Source of the DNA: a bacterium
GTDB lineage: Bacteria > Myxococcota > UBA727 > JAUIJE01
Reading direction: 5' to 3'
Assembly: GCA_030431455.1 (NCBI GenBank)
Contig: JAUIJE010000001.1
Location: 682,001-746,000 of the forward strand
DNA length: 64,000 bases
Each line of letters begins with the position of its first letter. Within the stretch, counting starts at the first letter, position 1. Shown one piece after another: positions 1-64,000 of the stretch. The position numbers and the translations under genes were made by a program. The notes under the pieces were generated by a model. The model made no database searches. It saw only the letters and a list, made by a program, of their open reading frames with translations, and was not told the origin of the DNA.

Positions 1-224
1 GCGGGCGCGGTGCCGGTGGGGTGGCCGGCGGGCATCGACGAGGGCGCGGCCATCGCGGTGGCGCCCGGTTGGGACGAGGCCCCGGGCAACACGCCCGCCC
101 CCGACGGCGCGGTCGCGCCCACGCCCGCGGGGCCGACCGGGGCGATGGTGGGCTTGTTGGTGTCCTGGGGGCAGCCGGTGAGGGCGAACAGGGCGGCACA
201 GCCGAGGAGCAACGTCTTGGTCAT
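1..224 (-). CDS. Lipoprotein, C-terminus cut by window edge
   Basis: The frame starts at an ATG at 224 with a GGAGG Shine-Dalgarno at 231-235, seven bases away. It runs off the left edge with no stop, leaving 74 codons. The protein opens with a short positively charged signal peptide and a good lipobox (L-T-G-C near residue 19). A Pro/Ala/Gly-rich, low-complexity segment follows. This is known behaviour for an outer-membrane or surface lipoprotein with a flexible linker. No domain is visible in the part present, so function is unknown. An inverted repeat sits just upstream (237-255). Confidence 0.7.
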   Translation of the reverse strand, partial: MTKTLLLGCAALFALTGCPQDTNKPTIAPVGPAGVGATAPSGAGVLPGASSQPGATAMAAPSSMPAGHPTGTAP

Positions 225-236
225 ACAAAGCCTCCG

Positions 237-255
237 AACTTGTCTATAGCAAGTT
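237..255. promoter_or_regulatory. Perfect 6-bp dyad upstream of the first lipoprotein
   Basis: AACTTG and CAAGTT face each other across a 7-base TCTATAG spacer. The dyad ends one base upstream of the GGAGG ribosome site of the lipoprotein at 1-224. The spacer reads TATAGA on the minus strand, which could be a -10 element. It may be an operator over the promoter or a small 5' UTR hairpin; the sequence alone does not decide. Confidence 0.3.
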
Positions 256-372
256 TGTCGTCGCGTGGGATGGGCCAGAATGTGGACAGAATCTGGGGAA
301 TACCGCGCCCGGCTGCGCGGTTGGCGCGCGGCCGACACGACGGTGCGCGGGGGCCAGACGCGCGGCGCGGCA

Positions 373-1296
373 TCAGAAGCGGCAGAGTTTGCGCAGGGGC
401 TTGGCCGCTTCGGAGAGGCCCTTGGTCGCGAACGTGAGGGTCTTGGTCCGCCCCCGGGCCGGGCGCAGCGACAACGACAGGCTGTCGCCGGCCTGGAGCG
501 ATTTGTACGCGTCCTTGGCGTCCTTGAAGAACACCGACTTTTTGTCTTGGCCCATGTTGGTCGCGAACGAATCGCGCCGCTTGCCCACCTTGGCGGACAC
601 TTTTTTGTTCTTTCGCTTGTGCAACGTGAAGGGGGTGGTCACGTAGGCCTCGAGCTTGCGCTTCTTGCCCCCCATGCAGCGAAACGCGAGCTTGGGCGCG
701 TCCCGGTCTTCGCTCCCGTCGTCGAGGCGGATGACCGCGGACTTGGATCGGCCTTTGCCTTTGACCGACAAGATCCACTCCCCGGTGGGCAGCTCCGGGG
801 GCGCGCCGGGGTCGGGGCAGTTGAAGTTGATCGCGTTGCGTTGGATGCCTTCGGCGCGGGCGTCGCCCTTGCGGGGGAGTTGCTGCGCGAGGGCGTCGCA
901 GATCGGGCCGCGCAGCTCGTCGGGGCTTTTGTCGTCGAAGTCTTTGAGCCCGAGGCGCTTGGCCTCGTCCCGGTAACGACGGGCCTCGTCGGCGGCCTTT
1001 TTCTCGGACTGGGCGGTCTCCTCGCAGGCGCGCATCAGGTCACGGGCGACCTGGGAGAGGTTCTCGACCGGGGCCATGCCGATGAAGTTGAGCTCGAGGT
1101 CGGCGGCGGGGACCTCGACCGCTTCGTCGTTGTTGCACACGGCCTTGACCGACTCGCCCTCGATGGTCACCGACTTGGCCACGGTGGCGAGCACCTCGGC
1201 GAGCTTGTCCTCCATCGAGCCCTGACACGCGAGCAGCGCGATGGCGGCGGCGCCGACGACGGCCGCGGCGAGCGGAGTGCGCAGGTCAGAACCCAC
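373..1296 (-). CDS. Putative lipoprotein of unknown function
   Basis: This 307-residue protein starts at a GTG at 1296, inside the last 11 bases of the SNF2 helicase gene, so the two are probably co-transcribed and translationally coupled. The N-terminus is a signal peptide ending in a lipobox (L-L-A-C, near residue 24). The middle is helical and charged (about residues 60-130, rich in Lys, Glu and Ala). The C-terminal 150 residues look like a beta-rich domain closing in L-R-K-L-C. That end resembles secreted IalB/TagO-like beta domains, but only weakly, and I would not assign a function on it. Confidence 0.7.
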   Translation of the reverse strand: MGSDLRTPLAAAVVGAAAIALLACQGSMEDKLAEVLATVAKSVTIEGESVKAVCNNDEAVEVPAADLELNFIGMAPVENLSQVARDLMRACEETAQSEKKAADEARRYRDEAKRLGLKDFDDKSPDELRGPICDALAQQLPRKGDARAEGIQRNAINFNCPDPGAPPELPTGEWILSVKGKGRSKSAVIRLDDGSEDRDAPKLAFRCMGGKKRKLEAYVTTPFTLHKRKNKKVSAKVGKRRDSFATNMGQDKKSVFFKDAKDAYKSLQAGDSLSLSLRPARGRTKTLTFATKGLSEAAKPLRKLCRF

Positions 1297-4177
1297 GGGC
1301 GGCCTCGTCGTCGAGCAAGCCCCGGATCTCGTCCAGGGTCAGGCTGCGGGGGCCGGCCCCGTCTTGGCCGAGCACGCCCTCGGCCGCGGCGCGCTTGTCC
1401 TCGCCGAGGGCGAGCATGCGCTCCTCGATGGAGTCGCGGCAGGCGAGCTTGATCACGTGCACGGTCTTGGTCTGGCCGATGCGGTGGGCGCGGTCGGTGG
1501 CCTGGTCTTCGACCGCGGGGTTCCACCAGGGGTCGTAGTGGATGACGGTGTCGGCCGCGGTGAGCGTCACCCCGGTGCCGCCGGCTTTGAGGCTGACCAC
1601 GATGACGGGGGGGCCGTCTTCGGCCTGGAACTGCGCCACGACCTCGCCGCGTTTTTTGGTGCCGCCGTGCAGCCACAGGGCGTTGTCGACCCCGATGCGC
1701 TCGAGCACCTCGTGAAGAATCTTTTGCATCTCCACGAACTGCGAAAACACGATCACCCGGCGGCCGGCGTCGATGGCCTCGGTCATCACCTCCTCGAACA
1801 GGTCGAGCTTGGCCGACGAGATCGGGTCTTTTGGCTTCTTCTTGTTGCCCTTGAACACCAGGCGCGGGTCGCAGCACACCTGCCGCAGCCGCATGAGCGC
1901 GGCGAGGATCGGGGCCCGGGCCCGGCCCTTGGTGTGCAGTGACAATGCCTTCTCGACGTCGGAGCGGACCTCGGACAGCACCTTGAGGTACAGGCCGCGT
2001 TGGTCGTCGTCCATCTCGCAACGCATGATGGTCTCGATTTTGGGGGGCAGGTCTTTGGCGACCTCCTCCTTCTTGCGCCGCAGGATCACCGGGCGGGTGC
2101 GCCGGCGCAGCTCGTCGAGGCGGGCGTGGTTCCCCTTGGCGATGGGCCGGCCGTACCGCTTCTCGAAGTTCTTGGCGGTGCCGAGCAGGCCGGGGGCCAC
2201 GATCTCGAGGATGCTCCAGAGCTCTTCGACGCGGTTTTCGATGGGGGTACCGGTCAGGGCCAGCCGCTGGTCGCAGCGGACCTGGCGGGCCGCTTTCCAC
2301 GCCTCGGTGGTGTGGTTCTTCACGTGCTGGGCTTCGTCGAGCATCAGGTACCGGAAGTCGACCTCGCCCAGGGTGCCTTCGACGTCACGGCGCAACAGGG
2401 CATAGCTGGTGACGACCACGTCGGTCTCGGGGGCGAGCTCGATGAGGCCCTTGCGATCACGGCCGTGCCACTTGAACACGTTGAGGCTGGGGATGTGCCG
2501 CTTGGCCTCGTCGACCCACACGTCGAGGACCGAGGTCGGGGCCACCACCAGGTTGGGCTTTTGCCCGTCGTCGGCCTTGGCCTTGGCCAACAGGCTCATG
2601 GCCATCAGCGTCTTCCCGAGACCCATGTCGTCGGCGAGGATGCGGCCGAGCCCGAGGTTGTGCAGCCGGCTCATCCAGGCCACCCCGTCGAGCTGGTACG
2701 GGCGCAGGGTGGCGGTGACGGTGTCGGGGATCTCGCGGTCTTTGTCGGTGGGCTCTTTGAGGAACGCCTCGATGCGCTTTTTGACGTCGGGCGGACACTG
2801 CAGCTCCACGTGACCGCCGAGGGCGGCCACGAGCAAGGCGAGCTCACCCTGGCCGATCTCGCGGGTGTCGTCGAGGTTCTTGAGTTCGAGCGCGTCCCCG
2901 ATGAGCTCGAGGCTCTTGCCCATGGCGGGGGTGAAGCCGAGCACGGTGTCTTCGTCGACGACCAGGCTGCGCCGGCCCTTGACCGCGGCGGTGACGATGT
3001 CGTCGAACTCCACCGCGAGGTTGCGGGCTTCTTCGCCGATGTCGAGGTTGACCTCGAGCAGGCCGCGCTTGTCCTTGGGGATCTTCTTCGCGTTGAGGAT
3101 GGGCACGTGCGGCAAATGCACGATGCGGGGCAGGGTGTCCTCGTCGACCTGGACGAACTCGGGCACGCCCTCTCGGGCGGAAATGCGCACCAAGATGTCG
3201 AGCGCCTTTTCGCCATTTTGGGCAAAGCCGCGGTGGTTGCCGGCCGCGAACAGGCCCATGTCGAACAGCCCCTGCCGGGCCTGCTCTTCCTGCATCGTGG
3301 GCCGGCCGAGGATCATCGCGGGGGCGTCCGGGTCGTCCGGGTGCTTGATCGCGCAGATGGGGGGCAGGGCCCCGCGCGAACTCACCTCGACCTCGTCGGT
3401 GAAACCGTGCAGGCCGATCTCGGTCACGAGGTGCACACGCAGGCCGACCCCGCTGTTGTCCTCGCCCGCGGTGAGCAGGGCGCGCAGCCAGATCTTCGGC
3501 GCGGGCTCGCTCTGCTGGGCGACCTCGACGAGGTCGGCGAGGTCGGTGCCGAGCCCGACCACGGCCTCGAACGCGGCCGCCCCCTCGTCGGTGGTCAGCC
3601 CATCGAGCACCAGCGGCTCGCTCTCGAGCAGGGCCTTGGCTTCGCCGGGGAGCAACGGGGGCGCGATCCGGTGAAGCTTGAGTTGGGCATCGAGCAGGTG
3701 CGCTTCCTGTTCGCCCAGGACCTCGGGGGTCGGGATGGGGGTGTCCTCGACGTCCACCGCTTCGAAGCGCAGGCACAACGCGCCTTCTTCGCCCTCGATG
3801 ACCCGCCCGGTGATGCGCGCCGGGCCGGGAATCACCACCAAGCCACCGCGGTCCTCGACCTCGAGGGCCACCACCGACGCAAACGCGAGCAGCCGGCCGA
3901 CCTGGGCCCGGGTCAGCGCGAACCGGCCTTTTTTGGCGTGGCTGGGCCCCGCCTCCTGCAGGATCTCGACCGCGGCGCGCTCGCGCGCCGACAGCGCATT
4001 TTGGCCGGCCAAGAACGTCCGCGCGTCGGTGATGTGATCGGAGCGCGGGCCGTCGTACAGCCGCACAAACGTCCGCTCGGCCGCGAACGCCGGTTCCTCG
4101 AGGATGATGCGCAGCCGCCGATTCGACGGGCGCAGGGCGTCGGCGAGATGAACCCAGGGCAGCGGCGCGTATTTCAC
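1286..4177 (-). CDS. SNF2/SWI2-family helicase-like ATPase
   Basis: This 963-residue protein has a full SNF2 core in its C-terminal half. Motif I is DDMGLGKT with its Lys near residue 522, the DEAQH box is near residue 614, there is a TGTPIEN motif, and motif VI is DRAHRIGQ near residue 897. The first 450 residues have no motif I recognise; many bacterial SNF2 proteins carry an N-terminal SNF2-associated region there. The family uses ATP to translocate on double-stranded DNA and remodel protein-DNA complexes. It is not a processive helicase. GTG at 4177 follows an AGGGG; a TTG at 4195 would add six residues. The lipoprotein downstream overlaps its stop by 11 bases, but nothing links the two functions. 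Confidence 0.9.
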   Translation of the reverse strand: MKYAPLPWVHLADALRPSNRRLRIILEEPAFAAERTFVRLYDGPRSDHITDARTFLAGQNALSARERAAVEILQEAGPSHAKKGRFALTRAQVGRLLAFASVVALEVEDRGGLVVIPGPARITGRVIEGEEGALCLRFEAVDVEDTPIPTPEVLGEQEAHLLDAQLKLHRIAPPLLPGEAKALLESEPLVLDGLTTDEGAAAFEAVVGLGTDLADLVEVAQQSEPAPKIWLRALLTAGEDNSGVGLRVHLVTEIGLHGFTDEVEVSSRGALPPICAIKHPDDPDAPAMILGRPTMQEEQARQGLFDMGLFAAGNHRGFAQNGEKALDILVRISAREGVPEFVQVDEDTLPRIVHLPHVPILNAKKIPKDKRGLLEVNLDIGEEARNLAVEFDDIVTAAVKGRRSLVVDEDTVLGFTPAMGKSLELIGDALELKNLDDTREIGQGELALLVAALGGHVELQCPPDVKKRIEAFLKEPTDKDREIPDTVTATLRPYQLDGVAWMSRLHNLGLGRILADDMGLGKTLMAMSLLAKAKADDGQKPNLVVAPTSVLDVWVDEAKRHIPSLNVFKWHGRDRKGLIELAPETDVVVTSYALLRRDVEGTLGEVDFRYLMLDEAQHVKNHTTEAWKAARQVRCDQRLALTGTPIENRVEELWSILEIVAPGLLGTAKNFEKRYGRPIAKGNHARLDELRRRTRPVILRRKKEEVAKDLPPKIETIMRCEMDDDQRGLYLKVLSEVRSDVEKALSLHTKGRARAPILAALMRLRQVCCDPRLVFKGNKKKPKDPISSAKLDLFEEVMTEAIDAGRRVIVFSQFVEMQKILHEVLERIGVDNALWLHGGTKKRGEVVAQFQAEDGPPVIVVSLKAGGTGVTLTAADTVIHYDPWWNPAVEDQATDRAHRIGQTKTVHVIKLACRDSIEERMLALGEDKRAAAEGVLGQDGAGPRSLTLDEIRGLLDDEAARGF

Positions 4178-4284
4178 GGCCCCTGCAAAGCACAAAAACG
4201 AGATTCCGGCAACACAAGGGCGCGTGCAGAGCGCGGCGCGGCCGCCCCTGGCCCGGGATCGAGCCGGCCAAAGGCGCGCTTTTC

Positions 4285-4313
4285 TTTGCGAATCCCCGTT
4301 CAGGCCGTATCGT
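4285..4313 (+). promoter_or_regulatory. Candidate leaderless promoter of cdd
   Basis: TATCGT at 4308-4313 lies exactly six bases before the GTG start at 4320. TTTGCG at 4285-4290 sits 17 bp further upstream and could be the -35. There is no Shine-Dalgarno before the start, so transcription probably begins at or next to the start codon. Confidence 0.4.
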
Positions 4314-4319
4314 GCCGGC

Positions 4320-4760
4320 GTGGACCGGACCCTCTCGCCCGACCAGGTCGAGCAGCTCGTCGCCGCGGCAGAACAGGCCCGGGAGCGCGCCTACGCCCCC
4401 TATTCGCGGTTCCGCGTGGGGGCCGCGCTGTTGTGCGAAAGCGGCGACATCGTGCGCGGGGCCAACGTCGAGAACGCCTCTTTTGGCCTGTGCATCTGCG
4501 CCGAGCGCACCGCGGTGAGCACCGCGGTGGTGCAGGGCCGTCGGGACTTCATCGGCATCGCGATCATGACCGGCTCCAGCCCACCGAGCACCCCCTGCGG
4601 GATGTGCCGGCAGGTGCTCGCGGAGTTTTGCCGCGACCTCGACGTGGTCTTGTGCAACGACAAGGGCGAACGGCTGCGCACGACCCTGAAGGCGCTGTTC
4701 CCGAACAACTTCGACGCCCGCCTGCTGCAGGATGGCGCGGACACGGAGCCGACCCCTTGA
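4320..4760 (+). CDS. cdd: Cytidine deaminase
   Basis: Hydrolyses cytidine and deoxycytidine to uridine and deoxyuridine in pyrimidine salvage. The 146-residue length fits the small homotetrameric CDA family. The zinc site is complete: C-A-E at residues 60-62 (Glu62 is the proton shuttle) and P-C-G-M-C with Cys93 and Cys96. The conserved N-terminal A-Y-x-P-Y-S-x-F-x-V-G-A-A substrate motif is at about residues 24-36. I chose the GTG at 4320 because family similarity begins right after it and a TANNNT box lies six bases upstream. Its TGA overlaps the TTG start of the next gene, another nucleoside deaminase, so the pair forms a salvage operon. Confidence 0.92.
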   Translation: MDRTLSPDQVEQLVAAAEQARERAYAPYSRFRVGAALLCESGDIVRGANVENASFGLCICAERTAVSTAVVQGRRDFIGIAIMTGSSPPSTPCGMCRQVLAEFCRDLDVVLCNDKGERLRTTLKALFPNNFDARLLQDGADTEPTP

Positions 4761-6112
4761 GCGCGGACATCCTCGTCGAGGGGGGCACCGTCGTCACCCT
4801 GGACCCGGAGCGCCGGGTCTTTGTGGGGGACGTGCTGCTGCGCGGCCACAAGATTCACGCCCTCGGTCCCACCGGCAAGGTCCGGCCCCGGCGGGTGACC
4901 CAGACCATCGACGCCCGGGGCTGCCTGGTGTTGCCCGGCTTTGTGCAGTCCCATGTGCATCTGTGCCAAGCGCTGTTTCGCGGCTTGGCCGAGGACCAGG
5001 TGCTGCTCGACTGGCTGAGCGAATACATCTGGCCCTTTGAGGGCGCGCACACCCCGGCCTCGCTGCGCGCGTCGGCCCGGCTCGGCATCGCCGAGTTGCT
5101 CCTCGGGGGCACCACCTGCGCGCTGGACATGGGCACGGTCAAGCACACCGACACATTGTTTCGCGTCGCCGACCAGACCGGCTTTCGGCTGACGTCGGGC
5201 AAGGCGATGATGGACAAGGGCCACATCCGACCCGGCGGCCTGCGCGAGACCACCGAGGAGAGCCTGCGCGAGTCCTTGCGGCTGGCCAAGCGCTGGCACA
5301 ACAAGTCGAAGGCGCGGTTGCGGTACGCGTTCGCCCCGCGCTTCATCTTGTCGTGCACCGACGAGCTGTTGCGCACCACGGCGAAGATGGCGCGCGAGCT
5401 GGGCTGTCTTTTGCACACCCACGCCTCCGAGAACCCGGGCGAGATGGAGGCGGTGCGCGCGGCCACCGGCAAAGACAACGTCGAGGCGTTGCACGCGCTG
5501 GGGTGCACCGGCGACAACGTGGTGCTCGCGCATTGCGTGTGGGTCACGGCCAAAGAACAACGGGTGTTGCGCGAGACCGGCACCCACGTGGCCCACTGTC
5601 CGTCGACCAACCTGAAGTTGAGCTCGGGCATCGCCCGGGTGCCGGACCTGCTCCAGGCCGGGATCAACGTGGGCATCGGGGCCGACGGGGCGCCGTGCAA
5701 CAACCGCATGGACGTGTTCACCGAGATGCACCTCGCGTCGCTGCTGCAAAAACCCAAGTACGGGCCCGCGGCCATGCCCGCGCAGACCGTGGTCGAGATG
5801 GCCACCCTCGGGGGCGCGCGTTTGCTCGGCATCGAGGACCAGGTCGGCAGCTTGGAGAAGGGCAAGCGCGCGGACGTGGTCGTGCTCGACGCCAAAAAGC
5901 CCCATCTCCGGCCGGTGGTCGACCCCTACACGACGGTGGTGCACGGGGCCCGCGCGGGCGACGTGCGCGATGTGTTCGTCGACGGCCAATGGCTGGTCCG
6001 CGACGGCGAGCTGACCCAGATGGACCTGGACGACATCCTCGGCGACGTCGAGCGCGAGGTGGACGGGGTGTTGGCCCGGGCCGGGGCCGTGCCCCGCATG
6101 CGCCGGCCCTGA
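4757..6112 (+). CDS. Amidohydrolase, adenosine-type deaminase (MtaD/DadD-like)
   Basis: A 451-residue metal-dependent amidohydrolase of the ATZ/TRZ group. The metal-binding H-x-H is at residues 66 and 68. Further His residues lie in H-T-H-A-S-E (about 220) and L-A-H-C (about 258), and the catalytic Asp in G-A-D-G-A-P-C-N-N (about 310). This pattern fits 5'-deoxyadenosine, 5'-methylthioadenosine and S-adenosylhomocysteine deaminases. The text around it (ALDMGT, then GKAMMD) is closest to proteins annotated in myxobacteria as 5'-deoxyadenosine deaminase. It starts at TTG 4757, overlapping the cdd stop as TTGA. It probably clears by-products of SAM-dependent enzymes. The exact substrate cannot be fixed from sequence. 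Confidence 0.85.
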   Translation: MSADILVEGGTVVTLDPERRVFVGDVLLRGHKIHALGPTGKVRPRRVTQTIDARGCLVLPGFVQSHVHLCQALFRGLAEDQVLLDWLSEYIWPFEGAHTPASLRASARLGIAELLLGGTTCALDMGTVKHTDTLFRVADQTGFRLTSGKAMMDKGHIRPGGLRETTEESLRESLRLAKRWHNKSKARLRYAFAPRFILSCTDELLRTTAKMARELGCLLHTHASENPGEMEAVRAATGKDNVEALHALGCTGDNVVLAHCVWVTAKEQRVLRETGTHVAHCPSTNLKLSSGIARVPDLLQAGINVGIGADGAPCNNRMDVFTEMHLASLLQKPKYGPAAMPAQTVVEMATLGGARLLGIEDQVGSLEKGKRADVVVLDAKKPHLRPVVDPYTTVVHGARAGDVRDVFVDGQWLVRDGELTQMDLDDILGDVEREVDGVLARAGAVPRMRRP

Positions 6113-6175
6113 CCGGGCCGAAACGCTTTTGGCCGGGCGCCGGGCCTGCTACGTTCCGCGCTTCAAGGAGCGGGC

Positions 6176-7420
6176 TTGTCACAACGGGGCATTCGATTCG
6201 GCAAATATGTGCTGCTCAACCGCATCGCGGTGGGCGGCATGGCCGAAATTTTCCTCGCCCGCCAAGAGGGCCTCGAGGGCTTTGAGAAGACAATTTGCAT
6301 CAAGCGCATTCGGCCGCACCTCTCCAGCCAGCCGAACTTCGTGCGCATGTTCCTCAACGAGGCCAAGCTCGCCGCCCAGTTGAACCACCCGAACATCGTC
6401 CAGATCTACGACCTCGGGCGCATCAACGACTCGTACTTCATCGCCATGGAGTACATCTCCGGCCGGGACATGAGCCGCATCATCCCCAAGGCGGAGAAGG
6501 CGGACATCCCGTTCCCGATGATCTACGCGCTCAAGATCGGGTCCAACTGCTGCGAGGGCATGTACTACGCGCACACCAAGACCGACGCGTACGGCAACCC
6601 CCTCAACATTGTGCACCGCGACCTGACCCCCGAGAACGTCCTCGTCGGGTTCAACGGCACGGTGAAGATCGTCGACTTCGGCATCGCCAAGGCCTCGACC
6701 CAACTCGGCCAGACGCGGGCGGGGGAGATCAAAGGCAAGCTCTCGTACATGAGCCCTGAGCAGGCCATGGGCCACCAGCTCGATCACCGGTCGGACATCT
6801 TTTCCCTCGGGGCGGTGATGTACGAGTGGATCACCGGCTATCGCCTGTTCACCGGCGAGAACGAGATGGCGATCCTCAAGTCGATCATCGACGGCAAGAT
6901 CTATCCGCCGTCGTACTTCAAAGAGGATGTGCCCGAGCAGGTCGAGCGCATCCTGATGAAGGCGTTGTCCAAGGATCGAGAAGAGCGGTACCAGAGCGCG
7001 TGGGAGCTGCAGTTCGACATCGACACCTTCGTCGCGTCCAACGACTTCACCCCGTCGAACATCCACCTCGCGAACTTCCTCAAACAGATCTTCTCCGACG
7101 AGATCGAACAGGAAAAAGATCTGCTCGTGCGCTCGGTCGAGGTCGAGGTGTCCGGCAAACAGACCGCGTCGGTGATGGAGGCGGACATCCTCGAACTCGA
7201 GGACATCGGCGGACGCCCGGTGACCGTCGAGGCCGACGGCAGCCCTTCCCGGCGGGCCGCCACCAACCCGCAGCGCAAGAGCAGTCATCTCACCGAGCGG
7301 CTGACCGTGGCCTTGACCGAGAGCGAACTGACGTCGCTGCAAAAGTCTGCGTCGAGCAACCGGCTCGAGGTCGAAGAGCTCGTGCGCGAGCTCGTGCGCG
7401 ACCACATCAAGTGGCAATAG
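6176..7420 (+). CDS. Ser/Thr protein kinase with ribbon-helix-helix-like tail
   Basis: A 414-residue Hanks-type kinase, starting at TTG 6176 with AAGGAG six bases upstream. All core elements are present: the Gly loop at residues 17-25, Lys43, Glu62, H-R-D at 147-149 with catalytic Asp149, Asn154, and D-F-G at 167-169. It should phosphorylate Ser/Thr in the cytoplasm. Unlike many family members it has no transmembrane helix or extracellular sensor. A linker of about 100 residues follows the kinase. The last 43 residues (R-L-T-V-A-L-T-E-S-E-L, then two helices) have the strand-helix-helix spacing of a ribbon-helix-helix fold, suggesting dimerisation or DNA binding. Partner and substrate are unknown. 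Confidence 0.9.
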   Translation: MSQRGIRFGKYVLLNRIAVGGMAEIFLARQEGLEGFEKTICIKRIRPHLSSQPNFVRMFLNEAKLAAQLNHPNIVQIYDLGRINDSYFIAMEYISGRDMSRIIPKAEKADIPFPMIYALKIGSNCCEGMYYAHTKTDAYGNPLNIVHRDLTPENVLVGFNGTVKIVDFGIAKASTQLGQTRAGEIKGKLSYMSPEQAMGHQLDHRSDIFSLGAVMYEWITGYRLFTGENEMAILKSIIDGKIYPPSYFKEDVPEQVERILMKALSKDREERYQSAWELQFDIDTFVASNDFTPSNIHLANFLKQIFSDEIEQEKDLLVRSVEVEVSGKQTASVMEADILELEDIGGRPVTVEADGSPSRRAATNPQRKSSHLTERLTVALTESELTSLQKSASSNRLEVEELVRELVRDHIKWQ

Positions 7421-7504
7421 CCCCGCCTAAAACCACCTGAAACGGCCTGGCACAGCCATGCTGCGGCTCTTGTCTGCGGTCCGAAGAAACGCCACACTGG
7501 CCGC

Positions 7505-8872
7505 ATGAGCGACCCCAAAAAACCCGCGCCCATCGACCTGGACCCGTCGTTTTTGTCGCCGATCTCGGCGGAGCCGACCGCCCCGGCCCCGGTGCCGGTC
7601 GCGGTCCCCGAGCCCGTCGCCGCCCCTGCGCCGGCCCCGCCCCCCGCCGTCGACCCGGCCCCCGCCGCCGCCCCCGTCGAGGCCGCGCCTGCGCCGGCCG
7701 CGCCCGCGGCGGACGTGGCCGCCGACCAGGCCGGCTCTCTGGAGCCCATTTCCCTCGACCTCATCCCCGAGAAGCTGCACAAGCACCTCGACCCGGGCGC
7801 GCCGCCCCCGGTGCGCCTGATGGGGGCCAAGGCCATGGTCCCGATGGGGCCCAGGGACATGGTCCACGTCGTGTACCAGGCGCAGTTCGACAAGGTGAAG
7901 AAGATCGCGGCCATCGCCCGCCAGACCTTCGAGGCGTTCGACGACAAGATCATCGACGCGGTGTGCCCGGACCCCAGCATCGCGCCCCCGGTGCTCGGTC
8001 TTTTTGCAGAGACATTGATCCAGCGGCCGGACAAGCTGGAGAAGGTCCTGGTCAACCGCAACACCCCCGACCGCGCGTTTGTGTGGGTCGCGGAGCGGGC
8101 CGAAGACCACGCCACCATTGGCATTGTGGCCGGCAACCAGGAGCGCCTCCTGCGCGAACACGGCATCGTGCGGGCCCTCACCGAGAACCGCCACGCCCTG
8201 CGCAGCGAGGTCGATCGGGCGATCGACTTCCTGGTCCGCGAAGGGGTGTTTCTCGAGGACGTCGACGAGTTCGAGGATGCGTTCACCCGCTTGGGCAAGC
8301 ACGAGATGCTCGAGGCGGTGAAGAAGATCGAGATCAGCGCGGACGTGCTCGACAAAGAGCAGAAGGCCGAAGCCAAGAAGCTCGGGCTCAGCGCCGAGCA
8401 GTATCTTTTGCGCACGGACAAAGACGGCACCGAGGTGTCCGAGGAGGAGATCGAAAACTCCCGTCGGCACAAGCCGCTCAACAGCTACCCCATCCCCGTG
8501 CAGCTCAAGCTCGCCAGCTTTGGCGAACACGCGTTGGCGATGGAGGCGGTGTACAGCCCCAACCGCATGATCGCGAAGGCCGGCATCGACAACCCCCGCA
8601 TCAAGCTCCCCGACGTCGAGCGCATCTGTCGTCAACGGTCGCTGGCCGACACCGTGATCCGCGAGATTTGCCACAACAAAGAGTGGACCAAGAACCACAA
8701 GATTCAGTTCCTCCTCGTGCAGCACCCCAAAACCCCCATCGGGCTGGCCATGCGGTGGCTGCCGGGGTTGCGCATCAACGAGGTCAAGAGCTTGGCCAAA
8801 TCCAAAAGCATTCCCGCCGCGGTCCAGGCCCACGCCAAAAAGATCATGATGAAAAAGCAAGGCGGCCGCTGA
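7505..8872 (+). CDS. Protein of unknown function with Pro/Ala-rich N-terminus
   Basis: 455 residues. The first 80 are almost entirely Pro, Ala and Val, a disordered or wall-spanning type of linker. Residues 80-455 are mostly helical, with short repeated helix pairs (for example L-V-N-R-N-T-P-D-x-A-F and I-C-H-N-K-E-W-T) spaced like HEAT or leucine-rich-variant repeats. There is no signal peptide or membrane segment, so it is probably cytoplasmic. It follows the kinase by 84 bases in the same direction. Ser/Thr-rich linkers are absent, so there is no sequence sign that it is a kinase substrate. I do not recognise the family. Confidence 0.75.
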   Translation: MSDPKKPAPIDLDPSFLSPISAEPTAPAPVPVAVPEPVAAPAPAPPPAVDPAPAAAPVEAAPAPAAPAADVAADQAGSLEPISLDLIPEKLHKHLDPGAPPPVRLMGAKAMVPMGPRDMVHVVYQAQFDKVKKIAAIARQTFEAFDDKIIDAVCPDPSIAPPVLGLFAETLIQRPDKLEKVLVNRNTPDRAFVWVAERAEDHATIGIVAGNQERLLREHGIVRALTENRHALRSEVDRAIDFLVREGVFLEDVDEFEDAFTRLGKHEMLEAVKKIEISADVLDKEQKAEAKKLGLSAEQYLLRTDKDGTEVSEEEIENSRRHKPLNSYPIPVQLKLASFGEHALAMEAVYSPNRMIAKAGIDNPRIKLPDVERICRQRSLADTVIREICHNKEWTKNHKIQFLLVQHPKTPIGLAMRWLPGLRINEVKSLAKSKSIPAAVQAHAKKIMMKKQGGR

Positions 8873-8888
8873 CCGTTGGGCGCGGTGG

Positions 8889-8903
8889 GGGGCTGTACGC
8901 CCC
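8889..8903. terminator. Weak hairpin between convergent genes
   Basis: GGGGC and GCCCC pair across a TGTAC loop in the 36-base gap between two converging genes. There is no T run, so it is only a possible bidirectional terminator. Confidence 0.3.
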
Positions 8904-8908
8904 GCGGC

Positions 8909-9190
8909 TCAGGGGAGCTTGATCGTCGGTTCGTCGGGGTGGGCCCGGTACAGCATCGCGATCTTGCCGGTGGTGGTCACCAGCTCCGCGCCGGTGCGCG
9001 CGGCCAGGGCCGCGCCGCTTTCGTCGACGTCGTCCTCGGCGACCTTGACCTTGATCAGCTCGTGGGCGAGCAGGGCCCGCTCGACCTCGAGAACCACCTC
9101 GTCGGTGAGCCCCTTTTTACCCAGCTGGACCACGGGCTTTTTATGGTGGGCGAGGGCCTTCAAGGCTTTGCGCTGCTTGGACGTCAACAT
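8909..9190 (-). CDS. yhbY: YhbY-family (CRM domain) RNA-binding protein
   Basis: A 93-residue single CRM domain. It begins with the family's characteristic opening (M-L-T-S-K-Q-R-K-A-L) and carries the G-K-x-G-L-T RNA-binding loop at about residues 24-30, followed by the central helix and the K-V-K-V strand. In bacteria these proteins bind pre-50S ribosomal particles and help ribosome assembly. ATG at 9190 is the family's usual start. The gene is divergent from mutS with 84 bases between, so the two promoters share that gap. Confidence 0.92.
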   Translation of the reverse strand: MLTSKQRKALKALAHHKKPVVQLGKKGLTDEVVLEVERALLAHELIKVKVAEDDVDESGAALAARTGAELVTTTGKIAMLYRAHPDEPTIKLP

Positions 9191-9239
9191 GCGCTGCCGA
9201 TAGGCGGCCCCGGCCCCGGCGGCAAGGGGTACGCCCCGT

Positions 9240-9268
9240 TTGATCGATGGCGCCCAACGCCGTAGCAA
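9240..9268 (+). promoter_or_regulatory. Candidate mutS promoter, leaderless
   Basis: TTGATC (9240-9245) and TAGCAA (9263-9268) are 17 bp apart, and TAGCAA ends six bases before the mutS ATG. No Shine-Dalgarno is present. The spacing predicts a transcript starting at the initiation codon. Confidence 0.45.
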
Positions 9269-9274
9269 GCCGCG

Positions 9275-11989
9275 ATGGGACGCAAAGCCGCGCAAGATCC
9301 CGTGGACCTGGCCGCGGGGCAGTACCTGCCCGAGGGGGCCAAGGTCACGCCCATGTTGCGGCAGTGGCTCGAGGCCAAAGTGCGCGCGCCCGAAGCGATC
9401 CTGCTGTTCCGCATGGGGGACTTCTACGAGCTGTTCGCGCAGGACGCGGTGGTGGCCGCGCCGGTGCTCGACCTCGCGCTCACCTCGCGGGACAAGGGCA
9501 AGGCCAAGGAAGACGCCGTGGCCATGGCCGGCTTCCCCCACCACGCGGCCGCGCAGTACATCGCCAAGCTCATCGCCGCCGGCCACAAGGTCGCGGTCTG
9601 TGACCAGCTCGAGGACCCGGCCCTCGCGCGCGGCATCGTCAAACGGGGCGTGACCCGCATCGTCACCCCCGGGGTCGTGCTCGACGGGGAGGGCCTGTCC
9701 CCCGACAGCGCCAACTACCTGGTGGGCCTGGCCCAGGGCAAAGACGGCCTCGGGCTCGCCGCCCTCGACGTGTCCACCGGCGTGTTCTTCGCGACCTGCG
9801 CCAAGACCCGCGAGGCCTGCCTCGACGAGGTGCGCCGGCTCGCGCCCGCCGAGGTCGTGATCCTCGGGGAGCACAACCTCGACGACGGGCTGTTGCACGC
9901 GTTGGCCACCGGCCCCGCCGCGCCCGCCCGCGTCGAGCGCCGCCCGAAAAAGCCCCGCACCCTGCGGGACCACAAGCTGGCCGTCGACCCCGCGCTCGCG
10001 GGCAAGGACGCGGCCCCCGCGCGGCTCGCGGCCGAGCTGTGCCTCGACTACGCCTGCGACACCCAAGGGGGCCGGCCCGCGCACATCGGGTGCCCGCGGC
10101 CCTATTCCCTCGAAGCGCGCACCCTCATCGACCCCGTGACCCGCCAGCACCTGGACCTGGTCGGCCCCCGGGGCGAGCGCCGCCGCCGCGGCACCCTCGC
10201 GGCCAGCCTCGACATGACCAAGACCGCGGCCGGCGCCCGGCGACTCATTGAGGAGCTCACCGCCCCGTCCGCGGACCTCGCCGCGATCCAGGCGCGGCTC
10301 GACCTCGTCGAGCACCTGGTGGGCGCCCCCGACGTGCGCGCCACCGTGCGCGAGGCCCTGTCCCAGGTCTACGACGTCGAGCGGGTGTGCGCGCGCATCG
10401 CGGCCCGGGCCGCGGGGCCGCGCGACCTCGCCCACCTGCGCACGTCGCTGTCCCAGCTGCTGCCCCTGGCCGACATCCTCGCCGGGCAGGGCGACGGCTT
10501 TTTGGCCCGGGCCGAGCGCCTGGCCGCGGTGGCGCCGGTGGCCGCCCACCTCGAGGCCGCGCTGCGCGAAGAGCTGCCCGCCCAGCTCGGTGCAGGACCA
10601 TTGTTCGCGGCCGGGTTCGACGCCGACCTAGACGAGCTTTTGGCGCTCAAGGACGGCGGCCAGTCGGCGATCTTTGGCATGGAGTCCGACGAGCGGGCCC
10701 GCACCGGCATCCCCAGCCTCAAGGTCAAGTACACCCGGGTGTTCGGCTATTACATCGAGGTCACCAAGACCCACCTCGACAAGATCCCCGACGACTACCG
10801 GCGCAAGCAGACCGTGGCCAACGCCGAGCGGTTCGTCACCGAGCCCCTCAAGGCCCTCGAGGAGAAGGTCGCCCACGCCGAGGCCCGCCACAAAGAGCGC
10901 GAGGCCGGGTTGTTCGCGGCCCTCATCGACGAGCTGCAGGGACATGTGGCCACGCTGCTCGACGCGGCCGAGGCCGCGGCCGAGATCGACCTCGTGGCCG
11001 GCTTCGCCGAGGTCAGCGCCGCCCGCCGCTACGTGCGCCCGGTGCTGGGGCCCAAAGAACAGCGCCGGCTCTGCCTCGAGCAGGCCCGCCACCCGGTGGT
11101 CGAGCAGGCCTTGCTCGACGACGGCGAACGGTACGTGCCCGCCGACCTCGAGCTGTCCGCGGACGAACGCCAGCTCGTGATCGTGACCGGCCCCAACATG
11201 GGGGGCAAGAGCACGCTCATGCGCAAGGTCGCCCTCTGCCAGGTCATGGCCCAGGTCGGGTGTTTTGTGCCCGCGGCCCGGGCCGAGCTGTCGCTCGTCG
11301 ACCGCGTGTTCGCGCGGGTGGGGGCCTCGGACAACCTCGCCGAGGGCCGCTCGACGTTTATGGTCGAGATGGAGGAGACCGCGCACATCCTGCGCCACGC
11401 CTCCGCCCACAGCCTGGTCATCCTCGACGAAATCGGGCGCGGCACCGCCACCTTCGACGGGCTGTCCATCGCGTGGGCGGTGGCCGAGCACGTGCACGAC
11501 GAGGTGCGGGCGCGCACGCTGTTCGCGACCCACTACCACGAGCTGTGCGAGCTCGCCGCCCACCGGCCCCGGGTGAAGAACATCCACGTCGTGGTCAAGG
11601 AGTGGAACGACGAGATCATCTTCACCCGCACGGTGAAGGAGGGCGGGGCCGAGCGCAGCTACGGCATTCAGGTCGCGCGGTTGGCGGGACTGCCCGCGGG
11701 GCTGCTCGCCCGGGCCCGGGAGCTGCTCGCCGAGCTCGAGGGCGACGTGGTGCACCCCGACGCCGATGCTGCGGTCCCGCAGCGCGCGCTCAAGAAGCGC
11801 AACAAGCGCGACGACCAAATGAACCTGTTTTTGGGCGGGGCCCCCGAGGCCAAATCCCCCGAACAGAACCTGCTCGACGAGATGCTCGACATCGACGTCA
11901 ACCGGCTCACGCCCCTGCAGGCCCTCAACCGGCTGGACGGCTTGGTGCGCGAGGCCCGGCGGTTGGGCAAAAAGACCAAAGACCCCTGA
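9275..11989 (+). CDS. mutS: DNA mismatch repair protein MutS
   Basis: A 904-residue MutS1. The mismatch-recognition Phe-x-Glu motif is in FRMGDFYELF near residue 48. Connector, lever and clamp domains follow. The ATPase has Walker A GPNMGGKST near residues 639-647, an S-T-F-M-V-E-M-E signature, and Walker B L-D-E-I-G-R-G-T near residue 730. The C-terminal tail of about 60 residues, after the LARARELL helix, is Lys-rich and then hydrophobic, as in MutS dimer/tetramer tails. It recognises base mismatches and small loops and recruits MutL in post-replicative repair. No mutL lies in the window. Confidence 0.97.
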   Translation: MGRKAAQDPVDLAAGQYLPEGAKVTPMLRQWLEAKVRAPEAILLFRMGDFYELFAQDAVVAAPVLDLALTSRDKGKAKEDAVAMAGFPHHAAAQYIAKLIAAGHKVAVCDQLEDPALARGIVKRGVTRIVTPGVVLDGEGLSPDSANYLVGLAQGKDGLGLAALDVSTGVFFATCAKTREACLDEVRRLAPAEVVILGEHNLDDGLLHALATGPAAPARVERRPKKPRTLRDHKLAVDPALAGKDAAPARLAAELCLDYACDTQGGRPAHIGCPRPYSLEARTLIDPVTRQHLDLVGPRGERRRRGTLAASLDMTKTAAGARRLIEELTAPSADLAAIQARLDLVEHLVGAPDVRATVREALSQVYDVERVCARIAARAAGPRDLAHLRTSLSQLLPLADILAGQGDGFLARAERLAAVAPVAAHLEAALREELPAQLGAGPLFAAGFDADLDELLALKDGGQSAIFGMESDERARTGIPSLKVKYTRVFGYYIEVTKTHLDKIPDDYRRKQTVANAERFVTEPLKALEEKVAHAEARHKEREAGLFAALIDELQGHVATLLDAAEAAAEIDLVAGFAEVSAARRYVRPVLGPKEQRRLCLEQARHPVVEQALLDDGERYVPADLELSADERQLVIVTGPNMGGKSTLMRKVALCQVMAQVGCFVPAARAELSLVDRVFARVGASDNLAEGRSTFMVEMEETAHILRHASAHSLVILDEIGRGTATFDGLSIAWAVAEHVHDEVRARTLFATHYHELCELAAHRPRVKNIHVVVKEWNDEIIFTRTVKEGGAERSYGIQVARLAGLPAGLLARARELLAELEGDVVHPDADAAVPQRALKKRNKRDDQMNLFLGGAPEAKSPEQNLLDEMLDIDVNRLTPLQALNRLDGLVREARRLGKKTKDP

Positions 11990-11995
11990 GCGCGC

Positions 11996-13324
11996 TCAGA
12001 ACCCCATCGCCTGGAGGCGGCCGTCCCCGGCCGGCTCGTCGCTGATGCTGCTTTCGGCGTCGTCGTTCGCCGCGGGCGCCGGCTCTGCCTCGTCGGGCCC
12101 GTCGCCGTCGGTGGTCGCGTCGTCGCCTTCCTCACCGGGCGCGCCCTCGTCGCCGGCCGCGTCTTCCTCGGTCGTGGCGTCGTCGACGTCGTCGCCGGTG
12201 GTGTCCGCGCCGTCCCCGTCGGGGACCGCGGCGTCAAACTCCCGCATCTTCACCGCCCCGTCGGGGGTCTTGATCTGCACCCGGTGCACCGCCGCCCCGC
12301 CGGGGGTCGGCTCGTCGGGCGGGCTGAACAACTTGAACACGCCCCAGCCGAGCAACGCGCAGCCGGCCACCCCGCTGACCCCGGCGACGCACAGCAGGGG
12401 CACGCCGAGGTACCAAAGGCCGTAATAGGTCGCGACCACGCCGAGCAGGCCCGCGCCCCCGACGAGCAGGGTGGTGCCCGCGCTCGCCCCCAACGACACC
12501 CAGGTGCTGATCCAGTGCGCGGTGGACGCGGCCTCGTAGTCTTCGATGTCTTGGGTGGTGACCACGTTGGGCACGTTGAGGTCGGCGCGGACCTCGGTGG
12601 TTTGGCCGCTCTGCACCGGTACGTGCAATGACATTTTGGTGCCGTCCTCGAGCCGGGCCTCGAACGCGGCATCGCCCACCGGGACCCCCGGCACCCGCAG
12701 CGGGGTCTTGCCGATGGACTGCCCCCCGTAGAAGACCTCCAGGCCGGGCGGCTCGGAGCGCAGCATCGCCACCCCCACGTCGACCCCGTCGTCGGTCTCG
12801 AGCTTGGCCTCTTGTTGGCGGGGGCCGTCGGGCACGCCGCTGGCCGCGCCCTTGATCATGAGCTGTCGCGAAATTTTGATCACCGCATCGATGAGCTTGT
12901 CCTCGTCCGCGGGCACGCGCTCTTGCACCCGGGCCACGGGCTGGATGTTGCGGGCGTCGATCTCGTTGATCACGATGAAGAACTTGCTGCCGATCTTGTC
13001 CATCGACCCGTTGACGATGCGGTCGGCGTCGAGGGCGGCGGCGACCTCGGCGAGGCACGAGTCGCTGTCGCAGCCCACCGATTGTTTGTCCGCTTCGAAC
13101 TGCAGGACCCGCTCGAGATCGCCCCGCGAGAACACACTGCGCCCCGGGTCGTTGCTGAGCTCGCCGTGCACGACGTCGGTCATCGCCGCGGCCAAGCCGG
13201 GCTCGACCCCGCGGCGGGCTTTGATGCCGAGCACGACGGTCTTGAGCCGCTCGTCGTCTTGGGCGCTGGCGGGGAGGGCGAGGCACAGGCCGAGCCCGAC
13301 GATGCAGAGATCTCGCAATCGCAT
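11996..13324 (-). CDS. Exported PEGA-domain membrane protein
   Basis: 442 residues. A cleavable signal peptide (about 1-21) precedes a domain of about 140 residues resembling the CsgG/LpoB/TolB-like periplasmic fold that myxobacterial lipoproteins often carry. A PEGA-type beta domain follows (E-P-P-G-L-E-V through T-P-L-R-V, about residues 185-235). Then come two or three closely spaced hydrophobic helices (about 270-335). An acidic, disordered tail rich in Asp, Glu, Thr and Gly closes the protein. PEGA domains are linked to surface-layer or envelope attachment. The gene is convergent with mutS (6-base gap) and divergent from recJ. Function unknown. Confidence 0.75.
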   Translation of the reverse strand: MRLRDLCIVGLGLCLALPASAQDDERLKTVVLGIKARRGVEPGLAAAMTDVVHGELSNDPGRSVFSRGDLERVLQFEADKQSVGCDSDSCLAEVAAALDADRIVNGSMDKIGSKFFIVINEIDARNIQPVARVQERVPADEDKLIDAVIKISRQLMIKGAASGVPDGPRQQEAKLETDDGVDVGVAMLRSEPPGLEVFYGGQSIGKTPLRVPGVPVGDAAFEARLEDGTKMSLHVPVQSGQTTEVRADLNVPNVVTTQDIEDYEAASTAHWISTWVSLGASAGTTLLVGGAGLLGVVATYYGLWYLGVPLLCVAGVSGVAGCALLGWGVFKLFSPPDEPTPGGAAVHRVQIKTPDGAVKMREFDAAVPDGDGADTTGDDVDDATTEEDAAGDEGAPGEEGDDATTDGDGPDEAEPAPAANDDAESSISDEPAGDGRLQAMGF

Positions 13325-13451
13325 GGTGGCGAAAGGCTACAAGCCATTGAAACGAAAGCCAAATATCGGCATGGCCGCAACTGCACGCCGCCGGCCCCGG
13401 ATTCAGGGGAGAGGGTGCACGGCCACCCGGCGAGAGAGTAGGTTGGAGAGT

Positions 13452-15167
13452 ATGAGCACCGCCGCCGCAGAATGGGTCGAACGGGCGGCCCGCCCCGAGG
13501 ACATCGACGCGCTGTCGGGCGCGGTGCGCGGATGTACGCCGCTGGCCCGGGTGTTGGCCGGCCGGCACGTCGCCGCCGCTGACGCGCCCGGATTTCTCGA
13601 CCCCCGGCTCGGTGCGTTGGGCGACCCGTCGCGGCTCAAGGGGGTCGACGAGGCGGTGGAGCGGCTGGTGCACGCCCTGGTGCACGAAGAGGTGGTGGGC
13701 ATCTTCGGCGACTACGACGTCGACGGCGTGACCTCGACCACCGTGCTGTGGGACGTGCTCGAGGCGGTGGGGGGCAAGGTCGTGGCCACGCTCCCCGACC
13801 GGCTCGTGGAGGGCTACGGGCTCAGCCGCGCGGGCATCGATCGCCTGGCCGCGGCGGGGGCGCGCCTGGTGGTCACGGTGGACTGTGGGGTCACCGCCCA
13901 CGATGAGGTGCGGTACGCGGTCGACAAGGGCATCGATGTCATCGTCATCGACCACCACACGGTGCCCGTCACCCTTCCAGCGGCATTGGCGGTGATCAAC
14001 CCGCACCGGGACGACTGCGACGGCGGGGCAGAGGACCTCTGCGCGGTGGGGGTGACCTTCAATGTGTGTGCAGCGCTCCGGCGCACCCTGCGCGAGCGGG
14101 GGTGGTTTTCGTCGACCCGGCCCGAGCCCGACCTCCGGGAAGAGATGGACCTCGTCGCCCTCGGGACAGTGGCGGACGTGGTGCCGCTGGTCGGGGACAA
14201 CCGCGCGTTCGTGCGCTTTGGGTTGCAGGTCATCGACCGGGGGCGGCGGCCGGGCATGCAATCGCTGGTCAACGTCGCCCGGCTCCGCGGCCCCAAAGTC
14301 ACCGCGGGGCACTTGGGCTTCCAGCTCGGGCCGCGCATCAACGCCGCGGGCCGGCTGGGGGACGCGATGAAAGCGGTGCGGCTGTTCCGGACCTTGCGCG
14401 GCGACGAGGCCGACCGGTTGGCCCAGGGGCTCGACGAGGAGAACTTGGCCCGCCGCGACCTGGAGCGGCGCATCACCGAAGAGGCCCGCGCTCAGGTCGA
14501 AGCCTCGCCCGAGATGATGGCCGGTCGCGCCATCGTGGTCGGGCACGAGGGCTGGCACCCCGGGGTGGTGGGCATCGTGGCCAGCCGGCTCACCGACCGC
14601 TTCGGCAAGCCCGCGGTGGTGGTGGGCGAGGGCGGCCGGGGCAGCGGGCGCAGCATCCCCAAGTACCATTTGTACGACGGCATCGCGGCCTGCGCCGACG
14701 AGCTCGAGGGCTTCGGCGGGCACCAGCACGCGGCCGGGGTGCGGGTGCGGGCGGGCCGGCTCGATGCGTTTCGGGACAAGCTGCTCGCCCACGCCGCGGA
14801 CGCCCTCGCGCCCACCGACCTCGGGCGCCGGGTCTTGTACGACGGGACGCTCGACGTGGCCGCGGTGGACGATCGCCTGGTGGACGAGCTCGAAAAGGCC
14901 GCCCCCTACGGCCGAAAAAATCCCGAGCCGGTGTTTCGCTTCAACCGCGTCGAGCCCAAGGGGGTGCGCGAGCTGTCGGGCGGCCACTTCAAGTGTGTGC
15001 TGCGCGAACGGCCCTTCCTCGAGGCCATCGTGTTCGGCCAGGGGGAGCGCCTCGACGAGTTCACCGGACCCCTCGATCTGCTCGGGGTGGTCGAGGCCTC
15101 GCATTTCCGGGGCACGCGCACCCTGCAGCTGCGGGTTCGTGATTTTCGCGCGTCGGAGGGGTCATGA
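13452..15167 (+). CDS. recJ: Single-stranded-DNA-specific exonuclease RecJ
   Basis: A 571-residue DHH-family 5'-3' exonuclease of RecF-pathway recombination and mismatch repair. Motif I is G-D-Y-D-V-D-G (about residues 86-92), the D-H-H motif is at about 166-168, and the DHHA1 domain carries G-R-G-S-G-R-S and G-G-H-x-x-A-A-G. The C-terminal OB-like domain is complete. ATG at 13452 is preceded by GGAGA. Longer upstream reading lacks similarity to the family. The TGA overlaps the next gene's ATG. Its closeness to mutS fits a shared role in repair, though the two are separated by a minus-strand gene. Confidence 0.95.
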   Translation: MSTAAAEWVERAARPEDIDALSGAVRGCTPLARVLAGRHVAAADAPGFLDPRLGALGDPSRLKGVDEAVERLVHALVHEEVVGIFGDYDVDGVTSTTVLWDVLEAVGGKVVATLPDRLVEGYGLSRAGIDRLAAAGARLVVTVDCGVTAHDEVRYAVDKGIDVIVIDHHTVPVTLPAALAVINPHRDDCDGGAEDLCAVGVTFNVCAALRRTLRERGWFSSTRPEPDLREEMDLVALGTVADVVPLVGDNRAFVRFGLQVIDRGRRPGMQSLVNVARLRGPKVTAGHLGFQLGPRINAAGRLGDAMKAVRLFRTLRGDEADRLAQGLDEENLARRDLERRITEEARAQVEASPEMMAGRAIVVGHEGWHPGVVGIVASRLTDRFGKPAVVVGEGGRGSGRSIPKYHLYDGIAACADELEGFGGHQHAAGVRVRAGRLDAFRDKLLAHAADALAPTDLGRRVLYDGTLDVAAVDDRLVDELEKAAPYGRKNPEPVFRFNRVEPKGVRELSGGHFKCVLRERPFLEAIVFGQGERLDEFTGPLDLLGVVEASHFRGTRTLQLRVRDFRASEGS

Positions 15168-15838
15168 TCGCGGCCGCCACAATGCTGTTGTCTGCGCTCG
15201 CGGCCAACCCGGTGGTGCTCACCGTGGTGGCCGAGGACGTCGACCTCGTGCTCACCCTCGAGGCCCGTCAGCAAAAGGAAAAGGCCGCGATCACCGCGCG
15301 CCTGACCACCGGCACGGGCCTGGTGCGCGCGGTGTCCCTCGACGGCCCGGCCTCGGTGGGGCGCGACCCTCTCGAGTTTTTGGCCGCCCCCGCCCGGGGG
15401 GGCCGGCTGCTCACCCTCACCGGCCTCGGCCCGGTCGAGCTCCCGGTCGCGCCGCGCGCCGACCGCCCCGCGGTGTTGGGCGACGACGACCTGCGCGTGT
15501 TTGTGTCCGACGACGTGTTTCGCACCGGGGTGGGGGACGCGCGGGTCTTTTCCCGCAGCGGCCAGGCCGCGGGTTTTGCCGTGACCGGCCGCGCGGTGGG
15601 CGCGATGCGCGGGCCGGGGCAGGCCGGGCCGTTGCCGGCGCCGCACTGGTTGTCGGTGTCGTCCGCTTGCGGGGGGCAAGTCCCGCGGGCGGGGATCACC
15701 CCCGACCGCAGTCGCATTGTGTTGAGCGCACCGGTGTGTTTCGCGGACTTTGCCGTGGCCCGGGTGACGATGACCCCCGCCGGGCGCCGACCGCAGGTGG
15801 CCCTCGTCGAGGTGCCCTACGCCCCAGGGGCAAAATGA
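15164..15838 (+). CDS. Exported protein of unknown function
   Basis: A 224-residue protein whose ATG overlaps the recJ stop (ATGA), so it is translated in the same operon. The N-terminal 14 residues form a short signal peptide (hydrophobic run ending A-L-A-A). The remainder is beta-rich, with one Cys pair (about residues 167 and 191) that could form a disulfide. No family is recognised. The coupling to a cytoplasmic nuclease looks like genomic economy rather than a shared function. A hairpin terminator follows at 15847. Confidence 0.65.
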   Translation: MIAAATMLLSALAANPVVLTVVAEDVDLVLTLEARQQKEKAAITARLTTGTGLVRAVSLDGPASVGRDPLEFLAAPARGGRLLTLTGLGPVELPVAPRADRPAVLGDDDLRVFVSDDVFRTGVGDARVFSRSGQAAGFAVTGRAVGAMRGPGQAGPLPAPHWLSVSSACGGQVPRAGITPDRSRIVLSAPVCFADFAVARVTMTPAGRRPQVALVEVPYAPGAK

Positions 15839-15846
15839 CGCGAACA

Positions 15847-15864
15847 GTCCGGGTCCCCCCGGAC
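15847..15864. terminator. Bidirectional hairpin terminator candidate
   Basis: GTCCGGG and CCCGGAC form a perfect 7-bp stem with a TCCC loop, in the 37-base gap between convergent genes. No T run follows on either side. Confidence 0.45.
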
Positions 15865-15875
15865 CTCAGCCGGCG

Positions 15876-16262
15876 CTAGATCGTTTGGCCGTCACGCTGG
15901 GCGCGGACCGCTTCGAGCAGCCACTCCCGCAGGCGTTTTTCATCCCCGGGCGCGAACTTCGTGAACCGCGCGCCCACCATCCAGCACCCGAGATCTTCTT
16001 CCACCCAGACCACCTCGCTGGCGACCTTGAGCAGTTCGAGTTCTTTTTTCACCGGGATGTACAGCAGGACGTTGACTTCGTCCCCGAGCATGAAGTTCTC
16101 GCTGCTCTCGAAGCTGATTCCGCCAACAGCCACATTGCGTGTGGTCGTCGTGAAACTCTGGCTGCGCGCGGTAATCTCCACGCGAATTTCGATGGGCGCA
16201 CGGAGGTGTCGCGTGGTCTTGGGGTGCGCGACCTTTTCTTCCTCACCGTGGGATTCGCTCAT
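15876..16262 (-). CDS. PilZ-domain protein
   Basis: 128 residues from ATG 16262; a TTG at 16292 would add ten residues and has no better ribosome site. A short charged N-terminus leads into one PilZ barrel. The N-terminal R-x-x-x-R is replaced by R-A-P-I-E-I-R. The second motif D/N-x-S-x-x-G appears as N-V-A-V-G-G, missing the central Ser. The barrel ends with a long amphipathic helix. Canonical PilZ domains bind cyclic di-GMP; with both motifs altered, binding here is doubtful. Myxobacteria have many such divergent single-domain PilZ proteins, some tied to motility. No partner lies next to it. Confidence 0.85.
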   Translation of the reverse strand: MSESHGEEEKVAHPKTTRHLRAPIEIRVEITARSQSFTTTTRNVAVGGISFESSENFMLGDEVNVLLYIPVKKELELLKVASEVVWVEEDLGCWMVGARFTKFAPGDEKRLREWLLEAVRAQRDGQTI

Positions 16263-16390
16263 GTCGGGGCTCTCTGTTTTGTGGGCGGCCAACGCGCCCG
16301 TGGATCGGGCAGCGGGGCATCATAAAGACTGACCGTCCGCGGCCGCAACTCTGCGTCACCCGGCTGGGTTCGGCGGGCTGACAATGTGCT

Positions 16391-17284
16391 ATGGGCGAAG
16401 GCATGACCACCCGCTTTCGCGTGGACCGAGGGCTCGATGGCACCCGGCTCGATGTCGCCATCGTGCAGGGGGCGCCCAGCATCAGCCGGCGCCGCGCCCG
16501 CCGGCTGATCGCGGCGGGGAGCGTGTTCGTGGGGGGCCAGCGGGTGCGGGTCCAGTCCCGGGTGGTGCGCGCCGGGCAAGAGATCCGCATCGAGGACGCC
16601 GCCGCCCCCGCCGCGGCGGTGCCGGACCTGCCGCACGTGCACGCGGACGATGACGTCATCGTGATCAACAAGCCCGCGGGGGTGCCGTCCGCCCCCACGC
16701 GCCAACAAGCGGCCGGCACCGCCCACGAGGCCTTGCGGCAGTGGCTCCGCGCCCAGGGCCAGGCCGCGCCCCACTTGGTGCACCGGCTCGACGCGGACAC
16801 CACCGGGGCGTTGCTGTTCGCGCGGCACAAGGCCGCGGCCGCCGAGCACTCCGCGCGCTTCGCCGAGGGCCGCGTGCTCCGGGGCTACATCGCGCTGGTC
16901 GAGGGCGCGGTGGCCACGCCCAGCACGGTCTTGGACGCGCCGTTGGCCCAGGGCCCCGGCGGCCGGGTGGTCATCGACGCCGCGGGCAAACCGTCGCAAA
17001 CGGTGCTCACCACCGTGCTCCGCGGCCCGATCAGCCTCGTCCTGTTGCGGCCGCTCACCGGCCGGACCCACCAGCTGCGCGTGCACCTCGCCGCCGCCGG
17101 CCACCCCATCGTGGGCGACGCGCGGTATGGCCGGGGGCCGGGCCCGCTGATGCTGCACGCGTACCGTCTCGTCGCCGGACCGGTCGAGGCCTTCGCGCCG
17201 GTGCCCGCCGCCTTCGTCGAGGCCGCGGCCCGCGCGGGCTTCGCCCCCCCCGCGCTCGCGGTGGCGATGGGGGTCGCGGGGTGA
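16391..17284 (+). CDS. RluA-family pseudouridine synthase
   Basis: A 297-residue synthase with an N-terminal S4-like RNA-binding region (S-I-S-R-R-R-A-R-R-L-I, about residues 31-41). The catalytic domain has the RluA motif H-R-L-D-x-x-T-T-G with catalytic Asp134, followed by the R-T-H-Q-L-R-V-H-L motif. It isomerises uridine to pseudouridine in ribosomal RNA (RluC/RluD-like). The exact target cannot be told from sequence. ATG at 16391 follows GACAAT by five bases; a second ATG at 16403 after GAAGG is an alternative. Its TGA overlaps the GTG of the M16 peptidase. Confidence 0.9.
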   Translation: MGEGMTTRFRVDRGLDGTRLDVAIVQGAPSISRRRARRLIAAGSVFVGGQRVRVQSRVVRAGQEIRIEDAAAPAAAVPDLPHVHADDDVIVINKPAGVPSAPTRQQAAGTAHEALRQWLRAQGQAAPHLVHRLDADTTGALLFARHKAAAAEHSARFAEGRVLRGYIALVEGAVATPSTVLDAPLAQGPGGRVVIDAAGKPSQTVLTTVLRGPISLVLLRPLTGRTHQLRVHLAAAGHPIVGDARYGRGPGPLMLHAYRLVAGPVEAFAPVPAAFVEAAARAGFAPPALAVAMGVAG

Positions 17285-18573
17285 GCGGGTGGGTGACCCC
17301 CGAGCGCAAGACCCTCGCCAACGGGTTGCAGGCGTGGGTGTTTCCCGTGCCCCATCTGCGGCGGGCCCACGTGGGGGTCACGCTCCGGGCCGGCCCGGTG
17401 AACGAGACCGACGAGACCTGGGGCATGTCCCACGTGCTCGAGCACATGCTGTTTCGGGGCACGCAGAGCTGGCCCACCGCCCGGGCCCTGAGCCTGCACG
17501 CCGATGACCTCGGGGGCGAGGTCGCGGGGGCCACCTACCGGGACCGGGTGCTTTACGACCTGCGTTGCGACCGCGACCGGGTGGGCCCGGCCCTGGCCCT
17601 GCTGCACGAAATGGTGACAAGCCCGCGCCTGCGCGGCCTGCGCATCGAAAAGGACATCATTCGAGAAGAGCTGCTCGATGCGTACGATGAGCGGGGCCAA
17701 CACATCGACGTCGACAATGTCGTGTACCAGGACTTGTTCGGCGATGCCCCCCTCGGCCGGTCCATCGACGGCAGCCTGAGCGGGGTCGAGGCGTTGACCC
17801 GGCCCGCTCTGCGGCGTTTCTTCCGGGCCCAATACGGACCGGCCCGGGCCGCGGTGGTGGTGGTGGCGCCCACCACCGCGCGGGCCGGCCTGCGTGCGAT
17901 CCAGAAACATTTCGGATCGTGGCAGCCCCAGGGCGTGCCCATCGCCGGGGTGGGGGCGGCGCGGCCCCCGCGGGCCCCCCACGGGGTGCGGGTGGTGCGC
18001 ACCGAACAAAGCCAGACCCAGTTGCGGCTGTGTTTCCGCATCCGAGACCCCGACGCGGACACCCGCATCGCGGGCGCGGTGTTGGCCCGGGTGCTCGACG
18101 ACGGCCCCGCCAGCCGTCTGCAGGGCAAGCTCGTCGACGAGCAGGGGCTCTGCTATTCCCTGTGGGCCCAGCTCGACACCTACGAGGGCGAGGCGGTGTT
18201 CGAGTTCGGGGCCCAGGTGGCCCACGACCGGGTGGTGCCCCTGGTCGAGTCCTTGGTGCACGAGCTCCGCGCGGTGCAACGGACCGCGCCCCAACAGGTC
18301 GAGTTGGCCCGCGCCCGGCGTCGATGGCACCGCGACCTCAACGACCTCTACGAAAACCCCATGCGCCTGGTGGAGTCGTCGTCGCGGCGGGCGCTGTTCG
18401 GCCAGGGCTGGACCCCCGCGCGCACGATGTCGCGGGTCCGGTCGTTGACCGGCGGCGCGCTCCGGGACGTGGCCCGGTCCACCTTCCGGGCGGGGGACGA
18501 CATGTCCATGGTCCTCGTGGGGCAGCCCCAAGGGGTGCAGGCGGTGCGGAGCTTGGTCAACAAATTGGCGTGA
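17281..18573 (+). CDS. M16-family zinc metallopeptidase
   Basis: A 430-residue insulinase/pitrilysin-type peptidase. The inverted zinc motif H-V-L-E-H (His51, Glu54, His55) is intact, and the downstream Glu of the family is supplied by the I-R-E-E-L segment near residue 130. The second half has the inactive M16 C-terminal fold (about residues 200-400). There is no signal peptide, so it is cytoplasmic, like the processing-peptidase-like members in other bacteria. It starts at GTG 17281, overlapping the RluA-type gene. The PlsC gene follows immediately. Substrate unknown. Confidence 0.9.
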   Translation: MSGWVTPERKTLANGLQAWVFPVPHLRRAHVGVTLRAGPVNETDETWGMSHVLEHMLFRGTQSWPTARALSLHADDLGGEVAGATYRDRVLYDLRCDRDRVGPALALLHEMVTSPRLRGLRIEKDIIREELLDAYDERGQHIDVDNVVYQDLFGDAPLGRSIDGSLSGVEALTRPALRRFFRAQYGPARAAVVVVAPTTARAGLRAIQKHFGSWQPQGVPIAGVGAARPPRAPHGVRVVRTEQSQTQLRLCFRIRDPDADTRIAGAVLARVLDDGPASRLQGKLVDEQGLCYSLWAQLDTYEGEAVFEFGAQVAHDRVVPLVESLVHELRAVQRTAPQQVELARARRRWHRDLNDLYENPMRLVESSSRRALFGQGWTPARTMSRVRSLTGGALRDVARSTFRAGDDMSMVLVGQPQGVQAVRSLVNKLA

Positions 18574-18584
18574 AGGAGACGCGG

Positions 18585-19445
18585 GTGGGCGAAAAGCGAG
18601 GCCGGGCAGCGGATGCCTATGCATTGAGGCGACAGCGGTTGGGGGTGATCGGATGGGCGCGCAATCTCATGGCGTATTTTTTTGGTCCCTACATCATCGG
18701 GGTGTCGCCGTTGTTGCTGCTCACCGCGCTGGGGTTGCGGTTGGTGGGGCGCCACGGACAGTTCTTGCATTGGTGGATCGGCCTGTTCTGTGAATGGTTC
18801 ATTCACGTGTTCGCCATCGACGTGCGGGTGGCCGGTCTCGAACACATCGACCCGGACAAGAACTACGTATACGTGGGCAATCACCGCAGCTGGCTCGACG
18901 TGGTGTGCCTGATCGGGATGCTCAAGCCCCGGGTCAAGCTTGTGTTCATCATCAAGGAAGGCCTGCTCAAGATTCCGATGTTCGGAATGTTTATGCGTGG
19001 CGTGGGGTACATCCCCGTGAGCCGCGCCACGAGCAAGAAGAAGATCAACAACCGGGCCCAGGTCGATCGCGCGGCCGAGCACGTGCGGGCGGGCAAGAAC
19101 GTGTTGATCTTCCCCGAGGGCACCCGCGTGCCGAGCCACCGGTTCGGAAAGTTCCGCCGGGGGGCCGCGGACATCGCGTGTGCGGCGGGGGTGGACGTGA
19201 TGGCGGTGTCCATCTCCGGCACGGGACCGTTGTTCCCCCGTGGCACCCCGTTCATGCGGGCGGGGCCGGTGTCCCTCGACTTCCACCCCCCCATCTCCGT
19301 CGAGAACCGGACCCCGGACCAGGTGCTGGTCGAGATGCTCGACGTCGTGAGCGGGGGCTACCGGCTCGAGGCCGACGGACCCCCGTTGCGGATGACGCCC
19401 GAGGTCTGGGCCGAGGTCACCAAAGCCGCGCGCCCTCGACGCTGA
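18585..19445 (+). CDS. 1-acyl-glycerol-3-phosphate acyltransferase (PlsC-like)
   Basis: A 286-residue membrane acyltransferase. A hydrophobic N-terminal segment (about residues 28-60) anchors it. The catalytic H-x4-D motif is N-H-R-S-W-L-D (about 98-104). F-P-E-G-T-R (about 176-181) binds the glycerol-3-phosphate moiety. It transfers a second acyl chain to lysophosphatidic acid in phospholipid synthesis. GTG at 18585 was chosen for the AAGGAG at 18573-18578, six bases upstream. A GTG at 18570 overlapping the previous stop is possible. It is the last gene of the RluA/M16/PlsC run. Confidence 0.9.
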   Translation: MGEKRGRAADAYALRRQRLGVIGWARNLMAYFFGPYIIGVSPLLLLTALGLRLVGRHGQFLHWWIGLFCEWFIHVFAIDVRVAGLEHIDPDKNYVYVGNHRSWLDVVCLIGMLKPRVKLVFIIKEGLLKIPMFGMFMRGVGYIPVSRATSKKKINNRAQVDRAAEHVRAGKNVLIFPEGTRVPSHRFGKFRRGAADIACAAGVDVMAVSISGTGPLFPRGTPFMRAGPVSLDFHPPISVENRTPDQVLVEMLDVVSGGYRLEADGPPLRMTPEVWAEVTKAARPRR

Positions 19446-19510
19446 CGTTCGCGCACACCCACCGACATCGACCGCACTGTCCCGAAACCTGCGTCACCCG
19501 CCGGGAAATT

Positions 19511-19540
19511 TTGACAGCCCCCTCGATCCGCGCTGACATA
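19511..19540 (+). promoter_or_regulatory. Candidate promoter of the 19.6-kb lipoprotein gene
   Basis: A perfect TTGACA at 19511-19516 is followed about 20 bases later by CATAGT, upstream of a GGAGG ribosome site at 19582. The spacer is longer than ideal, so the -10 assignment is loose. Confidence 0.35.
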
Positions 19541-19594
19541 GTACGGTTGGCTTGGGCTGAACCACAGTCAGCCGCATTGTTGGAGGCTTACTCT

Positions 19595-22500
19595 ATGGCG
19601 CGCAACGCGTTTTTCGCTGCACTCTCCCTCACCCTTTCCGCGGTGCTGTTCACCGGATGTCCCACCGGCGACGACGGCACCGGCGAGCCCCTGATCAGCG
19701 TCTTCCCCGTCGGGGGCGGGTCCACCCAGATCCCCGCGGACGGCAACACCCGGCTGCGCTTTCAGGTGCGCGCCCAGGACGCGGCGGGCGAGGCCGACAA
19801 CCGGGCGCTGACCATCAGCGTCAACACCGGGCAGGTCAATGACCTGGACGAGGTCGAGGTGGGCGCCACCATCACCCTCACCCCCGACGATGGCGAGACC
19901 GTGTTCGAGTACACCTGCGCGGTGTTCGAGGCCGGCACCCAGGTCATCACCGTCACCAACGGCGACGTCACTTCCCGGCAGAACGTCACCTGCGTGGCCC
20001 CGCAAGCCACGGTGTCGCTCCGCGCGCCCAACACCCAGTGCAACCAGCTCACCGCCGCGCTCGGCAACAACTGCGCGATTCCCGTCACCGTCGAGGTGCT
20101 CATCCCCAACTCCACCCCGCTCCCGCAGCCGGGGGCGTCGGTCACCGCCAGCGTCACCGAGGTCACCGACGCGTTCCTCAACGGGGTCGAGGACGAGGGC
20201 AACGACGCGGTGCTCGCGCTCACCCCCAGCGGCGTGGCCGCCTCCAGCGTGAGCGCCACCACCGCCGACGACGGGAGCGTGCCCATCTACGTCATCGCGC
20301 CCCAGACGTTGCTCGAGCAGCGCATGACCATCGAGTTCACCACCAGCGTGCAAGGCAACCTCGCCAGCGTGACCACCACCGTCACGATCAAACCCTTCGC
20401 CGACAACGTCTTCTTCTCGGTGACCCCCGCGCAGAACTCCGTCGAGGGCGGCACCGAACTCGCCATCACCGTCATCGCGCGCAACGACGCCGAAGGCGCG
20501 GACAGCTCCGGCCTGCTCGGCAAGGCCGCGACGCTGGTGGCCAGCGACCAAGGCGGCAACCTCGACGGCCCGCCGTACTTCGCCGTCGCTGGCGAGGACG
20601 AAACGTCCGTGGTGCTCGACACCGACCTCGGGGACGACGGGGTGATGGGCACCACCACCATCACCTTGCCCAATTTGGTGCCGGGGGCCGACCAATCGCA
20701 GGTCAGCGTGTTGGGCACGTTCGTGCCGGATGACGCCCTCGAGGACTTCACCAAAGACGCCACCGCGGTGATCAACGTGCTCGTGCCCGGCGCGCTGTTG
20801 CTCAACGCCTCCCTCAACAAGAACACCATCTACTCGGACCAAGGCGAGACCGCGACGCTCACCGTCACCCTGAACCAAAGCGGCTCCCCCGTCGACCGGC
20901 CGGTGGACGTCACCATCGACCCCTCGGCCCAGGACCGGGCCAACCTCCGATACCCCGGTCAGCCGGTGGGCGACAGCTTGTCACAGATTCCCACCGGGGA
21001 TGACGGCAACGTGCAAATCACCGTCGAAGCCGAAGACACCCTGGCCAAGGGCCCGGTGACCATCCAGGTCAGCGTGCTCGACGACAGCGTCAACCCGCCC
21101 CAGACCAAGACCGCCGAGGTCAACCTTCTCGTCGACCGGGTCCCGGTCCTGCAGAACGTCGTCTACAACGGGGCCAACCCCGCGGTGCTCGGCGTCGCCG
21201 GGGGCGCGCTGCCCAGCTCGTCCCAGGCTTGTTTCCAGGCCTACTACGACGACGGCAGCCCCGTTCCCACCGCGGCGGTGGTGTTCTCGCTGCCCGCGTC
21301 CGCCGACCCCACCGCCACCGTGACCCCGGTGGGCACCAACACCGACGCCAGCGGCGTGGCCTGCACCACCGTGTCCGCGGGGTCGCAAGCGAGCCCGCTG
21401 TCGGTGACCGCGACCGTGACCAAAGACGGCGTGACCGTGAGCTCGGGGGGCTTCCCCATCCCGGTGGTGGGCGGCTTGCCCAACTTCTCGCAGTCGTACC
21501 TGACCTGCGCCAAAGAGGGCGTGATCCACGAGGGGGGGGCGGTGGTGAGCTGCACCGCCACGGTGGCCGACCGGTTCTCCAACCAAATCCAGCAAGACCT
21601 CGCGGTGCAGTTCCGGACCGAAGCGGGCAACATCACCCCCTACGCCAACCTCGGGGACTCCGCCGCCACCGCCACCTACGTGAGCGGCCAACCGGGCGCG
21701 GCCTACGCCGACGTGCGGGACTGGTCCTACGGCATTGTGTTGCCGTTCACCGCGGGTGACTTCGTGACCAACGTGGGCGACAACTTCGTGCCCGCGGACT
21801 GTTTCGACGGCAGCACCGCCACCGCCTGCAACCACTACTACATGTGCGCGGACGGCTCCAACGACCCCTACTGCACGCTCCCGCTCAAGGACGACGGCAG
21901 CGGCTGTTGGGAATCGATCCCCCAGCTCGGCCTCGAGATGATGGGCGTGGACACCGCCGACTGCGACAGCAACATTGTGGGCGCGGACCGGGTCATCACC
22001 TGCAACGACGGCAGCAGCGTGACCATCCCCAACGACAACCTCAACGGCCTGCTCTACGCCACCGACCCCAACGTCTCCGCCGCGGTCGACGACCTGCGCA
22101 ACCACATGCTCGACTGTGGCTACCCGGTGACGTGTTTGGTCGGTCGCAAGGACGGCTTCTCCTTCGTGACCGGCGACGAGTGTCCCGTGGCCCTCGGCTG
22201 CTTCGACTTCGACGGGACCTACTGTCCGCACCAAGGCTTGGTCAGCGTGATGGCCAGCGTGCGCGGGGAAGAGGGCTTCGTCGACCTCAACGGCAACGGC
22301 CTGTTCGACTACACCGACACCAACAACAACAACCTCCACGACCCGGGCGAGCCCGCGGCCGAGCCGTGGGTGGACATGCCCGAGCCGTTCCTCGACAAGG
22401 GCGACAACTGCGTCTACGACGACTACGCGTTCCACCCGCGCCTCGAGCCGTACGAGGAAATTCAGCACTCTGACCTCTACAGCGACGTCGACCAGTCCGG

Positions 22501-23251
22501 CGACTTCGGGTTCGTGCCCGTGGGGGGCCCGGCCGACGCCCGGGTGTTCGCCAACCAACGCTGGGACCGCGACACCGAGATCTTCTTCCAAGCGCGGATG
22601 GTGAAGCTGCTGGGCGGCCCGTTCATCGACTACGGCGAGCTGTGCACGCCGGCGGAGGTCGTCACCGGGCACACCTGCAGCGACGGCACCACCGCGGCCT
22701 GCAAGCAGGTCAACGAGTACTACGGCGTGGCCCTGGGCTGCACCCCCACCGCGCTGGTCTCGCCCGAGCTGATCAACGACCCGGACAGCGCCGCGGACTT
22801 TGCAGGCTCATTGTCGTCGTACAACTTCGCCTACGACTGGCGCGACGCCAACGGCAACTGCTACAGCCCCGGCTTCGCCGCCACCACCGGGGCCTCGGCC
22901 GAGGGGGCCTTGAAGCTCACCGGCACCGGCGTGGCCAAGACCATCAACGAGTGTGGCATCACCGACACCGGCAACGGTACCCGCAACCCGCGGCGCCCGT
23001 ACTGCGAGGACTACCCGCTGCTGGGGACGCCGATGTACGACCTGTCCGCCACCATCGACTGTGACAACTCCGAAGGCCTCGACCTGAGCACGGTGACCAT
23101 CAGCCACTCCTCGGGCACCGACATCACCGTGGGGCTTGTCACCATTTGCCCGGCCTGTGGCGATGGCTACGTCACCGGCGACGAGGTCTGCGATCCCGCC
23201 GACCCGGTCACCGGCGGCAACTGCACCCCGGACTGCGAACTGGCGAACTGA
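19595..23251 (+). CDS. Large surface lipoprotein with Ig-like domains and Cys-rich C-terminus
   Basis: 1218 residues from ATG 19595 with a GGAGG ribosome site at 19582-19586. The signal peptide ends in lipobox L-F-T-G-C (Cys near 22). Residues 30-640 contain repeated beta-sandwich segments of the bacterial Ig-like (Big) type, recognisable by V-x-V-x-x-x-G-x-P-V patterns and Val/Thr alternation. The C-terminal 550 residues are Cys-rich, with many C-x-D and G-D-N-C motifs. They include a calcium-loop-like stretch (D-L-N-G-N-G-L-F-D) and end in a Myxococcus-type Cys repeat (C-G-D-G-x-x-x-G-D-E-x-C-D). It is probably outer-membrane anchored and disulfide-stabilised. Role unknown; adhesion is an inference. 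Confidence 0.85.
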   Translation: MARNAFFAALSLTLSAVLFTGCPTGDDGTGEPLISVFPVGGGSTQIPADGNTRLRFQVRAQDAAGEADNRALTISVNTGQVNDLDEVEVGATITLTPDDGETVFEYTCAVFEAGTQVITVTNGDVTSRQNVTCVAPQATVSLRAPNTQCNQLTAALGNNCAIPVTVEVLIPNSTPLPQPGASVTASVTEVTDAFLNGVEDEGNDAVLALTPSGVAASSVSATTADDGSVPIYVIAPQTLLEQRMTIEFTTSVQGNLASVTTTVTIKPFADNVFFSVTPAQNSVEGGTELAITVIARNDAEGADSSGLLGKAATLVASDQGGNLDGPPYFAVAGEDETSVVLDTDLGDDGVMGTTTITLPNLVPGADQSQVSVLGTFVPDDALEDFTKDATAVINVLVPGALLLNASLNKNTIYSDQGETATLTVTLNQSGSPVDRPVDVTIDPSAQDRANLRYPGQPVGDSLSQIPTGDDGNVQITVEAEDTLAKGPVTIQVSVLDDSVNPPQTKTAEVNLLVDRVPVLQNVVYNGANPAVLGVAGGALPSSSQACFQAYYDDGSPVPTAAVVFSLPASADPTATVTPVGTNTDASGVACTTVSAGSQASPLSVTATVTKDGVTVSSGGFPIPVVGGLPNFSQSYLTCAKEGVIHEGGAVVSCTATVADRFSNQIQQDLAVQFRTEAGNITPYANLGDSAATATYVSGQPGAAYADVRDWSYGIVLPFTAGDFVTNVGDNFVPADCFDGSTATACNHYYMCADGSNDPYCTLPLKDDGSGCWESIPQLGLEMMGVDTADCDSNIVGADRVITCNDGSSVTIPNDNLNGLLYATDPNVSAAVDDLRNHMLDCGYPVTCLVGRKDGFSFVTGDECPVALGCFDFDGTYCPHQGLVSVMASVRGEEGFVDLNGNGLFDYTDTNNNNLHDPGEPAAEPWVDMPEPFLDKGDNCVYDDYAFHPRLEPYEEIQHSDLYSDVDQSGDFGFVPVGGPADARVFANQRWDRDTEIFFQARMVKLLGGPFIDYGELCTPAEVVTGHTCSDGTTAACKQVNEYYGVALGCTPTALVSPELINDPDSAADFAGSLSSYNFAYDWRDANGNCYSPGFAATTGASAEGALKLTGTGVAKTINECGITDTGNGTRNPRRPYCEDYPLLGTPMYDLSATIDCDNSEGLDLSTVTISHSSGTDITVGLVTICPACGDGYVTGDEVCDPADPVTGGNCTPDCELAN

Positions 23252-23257
23252 GTCCTC

Positions 23258-23281
23258 GGGAAGGGGCGCAGGCCCCTTCCC
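23258..23281 (+). terminator. Strong hairpin terminator
   Basis: GGGAAGGGGC and GCCCCTTCCC form a perfect 10-bp stem with a GCAG loop, seven bases after the lipoprotein stop. There is no U tract, as is common in GC-rich genomes. Confidence 0.6.
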
Positions 23282-23348
23282 CCGTCTTGCGCCCCGCAAG
23301 CTCGGCGTTCGGCGGGTCCCCATCCCCCTCGAACCCGCCCAGGGCCTG

Positions 23349-23462
23349 GCTGCCGCGAAGCGGCAGCTTCAGCCAAGCCGAAGGCTTGGCCTCGGGCCCG
23401 TCGGATTCGGTGCCGTTTGCTTTGGGCCATCGCGGAGGAATGGCTGACGCAACGCGAAGCGT
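23349..23462. repeat. Three hairpins capped by GAA triloops
   Basis: In the 220-base gap before tatD lie an 8-bp stem at 23349-23367, another 8-bp stem at 23372-23390 and a 4-bp stem at 23452-23462. All three close on the same GAA triloop; the first and third contain GCGAAGC, a known exceptionally stable DNA minihairpin. The same cap recurs at 45961. They look like palindromic repeat elements rather than a single terminator. Confidence 0.55.
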
Positions 23463-23471
23463 CGCCCAGGC

Positions 23472-24233
23472 TCAGGGGAGCTGGAAGAGGCGCCGGGCGT
23501 TTTCGCCGGTCTGGGCGATCAGGGCCTCGACCGACACCCCGCGCAGGGCGGCGCATTTTTCCGCCACGTGCCGGACAAATCCAGGTTCATTGCGCTTGCC
23601 CCGGTGGGGGGCCGGCGCCAGGTAGGGCGAATCGGTCTCGACCAACAGCCGGTCGTCGGGGACCAGGGGCACGACCTCGTGCAGGGCGCCCGGGTTTTTG
23701 AAGGTCACGATGCCGGGAATCGAGATGTAAAAGCCCAGGGCCAGGCTGGCTTCGGCGTGGGCGCGCTCGCCAGAAAAACAATGGATGACCCCCTTGGCCG
23801 CCTTTTCTGTGCGCAGGTCTTCGAGGCAGTCGTCCCAGGCGTCGCGCACGTGCACCACCAACGGGAGGTCGAGCGCGCGGGCGAGGCGAATCTGCGCGCG
23901 GAACACGTCCCGTTGGGTGCTGCGCGCGGAGTGGTCGTAGTAGTAGTCGAGCCCACACTCCCCGATGGCCACGCAGCGCGGGTGGGCGGCGAGGGCGCGC
24001 AACTTGTCGATGAAGTCAGGCTCCGCTTTGTCCGCCTCGTGGGGATGGACCCCGGCCGAGCAGAAGACGTCGGCGTGGGCCTGGGCGAGACCGAGGGCGC
24101 GCGCGGAGTTCGCCACGTCGCAGCCGATGGTCACGAAGCGCTCGACCCCCACGTCCCGCGCCCGGCCCAGGACCGCGGCCCGGTCCGCGTCGAACCGCTT
24201 GGTGTCGAGATGGCAATGTGAGTCGACCAACAT
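23472..24233 (-). CDS. tatD: TatD-family metal-dependent deoxyribonuclease
   Basis: 253 residues from ATG 24233 with GGAGG seven bases upstream. The family signature is complete: D-S-H-C-H-L-D at the N-terminus (metal-binding His residues), G-E-C-G-L-D-Y (about 95-101), H-V-R-D, H-C-F-S-G and E-T-D-S-P-Y. TatD proteins are TIM-barrel nucleases with 3'-5' exonuclease or AP-site activity, tied to oxidative DNA damage repair. The gene stands alone, with a divergent neighbour at 24325. Longer upstream reading to 24398 lacks family similarity. Confidence 0.93.
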   Translation of the reverse strand: MLVDSHCHLDTKRFDADRAAVLGRARDVGVERFVTIGCDVANSARALGLAQAHADVFCSAGVHPHEADKAEPDFIDKLRALAAHPRCVAIGECGLDYYYDHSARSTQRDVFRAQIRLARALDLPLVVHVRDAWDDCLEDLRTEKAAKGVIHCFSGERAHAEASLALGFYISIPGIVTFKNPGALHEVVPLVPDDRLLVETDSPYLAPAPHRGKRNEPGFVRHVAEKCAALRGVSVEALIAQTGENARRLFQLP

Positions 24234-24324
24234 GGGGTGTCCTCCCTCCGAACACATGTAGGGGCCGAACACATCCGTCAGATGCCGGCCTGGCCCGCCC
24301 CCTTGTTCTGGTACCATCATCGAT

Positions 24325-25701
24325 GTGATGAAACACGGGATGTTCCTGTTGCTGGCCGCCCTGGCCCCGTCGATGGCGTCGGCCGCCCCCATGGTCACCT
24401 ACTGCGCGGACGGCAGCCCGCTGCTCGGGCTCGACATCCAGGACGACGACCAGTTCGTCATCGACGTCGACCGCGACCCCGCGCTCGGCACCGCGGCCCA
24501 CTTGGTGTTCACCGCGTTTGACGCGGACGATCTCGACGGCAACCTCAGCCCCAGCGAGGTCAGCATCGGCATCTACCACGACGGGGTCGAGACCTGGTTC
24601 GCGGACCAGTTTGAAGGCTTCACCGGGGACGGGGACGGCAACAACTTCACCCTCAACGGCCGGAGCTACACGTTCTCGACGCCCTTGCCCCCGGGGGCGG
24701 TGCTGCAAGGCGAAAACGTCATCGAGTTCCAGGACAACAACGATTCGCCCTTCATCATCGACCGCATCTGCTTGGCGGTGGCGGGCGCGCCGCCCACCGT
24801 GCCCGCGCCCGCGGTCGAGCGGTTCTGCTCCGAAGACGCCCGCGGGGTCAGCGCGTTCGACGGCAACTCCCCGCCGGGCACTTTCATCTGGACCGAGAAC
24901 GACAACCCGCCGCCCCTCACCGTCGACATCGATCGCACGCTCTACGACGGGGCGATCTTTGGCTTCGAGACCGTCGTGTTCGCGCAAAACGGCGCCGCCG
25001 GCAACCAACAGGTCACCTACCAGGGGGATGGCACAGACTCCTTGGTGCTCAACATCAACGTGCAAAACGTCGGGGGCGGCACCAGCGGCACGCACTACAT
25101 CGGTGTGTTTCCGGCTCAGGCCACCGACTTTGTGGGCATCGCCGACGCGCCCACCGTGACCATCGATGCGTCCTCGACCTGGGGCGCGGCCCGCCTGTGG
25201 GAGACCTGCATCGTCGTCGTCAACGGCGCGCCGCCGAACGGGCCGGACGCGGGCCTCCCCGACGCGGCGGTCGACGGGCCCGACGCCGGTGTCGACGCCG
25301 GACCGGGGTTGGACGCGGGCATCGTCGGGGATGGCGATGGCGATGGAGACGGCGATGGCGACGGGGACGGCGATGGAGACGGGGATGGCGATGGAGACGG
25401 GGATGGCGATGGTGACGGCGACGGGGATGGTGACGGAGACGGGGATGGCGATGGTGACGGCGACGGGGATGGTGACGGCGACATCGGCGACGGGGATGGC
25501 GACGGCGACATCGGCGACGGGGATGGCGACGGCGACGGCGACGGGGTGGGCGACGAAGACGACATCAAGAACGCGTTGAACGGCGGGGGCACGGTGGCCG
25601 CGGGCTGCACGGTGACGCACCCCGCGGGTGGCGCGTTCCCCGCCCTCGGCGCGCTCGCCGCGCTGGTGGTGGCGGGGGTTGTGCGGCGACGACGACGCTG
25701 A
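24325..25701 (+). CDS. Exported protein with Gly-Asp repeat and MYXO-CTERM-like tail
   Basis: 458 residues from GTG 24325 (an ATG follows at once). A signal peptide (to about A-S-A, residue 20) precedes a 290-residue region with two beta-type domains, each with conserved Cys residues. An Asp-Ala-Gly linker follows, then about 36 Gly-Asp units from residue 335 (an acidic, probably calcium-binding spacer). The tail has a single Cys, a Pro-Ala-Gly-Gly stretch, a hydrophobic helix and five Arg residues. This Cys/helix/Arg arrangement matches the MYXO-CTERM sorting signal, so the protein is probably processed and displayed on the outer surface. TACCAT lies seven bases before the start and no ribosome site is seen. 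Confidence 0.85.
25327..25543 (+). repeat. Coding hexanucleotide minisatellite (Gly-Asp)
   Basis: About 36 tandem copies of GGN GAY inside the preceding gene. Third positions vary in a patterned way: 18- and 24-base higher-order blocks recur, such as GGGGATGGCGATGGTGAC. Two units are broken by ATC. Such arrays change length by slippage or recombination in whole codon pairs, keeping frame. Confidence 0.9.
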
Positions 25702-25709
25702 CCGCGGCG

Positions 25710-27035
25710 TCAGTCGCCGTCGGTGTTCAAGACCTCACGGATGTGGTCCAGGCGCGCGCGGAGCTCGGTCTCGAACCCGCGGTCCTTGGGCTCGTAGTAG
25801 CGACGACCGGCGAGCACATCGGGCAGGTAGCGCCCGGGCACGACCGCGCCGTCGAAGTCGTGCGGGTACTTGTAGCCCTTGCCGTAGCCGAGGCCGCTCA
25901 TGAGCTTGGTGGGGGCGTTGAGGATGTGTTTGGGCACCGGCGCGCCCTCGTGCTCGAGCACGTCCTTGCGCGCCCGGGTGTAGGCCACGAGCACCGCGTT
26001 GGATTTCGGGGCCAGGGCCAGATAGGTCACCGCCTGGGTCAGGGGCAGCGCCCCCTCGGGCATGCCCATCAGCTCGTAGGCGGACAGCGCCGCGGTCGCG
26101 ACCTGCAAGGCCTGGGGGTCGGCGTTGCCCACGTCCTCGCTGGCGAAGATGACCATCCGGCGCAGCACGAAGCGCGGGTCCTCGCCCGCCTCGAGCATGC
26201 GCGCCATATAGTGCAAAGCCGCGTCCGGGTCTGAGCCGCGCATGCTCTTGATGAACGCGGACACAATGTTGTAGTGCTGATCGCCCCCCTTGTCGAACAG
26301 CACCACCCGCCGGGCCAGGGCCTGCTCGACGTGGGCGGGCTCGAGCCGGCCGGTCCCTTCCTGGGCCGCCAAGTCGGTCGCGACCTCGAGGGCGGTGAGC
26401 AGGCGCCGCGCGTCCCCCGCGCTGGCTTGGACCAACGCCTGCAGGGTGTTGTCCCCGAGGGTGAGCTTCAGGGCCGCGAGGTGCGTGTCCCGCACGAGGG
26501 CGCGGCGGGCCACGTCCATCAGCGCGTCGTCGTCGAGGGGGTGGGTCACGACCACCCGCATCCGGGACAGGAGCGCGGCGTTCACCTCGAAGCTGGGGTT
26601 TTCGGTGGTCGCGCCCACCAACGTGACCACCCCGCGCTCGACGTGGGGGAGCAGGGCGTCTTGCTGTGCCTTGTTGAACCGGTGGATCTCGTCGATGAAC
26701 AACAGCGTGCGCTGGCGGTGCTCGGCCTGGGCCCGGCGGGCGCCTTCGATCTCCTGGCGCAGCTGGGCCACGCCGGAGAGCACCGCGGACATCTTCACGA
26801 ACCGCATCGAGAGCGTACGGCCCAAAATCTCCGCCAAGGTGGTCTTGCCCGTGCCCGGCGGGCCCCAGAACAGCAACGACGGCAGCCGCCCGGCTTTGAC
26901 GAACTTCTGCAGCAGCCCCCCGTCGCCCACCAGGTGGTCCTGGCCACAGACCTCGTCGAGGGTGCGGGGCCGCATGCGCGCGGCCAGGGGGGCGCCGCTG
27001 AGATCTTGGTCGGCCGCGTGTTGGAACAGGTCCAT
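25710..27035 (-). CDS. rarA: Replication-associated recombination protein A
   Basis: A 441-residue AAA+ ATPase of the RarA/MgsA/WRNIP1 family. Walker A G-P-P-G-T-G-K-T is at residues 58-65, Walker B F-I-D-E-I-H at about 113-118, and sensor 1 is in A-T-T-E-N-P-S-F. The family C-terminal tetramerisation region is present, with the typical G-Y-G-K-G-Y-K-Y-P-H-D near residue 385. It acts at stalled replication forks together with SSB and RecA. The N-terminal opening (M-D-L-F, A-x-R-M-R-P-x-T-L-D-E) is canonical and fixes the start. It is followed on the same strand by no close gene. Confidence 0.95.
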   Translation of the reverse strand: MDLFQHAADQDLSGAPLAARMRPRTLDEVCGQDHLVGDGGLLQKFVKAGRLPSLLFWGPPGTGKTTLAEILGRTLSMRFVKMSAVLSGVAQLRQEIEGARRAQAEHRQRTLLFIDEIHRFNKAQQDALLPHVERGVVTLVGATTENPSFEVNAALLSRMRVVVTHPLDDDALMDVARRALVRDTHLAALKLTLGDNTLQALVQASAGDARRLLTALEVATDLAAQEGTGRLEPAHVEQALARRVVLFDKGGDQHYNIVSAFIKSMRGSDPDAALHYMARMLEAGEDPRFVLRRMVIFASEDVGNADPQALQVATAALSAYELMGMPEGALPLTQAVTYLALAPKSNAVLVAYTRARKDVLEHEGAPVPKHILNAPTKLMSGLGYGKGYKYPHDFDGAVVPGRYLPDVLAGRRYYEPKDRGFETELRARLDHIREVLNTDGD

Positions 27036-27047
27036 GGTGCGCTGGCT

Positions 27048-28358
27048 TTAGCCCGCGGATTCGCGCGGGGCCAGGACCCGCCGGAAGCTGCGCACGGTGG
27101 GCAAGAACGCGTAGAGCAGGCACACCGACAGCAACGCCAGCGCCGCGGGCGCGGGCCCCCAGAAGCGGTAGCCGACCAAGAACAGGAGCACGAAGGGCAG
27201 GGCGAACGCGGCCCGCATCGGCTTTTCGAACAGCGCGCGCCCGAGGTGGCGGTGTTGGGTCTCGAAGCTCACCATGTGCAGACACGCCAGCCCCACCGCG
27301 AAGCCCACGAACGCTTCCTCGGTGGGGAACGCGATGAGCGCACACAGGGTGATGATGCCCCCAATGGTACTGGGAACGCCCGCGAAGTAGTTGGGGTCGG
27401 CGCCCTCTTTGTGGAGGGTGAAGAACACCAGCCGGGAAATGGTGAACACCGCGTAGAAGATGCCGAGGATGGCGCCGGTGGCCCCCTCGAGGCCGAAGTA
27501 CAGGGCGACCCCGGGGGCGATGCCGTAGTTGACCCCGTCGGCGATGTCGTCGGAGTACACCCCAAAGCGGGTGCCCCCCCAGCGGCGGGCCGCGGCCCCG
27601 TCGACCCCGTCGAGGGCGCCGCCCACGAGGAGGAACAGCAGTGACAGGTCCGGCCGGCCCCGGGCGGCGGCGAGCATGGAAAAGCCCCCGCACACGAGGT
27701 TGCCGAAGGACAGCGCGTCGGCGATGAACCGCTTCTGCAGCACCTTGAGGTGGTAGAGGGCGACGGTGGCGTTGAACAGGATGTTGACCACCAGCAGCTG
27801 CGTCACCAACCGCGGGGTGATGAGCCGGCCGCCGAGGTCTTCGGACACCAGCATCAACACGAACAGGGTGGTGACGCTGATGGTGGTGCGGATGCGGTTC
27901 TCCGTCGAGCCTTTGTCCATCAAGAACAGCACCAACAAGATGCCGTCGAGGGCGAGCTTGGCCAACAGCAGGCCGGTGGGGATGACGTCGGCGGAGAAGT
28001 ACGACACCCCGAGCAACAGGGGATAGTCACAGGCCCGGTCCCAAAACCGGCCGAACCAGCTCTCCTTGTCCTGGGCGCGGGCCACCACCCCGTCGAGGTA
28101 GTCGAACAGCCCAAACACCATGAACAGCCCGACGAGGAGCGCGGGTTTGAGCGGGCCGGGCGGCGCCGTGGCCAGCACGTACAGCAGCACGGGGGTGACG
28201 AGCAGCAGCTTGCCCGCGGACAGCACGTGGGGGTGAAGGGGCAACGCGCGCCCGATGCGCTCCTCGAGCGCTTCGACAAACGCGGGTTTGGTCACCAGGC
28301 GGCGGGTCCGGCCGGTGGGGGCGACGTCGACGGGGGGCGGTGCCGACGTCGGGTTCAC
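27048..28358 (-). CDS. Tandem CDP-alcohol phosphatidyltransferase (fused, second half PssA-like)
   Basis: 436 residues and about ten membrane helices. Two complete CDP-alcohol phosphotransferase motifs (D-x2-D-G-x2-A-R-x8-G-x3-D-x3-D) are present. The first runs D86 to D111 with perfect spacing. The second runs D250 to D274 but has seven instead of eight residues between A-R and G. The second half also has phosphatidylserine-synthase features (S-F-G-N-L-x-C-G before the motif, N-Y-G-I-A-P after it). Such enzymes condense a CDP-alcohol with a second alcohol to form phospholipid head groups. GTG at 28358 overlaps the lipoprotein hydrolase stop. Two fused active sites in one chain is unusual. 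Confidence 0.85.
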   Translation of the reverse strand: MNPTSAPPPVDVAPTGRTRRLVTKPAFVEALEERIGRALPLHPHVLSAGKLLLVTPVLLYVLATAPPGPLKPALLVGLFMVFGLFDYLDGVVARAQDKESWFGRFWDRACDYPLLLGVSYFSADVIPTGLLLAKLALDGILLVLFLMDKGSTENRIRTTISVTTLFVLMLVSEDLGGRLITPRLVTQLLVVNILFNATVALYHLKVLQKRFIADALSFGNLVCGGFSMLAAARGRPDLSLLFLLVGGALDGVDGAAARRWGGTRFGVYSDDIADGVNYGIAPGVALYFGLEGATGAILGIFYAVFTISRLVFFTLHKEGADPNYFAGVPSTIGGIITLCALIAFPTEEAFVGFAVGLACLHMVSFETQHRHLGRALFEKPMRAAFALPFVLLFLVGYRFWGPAPAALALLSVCLLYAFLPTVRSFRRVLAPRESAG

Positions 28359-29536
28359 CGCTCGTACTTGTAGTTGGCGAGGCCGGGGGCGATGTCGTCG
28401 GCCGCGCGTTGGTTCATTTGGTCGTACGTGGCGGTCGAGCCCCGCAGGTGCACGTTGAAAAAGCCCACCGTGAACTGGTTGATCAAGGGGAACGCATCGT
28501 CAGGGGCGATGTTCTCTTCGCCGCAGCCGTCGTCGAGCACTTTGGCCACGTCGATGTCCAGGGCCTCGTCGAGGGCGAGCACGTCGAGGATGCACAGGTC
28601 GCTGTAGGTGAAGTGGCCCGCGGTGGGGAGCATCAGGTACTCCTTGGGGTTGGGCATGTAGGGCCACAATGAATCAGCATGGAGCGTGGGATCCAATGTC
28701 TCGTCGAGCCCCGCGGCCTGGATCGCGGTGGGGATCTCAAAATCCTCCAGCTTCACCTCGAGGCCGAGGTTGACCGGGGTGATGCCCACCGGGGTGTGGC
28801 CCACGATGGCGTCCACCCGGGCGTCGCCCCCCGCGGTGCGAAACGCGGTGAGCGCGCCCATGGAGTGGCCCACCACCCCGATGCGCTCGAGGTCGGCGAG
28901 GCCGTACAGGAAATGGTCGGGTTCGAGCTCTTCCATCACGTCGATCATGAAAGAAACATCCAACGGTCGATCAAAAATCGAGTCCAGTGTGGTCGAGATC
29001 ACCACTTCACCCTCTTCGAGGATGTCCGGCACCGTGTCGCCCTGGTGGTCGGCGCTGATCACCACATAGCCGTGGCTGGCGAGCAGCACGGTGTGGAACG
29101 TGGACTGCATCCGGATGCCGCCTTTGCCGTGGGAAAACACCACCAGCGGAAACGGCCCGCGGTCGGGCTGGACCGCCGCGTCGCGCACCGCTTCGGTGGG
29201 CATCTCGCCGAGCACTTCGGGGGCGATGCGGTCTTGCTGGCTCTCGGGCAGCTCATCCCACAGCAAGTACGTGACCCGGGGGTCGTCCTTCACCGCCGCG
29301 GTGGCCGGGTACCAGATCTCCACCGTCAGCGTGCGGGGGCCGTCCTCGGCGGGGTTGAGCCGGGTCTCGTCGACCCAGACCTCGGTGCGCACCCCGACCT
29401 GAAAGGGCCCAAACTCGCTCGGCACCGGGGCCGCGGTCTCGCTCGCGGGCGCAAACGGAATCTCTTCGAGCTCCGGGTCCGGGCCCACGCACCCCACCAA
29501 CGCGCCCGCGCACAGCAATCCAGTCCACCACTTCAT
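28355..29536 (-). CDS. Lipoprotein alpha/beta hydrolase (PAF-acetylhydrolase-like)
   Basis: 393 residues from ATG 29536 with a GGGAGG four bases upstream. The signal peptide ends in lipobox L-V-G-C. The mature part is an alpha/beta hydrolase: an oxyanion loop in V-V-F-S-H-G-K-G-G, nucleophile Ser in G-H-S-M-G, and a likely His in A-G-H-F-T. The layout resembles plasma platelet-activating-factor acetylhydrolase-like lipases, which release short acyl chains from phospholipids. The stop overlaps the GTG of the CDP-alcohol transferase gene, so a lipid-directed operon is plausible. The exact substrate is not known. Confidence 0.85.
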   Translation of the reverse strand: MKWWTGLLCAGALVGCVGPDPELEEIPFAPASETAAPVPSEFGPFQVGVRTEVWVDETRLNPAEDGPRTLTVEIWYPATAAVKDDPRVTYLLWDELPESQQDRIAPEVLGEMPTEAVRDAAVQPDRGPFPLVVFSHGKGGIRMQSTFHTVLLASHGYVVISADHQGDTVPDILEEGEVVISTTLDSIFDRPLDVSFMIDVMEELEPDHFLYGLADLERIGVVGHSMGALTAFRTAGGDARVDAIVGHTPVGITPVNLGLEVKLEDFEIPTAIQAAGLDETLDPTLHADSLWPYMPNPKEYLMLPTAGHFTYSDLCILDVLALDEALDIDVAKVLDDGCGEENIAPDDAFPLINQFTVGFFNVHLRGSTATYDQMNQRAADDIAPGLANYKYER

Positions 29537-29620
29537 GTGTCCTCCCAGGGAATCCGCGGGCCCCTCCAGCCTCACCGCGGACGATCAGGCTGGCCGACGT
29601 CGTACAGACCGTAAAGGGGG

Positions 29621-29989
29621 TCAAGCGGGCAGGCGGGTCGCGACCTGCCAGGTGTTGTCCCAGCGGTCCCGCAGGGTCGCGCGCCGGTCGCCGTAGGGCA
29701 GGTCGGTGGGGGGCTCGACCACGGTCGCACCCTGGGCCGCGGCCCGGGCCACCACCGCCTCCACGTCGGGTACGTAGACGTATAGAAATGTAGGCAGCGC
29801 TTGCCGGACCCCGCCCCCGTCGCTCACCATCACCAAGGAGCCGTCAAGCCACAGCTCGGTGGGCCGGCCGGTGCACAAGTCCCCGCGGGCACCAAACACG
29901 CTCTTCACGAATTCCACCACCCCGCTCACGTCGTCGGTGACCACCCGGGGGATCACCGCGGGCCAGCCCTCGGGGCGGTGGGCGGTCAC
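29621..29989 (-). CDS. VOC/glyoxalase-fold protein (PhnB-like)
   Basis: 122 residues. GTG at 29989 overlaps the ugd stop (GTGA), which supports this start over longer ones. The sequence has paired beta-alpha-beta-beta-beta units, with V-V-E-F-V-K-S-V-F-G-A near the N-terminus and G-A-T-V-V-E-P-P near the end, as in the PhnB/glyoxalase-bleomycin superfamily. Family members bind metals or small molecules; some are dioxygenases and others are antibiotic binders. No metal-ligand triad is obvious. It is co-transcribed with UDP-glucose dehydrogenase, with no clear functional link. Confidence 0.8.
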   Translation of the reverse strand: MTAHRPEGWPAVIPRVVTDDVSGVVEFVKSVFGARGDLCTGRPTELWLDGSLVMVSDGGGVRQALPTFLYVYVPDVEAVVARAAAQGATVVEPPTDLPYGDRRATLRDRWDNTWQVATRLPA

Positions 29990-31317
29990 GCCGACGGCTC
30001 CGCTTTTTCGCGCCCAATGCCATAGTACGTGAAGCCCTCTTTGCTCAGGTCGGCGGGGCTGTAAATGTTGCGCCCGTCGAACACCACCGCGCCCTTGAGC
30101 CGCTTTTTGATGTCCCCCCAGGCGGGCAGGCGGAACTCGGGCCACTCCGTCATCAGCACCAATGCATCTGCACCTTCCACCGCGGCATACTCGTCCTCGA
30201 CGAGCACCAGGCCGTCATCGCGACCGGAGAAGTGCGCCGCGACATTGGCCCGGGCGGCTCGGTCGTAGCCGCGGACCTTGGCCCCCGCCGACAACAACCC
30301 CTCGATGAGGCTCACCGCGGGGGCCTCGCGGATGTCGTCGGTGCGGGGCTTGAACGCCAGCCCCCACACCGCGAAGGTCTTGCCCGCCACGTCACCGTCG
30401 AAGTGGCGCAGGATCTTGGCCAGCATCACCCCGCGTTGGCGGGTGTTCACCGCGTCGACCGCCTCCATGATCGAGAGCTCGTGGCCGGCCTCCTTGCTGG
30501 TGTGGATCAAGGCCTTCACGTCCTTGGGAAAACACGAGCCCCCGTAGCCGACCCCGGCATACAAGAACGCTTTCCCGATGCGCTTGTCCGTCGAGATGCC
30601 GGTGCGGATGAGGTCGATGTTGGCGCCGACGCGTTCGCACAGGTTGGCCATGTCGTTCATGAAGGAGATGCGGGTCGCGAGCATGGCGTTGGCCGCGTAT
30701 TTGGTGAGCTCCGCGCTTTTGATGTCCATGTGGATGACGCGGTACTCGCTCAACATGAAGGGGTGGTAGATGCGGTTGAGCAGCGCCTTGGCCTTTTCGT
30801 CGTCGGCGCCGATGACGATGCGGTCCGGCTTGAGGAAGTCGTTGACCGCGTCGCCTTCCTTGAGGAACTCGGGGTTGCTGGCCACGACGATGTGGTGCGG
30901 TGAGGCCTTTTTGTGCACCAGGGCCTTGAGCTTCTCGCCGGTGCCGACGGGCACGGTGCTCTTGGTGACGATCACCAGGTCGGAGGTGGCCGCGTCGATG
31001 ACGTCCTCGGCCGCCTTGAACAGGTACGAGAGGTCAGCGCTCGCGTCGTCGCCCATGGGGGTGCCCACCGCGAGGAACACCGCGTCGGCGCCCTCGACGC
31101 CCTCCTGGGTGTCGGTGGTGAAGGTCAGCCGCTCGGCCCGGGTGTTGCTCACCAAGAGCTCTTCGAGCCCCGGCTCGTAGAACGGGATCTGGCCGTCGCG
31201 CAGGACCCGGATCTTGTCCGCGTCCACATCGATGCAGACCACGTCCAGCCCGATGTTCGCCAGGCAGGTGCCCGTGACCAACCCGACGTAACCCGTTCCC
31301 ACCACAGCAATTTTCAT
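29986..31317 (-). CDS. ugd: UDP-glucose 6-dehydrogenase
   Basis: 443 residues from ATG 31317, preceded by GAGGAG. The N-terminal Rossmann motif G-T-G-Y-V-G (residues 7-12) binds NAD+. The catalytic Cys is in G-G-S-C-F-P-K-D (about residue 262), and the C-terminal UDP-binding domain includes F-K-P-x-T-D-D-I-R. It oxidises UDP-glucose twice to UDP-glucuronate, a precursor for exopolysaccharide, capsule or lipopolysaccharide. No glycosyltransferases lie beside it here. It is transcribed away from the zinc-ribbon membrane protein. Confidence 0.95.
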   Translation of the reverse strand: MKIAVVGTGYVGLVTGTCLANIGLDVVCIDVDADKIRVLRDGQIPFYEPGLEELLVSNTRAERLTFTTDTQEGVEGADAVFLAVGTPMGDDASADLSYLFKAAEDVIDAATSDLVIVTKSTVPVGTGEKLKALVHKKASPHHIVVASNPEFLKEGDAVNDFLKPDRIVIGADDEKAKALLNRIYHPFMLSEYRVIHMDIKSAELTKYAANAMLATRISFMNDMANLCERVGANIDLIRTGISTDKRIGKAFLYAGVGYGGSCFPKDVKALIHTSKEAGHELSIMEAVDAVNTRQRGVMLAKILRHFDGDVAGKTFAVWGLAFKPRTDDIREAPAVSLIEGLLSAGAKVRGYDRAARANVAAHFSGRDDGLVLVEDEYAAVEGADALVLMTEWPEFRLPAWGDIKKRLKGAVVFDGRNIYSPADLSKEGFTYYGIGREKAEPSA

Positions 31318-31393
31318 GGCGCACTCCTCGCTGCTGCGTGTTCGCATATGGCCTGTCGCCGGGCAACCGCGTGCAAAGTGCTATTGCTGGGGG

Positions 31394-32827
31394 GTGCCGG
31401 ACGACACCGCGCCCGTCGAGGGGGAGGGCGATGCGCTCCCCGACGTCCCCGCGCCCGACGAGGTCCGCGGGGTCGTCGTCGGCGGCCGCCGGCCCCAGGG
31501 CACCGCGGCGGTGGCCCACCCCGACGAAGGCCACGTGCCCATGGCCCGGCGCAGCCGGTCCCCGTCGCGCGATGGCGCCTTGTGGATGCGCACCGCCATC
31601 GCCACCGCGGCGGCGCTGATCGGCGCGCAGGCCGCGCGCCAGGTCGGGGGCGGGTGGTGGTTGCCCGTCTGGTGGATTGCGGTGGCCGGCGTGGTCGGGG
31701 GCGTGCCGTGGGCGCGCCACGTGGGGGCGTTTTTGCGGCGCAGCGAGACGGGGCAGGACCGGCCCGCGCTCGACGAGGCCCGCGCGACGCGGGAGGTGTC
31801 GCTCACGCGACGGGGCGCGCCCCACCGACGCTGGTTTCGCTACGCGGGGTGGACGGCGTGGGCGGCGACGTTCATGGCCGCGGCCCTGGCCGAGGTGGGG
31901 TTTGGCTGGGCCGTGCCCGGCTTCGCGGTGGGGGCGGGCGCCCTCGTGGCGGCGCTGGGCGCGCCCGGGCTGTGGGCCAGCACCGGGCGGCCCCAGCTGC
32001 GCTTGCTCTCCGTGCCCCGCGCGGGGGAGAGCCTGGTCGCGGACCTGACCCTGTCCGCGCCGTTGGTGCGCTGCGAGCGGGTCGCGTGCACCCTGCGGCT
32101 GGTGGTGGAGGAAGCAGGGACATTGTTTCGCCGCGCCGACGAGGGCGAGGGCCCGTGGGGGCTCAGCTTCGACCCCGTTCGGCAGACCCGGTGGCACAAG
32201 ACCCGCCGGTTCGACCGCGAGACCTTGGGCCGCGCCACCGGCCGGCGCCTGCGGGTGGAGATGAAGATCGACGTCGACGAGCGCGACCCGTACCGGGAAA
32301 GCTCCTGGGCCGGCCGGCCGGTGAGCCAATACGAGCTCGACGTCGAGGTCGTGCCCCGGGCCCGGGCCGGGCGGCGGACCCGGCGCGCCCGCGCGCAGCG
32401 CCATACGTTTGTGATCCCGGTCTATGCCCCGCTGCGCAAACCCCCGCGCCTGATCAAGTCCCGCGACACCGCGCGCCAGGTGCGCATCGGGGAGTGCCCC
32501 CGGTGCGAGGGCCAAGCCCTCGACGAGCTGATGCGCTGCCCGCGCTGCGCGGGGGAGCTGCTCGACGAGCAAAGCGTGGAGGACCTCGCGGTGACCCGGC
32601 TGCGCCTCGAGGGGCGGGCGGACCTGATGCGCATGGTCGCGGAGTTTGGCCGCAAGTCATGCGATTGCCCCCGGTGCGGGCGGCGCATGGCCGAGGTCGC
32701 GATCAAGGGCGAGACCGTCGACCTCTGCGCGGGTTGTGGCGGGTTGTGGCTCGACGGGGGCGAATACCTGCGCATCCGGGACCGGGCCGAGCAGATGCTC
32801 ACCGTCGACGATGTGGGCGAGGGCTGA
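31394..32827 (+). CDS. Membrane protein with C-terminal zinc ribbons (TFIIB-type)
   Basis: 477 residues from GTG 31394, six bases after TATTGC. Two pairs of hydrophobic helices occupy about residues 75-110 and 155-200. A beta-rich domain of about 180 residues follows. The C-terminus carries a C-x2-C...C-x2-C zinc ribbon (C-P-R-C-E-G and C-P-R-C-A-G). A second ribbon has C-P-R-C-G-R-R-M and C-A-G-C-G-G-L-W-L-D-G-G-E. That last sequence is the signature of the zf-TFIIB-like domain of bacterial proteins, whose role is not known. Longer upstream reading lacks support. Confidence 0.8.
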   Translation: MPDDTAPVEGEGDALPDVPAPDEVRGVVVGGRRPQGTAAVAHPDEGHVPMARRSRSPSRDGALWMRTAIATAAALIGAQAARQVGGGWWLPVWWIAVAGVVGGVPWARHVGAFLRRSETGQDRPALDEARATREVSLTRRGAPHRRWFRYAGWTAWAATFMAAALAEVGFGWAVPGFAVGAGALVAALGAPGLWASTGRPQLRLLSVPRAGESLVADLTLSAPLVRCERVACTLRLVVEEAGTLFRRADEGEGPWGLSFDPVRQTRWHKTRRFDRETLGRATGRRLRVEMKIDVDERDPYRESSWAGRPVSQYELDVEVVPRARAGRRTRRARAQRHTFVIPVYAPLRKPPRLIKSRDTARQVRIGECPRCEGQALDELMRCPRCAGELLDEQSVEDLAVTRLRLEGRADLMRMVAEFGRKSCDCPRCGRRMAEVAIKGETVDLCAGCGGLWLDGGEYLRIRDRAEQMLTVDDVGEG

Positions 32828-32848
32828 GCCGGTCGGGGCCGTCAGCGG

Positions 32849-33823
32849 TCAGGGGCGCGCGTCGCAAAGTGACTGCACATAGTCCATGACCTGGTGGGAC
32901 ATGCGGTCGTCGCCCTCCCGGCCGTCGAGGCGATCGATTTCCTGGACCCCGGTGGGGCTGGTCACGTTCACCTCGGTGAGTTTGCCCCCGATGACGTCGA
33001 TGCCCACAAAGTGCAGCCCGAGCGCGAGCAACGCGGGCTTGAGCCGCGCGGCGATGGCCCGGTCGTGCTCGTCGAGCACACCCGCGGCCACGCTGCCGCC
33101 CACGTGCATGTTGGCCCGGTGGTCGGTGGCCGCGGGGATGCGCAGCAGGGCCCCGATGGGCTCGCCCCCGAGGAGGATCACGCGCTTGTCCCCGGTGCGC
33201 ACGTCCTTCAAGTAACGTTGGCACACCGCGGGGCGCCGGCCCACGTCGGTGAGCAGGTCGCAGGCCGCGTTCAGGTTCTTGTCGTCGGCGTCGAAGACCA
33301 TCACCCCCGAGCCCCCGGCGAACCCGATGGGCTTGACCACCGCTTTGCCCCATTCTTTGGTCGCGGCCACCAGCTCGGCCGGGCGCGAGCTCACGATGGT
33401 CTCGGGGCCGAGCTCGGGGGCGAACAGCCCGAAGAGTTTTTCGTTGGCCACCCGCAGGCCGTCGGGCCGGTTCATCATCACCGTCTTTTTCGGGTCGTGC
33501 CGGTCGAGCATCATCGTCGCGAGCATGAACACCTCGTCGACGGGCGGGTCCTTGCGCATCCAGATCACGTCGAAGTCGTCGAACGCCATCTTGCGCTCGT
33601 CGTGCACCCGGTGGTGTTCGCCCCCTTTTTGGCCCGGACGAAAGACCTCGACCGGCCGGCAATAGGCCGAACCCTTGTCCTGGTGGGACACGAGGTCGCC
33701 GATGGCGCAGAGGAAGTTCTCGTGACCGCGGCGGGTGGTCTCGAGGAGGAAATCAAAGCTGGTGTCCGCGTCGGGGTTCACCCCTCCGAGCGGGTCCATG
33801 ACGAACAGGTGGCGCAACGACAT
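32849..33823 (-). CDS. gshB: Glutathione synthetase
   Basis: A 324-residue ATP-grasp enzyme that joins gamma-glutamylcysteine and glycine. It has the N-terminal F-V-M-D-P-L and D-T-S segment, W-M-R-K-D-P-P-V-D, and the ATP-binding V-V-K-P-I-G-F-A-G-G-S-G loop. The closing N-V-T-S-P-T-G-x-Q-E-I carries the Mg2+ ligand Asn. Length matches proteobacterial GshB (about 315). ATG 33823 is preceded by TATCGC seven bases away and no Shine-Dalgarno. It lies 60 bases downstream of the EI24-like gene on the same strand. The matching first enzyme gshA is divergent about 1.1 kb away. Confidence 0.94.
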   Translation of the reverse strand: MSLRHLFVMDPLGGVNPDADTSFDFLLETTRRGHENFLCAIGDLVSHQDKGSAYCRPVEVFRPGQKGGEHHRVHDERKMAFDDFDVIWMRKDPPVDEVFMLATMMLDRHDPKKTVMMNRPDGLRVANEKLFGLFAPELGPETIVSSRPAELVAATKEWGKAVVKPIGFAGGSGVMVFDADDKNLNAACDLLTDVGRRPAVCQRYLKDVRTGDKRVILLGGEPIGALLRIPAATDHRANMHVGGSVAAGVLDEHDRAIAARLKPALLALGLHFVGIDVIGGKLTEVNVTSPTGVQEIDRLDGREGDDRMSHQVMDYVQSLCDARP

Positions 33824-33883
33824 GCCGGGAGCGATAGCAGTCCGGTCCCGGCCGCGCCACGGCACGCGATCTCGACCGCGGCC

Positions 33884-34756
33884 TTACGCCAGCTGCGCGA
33901 GCTTTTGGCGGTCCTCGTCCTGCAAGAGGCTCGGCGCGTGGCCGTAGGCGGCGAGGGCGAGGTGGTGGCGGGTCGCGCCCACGACCAAAAACGGCATCGT
34001 GATCGGCACGAACATCATCAGCCAGCTCGCGGCCCCAAACCCGAGGTGGGTGGCCTTGTGTTGAAACACGTGGTGGACCCGCTCGGTGCCGCGCACCTTG
34101 TGGCGGGCGAGGGAGGCATTTTTGAGCTCGACCGCGAGGAACATCCACGACCACAGGCTGCCCGCGGCCGAGCCGATGAGCGAGCCGATGCCGGGCACGA
34201 GGCCGACGACGAAAATCGCCACCACCCCGATGAGGTAGATGGCCAGGCGCACGAGGGTGAGCGCGAGCTCTTGGCCCATGTCCTGGGCGAAGCTCGCCCA
34301 GGTGAACGGCTCGGCCACCGAGCGGCCGAGCACAAGCTCCTCGGTGCGCTCGCTCATCATGTCGAAGAACGGCCCGTTGATGATGTTGCCCAGGGTGACG
34401 CTGGCGACAAAACCGATCACAAAGATGAGCAGCACCGCGAGGATGGCGACGAGGATGCGCAACAAGAACGCCCCCGCCTCCGCCATCCATTGCACAAACG
34501 CGGCCCACCAACCGCTGTCGCTCGACGGGGACACGTCCACCGCGGCCCAGCCCACGATGGTGTCGTAGAAGGAAAAGCCCAGCCACACCATGCCGATGAA
34601 CAGCACGATGTTGACCGCGATGGGGATGAGCGCGAGCTGGAACAGCCGGCGGTGCTTGAGGGTGAAGCCGATGCCCGAAAAGGCAAAGCCGGCCCCGGCG
34701 AAGAACCGGGCGAGCACGCCCTGTTCGGTCAAATCCTGGAACGTCTCGTTGGCCAT
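33884..34756 (-). CDS. EI24/CysZ-family integral membrane protein
   Basis: About 290 residues with at least four long hydrophobic helices (around residues 40-65, 95-130, 190-215 and 250-270). It has the family's N-P/N-G-P-F-F-D-x-M-S-E-R-x-E loop (I-I-N-G-P-F-F-D-M-M-S-E-R-T-E). CysZ is a sulfate permease; EI24-type proteins of other bacteria are uncharacterised. The place between gshA and gshB makes sulfur supply for cysteine and glutathione an attractive but unproven role. The start is uncertain: ATG 34756 has an AGG directly before it, and ATG 34768 would add four residues. Confidence 0.8.
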   Translation of the reverse strand: MANETFQDLTEQGVLARFFAGAGFAFSGIGFTLKHRRLFQLALIPIAVNIVLFIGMVWLGFSFYDTIVGWAAVDVSPSSDSGWWAAFVQWMAEAGAFLLRILVAILAVLLIFVIGFVASVTLGNIINGPFFDMMSERTEELVLGRSVAEPFTWASFAQDMGQELALTLVRLAIYLIGVVAIFVVGLVPGIGSLIGSAAGSLWSWMFLAVELKNASLARHKVRGTERVHHVFQHKATHLGFGAASWLMMFVPITMPFLVVGATRHHLALAAYGHAPSLLQDEDRQKLAQLA

Positions 34757-34863
34757 CCTGCTCAACATGGGGGAGGGGACGGCGTCCGGCAAGACCGGAT
34801 CCTCGCCGCGGACCCTCGGGCGCGCAGCGCCACTCTCCCCACTTGGGTTCGCCCACGCGCGTG

Positions 34864-34887
34864 GCGCTCCCCGCGGGCGGGGGGCGC
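34864..34887. other. Hairpin in the gshA/EI24 divergent region
   Basis: GCGCTCCCC and GGGGGGCGC pair (one G-T) around a GCGGGC loop, about 50 bases before the gshA start and 100 before the EI24 start. It could be a leader structure for the EI24-like gene or an operator. No role can be assigned. Confidence 0.3.
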
Positions 34888-34927
34888 GCGAAACGAGAAA
34901 TCCACAGACGAACCCTGACCCCATCGC

Positions 34928-34933
34928 TAGGGT
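34928..34933 (+). promoter_or_regulatory. -10-like box of gshA, leaderless
   Basis: TAGGGT lies exactly six bases before the gshA ATG. There is no ribosome site in between and no clear -35. Confidence 0.35.
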
Positions 34934-34939
34934 CCGCCC

Positions 34940-36349
34940 ATGAGCCAGCCAGCCCCCGGAAAAGATGTCCTCGGCCCGGTGATCGAAAGCCGCGACCAAC
35001 TGCTCGCCTATTTTGCGTCGGGCGAAAAACCGCGCGAGCGCTTCCGCATCGGCACCGAGCACGAGAAGTTCGGCTTTGTGCGCGCGACCAAAAAGCCCAT
35101 CCAGTTCGACGGGCCCGCGGGCATCGAGGCCATCCTGCGCGGCATCCTCGACGACGAGGAGGACCGCGCGGCCCACGGTCCCTACACCCCCATCGAGGAG
35201 GACGGGCGCCTCATCGGCCTGACCCGCCAAGGGGCGTCTGTGACCCTCGAGCCCGGCGGCCAACTGGAGCTGTCCGGCGCCCCGCTCTCGACCATCTTCG
35301 AGACCTGCCAGGAGGTCGAGCACCACCTGCGGTTGCTCAAGCGGGTGTGTCTGCCCATGGGCGTGGGCTTCATCGGCATCGGCTACCACCCGACCGCGTC
35401 GTGGGACGACATGGCGAGCGTGCCCAAGTCCCGCTACGGCATCATGCGACGCTACATGCCCACCGTGGGCGGCCGCGGCCTCGACATGATGAAGCGCACC
35501 TGCACCGTCCAGGCGAACTTCGACTACGAGACCGAAGCGGACATGCGCGCGACGATGCAGACCTCGCTCAAGATTGCGCCGGTGGTCGCGGCGATTTTCG
35601 CCAACAGCCCGTTCGCCGACGGCGCGCTGTCCGGTCGCAAGACCGAGCGCAGCTTTGTCTGGACCGACACCGATCCCGATCGGTCGGGCTTCCCCGCGAC
35701 CTTCCTCGACGAGAACTTCTCGTACGAGAGCTACCTCGAGTACGTGCTCGACGTGCCGATGTATTTCATCCGGCGCGACGGCATCCACCACGACCACGCG
35801 GGCCAGTCGTTCCGCACGTTCATGACCGACGGCATCGACGGCATCCGCGCGACCATGCGCGACTTCGAGGACCACCTCACGGTGGCGTTCCCCGAGGTGC
35901 GGCTGAAAAAATACATCGAGGTCCGGTCCGCCGACTGCGGACCCTGGAGCCGCATCTGCGCTTTGCCGGCGTTTTACAAAGGCATTCTGTACGCGCCCGA
36001 CATCCGCGACGAGGCCAGCGCGGTGATGGGGGACGTGTCCGCCGACGAGCTCAAGGCGCTGCACCGGGACGTGTGCGCGCGCGGCTACCAAGCCGAGTTC
36101 CGGGGCCGCACGGTGCAGACCCTCGCCTGTCAGCTCCTCGACGCGGCCCGCCGCGGGCTTGATGCACAAGCATTGCCGGACGGGCGCAGCGAGGTGCTCT
36201 TCATCGAACGGCTCATCGACGAAGCCGAGCGGGGCGAGAGCTTCTCCGACGTGCTCGCCAAGCTGTACCAGAACCCGTGGCAGCGCTCGCTGGCCCCGTT
36301 GTGGGACCAGCTGGAGTTTTTCTCCGACGCGGCCGACGTGTTCCCCTAG
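34940..36349 (+). CDS. gshA: Glutamate-cysteine ligase, plant/proteobacterial type
   Basis: A 469-residue enzyme of the plant-type GCS family, catalysing ATP-dependent gamma-glutamylcysteine formation, the first step of glutathione synthesis. It has G-T-E-H-E-K-F-G near residue 38. The glutamate/metal-binding T-L-E-P-G-G-Q-L-E-L-S-G is near residue 102. G-I-G-Y-H-P and R-Y-x-x-M-x-x-Y-M-P follow, then the R-S-A-D-C-G-P-W motif. Length fits plant and alphaproteobacterial enzymes, not the 520-residue E. coli type. It stands opposite the EI24-gshB operon, giving a compact glutathione locus. Confidence 0.94.
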   Translation: MSQPAPGKDVLGPVIESRDQLLAYFASGEKPRERFRIGTEHEKFGFVRATKKPIQFDGPAGIEAILRGILDDEEDRAAHGPYTPIEEDGRLIGLTRQGASVTLEPGGQLELSGAPLSTIFETCQEVEHHLRLLKRVCLPMGVGFIGIGYHPTASWDDMASVPKSRYGIMRRYMPTVGGRGLDMMKRTCTVQANFDYETEADMRATMQTSLKIAPVVAAIFANSPFADGALSGRKTERSFVWTDTDPDRSGFPATFLDENFSYESYLEYVLDVPMYFIRRDGIHHDHAGQSFRTFMTDGIDGIRATMRDFEDHLTVAFPEVRLKKYIEVRSADCGPWSRICALPAFYKGILYAPDIRDEASAVMGDVSADELKALHRDVCARGYQAEFRGRTVQTLACQLLDAARRGLDAQALPDGRSEVLFIERLIDEAERGESFSDVLAKLYQNPWQRSLAPLWDQLEFFSDAADVFP

Positions 36350-36351
36350 GG

Positions 36352-36368
36352 GCGCCGACCCGCGGCGC
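36352..36368. terminator. Bidirectional terminator hairpin
   Basis: GCGCCG and CGGCGC form a perfect stem with an ACCCG loop in the 21-base gap between convergent gshA and the HTH protein gene. Confidence 0.5.
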
Positions 36369-36370
36369 GG

Positions 36371-37165
36371 TCACTTCTTTGGTTTCTTTTTGCGCTTGAG
36401 GCCCCACTCGCCGAGTTTGCGGCGGATGGTGTGCTCGGACAGGCCGGTCACCCGGGCCATCTCGCGGTTGGACATCGCCTCGTAGTTCTGGCGGATATAG
36501 GAGTTCGGGTCGTCGATGGGGTTGGCGTCGCCCGCGGGGGCGGGCGTGTCGGCCGCGGGCGCGGCGGCGGCGGCCTTCTTGCTCGCGCGTTTTTTGCGGG
36601 CGGGCTTTTTGGGCGCCGGGGCTTCGGCTTTTTGGGTCTCCGCGGGGGCGGGCACCTCGTCGCCGGAGGCGGCGGCGTCACCGGCGGGGGCTGCTTCCGC
36701 CCCCTCCTCGTCCTCGTCCTCGTCTTGGGCCACCAGGCCGATGTCCTCGAGCTCGTCCCGGACCTCGTCTTCGCTCAGCCCGAGCTGCTCGGCGAGCTCG
36801 GAAGGCTTCTTTTGTGAAGCAAAATCAGTGAGATAGCCCTCGAGGTCGAGCACCCCGTATTCGCGTTCGCCCCCCGAGAGGTAGGCGATGCGCAGGTAGC
36901 CGGGCACCGAGGCCTGGACCCGCCCAAACCGCCGGGATTCGCGGTCGTACAGCAGCGACGACACCGAGTACGTGATCGCGGGGTCGACGGGCCGGCTCTT
37001 GGCGCGCTTCACCGCTTCGGCGGCCTCGTCCACCAGCTGGCGGCGCCATTCCATCGCGGCATCGCCGCCATCGGACTTGTCCCCCGAATCCTCGCTGTCC
37101 TGAAAGGAGGAGGAGGAGTCATGGGCATTTTCCAGCTCTTCGAGCTGCTTGGAGTTAAAAATCAT
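36371..37165 (-). CDS. DNA-binding protein with Lys/Ala-rich linker and C-terminal HTH
   Basis: 264 residues. The first 40 are acidic and Ser-rich. Residues 60-150 form a compact domain with a predicted winged-helix-like end (E-L-A-E-Q-L-G-L-S-E-D-E-V). Residues 150-215 alternate acidic and Lys/Ala/Pro-rich, resembling histone-H1-like tails. The last 50 contain a clear helix-turn-helix (S-N-R-E-M-A-R-V-T-G-L-S-E-H-T-I-R-R-K-L) followed by a Lys run. A basic tail plus HTH points to sequence-specific or nucleoid DNA binding. The gene is divergent from rplS (186-base gap). Target unknown. Confidence 0.75.
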   Translation of the reverse strand: MIFNSKQLEELENAHDSSSSFQDSEDSGDKSDGGDAAMEWRRQLVDEAAEAVKRAKSRPVDPAITYSVSSLLYDRESRRFGRVQASVPGYLRIAYLSGGEREYGVLDLEGYLTDFASQKKPSELAEQLGLSEDEVRDELEDIGLVAQDEDEDEEGAEAAPAGDAAASGDEVPAPAETQKAEAPAPKKPARKKRASKKAAAAAPAADTPAPAGDANPIDDPNSYIRQNYEAMSNREMARVTGLSEHTIRRKLGEWGLKRKKKPKK

Positions 37166-37351
37166 GCAAAGGCCTCACTGGTGGGCACAAGTCCAACAAC
37201 ATCCAGGCGGTACCAGCGCCGGCGGGCAAGTCAAGGGGATTGACAACCCGGCGGTCGCTTGGTTCGTTGCGCGTTCACCGCGACGATGCAGGTCGTTCGA
37301 GACTGCGCATCCTCTCCGATTTGACGACCTTCGGGTCCGTGAGCAAGCAAA

Positions 37352-37726
37352 ATGGCCAACGTCATCGAGTCGATCGAAAAAGAATTTCTCCGCAGCGACC
37401 ACCCCGCGTTCCGCGCCGGCGACACCATCCGCGTGCACTTCCGCATTCGCGAGGGTGAAAAAGAGCGGGTGCAGGTGTTCGAAGGCGTCTGCATCGCCAA
37501 AAAAGGCGGCAGCCACCGCGAGACCATCACGGTGCGCAAAATCAGCTTCTCCCAAGGGGTGGAGCGGATTTTCCCGTTGAGCTCGCCCCGCATCGAGAAG
37601 ATCGAGGTCGTCCAGCGCGGTCGCGTGCGGCGCGCCAAGCTCTTCTACCTGCGCGCCCTGCGCGGCAAGAAAGCCCGCATCAAAGAGCGCGTCGACTACG
37701 GCAAAAAGAAAGCCGCCAAGAAGTAA
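37352..37726 (+). CDS. rplS: 50S ribosomal protein L19
   Basis: 124 residues matching L19 throughout: the opening I-E-x-[12 protein letters not shown], the G-V-C-I-A-x-K-G-G-S core, [14 protein letters not shown], and R-x-x-L-F-Y-L-R. L19 sits at the 30S/50S interface. A Lys-rich tail extends it slightly. Its usual partners rpsP, rimM and trmD are not upstream; instead there is a divergent HTH gene. Downstream come an ATPase-like gene, rnhB, yraN and rsmI. No strong Shine-Dalgarno is seen before the ATG. Confidence 0.97.
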
Positions 37727-37785
37727 GCCCTCCCGGGCGTCCCAACGCGGCACGCGCGGCCTGACATGGCGTAAGCTCCTCCACC

Positions 37786-39801
37786 ATGGAGTTGGTGGAG
37801 TTGGCCATCGAGGGGTTGCGCGGCTTTCCGACCGCTTGGCGGGCCGAATTTGGGCCTGCCCTCAATCTCGTCGGGCCCGTCGACGGCCGCCACACGGTGG
37901 TGGTCCGGGCCCTGCGGGATTTGTTGTACCCGCAATCCAACGAATCGGCCCTGGAGCGGTTGGTCGACGAAGCCCAGCCACACAGCCGCATTGCGGTGTG
38001 TATGGTCGGCCGCGACGGGCAGACCTACCGCATCATCCGGGACTTGCGCACCGGCCGGGTCTCGGCGCTGAAGAAGGGGCAGGGGGGCTACACCCCGCTG
38101 TGCGACACCCCCGCGCAGGTGGCCCAGATGGTCACCGCCCAGATGGGCTTTCCCCAAGAGGACGTGTTCTTGAGCCTGCTCGTGACCCGGGCCGGGGACC
38201 TGCCGTCGCGCCGCCACGACGAAGAGCGGGCCGCGTCCACCCCGGCGGCCGAGGACGTCGCGGACGAACCCGTGGGGGGCGGGGACAGCTGGAACCGGCC
38301 GCTCCCGCCGGGCTTTTCCGAGGACAACGACGCGGGCCGGTACGACCACCTCGACGCCGGCGCCAAGCGCGAGAAGCTGGCCGAGCTGAAAAAACGCCTC
38401 GGGGGCTTTGAGCGCATGAAGGCGCTCGAGTTCGAGATCGATGGGCTGCAGAAGACCGCCTTTGCCCTCGACGAGACCCTGCGACCGGTCGACCACCTGC
38501 GGATGCAGCTGAACCAAGCCAAGGAGCAAGTGTCGCGCATGCGCGACCTGGGCGACGTGCCCGAGGACCTGCCGCTGCGCTATGACCAGATTCGCCAAGC
38601 CCGGCAACAGTTCGACGAAAAGCGCCGGGAGCTCGCGGCCCAAAAGGACAAGCTCAACGCCCAGCTCGCGCGCATGGTGCAGGACGCGCGCACGATTTGG
38701 CAGGTCGTGCAGGCCGCGGCGAAGAGCCCGTTGGTGATCTACGGGGTGTTGGGCGCGGTGGCGGCCATCGCCCTGGGCGTGATCGGGTTGTTCGGGCCCG
38801 AGCCGCTGCGGTACGTGGCCATGCTCGACGTGGTGGGGTTCGCGGTGGCCACCTTCGGCGCGTGGCGGCTCATCGACGAGGCCCAGTTCGCCCGGCGCCT
38901 CAAGGTGCGGGTCGAGGGCATCGAAAAGGCTGAAGCCAAAGAGAACCAACGCCTCGAGCTCGACGAGAAAGCCTGGTCCGGTCTGCTCAAGCGGCTGACC
39001 GCCACCGAGGACGACATCGACCACCTCGCCGACGAAATGCGTCTGTATCGCCAGGCCATGCACGCGGTGCGCTCGGCCCAGGCCGCGCTCGACGAGGCCA
39101 TTCGCCCCGACGAGCTCGAGGTCAAAGAGGCCGAACGCGACCGGGTCAGCGCCGAGATCAAACGCAAAGAGGACGAGCTGTACGCGCTCGGCGGGGGCTT
39201 TGTCGGCAACAAAGAAGACCTGCTCGCGCAGGTGCAAGAGCTCGAGGACGACCTCGCGGGCCGGACGCCGGTGAAGAAGGCCGCGCCCCCCCCCACCCCG
39301 GAGCCGTCGGGCCCGACCCCGGCCGCGCCCGGGGGCGCCACCGTGGTCTCCCCTCACGTGGTCGAGGCCCTGGTCGACCATGCCAGTGACATTTTCCTGT
39401 GCGACACCGACGGGGTGGTGACCATGATCCGCGCCCGGGCGTCGCAGATCTTGGCGTTCTTCGCCGACGGCCGGTTCAGCCAAATGTCATTTACCGCGAC
39501 CGGTGCGCCCGAGGTGCTCGACGCCGCGTCGGGACGCGCCGTGGCCTACGCCAACCTGCCCCCGGGGGATCGGGACCTGGTGTACCTCGCGCTCAAGATC
39601 GCGATCCTCGAGGCCGCGGTGAAGCGGGCGCGGCTGCCGGTGATCTGGGAGCAGGCGTTCGAGGCGTTCATGCCCCAAAAAGATCCCGCCCTGGCCAAGC
39701 TCGTGGCCTACCTTGCATCCAGCGCTCAGGTGGTGATGATGACCACCCGGAAGGCGCTGCTGGGTTTGCCCGCGCAAGCGCATCGATTGCCGGCCGGATA
39801 A
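37786..39801 (+). CDS. SMC/YhaN-like membrane ATPase with degenerate nucleotide site
   Basis: 671 residues. The N-terminal beta strand (M-E-L-V-E-L-A-I-E-G-L-R-G-F) is typical of RecF/SMC/YhaN ATPases. Where the P-loop G-x-x-G-x-G-K-S should be, it has L-V-G-P-V-D-G-R-H-T, which lacks the Lys. Long charged coiled-coil segments (about 190-300 and 370-480) flank two membrane helices (about 310-360). Near the end come an ABC-like signature, L-P-P-G-D-R-D-L-V-Y-L-A-L, and a Walker B-like strand without the Asp-Glu pair. It looks like a pseudo-ATPase anchored in the membrane. It sits between rplS and rnhB, where such a gene is not usual. Function unknown. Confidence 0.8.
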   Translation: MELVELAIEGLRGFPTAWRAEFGPALNLVGPVDGRHTVVVRALRDLLYPQSNESALERLVDEAQPHSRIAVCMVGRDGQTYRIIRDLRTGRVSALKKGQGGYTPLCDTPAQVAQMVTAQMGFPQEDVFLSLLVTRAGDLPSRRHDEERAASTPAAEDVADEPVGGGDSWNRPLPPGFSEDNDAGRYDHLDAGAKREKLAELKKRLGGFERMKALEFEIDGLQKTAFALDETLRPVDHLRMQLNQAKEQVSRMRDLGDVPEDLPLRYDQIRQARQQFDEKRRELAAQKDKLNAQLARMVQDARTIWQVVQAAAKSPLVIYGVLGAVAAIALGVIGLFGPEPLRYVAMLDVVGFAVATFGAWRLIDEAQFARRLKVRVEGIEKAEAKENQRLELDEKAWSGLLKRLTATEDDIDHLADEMRLYRQAMHAVRSAQAALDEAIRPDELEVKEAERDRVSAEIKRKEDELYALGGGFVGNKEDLLAQVQELEDDLAGRTPVKKAAPPPTPEPSGPTPAAPGGATVVSPHVVEALVDHASDIFLCDTDGVVTMIRARASQILAFFADGRFSQMSFTATGAPEVLDAASGRAVAYANLPPGDRDLVYLALKIAILEAAVKRARLPVIWEQAFEAFMPQKDPALAKLVAYLASSAQVVMMTTRKALLGLPAQAHRLPAG

Positions 39802-39828
39802 CAGTACGTGCGCAAGGAGCGAGCGACG

Positions 39829-40452
39829 ATGATGGACCCGGCGACCGAACTTTTTCAGGAGGTGGGCATCACCTGCGGGCTCGACGAGGTGGGGCGCGGC
39901 CCGCTGGCCGGCCCGGTGGTGGCCGCCTGCGTGGTGTTGGACGAGACCCGGCCCATTCCGGGGCTGGACGACTCCAAAAAGCTCACCGCGAAAAAGCGCG
40001 AGGAGCTGTCGCAGTACATCTTCGGCGAGGCCCGCGCGGTGGGCATCGGGGTGGTCGAGCCCGACCAGATCGACCAGCTCAACATCTTGCGGGCGTCCCT
40101 GTACGCGATGGAGCTCGCGTTCGAGCAGTGCGAGCGCAACCTCGGCGAGCGCATCTTCGGCGCGGTGGTCGACGGCAACCAGACCGCGCCGCTCCCCGGC
40201 CGGGTCACCCAACGCACGGTGGTGGGCGGCGATGGGCAGAGCCTGCCGATCATGGCCGCGAGCATCGTGGCCAAGGTGTTTCGCGACGAGCGCATGGTGG
40301 TCGAGGCCGAGCGCTACCCGATGTACGGCTTCGAGCGGCACAAAGGCTACGGGACCGCGTTTCACCTCGCGGCCCTCGACCAGCACGGGCCGTGTCCGCT
40401 GCACCGCCGGAGTTTTGCCCCCGTGGCCCAGGCCGCGCTGAGGCTGTTTTGA
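39829..40452 (+). CDS. rnhB: Ribonuclease HII
   Basis: 207 residues. Removes ribonucleotides from DNA and RNA in RNA-DNA hybrids. Catalytic acids: Asp19 and Glu20 in G-L-D-E-V-G-R-G, then Asp in A-V-V-D-G-N. The family K-L-T-A-K-K-R-E-E-L and S-I-V-A-K-V-x-R-D motifs are present. ATG 39829 has AAGGAG nine bases upstream; a GTG at 39808 would add seven residues. The TGA overlaps the TTG of yraN. The rplS/rnhB/yraN order is the ancestral one in proteobacteria. Confidence 0.96.
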   Translation: MMDPATELFQEVGITCGLDEVGRGPLAGPVVAACVVLDETRPIPGLDDSKKLTAKKREELSQYIFGEARAVGIGVVEPDQIDQLNILRASLYAMELAFEQCERNLGERIFGAVVDGNQTAPLPGRVTQRTVVGGDGQSLPIMAASIVAKVFRDERMVVEAERYPMYGFERHKGYGTAFHLAALDQHGPCPLHRRSFAPVAQAALRLF

Positions 40453-40823
40453 CCGCGAAGCAAGGCGGGCCGAGCCGGGCCGAGATCGGGCGACGGGCCG
40501 AGTGCCGTGCAGTGGCATTTTTGAAAGCCCACGGCTACCGGGTGGTGGCCGAGCGCGTCCGCCGCGGCCCGGTGGAGATCGATGTGCTCGCCTACGACGG
40601 GGACGTGCTTTGTTTTGTCGAGGTCCGGGCCCGCAAGAGCGCCCGGTACGGCACCGCTGCGCGCACGGTGACGCGCACCAAGCAGCAGCGCTTGATTCGC
40701 TGCGCGTCCCAGATCGTGGCCGAGATGCAGCCCCCGCCGCGGTGCCGGTTCGACGTGGTGGGCATCGACGGCGACCAAGCCCCGGCCCTGATCAAAAACG
40801 CGTTCTCCGCTTGGGTGCGCTGA
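40449..40823 (+). CDS. yraN: YraN-family (UPF0102) putative endonuclease
   Basis: 124 residues from TTG 40449, overlapping the rnhB stop as TTGA. It is a restriction-endonuclease-like fold: an N-terminal Glu in R-R-A-E, then the E-I-D-V-L-A...F-V-E-V-R-x-R-K catalytic core (E-x-D and E-x-K-like, with Arg in place of Lys). The protein is widely conserved beside rnhB, often assumed to be a Holliday-junction-like nuclease, but its real role is unsettled. It is followed by rsmI one base later. Confidence 0.9.
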   Translation: MTAKQGGPSRAEIGRRAECRAVAFLKAHGYRVVAERVRRGPVEIDVLAYDGDVLCFVEVRARKSARYGTAARTVTRTKQQRLIRCASQIVAEMQPPPRCRFDVVGIDGDQAPALIKNAFSAWVR

Positions 40824-40824
40824 G

Positions 40825-41658
40825 ATGGCGAGCACCTTCCAGGTGGTGTGCACGCCGATCGGCAACCTCTCGGACCTGACCCCCCGGGGCAAACAGGCGT
40901 TGGCCGAGGCGGATGTGGTGCTGTGCGAGGACACCCGCAAGAGCGCGCCGCTGGTCGCCTTCGCGGGCGGGCAGGGCAAGCTTGTCAGCTGTCACCAGCA
41001 CAATGAGCTGCAGCGGGTCGACGTGGTCAAAGAACGCCTCGATCGGGGGGACAAGGTGTGTCTCATCACCGACGCCGGCGCGCCCGCGGTGAGCGATCCC
41101 GGGGGCCGGCTCCTCGAGGCGGTGCTCGACGCGGGCTTCGCCGTCGAGGTGCTGCCCGGCCCGAGCGCGATCACCGCGGTGCTGATGGGCGCGGCGATGA
41201 ACACCCACCCGTTTTCGTTCGTGGGGTTTTTGCCTCGACGCAAAAGCGCCCGGGAGCGTCTGCTGCGCGCGGTGGCGGAGACGGGCTTCGCCCTCGTGGC
41301 GTTCGAGGCCCCCGGGCGGGTGCCCGCCACCCTCGAGGACCTGCACGCGGTGTTCGGCCCGCGCCGGGTGGTGGTGGGGCGCGAGCTGACCAAACACTAC
41401 GAGACCTTTCACCGCGGGACCCTGGGCGGGCCCTTGTCCCCCCCGCTGGTCGAGAAGGGCGAGTTCGTGATCGTGGTCGAGGCCGGGGCCCAAGAGCGCG
41501 CGGTGGTGGACGATCCCGACGAGGCCGCGCGGGTCCTGCTCGAGGACGACTCGCTCAAGCCCAAGGCCCGGGCCAAACAGCTCGCGGAGTTGACGGGTCT
41601 GTCGGTGGGTGATGCCTATGCATTGTTAGAGCGCATTCGCGCAGAGGGGGCGAGATGA
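40825..41658 (+). CDS. rsmI: 16S rRNA (cytidine-1402-2'-O)-methyltransferase
   Basis: A 277-residue tetrapyrrole-methylase-fold enzyme. Key motifs: the opening C-T-P-I-G-N-L-S-D-L-T-P-R, the E-D-T-R-K segment, the SAM loop D-A-G-A-P-A-V-S-D-P-G, and the P-G-P-S-A motif. It methylates the ribose of C1402 in the ribosomal P site with SAM. The C-terminal helix region (K-A-R-A-K-Q-L-A-E-L) is typical. Its TGA overlaps the next ATG. It closes the ribosome/nuclease operon that begins with rplS. Confidence 0.95.
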   Translation: MASTFQVVCTPIGNLSDLTPRGKQALAEADVVLCEDTRKSAPLVAFAGGQGKLVSCHQHNELQRVDVVKERLDRGDKVCLITDAGAPAVSDPGGRLLEAVLDAGFAVEVLPGPSAITAVLMGAAMNTHPFSFVGFLPRRKSARERLLRAVAETGFALVAFEAPGRVPATLEDLHAVFGPRRVVVGRELTKHYETFHRGTLGGPLSPPLVEKGEFVIVVEAGAQERAVVDDPDEAARVLLEDDSLKPKARAKQLAELTGLSVGDAYALLERIRAEGAR

Positions 41659-41927
41659 GCGACGGCTTGGCGGAGATTCAGTCCCATCTGTTGGCCGCGG
41701 CCCTGCGCCTGGTGGCCCTCGAGGCCGACCACGGGGGAACGCCGGTGGACACCACCCCGGATGACGACGAGGAGTTCGCGGGGGCCACCGCGTTGATGCG
41801 GTTTTTGGCCCAGAAGCGCACGAAGATTCCCGCCCCGGTCGAGGCGCAGAGTCTGGCCAAGGTGATCCTGGCCGCGCTGTCGGCGGCGGATGAGCTGGGG
41901 GATGCGATCGAGATGGGGCCTTCTTAG
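41655..41927 (+). CDS. Small helical protein of unknown function
   Basis: 90 residues, ATG overlapping the rsmI stop (ATGA), so co-translated. Two Ala/Leu-rich helices flank an acidic loop (T-P-D-D-D-E-E). No Cys, no signal peptide, no known domain. It ends directly at the first GGTTCC repeat array. It may be a lineage-specific gene at the operon end. Confidence 0.6.
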   Translation: MSDGLAEIQSHLLAAALRLVALEADHGGTPVDTTPDDDEEFAGATALMRFLAQKRTKIPAPVEAQSLAKVILAALSAADELGDAIEMGPS

Positions 41928-41928
41928 T

Positions 41929-42070
41929 TTTCCGGTTCCGGTTCCGGTTGCGGTTCCGGGTCCGCGTTCGGACGTCGGGTTCCGATGTCTGAGTCGGATG
42001 TCCGAATCTGATGTCCGAATCTGAGCTCCGACCTCGGGTTCCGGTTCCGGATGCGGACCCGGTTCTGGAT
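41929..42070. repeat. GGTTCC/CCGAATCTGA repeat array A
   Basis: After the small gene's stop comes a run built from GGTTCC hexamers and longer units such as GTCCGAATCTGA. It is non-coding in every sensible frame (frames read as Arg-Asn or Pro-Glu runs). It shares a perfect 78-bp segment with array B. Only about 45 bases separate it from the next start codon. Confidence 0.85.
41988..42065 (+). repeat. 78-bp perfect direct repeat, copy 1
   Basis: The 78 bases from TCTGAGTCGG to GACCCGGTTC recur without a mismatch at 43371-43448, in the same orientation, 1383 bp away. Between the copies lies one complete gene. This identity in non-coding DNA implies recent duplication or ongoing homogenisation. 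Confidence 0.93.
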
Positions 42071-42112
42071 GTCGGCGTCAGGCCCCGTGTCGAGCTCCGC
42101 GGCGGACCGCGA

Positions 42113-42118
42113 TACAAT
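42113..42118 (+). promoter_or_regulatory. -10-like TACAAT box
   Basis: TACAAT overlaps the first annotated ATG (42117) and lies seven bases before an in-frame GTG at 42126. The spacing favours a leaderless start at 42126. Confidence 0.35.
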
Positions 42119-43241
42119 GCTCAGGGTGCGTGCTTTCCCCTTCGCTTGGGCCGTCGTGCTCTCCGCCGTGAGCGGTGCGTGTGCGCCCGTTTGCGAACAA
42201 GGCGCGCACGCGCCGCAAGAGTACTGCGTGACGCCGCGGTTCAAGGCCGCGCTTCCGACCACCACGCGCTACAGCACGGCGGATCTGGGCAACGGGACCT
42301 GGCTCGCAGCGGGTGATCAGCACATCAGCGTGTTTGGCCCCGGCGAGGCGGTGCAAGTGCGGGAGCGCGGTTGGCGGTCTTTGTCGCCATTGCTTCTCCC
42401 GCTCGGCGACCGGAGGGTCCTGTTGCTGGGGGGACAGGACCCGAATGATGGCTGGTCGGGGGACTGCCTGCCCCAGGCGTCCCTCGTCGACGACAGCGGC
42501 GCTGAGGTGGCGTTGGACGGCGTCTGGCCCGCCCTGGGAGCGGGCGCGACATTCACAGCGCACGGGCCAGGCGGGGCTCGGTTTGTCGATGGCGGCCTGT
42601 GCAGCCGAGTGCGGAACCAGGGCTGGGGACAGATGACATTCCATGCGTTCGACGCCGACGCGCTGACGTTCAAAGACCTGGCGCCGTTGCCGAACGAGAA
42701 GTCGGCCGAATGTTTGGTCGAGGACCCGGCGCGTGACCGCGTGCTGTCCTTCGGATCGGACTTGACCCTCCGGCGTTCGGTGCTGGCGTACTCGATCGCC
42801 GCCGACGAGTGGACGTCGTTGCCAGATGCGCCCGTGACGTTGGCGGCGCCGACGTGCTTTTGGATCGACGACCGCCGCGTGCTTGTGGCCCAGCGCCGGC
42901 ACGACGACGTCCGCGACCCCTTGGTGTGGACGTATGCACCGGACACCGGCGAATGGAGGGCCGTGTCGAGCTTGACCTTCCCCCAGCGCGGCTTTCAGCA
43001 CATGCGCGTCTCGCCGTGGGAAGGAACCCGGGTTCTTGCGCTGTCGGTTGTGCGGCACGGAGATCAAGGGTCGTCGGATCTGCATGTGTCCCTGGCCGAC
43101 GCGGCGACCGATGTGCTCATTTTTGCCGTGGACCTCGACCTCGAGGACATCGACCTGAACTCCTTGCATCGGGTGGCGGGCGGTGTTGACGTGGTCCTGG
43201 CAGACAATCGGGTGTTGCATCTCGATGTCGACGAACTCTGA
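42117..43241 (+). CDS. Exported beta-propeller-like (kelch-type) protein
   Basis: 374 residues from ATG 42117, or 371 from the in-frame GTG 42126, which better fits the promoter. The signal peptide ends around S-G-A-C, an imperfect lipobox. The rest has repeated blades with W-x-x-L and R-V-L-x-L-G-G patterns, as in kelch/galactose-oxidase propellers (for example R-R-V-L-L-L-G-G and W-R-A-V-S-S-L). It is probably a surface or periplasmic binding protein. It is bracketed by repeat arrays A and B. Its codon use looks less GC-extreme than that of neighbours, which hints at horizontal origin. Confidence 0.7.
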
Positions 43242-43242
43242 T

Positions 43243-43590
43243 TTCGGTTCTGCGTTCCGACGTCGGATTCCGATCTCTGAGTCGGAGGTCCGAATCTGAG
43301 CTCCGACCTCGGGTTCCGGTTCCGGATGCGGACCCGGTTCCGGATGCGGTTCCGACGTCGGGTTCCGGTTTCTGAGTCGGATGTCCGAATCTGATGTCCG
43401 AATCTGAGCTCCGACCTCGGGTTCCGGTTCCGGATGCGGACCCGGTTCCGGACCCGGATCCGGATGCGGACCCGGTTCCGGATGCGGTTCCGGGTCCGCG
43501 TTCCGACGTCGGATTCCGACTTCTGAATCTGATGTCCGAATCTGAGCCCCGACCTCGGGTTCCGGCCTCGGGTGCGGTTCCGACGTCGGC
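43243..43590. repeat. Repeat array B between two genes
   Basis: This gene-free stretch of almost 350 bases is filled by higher-order units of roughly 80-110 bases. They are made of GTCCGAATCTGAGCTCCGAC, CTCGGGTTCCGG and GGATGCGGACCCGGTTCCGG blocks. Blocks recur three to four times with small differences. No ORF, hairpin terminator or CRISPR-like spacer pattern is seen. The array ends at the stop of the DUF3500 gene. Confidence 0.88.
43371..43448 (+). repeat. 78-bp perfect direct repeat, copy 2
   Basis: Identical to 41988-42065 at every base, same orientation, within array B. Confidence 0.93.
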
Positions 43591-44604
43591 TCAGTCGAGG
43601 GGGTTGCGCACCACGGAATGAAAATGTGGCAAGCCATCGCCCCCCGCGACCGCGGGTTCGAACGAAAACTCGATCCAAACCGCTGGCCCGTGCACACGAT
43701 AGTACGCGTCCGCGCTGTCGTCGGCGAGATCGCCCGACCAGGCAAAGTATGTGTCCTCGAACCCCTCCGACAGCGCCGCGGCGCGCGCGGCGCGGGCCTC
43801 ATCGGGCAGGCGGTCCAAGAACACATCGAGCACCCGGCGCAACAGCGTGCGGCCGTCGTCGTCGAGCTGAGACGCGGCCAGACCGTCGGGGGGACTGGGG
43901 TAGGGGGTCGCGTCCTGGCCCGCCCCGCGCAAGATCCCGTCGGCGGGGCGGTCCACGCGGGCCTCCGCGACGTCACCGGCCGCGAGGTGGTTGGCGAGGT
44001 CGAGCCCGGCGGCGCGGTGGCGCTCGAGGGGCGCGCGGGGTTCGCCGTCGACGGCGAACGTGGTGGGCTCGACCCCCCAGAACGACGGCGTGTGCGCGGC
44101 CTCGTCACCGCGGAAGGTCGCGTTGAGCGCGAGGTGGTGCCCGCTGAGTTGGACGGCCCAGATCCCGTCTCGCGACGGCGTGCCGAACACCGCGAGATGG
44201 TACGCGCCGGACGAGAAGCCGAACACGTTGGGGGCCGCGCCGGCCGCGAGCACGTCGTCGGCGTGCATGATGTCGTCCGCCGTCTGGCGCCCATCGGCCG
44301 AGGCGAGCGCGGCCCACAGGCCCGATGCCGCCGCGCACGCGGCCTCGTCGAGTTCGCCCACCGCGACCCCGGCGCGCCGCGGGACCAGGCGGGCCGGGAG
44401 GTTGGACCAGCTCGTGCGCGCGGGATCGTCGAAGTCGTAGACCGCCCGGGCCCGCTGGCCCTCGTCGAGGCGGTCGAGCCAAGCCTGGGCGGCGAGGTGC
44501 GGGGTGGGCGCCTCCTCCGCGGGGGGGACCAAGCAGCGCGGGGCCGGGGCGGGCCCGCAAGCGGCGGCGCCGAGCGCGAGGGTGACAACGAGGGGGCGGA
44601 ACAT
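43591..44604 (-). CDS. DUF3500-family exported protein
   Basis: 337 residues from ATG 44604, with CAGGAG six bases upstream. An N-terminal signal peptide ends in A-A-A-C-G-P, a weak lipobox. The body matches DUF3500: [13 protein letters not shown], then [10 protein letters not shown], and a C-terminal R-I/V-H-G-P-x-x-W-I-E segment near the end. The family is secreted, of unknown activity, and common in Myxococcota and related soil bacteria. It is divergent from a TetR regulator across a 74-base gap carrying an inverted repeat, so the regulator probably controls it. Confidence 0.85.
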
Positions 44605-44640
44605 GGGGCACTCCTGGGCCGAGGGGGACACGCCCGGGTA

Positions 44641-44677
44641 GAATACGAATGAACCTTCGCATTTTGGATTCGTGTTC
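44641..44677. promoter_or_regulatory. Probable TetR operator
   Basis: GAATACGAAT (44641-44650) and ATTCGTGTTC (44668-44677) form an inverted repeat, 9 of 10 bases complementary, centre spacing 17. It lies between the divergent DUF3500 and TetR starts and ends one base before the TetR ATG at 44679. This is the classical layout of an autoregulating TetR-type operator. Confidence 0.5.
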
Positions 44678-44678
44678 C

Positions 44679-45302
44679 ATGGCCCGTTCTCCAAAGCCCT
44701 TCGCCCCGCGCAAACAGCCGCAGCAGGAGAGATCCCGGCAGATGCAGGCGGACATTCTCAGCGCCACCCTTCGCGTTTTGGGCCGGGAGGGACCGATGGG
44801 CCTGACCACCACCAAGGTCGCCGAGGCCGCGGGCATCAGCGTCGGCTCGCTTTACCAGTACTATCCCCACAAAGAGGCGCTGCTGTTCGCGCTGCACCAA
44901 CGCGACGTAGCCGAGGGGTGGCAGCGGGTCGCGCTGTTGCTCGAGGACAACGGTCTGTCCCCCGCGGAGAAGGTCACGCTGTTTGCGGTGTGGTTTTTTC
45001 GCAGCGAGGCCGAGCAGGTCCGGACCTTCGGGCCGCACCTCAGTCACATTGACGTGTGGATCGACGCGGACCCGCGCGCCCACGAGGACCCCGCGGTGTT
45101 GCGGAAGGCAGCGGCGTTTTTTCGCGAGGCGTCGACCCACGAGGACATGAGTCTGGCGCGCGCGGAGGAGCTGACCCGGCTCGCGCGGACCACGCTCGTC
45201 ACCGTGGGCAAGGCGGTGGCGCGGGGCCTGCCGCCGGACGAGGAGCTGGACCGGGCGGCGCGGGATGTTGCGGACATGGTGAGTCGGTTGCTTGGCATCT
45301 GA
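44679..45302 (+). CDS. TetR-family transcriptional regulator
   Basis: 207 residues from ATG 44679; an upstream ATG at 44649 would place the operator inside the coding region. The N-terminal HTH is typical: R-x-x-I-L-x-A-T-L-R-V-L, then [28 protein letters not shown] (about residues 43-70). The ligand domain is unspecific. By context it controls the divergent DUF3500 gene and itself. The ligand is unknown. The gene ends directly at repeat array C. Confidence 0.9.
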
Positions 45303-45436
45303 GCCGGCTCCGTTTCCGGTTCTGGTTCTGTTTCCGGTTCCGGTTCCGGTTCCGGTTCTGGTTCCGGCTCCGGTTCCGGTTCTGTTTCCGGTTCCGGTTC
45401 CGGTTCCGGTTCCGGTTCCGGTTCCGGTTCCGGTGA
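45303..45436. repeat. GGTTCC array C
   Basis: About 20 near-perfect tandem TTCCGG hexamers, with scattered TTCTGG and CTCCGG variants, start right at the TetR stop. Simpler than arrays A and B and without the CCGAATCTGA units, but built on the same hexamer. Confidence 0.85.
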
Positions 45437-45458
45437 CCGTGGCGCCGTGCTCAGCGTC

Positions 45459-45502
45459 GTCAAGGGTGCCCTCGCTGCGCTCGGCGCTGACGCGCCCTTG
45501 AC
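45459..45502. repeat. Long inverted repeat upstream of the four-helix gene
   Basis: GTCAAGGGTGC and GCGCCCTTGAC (one G-T) enclose 22 bases. It may end transcription coming from the TetR gene or form part of a structured unit around the next gene. Confidence 0.5.
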
Positions 45503-45526
45503 CACGCCTGCGCGCGGCGCGTGGTG

Positions 45527-45550
45527 AGTTCCTTTCACCGGAAAGGAGCT
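45527..45550 (+). promoter_or_regulatory. Ribosome-site-sequestering hairpin
   Basis: AGTTCCTTTC pairs with GAAAGGAGCT around an ACCG loop; nine of ten positions are Watson-Crick and one is G-T. The Shine-Dalgarno AAAGGAG at 45542-45548 lies in the stem, so folding would block translation of the following gene. Confidence 0.5.
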
Positions 45551-45555
45551 TCCCG

Positions 45556-45879
45556 ATGTTGCGCATCTATCCACTCACGCTCGCCTTGTGTCGTACCTGC
45601 CAGCCGCTGTGCAGGCGCATTGCGCGCCACGATCCCGACTTGGGGCGTCAACTGCGGCGCGCCTTGACGAGTGTTCCGCTCAATGTCGCCGAGGGCATGT
45701 ATTCGCGTGGCCGAAACCGTCAAGCGCGGTACCACACCGCGCTGGGTTCGGCCCGCGAGGCGCTCGCGTGCCTCGAGGTCGCGGTGGCCATCGGCTTCCT
45801 CGACGGGCTGGATGCAGCCCTCGTCGACCAGTTCGACCACATCATCGCGACGCTGTATCGCCTCGCGACCCGCGGTTGA
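45556..45879 (+). CDS. Four-helix-bundle protein (23S rRNA intervening-sequence type)
   Basis: 107 residues from ATG 45556 with AAAGGAG eight bases upstream. It matches the four-helix-bundle family: [12 protein letters not shown] near residue 37, then a [11 protein letters not shown] helix. Members are encoded inside 23S rRNA intervening sequences, near diversity-generating retroelements (as Avd), or stand alone. Avd-type proteins bind nucleic acid as pentamers. No reverse transcriptase or variable repeat is nearby, so this is a stand-alone copy. It is enclosed by strong hairpins on both sides, as if it were a compact mobile unit. Confidence 0.88.
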
Positions 45880-45897
45880 GTGGCACAAACAATCGTG

Positions 45898-45980
45898 GCG
45901 AGCCCGAAGTGGTCGGGGCTCGCAACGTCGTGCGACTCGTTCGACCACGAGGCGAGGGGCGAAGCCCTTCGAGGCCTCGT
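45898..45980. terminator. Hairpin cluster between convergent genes
   Basis: An 8-bp stem (45898-45923, loop of ten) is followed by a long imperfect stem at 45947-45980. The latter pairs ACGAGGC with GCCTCGT and GAGGGGC with GCCCTTC (one G-T), capped by GAA. It lies exactly between the four-helix gene and the converging porin-like gene, so it probably stops transcription from both sides. Confidence 0.55.
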
Positions 45981-47314
45981 CAGAAGGTGACCGCGACGTG
46001 GGCGATGAGGCGGAAGCGGAAGCTCTCCTCGACCTTGAAGCGGCGTCCCACGGTGTCGACCACGGGGTTGTAATAAGGATTGCGCTCGCCGTCCTGCAAA
46101 TCGAGGCTGACCACCTCGTCGCGGGGCACGTCTTGGAACAGGGCGATGGTGCGCGGGAGCAGGCCGGGCGCGGGGCAGCCCCCGTCGCAGCCGATGGGCT
46201 CGGTGGTGAGGAAGTGGGGGGTGTCGTAGAGCACCGAGCCGGTCACGTCGAAGTAGATGAACTTCCAGGCCCGGAAATAGACCTTGGCCGCGGCCCCGAG
46301 GCGCACGAACTCGTCGGTGAAGGTGAGCTCGGCGAGGGCATCGGACAGCTCGGAGTAGTCGCGGCCGGGGGAGAAGTAGCGGCCGGTCACGCCGACGTCG
46401 ATGGCCAGCTTCTGGTCAAACTCCTCGTACTCGTAGGGCACGATTTCGGTGCCAAGCCAAAAGCCCGCGTCGTGGCGAGGTTCGAGCCCGAGCTGGGCGT
46501 CGGAGGCGCCGATGGGGAAGTTGTAGTCGAGCACAAAGTAGGGGTCGATGATGAAGAACTTCTTCGAGATCGCGGCCAAGCCATGGAGCCGGTGGGTGCC
46601 ATCGGCGACGAAGGTGGAGATGCCGTCTGCAGGGTCATTGGCATCGAGGGCCACCGGCAACGGCAAAAAACCCACGTTGGCGAGCTTGTAGTCGGCCTGG
46701 AGGGTGATGGTGGGCTTGGTGTCGTCGCGCTCTTGGTTGACGGGCGAAAAGCGCAGGCCGAACCGGGGAAACTCAATGCCACTGCGTGTCTTTTCGTAGC
46801 GGCCCTCTTGGGTGAGGTCGAAGCGCCAATCGTTGTGTTGCTGGTTGCGCTCGGTGCCGGGGATGCCGTACTCGGTGGCGCGCTCGGGCCAGCTGTCGAT
46901 GGTGGGCTCGTTGGTCATGTCCCGGGCGATGGTGGAGTTCTGTGCGGTGGTGCCTTGGGTGAAGCCGTAGAACTGCTGGTCCCAGAGGCGGATCGGCCAC
47001 TGCACGAAGAGCGACAGATCGTGAAACAGCCCGACCTCGATGCGCGGCATCAAACGCGCGGTGTGCCGGGTGTAGTCGAGCTCGCGGGTGAGGATGGAGC
47101 GGGGGGGCCCGCCGGCCTCGGGGACCTGGGTGTTTTCCCGGGAGAGCAGGGCGCGCTGGAAGGTGTACTCGAGGGTGAGCTCGAGATTGAGATCGAAGGG
47201 GTCGTCGCCGTCGATGGCATCGGCCACGTCCGTGACCGCGGCCGCGCGCGCGGGCGGGGCGGCGAGCACCGCCAGGGTGAGGAAAGCTCCCCCGATCGCG
47301 AAAAAGCGCAGCAT
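45980..47314 (-). CDS. Putative outer-membrane beta-barrel protein
   Basis: 444 residues from ATG 47314 (GTG 47317 is an alternative). A signal peptide ends around A-R-A (residue 25). The mature protein alternates hydrophobic and polar residues in strand-length blocks (for example L-E-L-T-L-E-Y-T-F, A-R-L-M-P-R-I-E-V-G-L, A-K-V-Y-F-R-A-W) and ends in V-A-V-T-F, the C-terminal aromatic signal for barrel insertion. One Cys pair lies near residue 375. It resembles transporter or porin-like barrels of Myxococcota. Its substrate is unknown. Confidence 0.7.
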   Translation of the reverse strand: MLRFFAIGGAFLTLAVLAAPPARAAAVTDVADAIDGDDPFDLNLELTLEYTFQRALLSRENTQVPEAGGPPRSILTRELDYTRHTARLMPRIEVGLFHDLSLFVQWPIRLWDQQFYGFTQGTTAQNSTIARDMTNEPTIDSWPERATEYGIPGTERNQQHNDWRFDLTQEGRYEKTRSGIEFPRFGLRFSPVNQERDDTKPTITLQADYKLANVGFLPLPVALDANDPADGISTFVADGTHRLHGLAAISKKFFIIDPYFVLDYNFPIGASDAQLGLEPRHDAGFWLGTEIVPYEYEEFDQKLAIDVGVTGRYFSPGRDYSELSDALAELTFTDEFVRLGAAAKVYFRAWKFIYFDVTGSVLYDTPHFLTTEPIGCDGGCPAPGLLPRTIALFQDVPRDEVVSLDLQDGERNPYYNPVVDTVGRRFKVEESFRFRLIAHVAVTF

Positions 47315-47428
47315 CACGGGGAAGTTATGGGGGGCGACAGGCCAGGGTCAAGTTGTTGCCAGCGCCCCGGGGCGCGCGCGGGCGCCGTCCGGCCTGTCCG
47401 CCCGCGACCAGACTCGACCGCCCTGGTG

Positions 47429-47434
47429 TAGAAT
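47429..47434 (+). promoter_or_regulatory. -10-like box of the selenoprotein gene
   Basis: TAGAAT (one change from TATAAT) ends six bases before the GTG start at 47441. No ribosome site is present. This would give a leaderless message. Confidence 0.35.
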
Positions 47435-47440
47435 CGTCCT

Positions 47441-48091
47441 GTGTTCACCCGTGCACCCGGCCAGGGCCGTGCTCGTCGGGCGGGGGCGTTTGCCGCCCTG
47501 GCCGCGGCGCTGTGTGGCGCGGGCTGCGACCCCGCCGGCGGACTCGACGCGGGGCTGGGGGGCACCGACGCCGGGCGCGCCGTCGACGCGGGGCCGCGCG
47601 GGACGTGCCCGCCCGCGCCCCCGTTCGGCACCGACACCGGTGATTACGGACCCAACGTCAGTCTCGATGACTGCGACGGGGTGGCCCACAGCCTGTTCGG
47701 GCTGTGCGAAGAAAAAGCCTCGTGGCTGTTCGCCTTCGCCAGTCATTGAAACAGCTGCCACCGGGTCGCCCGTGAGGTGATCGAACCGCTGTACCAGGCC
47801 GAGCGCGAAAACGGCCTGCAGGTCTATTTCGTCATCTTTCACGACGCCGCGGGTGACTTGCCCTCGGCCGGACACTGCGCGCTCAAACGAGAAGAGCTGG
47901 GCCTGTCCATGCCCGTGCTCTTCGACGGCGCGGGCGTGTTCCAGACCCTCTACGGCGTGGACGAGAGCGACACCAGCTTCGTGTTCGCCCGGGGGGGCGA
48001 GATCGTCGCGCGCAGCCACGCGGACAACGACGGGGTTGTGCAGCTGTTGCATGAGCTGCTCGACGCGCCGGACCCCGACGCGGGGCCGTGA
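47441..48091 (+). CDS. Thioredoxin-fold lipoprotein, probable selenoprotein (TGA = Sec103)
   Basis: 216 residues if the in-frame TGA at 47747-47749 is read as selenocysteine. The N-terminal part has a signal sequence ending near G-A-G-C and an Asp-Ala-Gly linker. It runs into the first strand of a thioredoxin fold (W-L-F-A-F-A-S-H). The frame then continues after TGA as N-S-C-H-R-V-A, giving Sec-x-x-Cys in place of the family's C-x-x-C. The following 110 residues complete the fold (V-Y-F-V-I-F-H, M-P-V-L-F-D, T-S-F-V-F-A-R-G-G-E-I-V). The downstream part has no start codon at its beginning. Sec would make it a redox lipoprotein, perhaps a TlpA- or peroxidase-like reductase. A hairpin follows the TGA. 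Confidence 0.8.
47750..47779 (+). promoter_or_regulatory. Candidate bacterial SECIS hairpin
   Basis: Sixteen bases after the TGA, CGGG and CCCG pair around a TCG loop. A second CAC/GTG stem lies below, with a 4-base bulge. A GGTC sits at the top, as in the E. coli fdhF element. The distance fits the known range for SelB-binding hairpins. The fold is short, so this is support rather than proof. Confidence 0.4.
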
Positions 48092-48109
48092 CCACCACGA
48101 TGGGGCCTG

Positions 48110-48480
48110 ATGTCAACCGCACAAACGCTGCAGTCTGATTTTCGCGTCGAACACGATTGGCTCGTGGTGGTGACCACCGCGCAGCCGTCCGGGCCAGGAA
48201 CCGGGGCGGTGTTGGCCGAGGCCGATCGGTTGCTGCAGCAACATGGGGTGCGGGGGGTGCTGTTCGATACCCGCGGGGTGTTGCCCCCCACCGAGGACGC
48301 GCGGAGGTTGTGGTGGGCCTGGGCCGAAGCGGGTGTGCACCACGATGCGGTGGCATTGTTGGTCGAGTCCGAACTCACCCGCATCTCGGGCAACATGACC
48401 GCCATGTCCCGGGGGGCCAAGGTCCGGTCCTTCCACGTGTGGGCCGACGCCGAAGCTTGGCTGCGCGCGGTGGCGGCCGC

Positions 48481-48493
<13 letters not shown>
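48110..48493 (+). CDS. Small STAS/SpoIIAA-like protein
   Basis: 127 residues. It alternates strands and helices in the order expected for an SpoIIAA-like fold: W-L-V-V-V-T-T near the N-terminus, V-R-G-V-L-F-D-T-R-G-V, V-A-L-L-V-E-S-E, V-R-S-F-H-V-W-A-D-A-E-A-W-L. There is no conserved phosphorylatable Ser where anti-anti-sigma factors have one. Family SpoIIAA-like proteins of this type are uncharacterised. Its last 13 bases overlap the end of the convergent sigma-54 regulator gene. Assignment rests on overall pattern only. Confidence 0.55.
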
Positions 48494-49902
<1,409 letters not shown>

Positions 49903-49935
49903 TTATCCAAAAAGGGGCGCGGGCCAAACCACCGG

Positions 49936-52116
49936 TCAGGCCCCGGGCGCCGGGCTCTTCTCCGCTTGGTTCGCATCCTCCGTCGAGGGTGCGGAAGTCG
50001 TGCTATCATCCTGATTTGGCTTGGGTTTTTTCTTGGGCAAGGCAGGCAGACGAAGCACGAAGGTCGCCCCCTCACCGAGCGCGCCGTAGGCATCGATCGA
50101 CCCGCCGTGGTTTTTCACAATGCGTTGGCACAGGGCGAGACCCAGGCCGGTGCCGTGGTGCTTGGTGGTGAAAAACGGAATGAACAGCCCGCGCTTGGCC
50201 TGTTCCGACAGGCCGGGCCCCGAGTCTTTGACCCGCATGACCACCTGGCGGTTGTGGGCCCCGTAGCCGCGGCGTTCGAGCGAGGTCGAAATGTGAATGG
50301 ACCCCTTCTCTTCCATCGCTTCTTTCGCGTTGAGAATGAGGTTGATCAACACCTGCTGCAACTGCTCGGCGTCCCCGCTGACATCGGGCAAGTCTTCGGT
50401 GAGGTCGGTCTCGACCTGCACCGTGTCGGGCAGGTCGTGGGTCATGAGCTGCACCGTGCGCATCACCGCGTCGTTGACGCTCAGGGGCGAAAACGTGCCG
50501 CGGTGGGGCCGGGCATAATCCAAAAACTGTGACACCACCGCGTTGAGCCGGTCGACCTCGTCGACGATGACCTGCAACAGCTCACCGTCCTCGCCCTCGA
50601 GCTGCGCGGGGTCGAGCAGCTGGGCCGCGCCTTTGATCGCGGCCAACGGGTTGCGAATCTCGTGGGCCAGGCCCGCGCTCATCTCCCCGAGGGTGGCGAG
50701 CCGGTCCTTTTCCTTGAGCGTGTCGAACAGCCGGCTGTTTTCGATGTTGATCGCGAGCTGGTCGGCCACCCGGGACAAGGCCGCGATCTCTTCTTTGGCG
50801 TAGGCCTCGGCGAGGCGGTCGTCGCGCAGGCAGAAAAGCCCCACCGTCTGCTCCTCGGCGCGGATGGGCAAGGCGAGGTCGGCCTCGAGCAGACTCAAGG
50901 CCGCGAGCACCCGGGCGCGCACCGGCGCCTCGTCGTCGCCCGGGTGCGCGGCGAGCTCGTCGATGTCCTTTTCAAGTTCTGCTTCCAGGTTGTCCCGTAG
51001 GATTGGGTTTTTGTTTTCCAAAAGCTGGGTGAACAGCGCGGGGTGTTCCTTCGCGGACAGGTCGAGCTGCCCCTCGGTGCCGCGGAAACCCTGGCGGACC
51101 AAACGCAGGCCGGCCTGGTCGAACAGGTAGATGCTGACCGCGGTGGCCCCCTTTTGCTCGTACACCTCGTCGAGCACCGCGGCCACCGCGGCCTCGGGCT
51201 CGATCAAGGTCGCGATCCGGCGGGCGCAGCGGATCATGGCGCGGGAAAAGGCGAGCCGTTCGCGCAGGAGCACCCGGGTGGCGATGCCCTCGAGGTAGGC
51301 CTTGAGCGGCTCGAACAGGATGAGAATGATGATCGACGCGATCAGGGTGTTGAACAAAAACAGCCCCGCGCTCTCCCCGACCCAGACCACCAGCAGCCCG
51401 TAGACGGTGGCGAGAATGAGACTGAGCACCGCGAACACCAAGGCGCGCCCGAGCAGCTCTTGGAGGTCCAAAAGCCGTGAGGCCATCAGGGCTTGGGAGA
51501 TGAAGTAGAGGTACACCGCGATCAGCAACCCGCCCAGCGGGGGGATCCAAAGTCCCTGCAACGCGAGCAGGTCGAGGGAAAAGCCGAACACCGCGATGAG
51601 GCCACCGGCGGCGAGGTACTGCAGCCGCACCCGGTCGCTGACGCTTTTGACCTCGCGGGTCTTGCGCAACACCTGCACCGCCCGCAGCCCGAGGATGGTG
51701 ATGATGATCGCCGCGGACACCGCCTGGGCCCCGATGCGGAACACCTGGTCGAACACGTCGAACAGCACCAGGCCGGACAGGACGATGAGCACGGTGGTGG
51801 CGAGCACGAGCAAGTCGCTGCGGGTGCGCGCGGTGATGCCGGCATCGCCGAGGATGGCGTCGAAGAAGATCGTCGAGCTGATCAACACCCCGGTGCCGGT
51901 GAGGATGCGCACCCCGGCCATCAGCGCGGACGCCTCCTGCATGCCGATCACCGAGGTGATGATCGCGGTGAGGTAGTAGAGGGCCACGGAGATGGCGAAG
52001 GCCGCGAACCGGCGGTGCAGCAGGCGCCGCGATCGGAGAAGCAACGCCACGGTGGTGGCCACGGCCACGATCACCGCGACGAGGGCGAGCTGGGTGGTGG
52101 CGCTCCATCCGACCAT
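49936..52116 (-). CDS. Membrane histidine kinase with GAF-like domain
   Basis: 726 residues from ATG 52116. The N-terminal 300 residues have about eight hydrophobic helices, matching the 7TM-type histidine-kinase sensor region. A GAF-like domain follows (about residues 320-460). The dimerisation motif is G-L-A-H-E-I-R-N-P-L with His485. The ATPase has N-box L-I-N-L-I-L-N-A-K-E-A-M, G1 D-S-G-P-G-L, F-F-T-T-K, and G-T-G-L-G-L. The tail is Lys/Pro/Ser/Asp-rich. It should phosphorylate the NtrC-type regulator downstream. The signal is unknown; the 7TM module hints at a membrane or lipid-soluble cue. Confidence 0.93.
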   Translation of the reverse strand: MVGWSATTQLALVAVIVAVATTVALLLRSRRLLHRRFAAFAISVALYYLTAIITSVIGMQEASALMAGVRILTGTGVLISSTIFFDAILGDAGITARTRSDLLVLATTVLIVLSGLVLFDVFDQVFRIGAQAVSAAIIITILGLRAVQVLRKTREVKSVSDRVRLQYLAAGGLIAVFGFSLDLLALQGLWIPPLGGLLIAVYLYFISQALMASRLLDLQELLGRALVFAVLSLILATVYGLLVVWVGESAGLFLFNTLIASIIILILFEPLKAYLEGIATRVLLRERLAFSRAMIRCARRIATLIEPEAAVAAVLDEVYEQKGATAVSIYLFDQAGLRLVRQGFRGTEGQLDLSAKEHPALFTQLLENKNPILRDNLEAELEKDIDELAAHPGDDEAPVRARVLAALSLLEADLALPIRAEEQTVGLFCLRDDRLAEAYAKEEIAALSRVADQLAINIENSRLFDTLKEKDRLATLGEMSAGLAHEIRNPLAAIKGAAQLLDPAQLEGEDGELLQVIVDEVDRLNAVVSQFLDYARPHRGTFSPLSVNDAVMRTVQLMTHDLPDTVQVETDLTEDLPDVSGDAEQLQQVLINLILNAKEAMEEKGSIHISTSLERRGYGAHNRQVVMRVKDSGPGLSEQAKRGLFIPFFTTKHHGTGLGLALCQRIVKNHGGSIDAYGALGEGATFVLRLPALPKKKPKPNQDDSTTSAPSTEDANQAEKSPAPGA

Positions 52117-52141
52117 CTCGCAGAGGTGCCGCGGTGTCCCG

Positions 52142-52160
52142 GGCGGGTCAATGACCCGCC
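52142..52160. other. Hairpin in the kinase/unknown-gene divergent gap
   Basis: GGCGGGTC and GACCCGCC pair perfectly around AAT, 26 bases upstream of the kinase start. The rest of the 261-base gap (52117-52377) is GC-rich with no ORF or promoter I can support. The stem is near identical to the one at 62844-62858. Confidence 0.4.
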
Positions 52161-52377
52161 GGACGCGGGCCTCGTCCGCGGGGCGCACGTGTCGCGGCGT
52201 GTACATCTGGCCCCCGCGGCGGCACGATGCGGGCGGCGGCCGCGATCGGGCGGCGCGACCACACGTCCACCCCGACCGAGCAGACCATACCCCGACCCCA
52301 CCGCCGCCCTGCATGAACATTCCCGGCGCGCCCTGCTCGACGGTGACGATCGGGTGGCGCCCCGGTCGGGGTGCGCG

Positions 52378-53124
52378 GTGAGCGCGCGGACGATGCAGGA
52401 CCATTTGGCCGCGCCGTTTTTCGCCGCCGGCCGGGAGTCGCGCCAGTACGATTTTGGGTCGAGCGATCGCAACTTGTTCGTGCAGCGCCACGAACCCGGG
52501 GCGCGCATCAGCCTGAGCATCCCGGCCACCGGCCGCGAAGGGGACATCCCCAGCGATCCCGCCTACGACCGGTGGCTTTCCGCGTTTGAGCGGCCCGACG
52601 AGCTGCTCGCGGTCTGGGGCGCGCTGTGGGCCTGCCCCGACGAGGTCGCCTTCGCGCGCACGGTCGAGCGTCTGCGCCCGCACGGGCTGCGGCTGCGTTC
52701 GCGCCATTTTTCGGTCGAACGCGACGACGCCGGGCGGCGGGCGCTGCTCGAGCTTTTCCTCGCGGGACACGGGGCGGGGGACAGCGTCTGGTTCCGCGCC
52801 GCGGACGGGTTCTTGGTGACGTTCCGCGGCGGGGCGACGGCCGGGCTTGACGTGTTCGGCGCAGAACCGCTGCCGGTCGTCGAGCGGGTGGCCGCGGGCC
52901 GGAGCTGGGGCCGCTCGGCGCGGTTCGAGGGGTGGGTCGACGAGGGCCGGGGCCGGGCCCGGGTCGCGCACGAGCCGAGCACCGGGGGCCGCCGCCTCGA
53001 GGTCGGACTCGACGATGTCTACGCGGTGCTGGTCGAGGTCGATGACCTCGTGGACGGGGCCTGGGCCGGCGCGTCGGGGGCGCTGTCCCACCCGGTGCAG
53101 GACCGGGGCCGCCGCGCCGGGTAG
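52378..53124 (+). CDS. Protein of unknown function
   Basis: 248 residues from GTG 52378; ATG 52393 would shorten it by five. No signal peptide, no membrane segment, no Cys motif. The N-terminal part is mixed, followed by Arg/Ala/Gly-rich helices (about 100-150) and a beta-rich C-terminal half. The gene is divergent from the histidine kinase and convergent with the L-domain lipoprotein gene with only a 4-base gap. No known family is recognisable. Codon bias looks like that of its neighbours, so it is likely real. Confidence 0.6.
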   Translation: MSARTMQDHLAAPFFAAGRESRQYDFGSSDRNLFVQRHEPGARISLSIPATGREGDIPSDPAYDRWLSAFERPDELLAVWGALWACPDEVAFARTVERLRPHGLRLRSRHFSVERDDAGRRALLELFLAGHGAGDSVWFRAADGFLVTFRGGATAGLDVFGAEPLPVVERVAAGRSWGRSARFEGWVDEGRGRARVAHEPSTGGRRLEVGLDDVYAVLVEVDDLVDGAWAGASGALSHPVQDRGRRAG

Positions 53125-53128
53125 GCGC

Positions 53129-54358
53129 TCAATCGCAGTCGGGTCCGCCGGTGCTGTTGCCGTCGACGACCACGGTGTTTTCGACCTCGACGCGGTCGAG
53201 CAGTGCGTCCAGCTGCGTGTCGGGCAGGGCGAGGTTCTCGGTGATGTAGAGGTTGCCGACCTGGGTGAGGTTCTCGAGGCCGTTGAGGTTCTCCAGGCAG
53301 GGGTTGTCGTGCAGCCGCAGGGTGCCGATGGCGGTCACGCCTTCGAGCCCGTCGAGCGACCGGATGCTGGTCTCCTCAAACTCCAGGTGCTGGAGCGAGG
53401 GGCCGAGCGAGCCGAGACCCAAGGGGGAGTAAAGGTTCGGGCTTTCTTCGACGACGACGCGGTTGACCGCGGACAGATCCGCGGTGTGCAGCGCGGCGAT
53501 GCTGTGGTTGCCGAGGCGCAGGTGCATTGCGCCGGCGACGGTGACGTGGCCCAAGGCGGACAGGTCCACGTCGCCCACGATGTCGAGCTCCAGCCGTTGG
53601 CCCACGTGGGTGATCGCGTCCAGCCCCGCCAGCGTCTTGATGGGGTCGGGCTCGCCCCACAGGAGAATCTCGTCATCGCGCACCTCGAGCCGCTCGACGG
53701 TGGTGACCCCCGGGGGAAAGGTGGCGAAGTCCTCGAGCTGGTGCAGGTCGGCGAGCACGACCTCGTCCGCGTGCGCCAGCTGGGCCAAGGGGGCGAGGTC
53801 GACGAGGTCGGGCAACAATCGAAGGTCGAGCTTACCCACGGAGACGAGCTGTTCGAGCCCGTGGAGCGAGGCCAATGATGAATAGCTGACCGACAGCCGC
53901 TCCCCGACGTGGGTCAGCCGGGACAAGGGGGCGAGGTCGTGGTTCGGCGGGCCCATCAGCTTGAGGTCTCCGCACACCGCGCGCAGGCTCGACAGGCCGG
54001 CGAGGGCGGACAGCGCGTCACTGTGCACCTCGACCCGGCCGGTGACGACCTCACACTCGAGCATCGCGCTCAGGTCGTTGACCGGATGCACCGTCCAGGA
54101 CGAGCTCAGGGTCGAGGTGGGGATGCCCACGTAGTGGTCGCCGTCGCACACGGTGGCGTCGGGATAGGTCGCGAGCATGTCGGCGCACGGATCGACGTCG
54201 TCCCCGGGCTGGTCGTCGTCCGGTGGCGCCGTCTCGAGCGGGTCGTCGGCGCACGCGGCGCCGCTGCAGCCGGCGGGGTCCGCGGGGGCGGTCGGCAGCT
54301 GGGGGCCGCACCCCACGCCGGCCAGCGAGAGCAAGGTCAGACAGAACACAGCGCGCAT
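53129..54358 (-). CDS. Lipoprotein with leucine-rich receptor-L-type repeats
   Basis: 409 residues from ATG 54358 with a GGGAGG five bases upstream. The signal peptide ends in lipobox L-A-G-V-G-C, followed by an acidic, Pro-rich linker with several Cys residues (30-85). From residue 90 onward come strand-turn repeats of about 22 residues, with L-x-x-L and V-x-G-x-L patterns (for example L-S-S-L-R-A-V-C-G-D-L-K-L). These match the receptor L-domain type of leucine-rich repeat. Probably anchored in the outer membrane and used for binding. The promoter region is unusually AT-rich for this genome. Confidence 0.8.
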   Translation of the reverse strand: MRAVFCLTLLSLAGVGCGPQLPTAPADPAGCSGAACADDPLETAPPDDDQPGDDVDPCADMLATYPDATVCDGDHYVGIPTSTLSSSWTVHPVNDLSAMLECEVVTGRVEVHSDALSALAGLSSLRAVCGDLKLMGPPNHDLAPLSRLTHVGERLSVSYSSLASLHGLEQLVSVGKLDLRLLPDLVDLAPLAQLAHADEVVLADLHQLEDFATFPPGVTTVERLEVRDDEILLWGEPDPIKTLAGLDAITHVGQRLELDIVGDVDLSALGHVTVAGAMHLRLGNHSIAALHTADLSAVNRVVVEESPNLYSPLGLGSLGPSLQHLEFEETSIRSLDGLEGVTAIGTLRLHDNPCLENLNGLENLTQVGNLYITENLALPDTQLDALLDRVEVENTVVVDGNSTGGPDCD

Positions 54359-54404
54359 GAGGCCTCCCTAAAATTACCGTTCGTTTGATTAATAATTGGG
54401 CGTC

Positions 54405-54410
54405 TGTCAA
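54405..54410 (-). promoter_or_regulatory. -35-like TTGACA in an AT-rich upstream region
   Basis: On the minus strand a perfect TTGACA is followed by an AT-rich stretch (54365-54400), the most AT-rich DNA nearby. The -10 cannot be placed with certainty. Confidence 0.35.
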
Positions 54411-54439
54411 CCGGGCCGGGGCAAGCGGGCCGGGCGCGA

Positions 54440-54679
54440 TCACCGGCGGTGGAACCGGGCTTCGATTTCGTGGCCGACCGTGAGCAGGTCCTCGGCCGCC
54501 TGCTCATGGTCGCCCTCGAGGTAGGCGCGCAAGCCCTGGACCGCGACCTGGGCCAGGCTGGTGTTGACCCGGCGCTGGGCGAAAGAAAGCGCGGACCGGG
54601 GCTCCTTGAGCAGGTCTTCGAGCTGGTCGAGCAGGGCGGCCGCCCCGTCGACCGCGGAGTGAGCGGCGGGTTTGGTCAC
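54440..54679 (-). CDS. Small helical protein coupled to the HNH gene
   Basis: 79 residues from GTG 54679, overlapping the HNH stop (GTGA), so co-translated with it. Sequence is nearly all helix: L-L-D-Q-L-E-D-L-L-K-E, then A-Q-R-R-V-N-T-S-L-A-Q-V-A-V-Q-G-L, then a closing helix. No known domain. The tight coupling suggests it works with, or simply travels with, the HNH protein. Longer upstream reading would overlap the HNH gene and is unsupported. Confidence 0.6.
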   Translation of the reverse strand: MTKPAAHSAVDGAAALLDQLEDLLKEPRSALSFAQRRVNTSLAQVAVQGLRAYLEGDHEQAAEDLLTVGHEIEARFHRR

Positions 54680-55278
54680 GACTCGAGTTCGGTGTTCCAA
54701 TAGCTGGCCGCCACCGGGTCGATGAACGGCAGCCACTCTTTGTACGGCACCTGCCCGAGGATGGGCATGAGCGAGTGCCAGCTCGGCCGCTTGGGCTTTT
54801 TCAGCAGCTTCATGTTCGCCTGCTGCGGGGTGCGGCCCCCTTTGGTGAGATTGCATCGCACACAGGAGCACACGACGTTCTCCCAGGTGGTGCGGCCGCC
54901 TTGGCTGCGCGGGACCACGTGGTCGAGGTTGAGCTTTTGCCGCACGAACCGCTTGGCACAGTACTGACAAGTGAAGTTGTCGCGCAGGTAGATGTTCTGC
55001 CGGGAGAAGCGCACCCGGGTGCGGGGGAGCTTGTCGTAGGTCTGCAACACCAGGATGCGCGGCACCCGCAACACCAATTGCGAGGTGCTGATGGTGTCGT
55101 CATGGGCCCGGGCGGAGAGCTCCGACCAGCTTTTGAAATCAAAGGCTTGGAAGTTCTCGTCGAGGGCTTGGGCGGCGCCGGAGTACAAAAGGCCGAACGC
55201 CCGTTGCACGCGCGCGACCTGAACCGGCTGATAGCTGCGGTTGAGGATGAGTACTCGTGAGCTGGCCATCGCGGTCAT
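54676..55278 (-). CDS. HNH endonuclease-family protein
   Basis: 200 residues from ATG 55278 with AAGGA four bases upstream. The N-terminal 90 residues are characteristic of a widespread bacterial HNH subfamily (V-L-I-L-N-R-S-Y-Q-P). The nuclease core contains C-Q-Y-C, then N-L-D-H-V-V-P-R-S-Q-G-G, then V-C-S-C-V-R-C-N-x-x-K, i.e. a zinc-bound beta-beta-alpha-metal site with catalytic His. This subfamily sits in bacterial cores, often near replication or repair genes, and has no known substrate. Divergent from the MinD-like gene. It is not obviously mobile. Confidence 0.88.
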   Translation of the reverse strand: MTAMASSRVLILNRSYQPVQVARVQRAFGLLYSGAAQALDENFQAFDFKSWSELSARAHDDTISTSQLVLRVPRILVLQTYDKLPRTRVRFSRQNIYLRDNFTCQYCAKRFVRQKLNLDHVVPRSQGGRTTWENVVCSCVRCNLTKGGRTPQQANMKLLKKPKRPSWHSLMPILGQVPYKEWLPFIDPVAASYWNTELES

Positions 55279-55387
55279 GATTCCTTGAGTGTAACCAGGG
55301 GGCGGTGCTTTCGCCACCTGCGGCCCGTGACGAGGGTGTGACGGCTTCCGTACATGTCGGTTTCGTGATTCCCAAACGGCGCCGAAC

Positions 55388-55393
55388 TACAAT
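55388..55393 (+). promoter_or_regulatory. -10-like TACAAT of the MinD-like gene
   Basis: TACAAT ends six bases before the GTG at 55400. No Shine-Dalgarno in between; probably leaderless. No convincing -35. Confidence 0.4.
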
Positions 55394-55399
55394 GGATCT

Positions 55400-56353
55400 G
55401 TGGAGTCCGACGAAGCACCGGTCGAGGGCGAATCCGCGACGCGCATCATTGCCGTGGGCGGGGGCAAGGGGGGCGTGGGGAAGTCCATGTTCGCCGCCAA
55501 TGTCGCATTGTTGCTGAGCGAGATCGGGCGCAAGGTCACGCTGGTGGACGCCGATCTGGGCGGGGCCAACCTGCACACCGTGCTCGGGGTGCCGCCCCCG
55601 GTGGTCACGTTGTCGGACTTTATCGCCCGGCGCGCGGTGCTCAGCGACGTCACGGTGCAGACCCCGTACGAGAACCTCTCATTCATCTCTGGCGCGCTCG
55701 ATGACGTGCACGCGGCCAACCCCAAGCACATGCAGAAAATGCGTCTGCTTCGTCACCTGGCCAAGCTTGACGTCGACTACCTGATGCTCGACCTCGGGGC
55801 CGGGACCTCGCTCAACACCCTGGACCTGTTCTTGTTGGCCGACGACGCCATCATCGTGGTCCTGCCCGAGCCCACGTCGGTGGAGAACGCCTACCGCTTC
55901 CTGAAGGCCGCGTTTATGCGGCGCTTGTCCGCGATGCAGCACGTCTACGGCATCGGGGACATCATCCAGGAGGCCAAAGCCCACCGCAACAAGCTCAACA
56001 TCAAGACCCCGGCCGACCTCATCGTGCACATCAAGCGCCACGACGCCCAGCTGGGCGAAGAGATCGAACAACAGATGGCGCGCTTTTCCCCCTGGGTGGT
56101 GCTCAACCAGGTTCGGTTCGACGAATACAAAGATCAACAAGTGGCCGCGGACATGGCCAGCGCGTCCCGCCGCTTCTTCGGCATCCCCCTGCGCGTGCTC
56201 GGGACCATGCCCCACGACGACGACGTGCGGCGCGCGATCCGGGAGCGGCAGCCGCTGGTCAAGAAATACCCGCGCGCACTATCCTCCGATGCGCTGCGCG
56301 GGCTGGCGATGAAGCTCACCGGCGAGCAAGGGATTCGAGTACGAGCCGCGTGA
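55400..56353 (+). CDS. MinD/ParA-superfamily ATPase (FlhG-like)
   Basis: 317 residues from GTG 55400. The deviant Walker A K-G-G-V-G-K-S is at residues 23-29 (signature Lys23 and Lys28). Walker A' V-D-A-D-L-G-G-A-N and switch L-M-L-D-L-G-A-G-T follow. The order resembles MinD and FlhG. It lacks an obvious C-terminal amphipathic membrane helix. Such ATPases position flagella, chemoreceptors or cell poles, or segregate cargo. The partner gene overlaps its stop. The pair occurs in many Deltaproteobacteria and Myxococcota, where its role is not settled. Confidence 0.88.
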   Translation: MESDEAPVEGESATRIIAVGGGKGGVGKSMFAANVALLLSEIGRKVTLVDADLGGANLHTVLGVPPPVVTLSDFIARRAVLSDVTVQTPYENLSFISGALDDVHAANPKHMQKMRLLRHLAKLDVDYLMLDLGAGTSLNTLDLFLLADDAIIVVLPEPTSVENAYRFLKAAFMRRLSAMQHVYGIGDIIQEAKAHRNKLNIKTPADLIVHIKRHDAQLGEEIEQQMARFSPWVVLNQVRFDEYKDQQVAADMASASRRFFGIPLRVLGTMPHDDDVRRAIRERQPLVKKYPRALSSDALRGLAMKLTGEQGIRVRAA

Positions 56354-57252
56354 CCGACAAGAGCCACTACGAGGTATTGGACGTCGCCGAGACGGCAACC
56401 TACGTCGACATCGACGAGGCCTACCGCCGGGCGTTGGACTTGATCCGCGGCGAGAGCGTGGGCGGGTACTTGATGCTCGACGAGGAAAAGATGCAGGAGG
56501 CCATCGACGAGGTCGAGGCCGCCTACGCCGTGCTCAAAGACCCCGACGCCCGGGCCGCCTTCGACAACGAACGCGGCATCGACAGCGTCGCCCACAAATA
56601 CAGCCCCAAGACCGCGGAGGTCGCGCCGCTTCGTTTTCTCGCCCCGGTGTTCGAAGAGCCGGCCCCGGACCCCCCGGGGGCCGGAGCCGCCGCCGACCAC
56701 GAGGCCGACGACGAGGACGACGAGGACGACGAAGACGACATCCACTTTTCCGGGATCGGGGCCGAGCCCCCGCCGCGCTCGGCCTCGAGCCCCCCCTTCT
56801 CCATTCTCCCGCCCGTCGACGCCGAACGCGACCACGCCCGGCGCGACTCCACGCCCCCCCAAAAGCCGGCCCCCCGTCGTCCGTCCCGGCCACCCGCCGA
56901 CAACAACCCCACCGACATCGGCCCGGTCCGGGTGGTGGCCTCGGCCGAGCCGGCCCCGGCTTTGCCCGAGGAGCTGTCCGCCGAGTTCAACGGGGCCTCC
57001 GAGGTCAACGGCCAGCTCATCCGCGAGCTGCGCGAAGCCCGGGGCCTCACCGTCGACGACGTGGCGAAAAAGACCCACATCCAACGCAAGTTCCTGGTCG
57101 CCATCGAAGAGATGGATTTTGCCGAGCTTCCGCGGCGCGTCTACCTGCGCGGCTTCTTGACCCAAATCGCCCGGGTGTTGCGGGTGGACAAAAAGACCCT
57201 CGCCACCGGCTACATGACGCTGCTCGAGCGGTTTGACCCCGACGGGCGCTGA
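56350..57252 (+). CDS. J-like/RodZ-type HTH fusion protein
   Basis: 300 residues, GTG overlapping the MinD-like stop (GTGA). Residues 1-80 fold like a J domain (H-Y-E-V-L-D-V near 6, then A-Y-A-V-L-K-D-P-D-A-R-A-A-F-D) but lack the H-P-D motif needed to stimulate DnaK. Residues 100-205 are an acidic and Pro-rich linker. Residues 215-300 are a helix-turn-helix of the RodZ type (L-R-E-A-R-G-L-T-V-D-D-V-A-K-K-T-H-I). There is no transmembrane helix after it, unlike RodZ. It may bind DNA or the cytoskeleton together with the MinD-like ATPase. The combination is unusual. Confidence 0.8.
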   Translation: MTDKSHYEVLDVAETATYVDIDEAYRRALDLIRGESVGGYLMLDEEKMQEAIDEVEAAYAVLKDPDARAAFDNERGIDSVAHKYSPKTAEVAPLRFLAPVFEEPAPDPPGAGAAADHEADDEDDEDDEDDIHFSGIGAEPPPRSASSPPFSILPPVDAERDHARRDSTPPQKPAPRRPSRPPADNNPTDIGPVRVVASAEPAPALPEELSAEFNGASEVNGQLIRELREARGLTVDDVAKKTHIQRKFLVAIEEMDFAELPRRVYLRGFLTQIARVLRVDKKTLATGYMTLLERFDPDGR

Positions 57253-57344
57253 TTCCGCGGGGCGCCGAAATTGCCATAGAGTCCCCCGGGCGTGCGCGTT
57301 ACAAGCAGGCCAAACCCAAGCCGGCTCACGCCGCGGGAGATGCC

Positions 57345-58301
57345 ATGGCCACCCATCGTGTGTACGTCGCTGACAAGCTGTCCCCCCAAGGGGTCGCGAT
57401 CCTCGAGCAGCACCCCGACATCGAGGTCGACAACCGGCCTGGGCTTTCCCTCGAGGAGAAGAAAGCCGCGCTCGACGCGGCCGATGGCCTGATCGTGCGG
57501 TCGGCCACCACCCTCGACGGAGACCTGCTCCACCACTGCGACAAGCTGAAGCTCGTCATCCGCGCCGGCATCGGGGTCGACAACATCGACATCCCGGGCT
57601 GCACCGCGAAGATGGTCCTCGTCGAGAACACCCCGTTCGGCAACGCCACCTCGGCGGCCGAGCACGCCATCGCCTTGTTGTTCGCCCTGGCCCGGGACCT
57701 CCCGCGGGCCGACGCGGGCATGAAGGCCGGCAAGTGGGAAAAGAAAGCGTTCATGGGGCTCGAGCTCGACGGCAAGACCCTGGGCGTGATCGGCACCGGC
57801 AACATCGGGTCCATCGTGATCAAAAAGGCGGTCGGCATCGGCATGACCGTGATCGGTTACGACCCGTTTTTGTCCGACGACAAAGCCAAGGCCATGGGCA
57901 TCACCAAGGTCGAGCTCGACGAGCTCTTGGCCCGGGCGGACGCGATCACGCTCCATGTGCCCCTCACCGACGAGACCCGTGGCATCGTGGGCACGGCCGC
58001 GTTCGCCAAGATGAAAAAGGGTGTGCTGCTGGTCAACGCCTCGCGGGGCGGCACCGTCGACGAGACCGCGCTGCTCAAGGCGCTCGACGACGGCATCGTG
58101 CGGGGCGCGGCCCTCGACGTGTTCGAAAAAGAACCGTTGGCCGCCGATCACCCGCTGCGCGCGCGGGCGGACGTCATCTTGACCCCCCACCTCGGGGCGT
58201 CCACCAGCGATGCGCAGGACCGGGTCGCGGTGCAGGCCGCGCAGCAGATGATCGCGTACCTCACCGAGGGCAAGAAGCTCAACGCGCTCAACGACGTCTG
58301 A
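57345..58301 (+). CDS. serA: D-3-phosphoglycerate dehydrogenase, short form
   Basis: 318 residues from ATG 57345. Catalyses the first step of serine synthesis, oxidising 3-phosphoglycerate with NAD+. The Rossmann loop is G-x-G-x-x-G at residues 150-155. Catalytic residues fit: Arg in A-S-R-G-G, Glu in V-F-E-K-E-P, His in L-T-P-H-L-G-A-S-T. The C-terminal ASB and ACT domains of long SerA are missing, so it may not be feedback-inhibited by serine. GGGAGA precedes the start. A serC is not seen. Other 2-hydroxyacid dehydrogenases are possible, but the H-L-G-A-S-T end is typical of SerA. Confidence 0.9.
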   Translation: MATHRVYVADKLSPQGVAILEQHPDIEVDNRPGLSLEEKKAALDAADGLIVRSATTLDGDLLHHCDKLKLVIRAGIGVDNIDIPGCTAKMVLVENTPFGNATSAAEHAIALLFALARDLPRADAGMKAGKWEKKAFMGLELDGKTLGVIGTGNIGSIVIKKAVGIGMTVIGYDPFLSDDKAKAMGITKVELDELLARADAITLHVPLTDETRGIVGTAAFAKMKKGVLLVNASRGGTVDETALLKALDDGIVRGAALDVFEKEPLAADHPLRARADVILTPHLGASTSDAQDRVAVQAAQQMIAYLTEGKKLNALNDV

Positions 58302-58369
58302 GGCCGCCTGTCCCGGGCCCCGGATCGCGTTGCCCGGGCTTGGGCCGGGCGGTGTAAGCTCCCACGACG

Positions 58370-59935
58370 ATGAGCACGGGCAGTGACGGGTCGGGGCTGT
58401 TTGCCGACAGCCCCCGGACCAAGATTCAAACCGAGGTGGGCAGCAAGCTCGACAGCACCCTCGTCGAGCGGCGCTGCCGTTTGACCGTGCTGTCCGGTGA
58501 CCAGCGGGGCCGTTCGGTGGAGATCGGGTCGGGGGCGTTCCTCGTCGGCAAAGGCGAGAACGCCGACCTGTTGCTCACCGACTCCACGGTCAGCCGCGAA
58601 CACTTCGTGATCGAACAGACGTTGGGCGGCTTTGTCATTCGTGACAAGCAGAGCACCAACGGCACCTGGATCGACCAGTTCCGCATCCGCGAAGCGTACC
58701 TCCGTCCTGGGGTCACGGTGCGCGCGGGCGAAGTGCAGATGCGGTTCGAGTCGCTGTTCCGCCAGCTCGAGGTCCCGCCCAGCGAGGCCGAGCAGTTCGG
58801 CGATCTCATCGGGCGCTCGGTGCGCATGCGCCAAATCTTCGCCCTGCTCGAGCGGGTGGCCAAGACCGACGCCACCGTCGTGCTGCTGGGCGAGACCGGG
58901 TCGGGCAAAAGCGCGGTGGCGCGCGCGGTGCACAACCAGTCGGCGCGCGCGAAAAAGCCGTTCGTCACCGTCGACTGCGGGGCCATCCCCGAGAACCTCA
59001 TCGAGTCGGAGCTGTTTGGTCACGAGCGCGGCGCGTTCACCGGCGCGGTGTCGCAGCGGCGCGGCGCCCTGGAGCAGGCCCAAGGCGGGACCTTGTTCAT
59101 CGATGAGCTCGTCGACCTGCCGTTGCACTTGCAGCCGCGCCTGTTGCGCGTGCTCGAGGAGCGCGAGGTGCGCCGGGTGGGCGGCAACGAACCCATCAAG
59201 CTCGACGTGCGCATCATCGCCGCGTCCCGCAAAGACCTCTGGCGCGAGGTCGAGGCCGGACGGTTCCGCGAGGACCTCTACTTCCGGCTCGCGGTGTTCA
59301 CGATTCCGTTGCCCCCCCTGCGCGAACGATCCGAGGACATCCCCGTGTTGGCCGCGTCGTTTGCCGACTCCCTCGCCGGGGGCCAGGACCTCGCGGCCAA
59401 GCTCCGCGCGGGGGGCGGGGCCCGGCTCGCCCAGCACCCGTTTTACGGCAACGTGCGCGAGCTGCGGAACGTCATCGAACGCGCGGTGCATCTCGGCGCC
59501 GACCCCGCCGACGAGTTGGCCGCGGCCGCGGTCCCCTCGCGCAGCCCCACCGGCGCGTTTCCCACCCGGCCGCCGCCGTCGGCGGAAGCCTTCGCCCCCG
59601 CGCCGAGCCTCGCCGACCGCGAGCCCGACCCGGGCCAGGTCCCTGGCGAGGTCAGCCTGCCCGAGCCCGAGCTGTGGAAGGTCGCCCAGCCGCTGCCCGC
59701 GGGCGACCTGGTCGAACGCGAGGGACCAGACGGTGCAGTGCCATTGTTTGCAGACTGTACGGTGCCGTTCAAAGAGGCCAAAGAAAAGCTGCTCGACGCG
59801 TTCGAGCGCGAATACCTGCGGCGCCTCATCGAGCGCAGCGACGACAACGCGTCAGCCATGGCCCGGGACGCTGGCATCGACCGCAAGCACCTGTACAACC
59901 TCGCGAAAAAACACGACGTCGAACTGAAAAAGTAG
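58370..59935 (+). CDS. FHA-domain sigma-54 activator
   Basis: 521 residues. An FHA domain (about 38-125) has the phosphothreonine-binding S-R-E-H (75-78) and N-G-T (97-99). The AAA+ domain has Walker A G-E-T-G-S-G-K-S (174-181), sigma-54 loop G-A-F-T-G-A (221-226), and F-x-E-D-L-Y-x-R-L. Walker B reads F-I-D-E-L-V-D-L instead of the usual F-L-D-E-I-G-E-L. A Pro/Ala linker leads to a Fis-like HTH ([14 protein letters not shown]). In myxobacteria such proteins read signals from Ser/Thr kinases and switch on developmental genes. The kinase at 6.2 kb is a candidate but unproven partner. Confidence 0.94.
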
Positions 59936-59945
59936 CCCCGCGGGC

Positions 59946-60470
59946 TCAGGTCGCGTCGGGGGCGCCCCCGTCGAGGGTCTCACCCGCGTCCACGCCGGCG
60001 TCGGGCACGTTGACGTGGGCGTCGGGGGCACCGGCATCGGCCGCCCCCCCCGCGTCGGGAAGCCCCGCGTCGGGGCCGCCGGGCTGGGCCGAAGCGGTGG
60101 TGAGCTCGACCTCGAGGGTGGGGTTGACGGTGGCGCTCGACTCGATGGCGAGGGTGGCGCTCTGGGGGGCGCCATCGGGCGTTCGGTAGAAAAAGCCGAT
60201 CACCGCTTGGTCGCCCGCGAGCAGCTCCTCGATGTCCGCGTCGGGGGCGAAGAAGTTGCCTTCGCTGTCGTCGGCGAACGCCACGCTGCTGATGGTGAGC
60301 GCACCCTCTCCGATGTTGCGCACGGTGAAGGCGTGAAACGCGTCCTGTCCGTCGGCCCGCGCGGGCAAGTCGGTGGTGGTGCCGCCCACCGCGAGCTCAG
60401 ATTCCGCGCAGCCGGCGACACCGCCCACGGCCAGAGCCGCACACACCAGGCCGGTCCTGAAACAGTCCAT
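59946..60470 (-). CDS. Lipoprotein with ASH-like domain and Asp-Ala-Gly tail
   Basis: 174 residues from ATG 60470 with GAGGTGGG upstream. Signal peptide ending in lipobox V-A-G-C (near 21). Residues 30-120 are a beta sandwich resembling the ASH/choice-of-anchor type (F-T-V-R-N-I-G-E-G-A-L-T-I-S-S-V). The tail is [10 protein letters not shown] and similar repeats, an acidic, extended C-terminal linker. ASH domains help build large surface assemblies. Function unknown. A terminator hairpin lies between it and the next gene. Confidence 0.75.
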   Translation of the reverse strand: MDCFRTGLVCAALAVGGVAGCAESELAVGGTTTDLPARADGQDAFHAFTVRNIGEGALTISSVAFADDSEGNFFAPDADIEELLAGDQAVIGFFYRTPDGAPQSATLAIESSATVNPTLEVELTTASAQPGGPDAGLPDAGGAADAGAPDAHVNVPDAGVDAGETLDGGAPDAT

Positions 60471-60498
60471 GTCCCACCTCAACGACAATTCCATTCTC

Positions 60499-60526
60499 AC
60501 CCCTATCGCGCGGCGTGCGCGGGGGT
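60499..60526 (-). terminator. GC hairpin between two lipoprotein genes
   Basis: ACCCC with GGGGT and CGCGC with GCGCG form two stacked stems with a TAT bulge around a GGCGT loop. Located 23 bases beyond the preceding stop on the minus strand. Confidence 0.45.
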
Positions 60527-60548
60527 CAACGCTGGCTCAGACCGCGGC

Positions 60549-62813
60549 TCAGGGAGGCGGGGCCACGCCCTGGCAGAAGCCGCCCCCGCCGTTGCAGCTC
60601 GCGGGGCAGCCACATTTGGCGGTGATGGTGATGGTGTAGGACATGTTGGCGTCGAAGTCGTTGATGCCGTTGTCGACGACCTCGAGGAGCAAAGGCCGCT
60701 CGCGCAGCGCGTTCACGTAGAAACATTGGTCACCGCTGGGGAACGTCCGGTTGGCGAACCCGGGGTTGCTGTCCGCGTCCGCCCAGCACTTGCGGTCGAT
60801 GCAGGTGGAGCCCGCCTCGCAGTGGCTGGGATCGCAGCACCCGCTGATTTGGGGGTCGGGGCATTGGGTGACCACCGGGGTCTCGGGGGCGTCGAGCCAG
60901 GCCGCGACCAGGCCGCCGTTGATGCCGTCGGAGGCGTGAACAAACGCGGTGAGCTCGACCGGGGTGCCGCCGGTGGCGGTCACCGAATAGTCGGCCTCGA
61001 GACCCCAGTAGCCCACGTCGGGCACCGTGAACGCGAAGTAGTCGCGGTCGCCCTCGTAGGTCAGCTGCCCCTGGGCGGTGATCGAGTATTCCTGCCCCGT
61101 GCAGGTGGCGGTGTAGGGGGCGCCCCCGCCGAACTCGGGCACCGGCTCAATGCCAATGCACCCCGGGGGCGGGTCGTAGCAGGGGTCGGGGGGCGGGCCC
61201 GCGTCGGGACCGCTGTTGCACGAGGGCGGGAAGGCCAAGCCCCCGTCCACGCCCACCGTGACCGCGTCGTCGGGGTAGCAGGGCGGGGGCATGTTCTGCA
61301 GGAGGTTGCGCGCGTTGTCCCGGCCTTGATCGAACTGGTAGTCCAGCTCTCCACTGTTGTCGTAGGTCGCGTTTTGCAGGTTGGGGATGATGTAGTCGTC
61401 GCCCTCGTTGGCGCCCTCGGGCTCGGGGATCAGCTCGAACGAGATGGTGTAGGTCGCGTCTTCGAGAAAGCCGTCGTCGCCGAAGTCGTTGACCGAGATC
61501 GTGATCGGGCGCGCCCGGCGCACCGGGAAGCCCGTCGAGTAGACCGCGTCCTGGGTGAGCACCCGCTGGAGGTAGACCCGGCCGCAGGCCTTGGCCACGC
61601 CGTCGGGGATGCAGAAGAACTGTTCGTTGGTGACCGAGTCCGCTTGGCAGGTGGTCTCGCAGGCGAAGGTGTCGACCTGGGGGTTTTGGGCGAGCACCCG
61701 AAGTTGGGGTTGGGCCTCTTCGGGCACCGCGGCAGAGAGGGTGAGGTTGATGAGCAACACCTGGGCGTTGGTCGGGGAGGTGTTGGCCGGGGGCACGACC
61801 TGGAAGAAGTCTTGATCGCCGTAGTACGAGATCTTGCCGGTGAAGCTGTCGCCGCTTTGCACCACGATGGGCGTGTCCGCGTCCTCGTTGCCCGGGAGCG
61901 CCTCTTGGGGGTCGGGGTCGGCGGTCACCACCGCGAGCACCTCGAAGGTGCCGAGGGCAGGGTCGGGCTGGGCGTCGTCGGCGCCCTCGTCAAACACCCG
62001 CACGTAGTAGACGTCCCCGGCCGCGCCCCGGCCTTGGGACACCGAGCGGGCCACGATGTCGTCCTCGTCGGGGAGGAAGTCGCGGGAGTCGTTGAGGGTG
62101 GTGCCGTCCGATTGGTAGACCTCCATGCGCAGGTCGATGCCAATGTCACTGCTCGCGCGCACGGTGACGTCGACGACTTGGGCGTCGGCTTCCACCGGGA
62201 TCGCGAACCAGTCCTCGTCCCCGGTGGTCCCGATGAGCCCGGTGGTGGCGGTGCCCAGGGTCAGGGGGGTGGCGGTGTCGGGGGTGTCGTTGAGCTCGTT
62301 GCCGTCGGGGTCCGGGACCACGGTGACGTTGAGGCTGTATTCGTTGGTGATGTCGAAGCGGTCATCGAAGCCTTCGATGTCGTAGACCTGGATGATGTAG
62401 TCGCCGGCGTTTTCGATGCGGTGGGCGGCGAGAATGTGCACCGCTTCGCCGGGGGTGCGGTCGACGTCGGCGCCGCTGATCCCGGTGGGCATGTCGTCGG
62501 CGGTGACGATGGTGTAGCCGGGCTCGACGGGGGTGAGGTTGGTGTCCATCGAGAGTTCGATCTGCACCACGCTGCCCGGCTCCGAGATGGTGAACTTGAA
62601 CCAGTCGCGGTCCCGGGCCGGACACAAGGTGCCGGTGGCGGTCTCGCCCAAGGTCAACGGGAAGGTGGTGTCGGCGGAGAACGACGAGTCCACGTCGCAC
62701 TGTTCGCCGTCAGGCCCCGCGTCGACGCCGCCGGTGGATTGGCAGTCCGCGCCCATGAACAGGCCCGCGAGCAGGAAGAGGCCCCAACGAAAATGAATAT
62801 GCACACGTGTCAT
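60549..62813 (-). CDS. Lipoprotein with tandem PPC-type beta domains
   Basis: 754 residues. The signal peptide ends at M-G-A-D-C, a non-standard lipobox. A short Asp-Ala-Gly/Cys linker is followed by at least three repeats of the bacterial pre-peptidase C-terminal (PPC) type, each with D-x-D-W-F or D-x-D-x-F and an aromatic plus L-x-V pattern (about residues 60-140, 170-280, 290-380). The C-terminal 300 residues have many Cys pairs, including C-C-D-P-S-H-C and a C-x-x-C-x-C cluster. PPC domains help export or anchor proteins at the surface. Its stop is followed by the hairpin at 60499. Confidence 0.85.
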   Translation of the reverse strand: MTRVHIHFRWGLFLLAGLFMGADCQSTGGVDAGPDGEQCDVDSSFSADTTFPLTLGETATGTLCPARDRDWFKFTISEPGSVVQIELSMDTNLTPVEPGYTIVTADDMPTGISGADVDRTPGEAVHILAAHRIENAGDYIIQVYDIEGFDDRFDITNEYSLNVTVVPDPDGNELNDTPDTATPLTLGTATTGLIGTTGDEDWFAIPVEADAQVVDVTVRASSDIGIDLRMEVYQSDGTTLNDSRDFLPDEDDIVARSVSQGRGAAGDVYYVRVFDEGADDAQPDPALGTFEVLAVVTADPDPQEALPGNEDADTPIVVQSGDSFTGKISYYGDQDFFQVVPPANTSPTNAQVLLINLTLSAAVPEEAQPQLRVLAQNPQVDTFACETTCQADSVTNEQFFCIPDGVAKACGRVYLQRVLTQDAVYSTGFPVRRARPITISVNDFGDDGFLEDATYTISFELIPEPEGANEGDDYIIPNLQNATYDNSGELDYQFDQGRDNARNLLQNMPPPCYPDDAVTVGVDGGLAFPPSCNSGPDAGPPPDPCYDPPPGCIGIEPVPEFGGGAPYTATCTGQEYSITAQGQLTYEGDRDYFAFTVPDVGYWGLEADYSVTATGGTPVELTAFVHASDGINGGLVAAWLDAPETPVVTQCPDPQISGCCDPSHCEAGSTCIDRKCWADADSNPGFANRTFPSGDQCFYVNALRERPLLLEVVDNGINDFDANMSYTITITAKCGCPASCNGGGGFCQGVAPPP

Positions 62814-62836
62814 GATTGCCCCTGTTCGAGGTCGGT

Positions 62837-62867
62837 CTTGCCCGGCGGGTGACCCGCCGGGGGCAAG
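62837..62867 (-). terminator. Strong hairpin after the VWA/TSP3 gene
   Basis: CCCGGCGGG and CCCGCCGGG form a perfect 9-bp stem around TGA, extended by four more pairs (CTTG/CAAG) after a 2-base bulge. It lies between the stop at 62874 and the next start at 62813. No T run. Confidence 0.6.
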
Positions 62868-62873
62868 GTCAGA

Positions 62874-64000
62874 TTATTCGGAGGCCACCACACAGTGGGT
62901 GGCGGGGTCGAACTCCCGCGCATCGTAGAACGACTCGCGGGGCACGGTGAGCACGCCGTTGACCGGGATGCGAATGCGGTCCGCGGCGGAGAAGCGCGCG
63001 CTCACACAGGCGATGCGGGCGATGCCGGGCTGGTTGGGCGCGTCGAGGGGCGCCTCGGCGGCCTCGATGATGATGCGGTTTTCGCCCACCAACATCGCCC
63101 CCCCGCCGAGCCCCGGGGACTGGTTGGGGGTGCCGTCGGGGTTCTCGGCCGGGCCGAGGGCGCCGGTGGTGGAGGCCAAGCTGATGTTCTCGACGTGGAA
63201 GTTGTAGCAGGTGCGCGACCCTTCGAGGCCGGTCTCCTGGACGGTGTAGCGGTAGGCGTGTTCGCTGAGGTAGGAGATGTCGTCGGTGTCGGGCTGGCTG
63301 TGCCACCGGATCTCGGCCCCGTTGTCCGCCCCGTCAAAGTCGACGTCGAGCAGGCCGTCGGCGATGGAGGGGTTGGACCCGTACAAGAACTCGATGCCAT
63401 CGCCGAACCCGTCGAGGTCGGAATCGAATTGTTTGGGGTTGGTGCCGGCGAACCGCTCTTCACAGTCGCGCAGCCCGTCGCCGTCGGTGTCGAGCCGGTC
63501 GACCTCGTTGTTGCAGTCTGCGTCGGTGGGGTCGAGGGCGTCGAAGCCCGAGGCTTGCAGCGAGACCTCGAGCAGGTCGGAAAAGCCGTCGCCGTCGGAG
63601 TCCTGCAGAAGGGATGATGTGCCCGCGAGCTCCTCGCGCTCGTCGGTGAGGCCGTCGCCGTCGGAGTCGATGATGCCCAAGGCGAGGGTGGGGTCGTCGG
63701 AGCGCACGTCGGGCCCCACGTAGAGCGCTTCGGAAAAGGGGCGCGCGGAGAGGTTGGTGACCACGAAGTTCTTCAAGGAAAAGACGCGTTTGTACGACGT
63801 GAAGTCGACGAACAAGAAGTTGAGCGCTTCGCCCCCCGAAAAGTCCCGGAACACGCCTTCGCCTTTGTTGCTCATGGCCCGGATGAGGTTGGCCCCGCAG
63901 GCCTTGACCTGGGTGTCGACGTTGGGCTCGGCCAAGAACGCGCCGTTGAAGCTCAGCTCGCGCACGTCGTAGCGCTTGGCGAGCTCAAAGAACTCCTCGA
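62874..64000 (-). CDS. Surface protein with VWA-like domain end and thrombospondin-3 repeats (start beyond window)
   Basis: The frame enters from the right edge with no start; 375 codons are present to the stop at 62874. The visible N-part looks like the end of a von Willebrand A-type domain (E-F-F-E-L-A-K-R-Y, then N-F-V-V-T-N). Next come five or six calcium-binding thrombospondin type-3 repeats of the D-x-D-x-D-G-x-x-D form (about residues 110-225 of the present part). A beta-rich C-terminus with Cys residues ends it. It is a secreted adhesion or scaffold type of protein. The signal peptide would lie outside the window. Confidence 0.8.
   Translation of the reverse strand, partial: EEFFELAKRYDVRELSFNGAFLAEPNVDTQVKACGANLIRAMSNKGEGVFRDFSGGEALNFLFVDFTSYKRVFSLKNFVVTNLSARPFSEALYVGPDVRSDDPTLALGIIDSDGDGLTDEREELAGTSSLLQDSDGDGFSDLLEVSLQASGFDALDPTDADCNNEVDRLDTDGDGLRDCEERFAGTNPKQFDSDLDGFGDGIEFLYGSNPSIADGLLDVDFDGADNGAEIRWHSQPDTDDISYLSEHAYRYTVQETGLEGSRTCYNFHVENISLASTTGALGPAENPDGTPNQSPGLGGGAMLVGENRIIIEAAEAPLDAPNQPGIARIACVSARFSAADRIRIPVNGVLTVPRESFYDAREFDPATHCVVASE

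Follow-up and report, generated by a model that had tools for sequence, protein, structure and literature searches.

What is a bacterial gene that carries two CDP-alcohol phosphotransferase (CDP-AP) domains in one chain, and what might each half make? The gene lies in the window, the 64,000-nucleotide stretch analysed here, where the initial annotation had proposed such a fusion and likened its second domain to phosphatidylserine (PS) synthase. We find that the gene is real and conserved, and that a fusion of two enzymes of known type accounts for most of what is seen.

Two domains in one reading frame

27048-28358, minus strand: tandem CDP-alcohol phosphotransferase, type I; 436 aa, GTG start, intact frame
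27747-28289, minus strand: N-half, PgsA/PIPS-like six-helix domain, about residues 24-204, by fold and weak NCBIfam matches
28026-28103, minus strand: N-half motif D86YLDGVVAR-x8-GRFWDRACD111, a complete DxxDGxxAR(x8)GxxxDxxxD
27072-27752, minus strand: C-half, PS-synthase-like eight-helix domain, about residues 203-429, by fold and NCBIfam
27537-27611, minus strand: C-half motif D250GVDGAAAR-x7-GVYSDDIAD274, all motif residues present, spacing x7 rather than x8
27420-27434, minus strand: R309-L-V-F312-F313, counterpart of the PS-synthase serine-binding motif RLxRF, with Arg replaced by Phe at 312
28355-28358, minus strand: GTGA, four-base overlap of the upstream stop and the tandem-gene start
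28355-29575, minus strand: alpha/beta hydrolase upstream of the tandem gene, PAF-acetylhydrolase-like, probable lipoprotein

Third-position G+C is 0.94 in each half of the tandem gene. PF01066 matches the protein twice (72.9 bits; cut-off 22), and in the genome search its gathering score was passed separately by the N-half (47.2 bits) and the C-half (40.4 bits), in agreement with the proposed fusion. The best NCBIfam matches of the C-half are archaetidylserine synthase TIGR04217 (66.3 bits, cut-off 200) and PssA TIGR00473 (50.8 bits, cut-off 107), and those of the N-half, all weak and below cut-off, are archin_ph_syn (archaetidylinositol phosphate synthase), ClsA, PIPS and pgsA, with 25.0 bits against PgsA TIGR00560, below its equivalog score of 109.1. 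The archaeal IPCT-DIPPS model NF041135 is a weak match to the protein. In a profile search of PDB sequences the sole match was the PS synthase MjPSS, which aligned with the C-half and left a gap of one residue between AR and G.

An AlphaFold2 model built from an eight-row alignment (pLDDT 75.8, pTM 0.52) was compared with 875 chains using VIA-align. In this predicted model, residues 203-429 superimpose on MjPSS (7b1k_B; Z 20.9, 3.3 Å, 201 of 202 residues) and residues 40-204 on PgsA (7drk_B; Z 15.3, 3.1 Å, 164 residues), and the CDP-AP fold is thus predicted to be present in the window protein. Fold and profile matches together bear out the earlier description of the second domain as PS-synthase-like.

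The initial annotation had also coupled the tandem gene to the hydrolase-like gene upstream. The GTGA overlap is real, and the hydrolase has a lipobox-like start, a GHSMG motif and a match to PAF acetylhydrolase PF03403 (3.5e-13), its true start likely being the ATG at 29536. Neither overlap nor neighbourhood is kept in the available flanks of the other ten type I loci, which for some loci reach only 1.5-2.2 kb on one side, and the type I flanks leave the hydrolase unsupported as part of a conserved coupled system. Elsewhere in the window, 24325-25701 on the plus strand encodes a long GDGD repeat protein whose C-terminus resembles a MYXO-CTERM sorting signal (18.2 bits, cut-off 20).

Distribution and origin of the tandem proteins

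The window protein and its nearest relatives are here called type I. Among 195 genomes of the window's phylum, probably Myxococcota, full-length relatives occur in three, the host included (L007, L008 and L009; 51-52%), and a fourth genome, G186, has a C-half only (L010), with an HTH gene just upstream. A genome_contigs scan gave seven tandem loci at 47-55% best-segment identity, in two Deltaproteobacteria MAGs, a Desulfobacterales MAG, a Myxococcota MAG, Pleionea sp. CnH1-48, an Acidiferrobacterales record and a Lentisphaerae MAG; one of the seven is the same G197 gene as in the 247-genome sample below. In the order of Pleionea, a type I gene was present in one of 295 genomes, that of Pleionea itself (L041), and no plasmid copy of the tandem gene was matched in 72,556 records. 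The host genome (7.7 Mb, 28 contigs) has six PF01066 matches, namely the two tandem halves and four further genes: L001 on C4, for which pgsA is the best match (82.6 bits, under the 109.1 cut-off), L002 on C18, which passes the pssA cut-off (131.7 bits), L004 on C7 and L006 on C2. Further PF01066 matches were found in each of ten searched genomes with type I relatives, and, as judged from gene content, type I comes on top of the other CDP-AP genes of its hosts. Of the four further genes in the window's genome, L004 (G000:C7) is of the DNSDG/LDHFFD type and lies directly downstream of a 2-aminoethylphosphonate aminotransferase gene (TIGR03301, above cut-off), a setting that suggests phosphonolipid synthesis in the window organism.

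In two of the type I genomes the tandem ORF is not the only one: the Lentisphaerae genome G201 also has L057, and the Desulfobacterales genome G197 also has L053. With L057 as query, full-length matches were found in 12 of 240 genomes of the G201 phylum, G201 included (type II). With the window protein as query, 247 genomes of the G197 phylum gave 14 loci (frames of 355-510 aa) beside the G197 type I gene, 13 of them with both motifs (type III), which puts tandem proteins in 14 of these 247 genomes. We count 35 tandem proteins, 10 of type I (including L043, in which the N-half motif is destroyed), 12 of type II and 13 of type III, with L100 and L079 being second handles for the L039 and L041 genes. 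The 37 ORFs examined for motifs also include L109, with one motif only, and L053 (x8, LDSSID; long branch). No constant neighbours were found for types II and III, and two-component-like genes, their identities read from sequence, recur in 4-5 of 22 loci.

The earlier statement that natural family members have one motif does not survive the finding of 35 tandem proteins in several phyla. The second motif is indeed one residue short between A-R and G, but this does not mark an inactive domain: x7 spacing was found in 35 of 35 tandem C-halves of the clade and in L001, the PgsA-like gene of the window's own genome, and is thus compatible with what is probably a housekeeping PgsA. A lesion is ruled out by the constancy of x7 in the clade and its presence in L001. 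LDP at the third aspartate is a PgsA signature. In all 12 type II and 13 type III proteins the N-half has x8 spacing with DP at the third aspartate, and the C-half has x7 with DD(I/V/L)AD. AE, AQ or AL replaces the motif AR in type III C-halves (L101-L114), and six such genomes show no other CDP-AP. The type I N-half motif is intact in eight of ten didomains, with R changed to L in L039 and the motif destroyed in L043, and the C-half catalytic residues are invariant across the eight aligned type I rows. Mean pairwise identity in that alignment, with the near-identical pair L037/L038 left out of the means, is 62% for the C-half versus 44% for the N-half (61% versus 49% without L043). The type I N-half thus appears less constrained than the C-half, a difference also reflected in its destroyed motif in L043, its lost arginine in L039 and its absence beside L010.

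In a tree of 128 domain rows, the N-halves fall with PgsA-like rows and the C-halves with PssA-like rows (support 100 each), and the type I-III N-halves group at 88 and their C-halves at 85. A careful N-half tree places 34 N-halves (that of L043 left out) on one side of a branch and 25 standalone PgsA-like rows on the other (96/94), and a quick C-half tree separates 35 C-halves and the free L010 from 25 PssA-like rows (99); L053 was left out of both trees and of the clade counts, and for both trees the program warned that long branches meet. Distances among the N-halves and among the C-halves of the 35 proteins agree (Mantel r 0.902, 0 of 2000 permutations). The clade was delimited by a PgsA-like N-half joined to an x7/DDxAD C-half, each half grouping with its kind, and the window protein has this composition. 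Internal duplication is ruled out by the position of the N- and C-halves on opposite sides of the CDP-AP tree. On these alignments and trees, the 35 collinear proteins across several phyla are best explained by one putative ancient fusion.

The free C-half L010 is sister to L009 (support 98), so the lone C-half in G186 reflects secondary loss of an N-half. It is the one separate relative that was found, and no close relatives with the two halves as separate genes of known activity emerged from the searches. That two neighbouring genes were joined by an assembly or frame error, the artefact that the initial annotation had allowed for, is vanishingly improbable: nine contigs from other genomes encode full-length relatives with about 45-55% identity to the window protein, and the 35 tandem ORFs come from independent assemblies, including single-contig G578 and Pleionea sp. 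CnH1-48. L053 falls outside the type I-III clades in the 128-row tree and may be a separate, independent fusion. At L121 1343-9567 (G197:C5), this divergent tandem gene immediately follows genes for polyunsaturated fatty acid synthases of the PfaD and PfaA types.

Probable activities of the fused halves

An indication of function comes from genomes in which the two tandem halves are the only PF01066 matches. This was the case in 16 of 25 type II/III genomes (10 of 12 type II and 6 of 13 type III; G934, which carries L109, is excluded from the 25), a count to be read with the incompleteness of MAGs and the possible escape of divergent CDP-APs from PF01066. One of the type II genomes, G578, is a single contig of 5,729,305 bases, and its tandem protein L084 passes the pssA equivalog cut-off (107.8 versus 107) with a pgsA score of 61.7. 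Among 48 other genomes of the type II phylum sample, used as a control, PF01066 matches numbered two in 32, three in 11, four in one, five in two, six in one and one in one, and in none of the 48 did two matches share a frame.

PS decarboxylase was detected in 34 of 35 genomes examined and in 15 of the 16 sole-CDP-AP genomes, the exception being G727. PLDc_2 was absent from five of the 16 (G727, G662, G674, G885 and G857), four of which carry PS decarboxylase. From eight of the other eleven genomes, ten PLD proteins were classified, excluding L194, L195, L199, L204, L213 and the long frames of G578. Seven two-HKD proteins in five genomes have cardiolipin synthase as their best-scoring model, with six passing the TIGR04265 cut-off and L205 falling below it; for PLD-type PssA they score no more than 38.5 bits (cut-off 314). 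The remaining three proteins matched no PssA model at 1e-5. Retention of PS decarboxylase where no other PS synthase was detected points to the C-half as PS synthase, and the cardiolipin synthases of several sole-CDP-AP genomes imply PG and so point to the N-half. Gene content thus suggests that types II and III are probably bifunctional PGP and PS synthases.

According to PMC8633023, the acceptor serine of MjPSS is bound by D62, S63, D66 and F105, and R101 holds a nearby chloride. These residues (in the order D62, S63, D66, F105 and R101) align with D270, D271, D274, F313 and R309 of the window protein. At the S63 position all 36 clade rows have Asp, those of the types presumed to make PS among them, and this residue is thus no argument against serine. 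The second Arg of RLxRF does differ: all 11 type I C-halves carry Phe or Tyr there, and all 25 type II/III proteins carry Arg. When the matching Arg of fungal Cho1 was mutated (R189A), the apparent Km for serine rose from 8.43 to 28.94 mM (PMC8727905). Replacement of a serine-binding Arg in every type I C-half suggests that the acceptor may have changed, and in this respect the earlier suggestion of a changed substrate may hold, although spacing is no marker of it. Loss of the Arg alone is no proof of a new acceptor, since 18 of 26 standalone PssA-like rows have Arg there, two have Lys and six have Thr or Leu (RLATYN/RLALYN). With moderate confidence, we infer from these patterns that the type I protein probably works as a transferase and that its acceptor has probably changed.

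We consider the following overall account fairly probable. A PgsA-type N-half and a PssA-type C-half would have been joined anciently in one membrane protein. In types II and III, the N-half would most likely be a PGP synthase and the C-half a PS synthase, the two routes competing for CDP-diacylglycerol. Type I would be an accessory copy beside the PgsA-like and PssA-like genes of its hosts, and its C-half most likely a catalytically active, two-metal head-group transferase that depends on CDP-DAG and has moved away from serine as acceptor; the N-half of the window protein would keep its catalytic motif under weaker constraint. The activities and substrates of the tandem proteins are all read from sequence, predicted structure and gene content. 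Points that weigh against this account are the motif arginine missing from type III C-halves, the score of the type I C-half far under the PssA cut-off, and the meeting of long branches in both half-trees. A bolder form of this account, in which the fused enzyme is the sole CDP-DAG head-group transferase (PGP and PS) of whole lineages and type I has been neofunctionalised to a non-serine head group, yielding a phospholipid new for these bacteria, is tentative and somewhat doubtful.

Type I might instead be a second PS synthase that still uses serine, with a structural or regulatory N-half standing in for the second protomer of a CDP-AP dimer. MjPSS is a dimer, as are its relatives of solved structure (PMC8633023), and four of the MjPSS residues above (D62, D66, F105 and the chloride-binding R101) are conserved in the window protein. 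Such a role would also agree with the persistence of the C-half where the N-half motif is destroyed (L043) or the N-half is absent (L010), and with the presence of the DDxAD variant in types II and III, which probably make PS. However, a scaffold would not need the metal-site motif that most type I N-halves keep, the serine-binding Arg is lost throughout the type I C-halves, and the host already has a PssA above the equivalog cut-off. We regard this reading as unlikely. A role for type I in a lipid remodelling set with a C92 enzyme, an APP1 phosphatase or the lipoprotein hydrolase, for example as a CDP-alcohol:diacylglycerol transferase, is less likely again. It draws on the L042 locus, where a 519-aa Peptidase_C92 gene precedes the tandem gene and an APP1 phosphatidate phosphatase gene follows it, on L040 2263-5397, where two CDP-AP domains and a C-terminal Peptidase_C92 (YiiX-like) domain form one 1044-aa protein, and on L039, where the opposite strand carries a related C92 gene about 0.9 kb downstream of the tandem gene; in the host, a 518-aa C92 relative is encoded on a different contig (36% identity over its full length). 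In the available flanks, however, the C92 link is limited to three of 11 type I loci and APP1 to one of 11, and the C92 neighbourhood is best taken as a lead to lipid remodelling. At L039 there is also a further CDP-AP gene (2350-3036, 228 aa), which lies some 1.5 kb upstream of the tandem gene and is separated from it by a formyltransferase-like gene.

Implications and comparison with known enzymes

The ratio of anionic to zwitterionic phospholipids is set at a branch point occupied by PgsA and PssA. A fusion of the two, as preferred here, would fix their stoichiometry and place two competing active sites side by side; we know of no characterised CDP-AP that does so in one chain. Searches of an open-access library listed no paper that describes tandem CDP-AP proteins, and passages of PMC11150832 concern other enzymes. 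Genomes with the tandem protein as the sole CDP-AP found make bifunctionality directly testable by complementation, and the type I offshoot would serve as a natural experiment on a possible change of acceptor in a PS synthase.

CDP-APs fused to other domains, such as archaeal IPCT-DIPPS and AF2299, resemble the window protein in having a CDP-AP within a longer chain, but their partner is a cytoplasmic cytidylyltransferase-like domain rather than a second CDP-AP. Fusions with other domains are mentioned in PMC8633023. PgsA (PDB 7drk/7drj) shares its fold and CDP-AP motif with the N-half, although PgsA-like rows mostly have LDP or alike at the third aspartate, whereas the window N-half has FDR. 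MjPSS of Methanocaldococcus jannaschii (PDB 7b1k and 7pow; PMC8633023) resembles the C-half in fold, in the four metal-binding aspartates, in the motif arginine and in the counterparts of F105 and R101. Unlike the window protein, it is a single-domain enzyme with x8 spacing, and it has DS rather than DD after the third aspartate and RLARF where the window C-half has RLVFF.

Follow-up and report, generated by a model that had tools for sequence, protein, structure and literature searches.

An in-frame TGA at the first CxxC position of a Myxococcota thioredoxin-fold gene: a predicted selenocysteine in a probable lipoprotein

The locus and its reading frame

The window, by which we mean the whole stretch of 64,000 nucleotides analysed here (contig JAUIJE010000001.1 of assembly GCA_030431455.1), carries on its plus strand a gene with one internal in-frame TGA besides the TGA that terminates it (48089-48091). 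This gene, its parts and its neighbours are as follows, in window positions:

45980-47317, minus strand: neighbouring protein gene, no Pfam match
47441-48091, plus strand: the whole gene, from its GTG to the closing TGA, 216 residues including the predicted Sec103, resting on homology on both sides of the internal TGA
47441-47527, plus strand: signal peptide and probable lipidation site Cys29 (LCGAGC), by the lipobox of homologues
47528-47605, plus strand: flexible Asp-Ala-Gly-rich linker (pLDDT below 60 in the model; similar linkers in relatives)
47606-48070, plus strand: thioredoxin-fold domain of Redoxin/ResA type (PF08534, AlphaFold, Foldseek)
47747-47749, plus strand: in-frame TGA, predicted selenocysteine 103 at position 1 of CxxC (Cys or TGA in this column in all aligned homologues)
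47756-47758, plus strand: resolving Cys106 of UxxC, invariant in alignment A3
47764-47782, plus strand: SECIS-like hairpin of 7 pairs with loop CGUGA, 21 nt past the TGA (published bSECIS constraints, synonymous recoding)
48110-48493, plus strand: small ORF of 127 residues, 18 nt past the selenoprotein stop, with only weak Pfam matches (DUF7793)
48481-49902, minus strand: two-component regulator of NtrC type

Both the coding signal and the homology continue through the internal TGA. Codon usage after it favours the gene frame (+0.50 bits per codon, versus -1.12 and -1.44 for the remaining plus-strand frames) and does so more weakly before it (0.04 versus -0.85 and -0.99), whilst homology to the read-through protein spans both sides. 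Coordinates and coding signal thus agree with the original prediction that the frame is the same before and after TGA 47747. The codon does stand at the first Cys of a C-x-x-C motif, followed by AAC AGC TGC (Asn-Ser-Cys), and its residue number of 103 is correct; automatic annotation would end the selenoprotein at residue 102.

No start earlier than GTG 47441 is available, as a stop sits just upstream. No Shine-Dalgarno sequence is evident ahead of this GTG, a scan for promoter and terminator consensus at the gene gave no match, and an Rfam scan of the gene region returned nothing relevant. The small ORF downstream is possibly co-transcribed with the selenoprotein gene, and no redox partner gene adjoins the latter. 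Elsewhere in the window, hexamer tandem arrays of CCGGTT/TCCGGA type lie at gene ends or between genes (43312-43565 and 45304-45434).

Exchange of cysteine and TGA, and the hairpin that follows

Homologues of the read-through protein occur in 21 of the 97 genomes of the phylum, and a profile built from five members drew in many more thioredoxin-fold proteins. About 65 distinct homologous domains were aligned, and three more Cys members were added later. A search of the genome collection with alignment A2 added three Cys homologues and recovered two already known, one being the TGA gene of genome G040; plasmid records held no homologue. The presence of Cys at column 103, proposed earlier as a check, is clear: every aligned domain has Cys there except eight TGA genes in four genomes, namely the window gene, L029 (G040), L077 and L134 (G002), and L078, L079, L080 and L135 (G043), and no homologue ends at the TGA. 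All four genomes with TGA members have a selA match above the family cut-off. The family tree is poorly resolved; the Sec label needs about three changes on it, yet the tree is compatible with a single origin of Sec in the family. No second in-domain TGA occurs anywhere in the roughly 65 domains; TGA as an ordinary sense codon was considered and ruled out, as the gene itself ends in TGA and the homologous domains hold no other.

The machinery required is at hand in the window's own genome (7.7 Mb, 96.9% complete), where all four sel genes on which the prediction was to stand or fall were found: selD, selA and selB adjoin one another on contig 12, and tRNA-Sec (selC, anticodon UCA) lies about 31 kb away. 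Four further genes of this genome have TGA at canonical Sec/Cys sites (L046, L092, L094 and L111, on contigs 12, 8, 7 and 12), and encode, in this order, selD itself (motif GGGUAAK), a peroxiredoxin of PrxQ/Bcp type (TPGU), a protein resembling AhpC/SelL (HWUPAC) and a formate-dehydrogenase-like molybdopterin enzyme, fdhA (NCSRGUHAP). Counting the window gene, the genome thus has at least five genes predicted to encode selenoproteins.

Bacterial SECIS elements are described as having a loop of 3-9 nt, a stem of 4-16 pairs, a G in the first two loop positions, a spacing of 16-37 nt and a minimum free energy of at most -7.5 kcal/mol (PMC13188914). The hairpin downstream of the TGA (stem GGUCGCC/GGUGAUC, loop at 47771-47775, -7.8 kcal/mol) fits this description throughout. 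A hairpin at SECIS distance had been predicted and is indeed there; the GGTC said to lie near its tip is instead part of the 5' stem arm, the loop being CGUGA. On folding energy alone it does not surpass dinucleotide shuffles (z about 0), and for this reason we adopted a position-constrained test by synonymous recoding. In 2000 recodings of the window gene a hairpin obeying the constraints was uncommon (p 0.022), and across the eight TGA genes the hairpins are stronger than recoded ones (combined p 1.6e-6, an optimistic figure since these genes are partly related), whereas the same test after the Cys codon of 11 Cys homologues gave a combined p of 0.22. The hairpin of L077 is weak (-2.5 kcal/mol), and the test can miss genes, given that PrxQ and fdhA, with clear Sec sites in the window's own genome, do not stand out in it. 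A SECIS role for the hairpin at 47764-47782 is thus supported statistically.

One Cys homologue deserves separate mention. L009:1411-2040, in G040, has TGT in place of TGA, yet a strong SECIS-like hairpin (GUUCGCC GGGUC GGCGAAC) follows, and its register is that of the TGA genes. Both L029 and L009 retain all seven pairs in the register of the window gene; in this comparison both bases of pair 2 differ (G-U to U-A), and one base of pair 5 does. Given its TGT, L009 may have kept a fossil SECIS, possibly the remnant of a Sec-to-Cys change; the conservation of the nearby amino acids and a contig coverage of only about one call for caution here.

What else might a TGA at this position be? It could have arisen by nonsense mutation or sequencing error in a Cys gene, leaving a pseudogene or, in the latter case, a gene that is in truth intact: TGC and TGT are each a single substitution away, and the genus is represented here by one genome. 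Such an event is very unlikely considering that eight TGA genes share the column and that all four of their genomes carry selA; moreover, the TGA of the seven other genes is found nowhere else in the domain, the genome has the Sec machinery and other Sec genes, and a SECIS-like hairpin follows. We give this account hardly any weight. Equally improbable in our view is a real stop at 47747, yielding an exported peptide of 102 residues with or without a second product, for example from GTG 47777, which lies 27 nt past the TGA and opens a frame of 104 residues. The split would cut through what is predicted with high confidence to be one compact domain, the homologues are single proteins, and the downstream frame on its own has neither an active site nor a signal peptide. 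Selenocysteine at TGA 47747, by comparison, is a prediction that we regard as very well supported.

Predicted fold, export and chemistry

The protein matches PF08534 (Redoxin) at 28.0 bits, against a gathering cut-off of 26.6, over residues 67-196, with Sec in the UxxC motif; AhpC/TSA models match as well. In the AlphaFold model, block-mean pLDDT is 94-98 from residue 61 to 210, whilst the N-terminus and linker are of low confidence, and UxxC begins helix 104-124, placing U103 at the N-terminal end of the active-site helix. By Foldseek, the solved structures nearest to it are those of DsbE from Chlorobium tepidum and of ResA, with peroxiredoxins ranking lower. AlphaFold and Foldseek thereby uphold the view that the sequence on both sides of the TGA forms one thioredoxin-like domain, and a fold of ResA/TlpA type is predicted with high confidence.

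Fold and active-site placement are held in common with the ResA/TlpA/DsbE (CcmG) thiol-disulfide oxidoreductases (PDB 3gl3, 1st9, 2f9s), which differ in their low identity to the window protein (about 16-24%), in having Cys for Sec and in keeping the cis-proline. A lipid-anchored structural match is Etrx2 of Streptococcus pneumoniae (PDB 4hqz, 2yp6), likewise thioredoxin-like, but a Cys protein of a Gram-positive host with about 20% identity.

Is the protein a lipoprotein, as first proposed? The idea draws its support more from the family, where every one of the 13 homologues whose N-terminus is intact fits the strict PROSITE pattern PS51257, than from the window protein's own lipobox, LCGAGC, which departs from that pattern; lipidation of the window protein is therefore likely, but less sure. 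Judged from these N-termini, it is probably exported and lipid-anchored. We posit that SelB, guided by the hairpin just downstream, would insert Sec from tRNA-Sec at UGA 47747, and that the product would be exported, most likely via the general secretory route, and lipidated at Cys29, with the flexible linker tethering the domain to the envelope. There, Sec103 and Cys106 could form and break a selenenylsulfide, and in doing so reduce envelope proteins at their disulfides or oxidised thiols.

That the window protein acts as a disulfide reductase is something we infer, and the subfamily leaves room for doubt. ResA has a cis-proline; in alignment A3 (placement by eye) the usual cis-proline position is not a proline in the subfamily of the window protein, and this absence makes the reductase role uncertain and leaves room for another function. 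At this site, about residues 176-179 of P0001, L009 and L029 carry HVH, a possible pointer to Sco-type metal (copper) ligands. Perhaps, then, this is a selenoprotein of different chemistry, acting as a peroxidase, for instance, or binding a metal. The matches to Redoxin and AhpC/TSA models would suit such a function, as would the missing cis-proline with its His in two relatives, and the additional conserved cysteines (Cys78, Cys89 and Cys146); the UxxC motif and the ranking of ResA and DsbE above peroxiredoxins speak against it, and we consider it unlikely, if well worth keeping in mind. The Cys/TGA exchange, the full sel set and the thioredoxin-like predicted fold favour the Sec-x-x-Cys redox protein originally proposed, and it seems to us highly probable that the gene encodes a thioredoxin-fold protein of Redoxin/ResA/TlpA type with SelB-inserted Sec, most likely exported, lipidated and redox-active.

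Possible envelope selenoproteins in the phylum

Catalogued prokaryotic selenoproteins already include Redoxin-family UxxC (PF08534) and Prx-like thiol:disulfide oxidoreductase UxxC (PF00578) proteins (PMC13188914, Table 1), and such UxxC Redoxin/Prx-like proteins are likewise listed in a second catalogue (PMC9312934). Compared by catalogue description, the window protein shares the Pfam family and UxxC of the former, and so adds to a kind of selenoprotein that is already catalogued (PMC13188914). Neither catalogue mentions lipoproteins or Myxococcota (PMC13188914, PMC9312934). NF041054, a ResA-like WAxxUGC selenoprotein family, is similar in its ResA-like fold and in having Sec at motif position 1; the related proteins L077 and L080 match it weakly, whereas the window protein, with the motif SHUNSC, has no match.

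Among the Sec relatives, five Sec-x-x-Cys proteins of G002 and G043 (L077:632-1351; L078:711-1391, minus strand; L080:691-1395; L134 near 639; L135 near 591) have lipoprotein-like N-termini and, ahead of the thioredoxin domain, acidic repeats that resemble bacterial TSP3 and fall just under the Pfam cut-off. A larger Sec protein, L079:45-1241, has LVIVD repeats together with an Ig-like domain, and its C-terminal domain is a redoxin with UPVC; the loop of its SECIS-like hairpin is AGGU, similar to the SECIS loop of E. coli fdhF.

What is less documented is the recurrence of tethered Sec-x-x-Cys lipoproteins in Myxococcota, together with one Cys paralogue with a possible fossil SECIS. Literature searches, of incomplete coverage, found no selenoproteome paper on Myxococcota, and looking by phrase for selenoproteins that are exported or lipoproteins gave, with the same incomplete coverage, nothing relevant. 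We put at even odds a reading in which Myxococcota repeatedly place Sec in UxxC lipoproteins tethered to the envelope, with two architectures or more (a linker rich in DAG, or acidic TSP3-like repeats), in which Sec and Cys forms interchange and one Cys paralogue or more, L009 among them, keeps the hairpin, and in which these proteins would make up a class not yet described as such. The pairs of Sec and Cys forms, along with the possible fossil SECIS, provide material with which the gain and loss of Sec can be tested, and the finding suggests that selenium chemistry takes place at the Myxococcota envelope.
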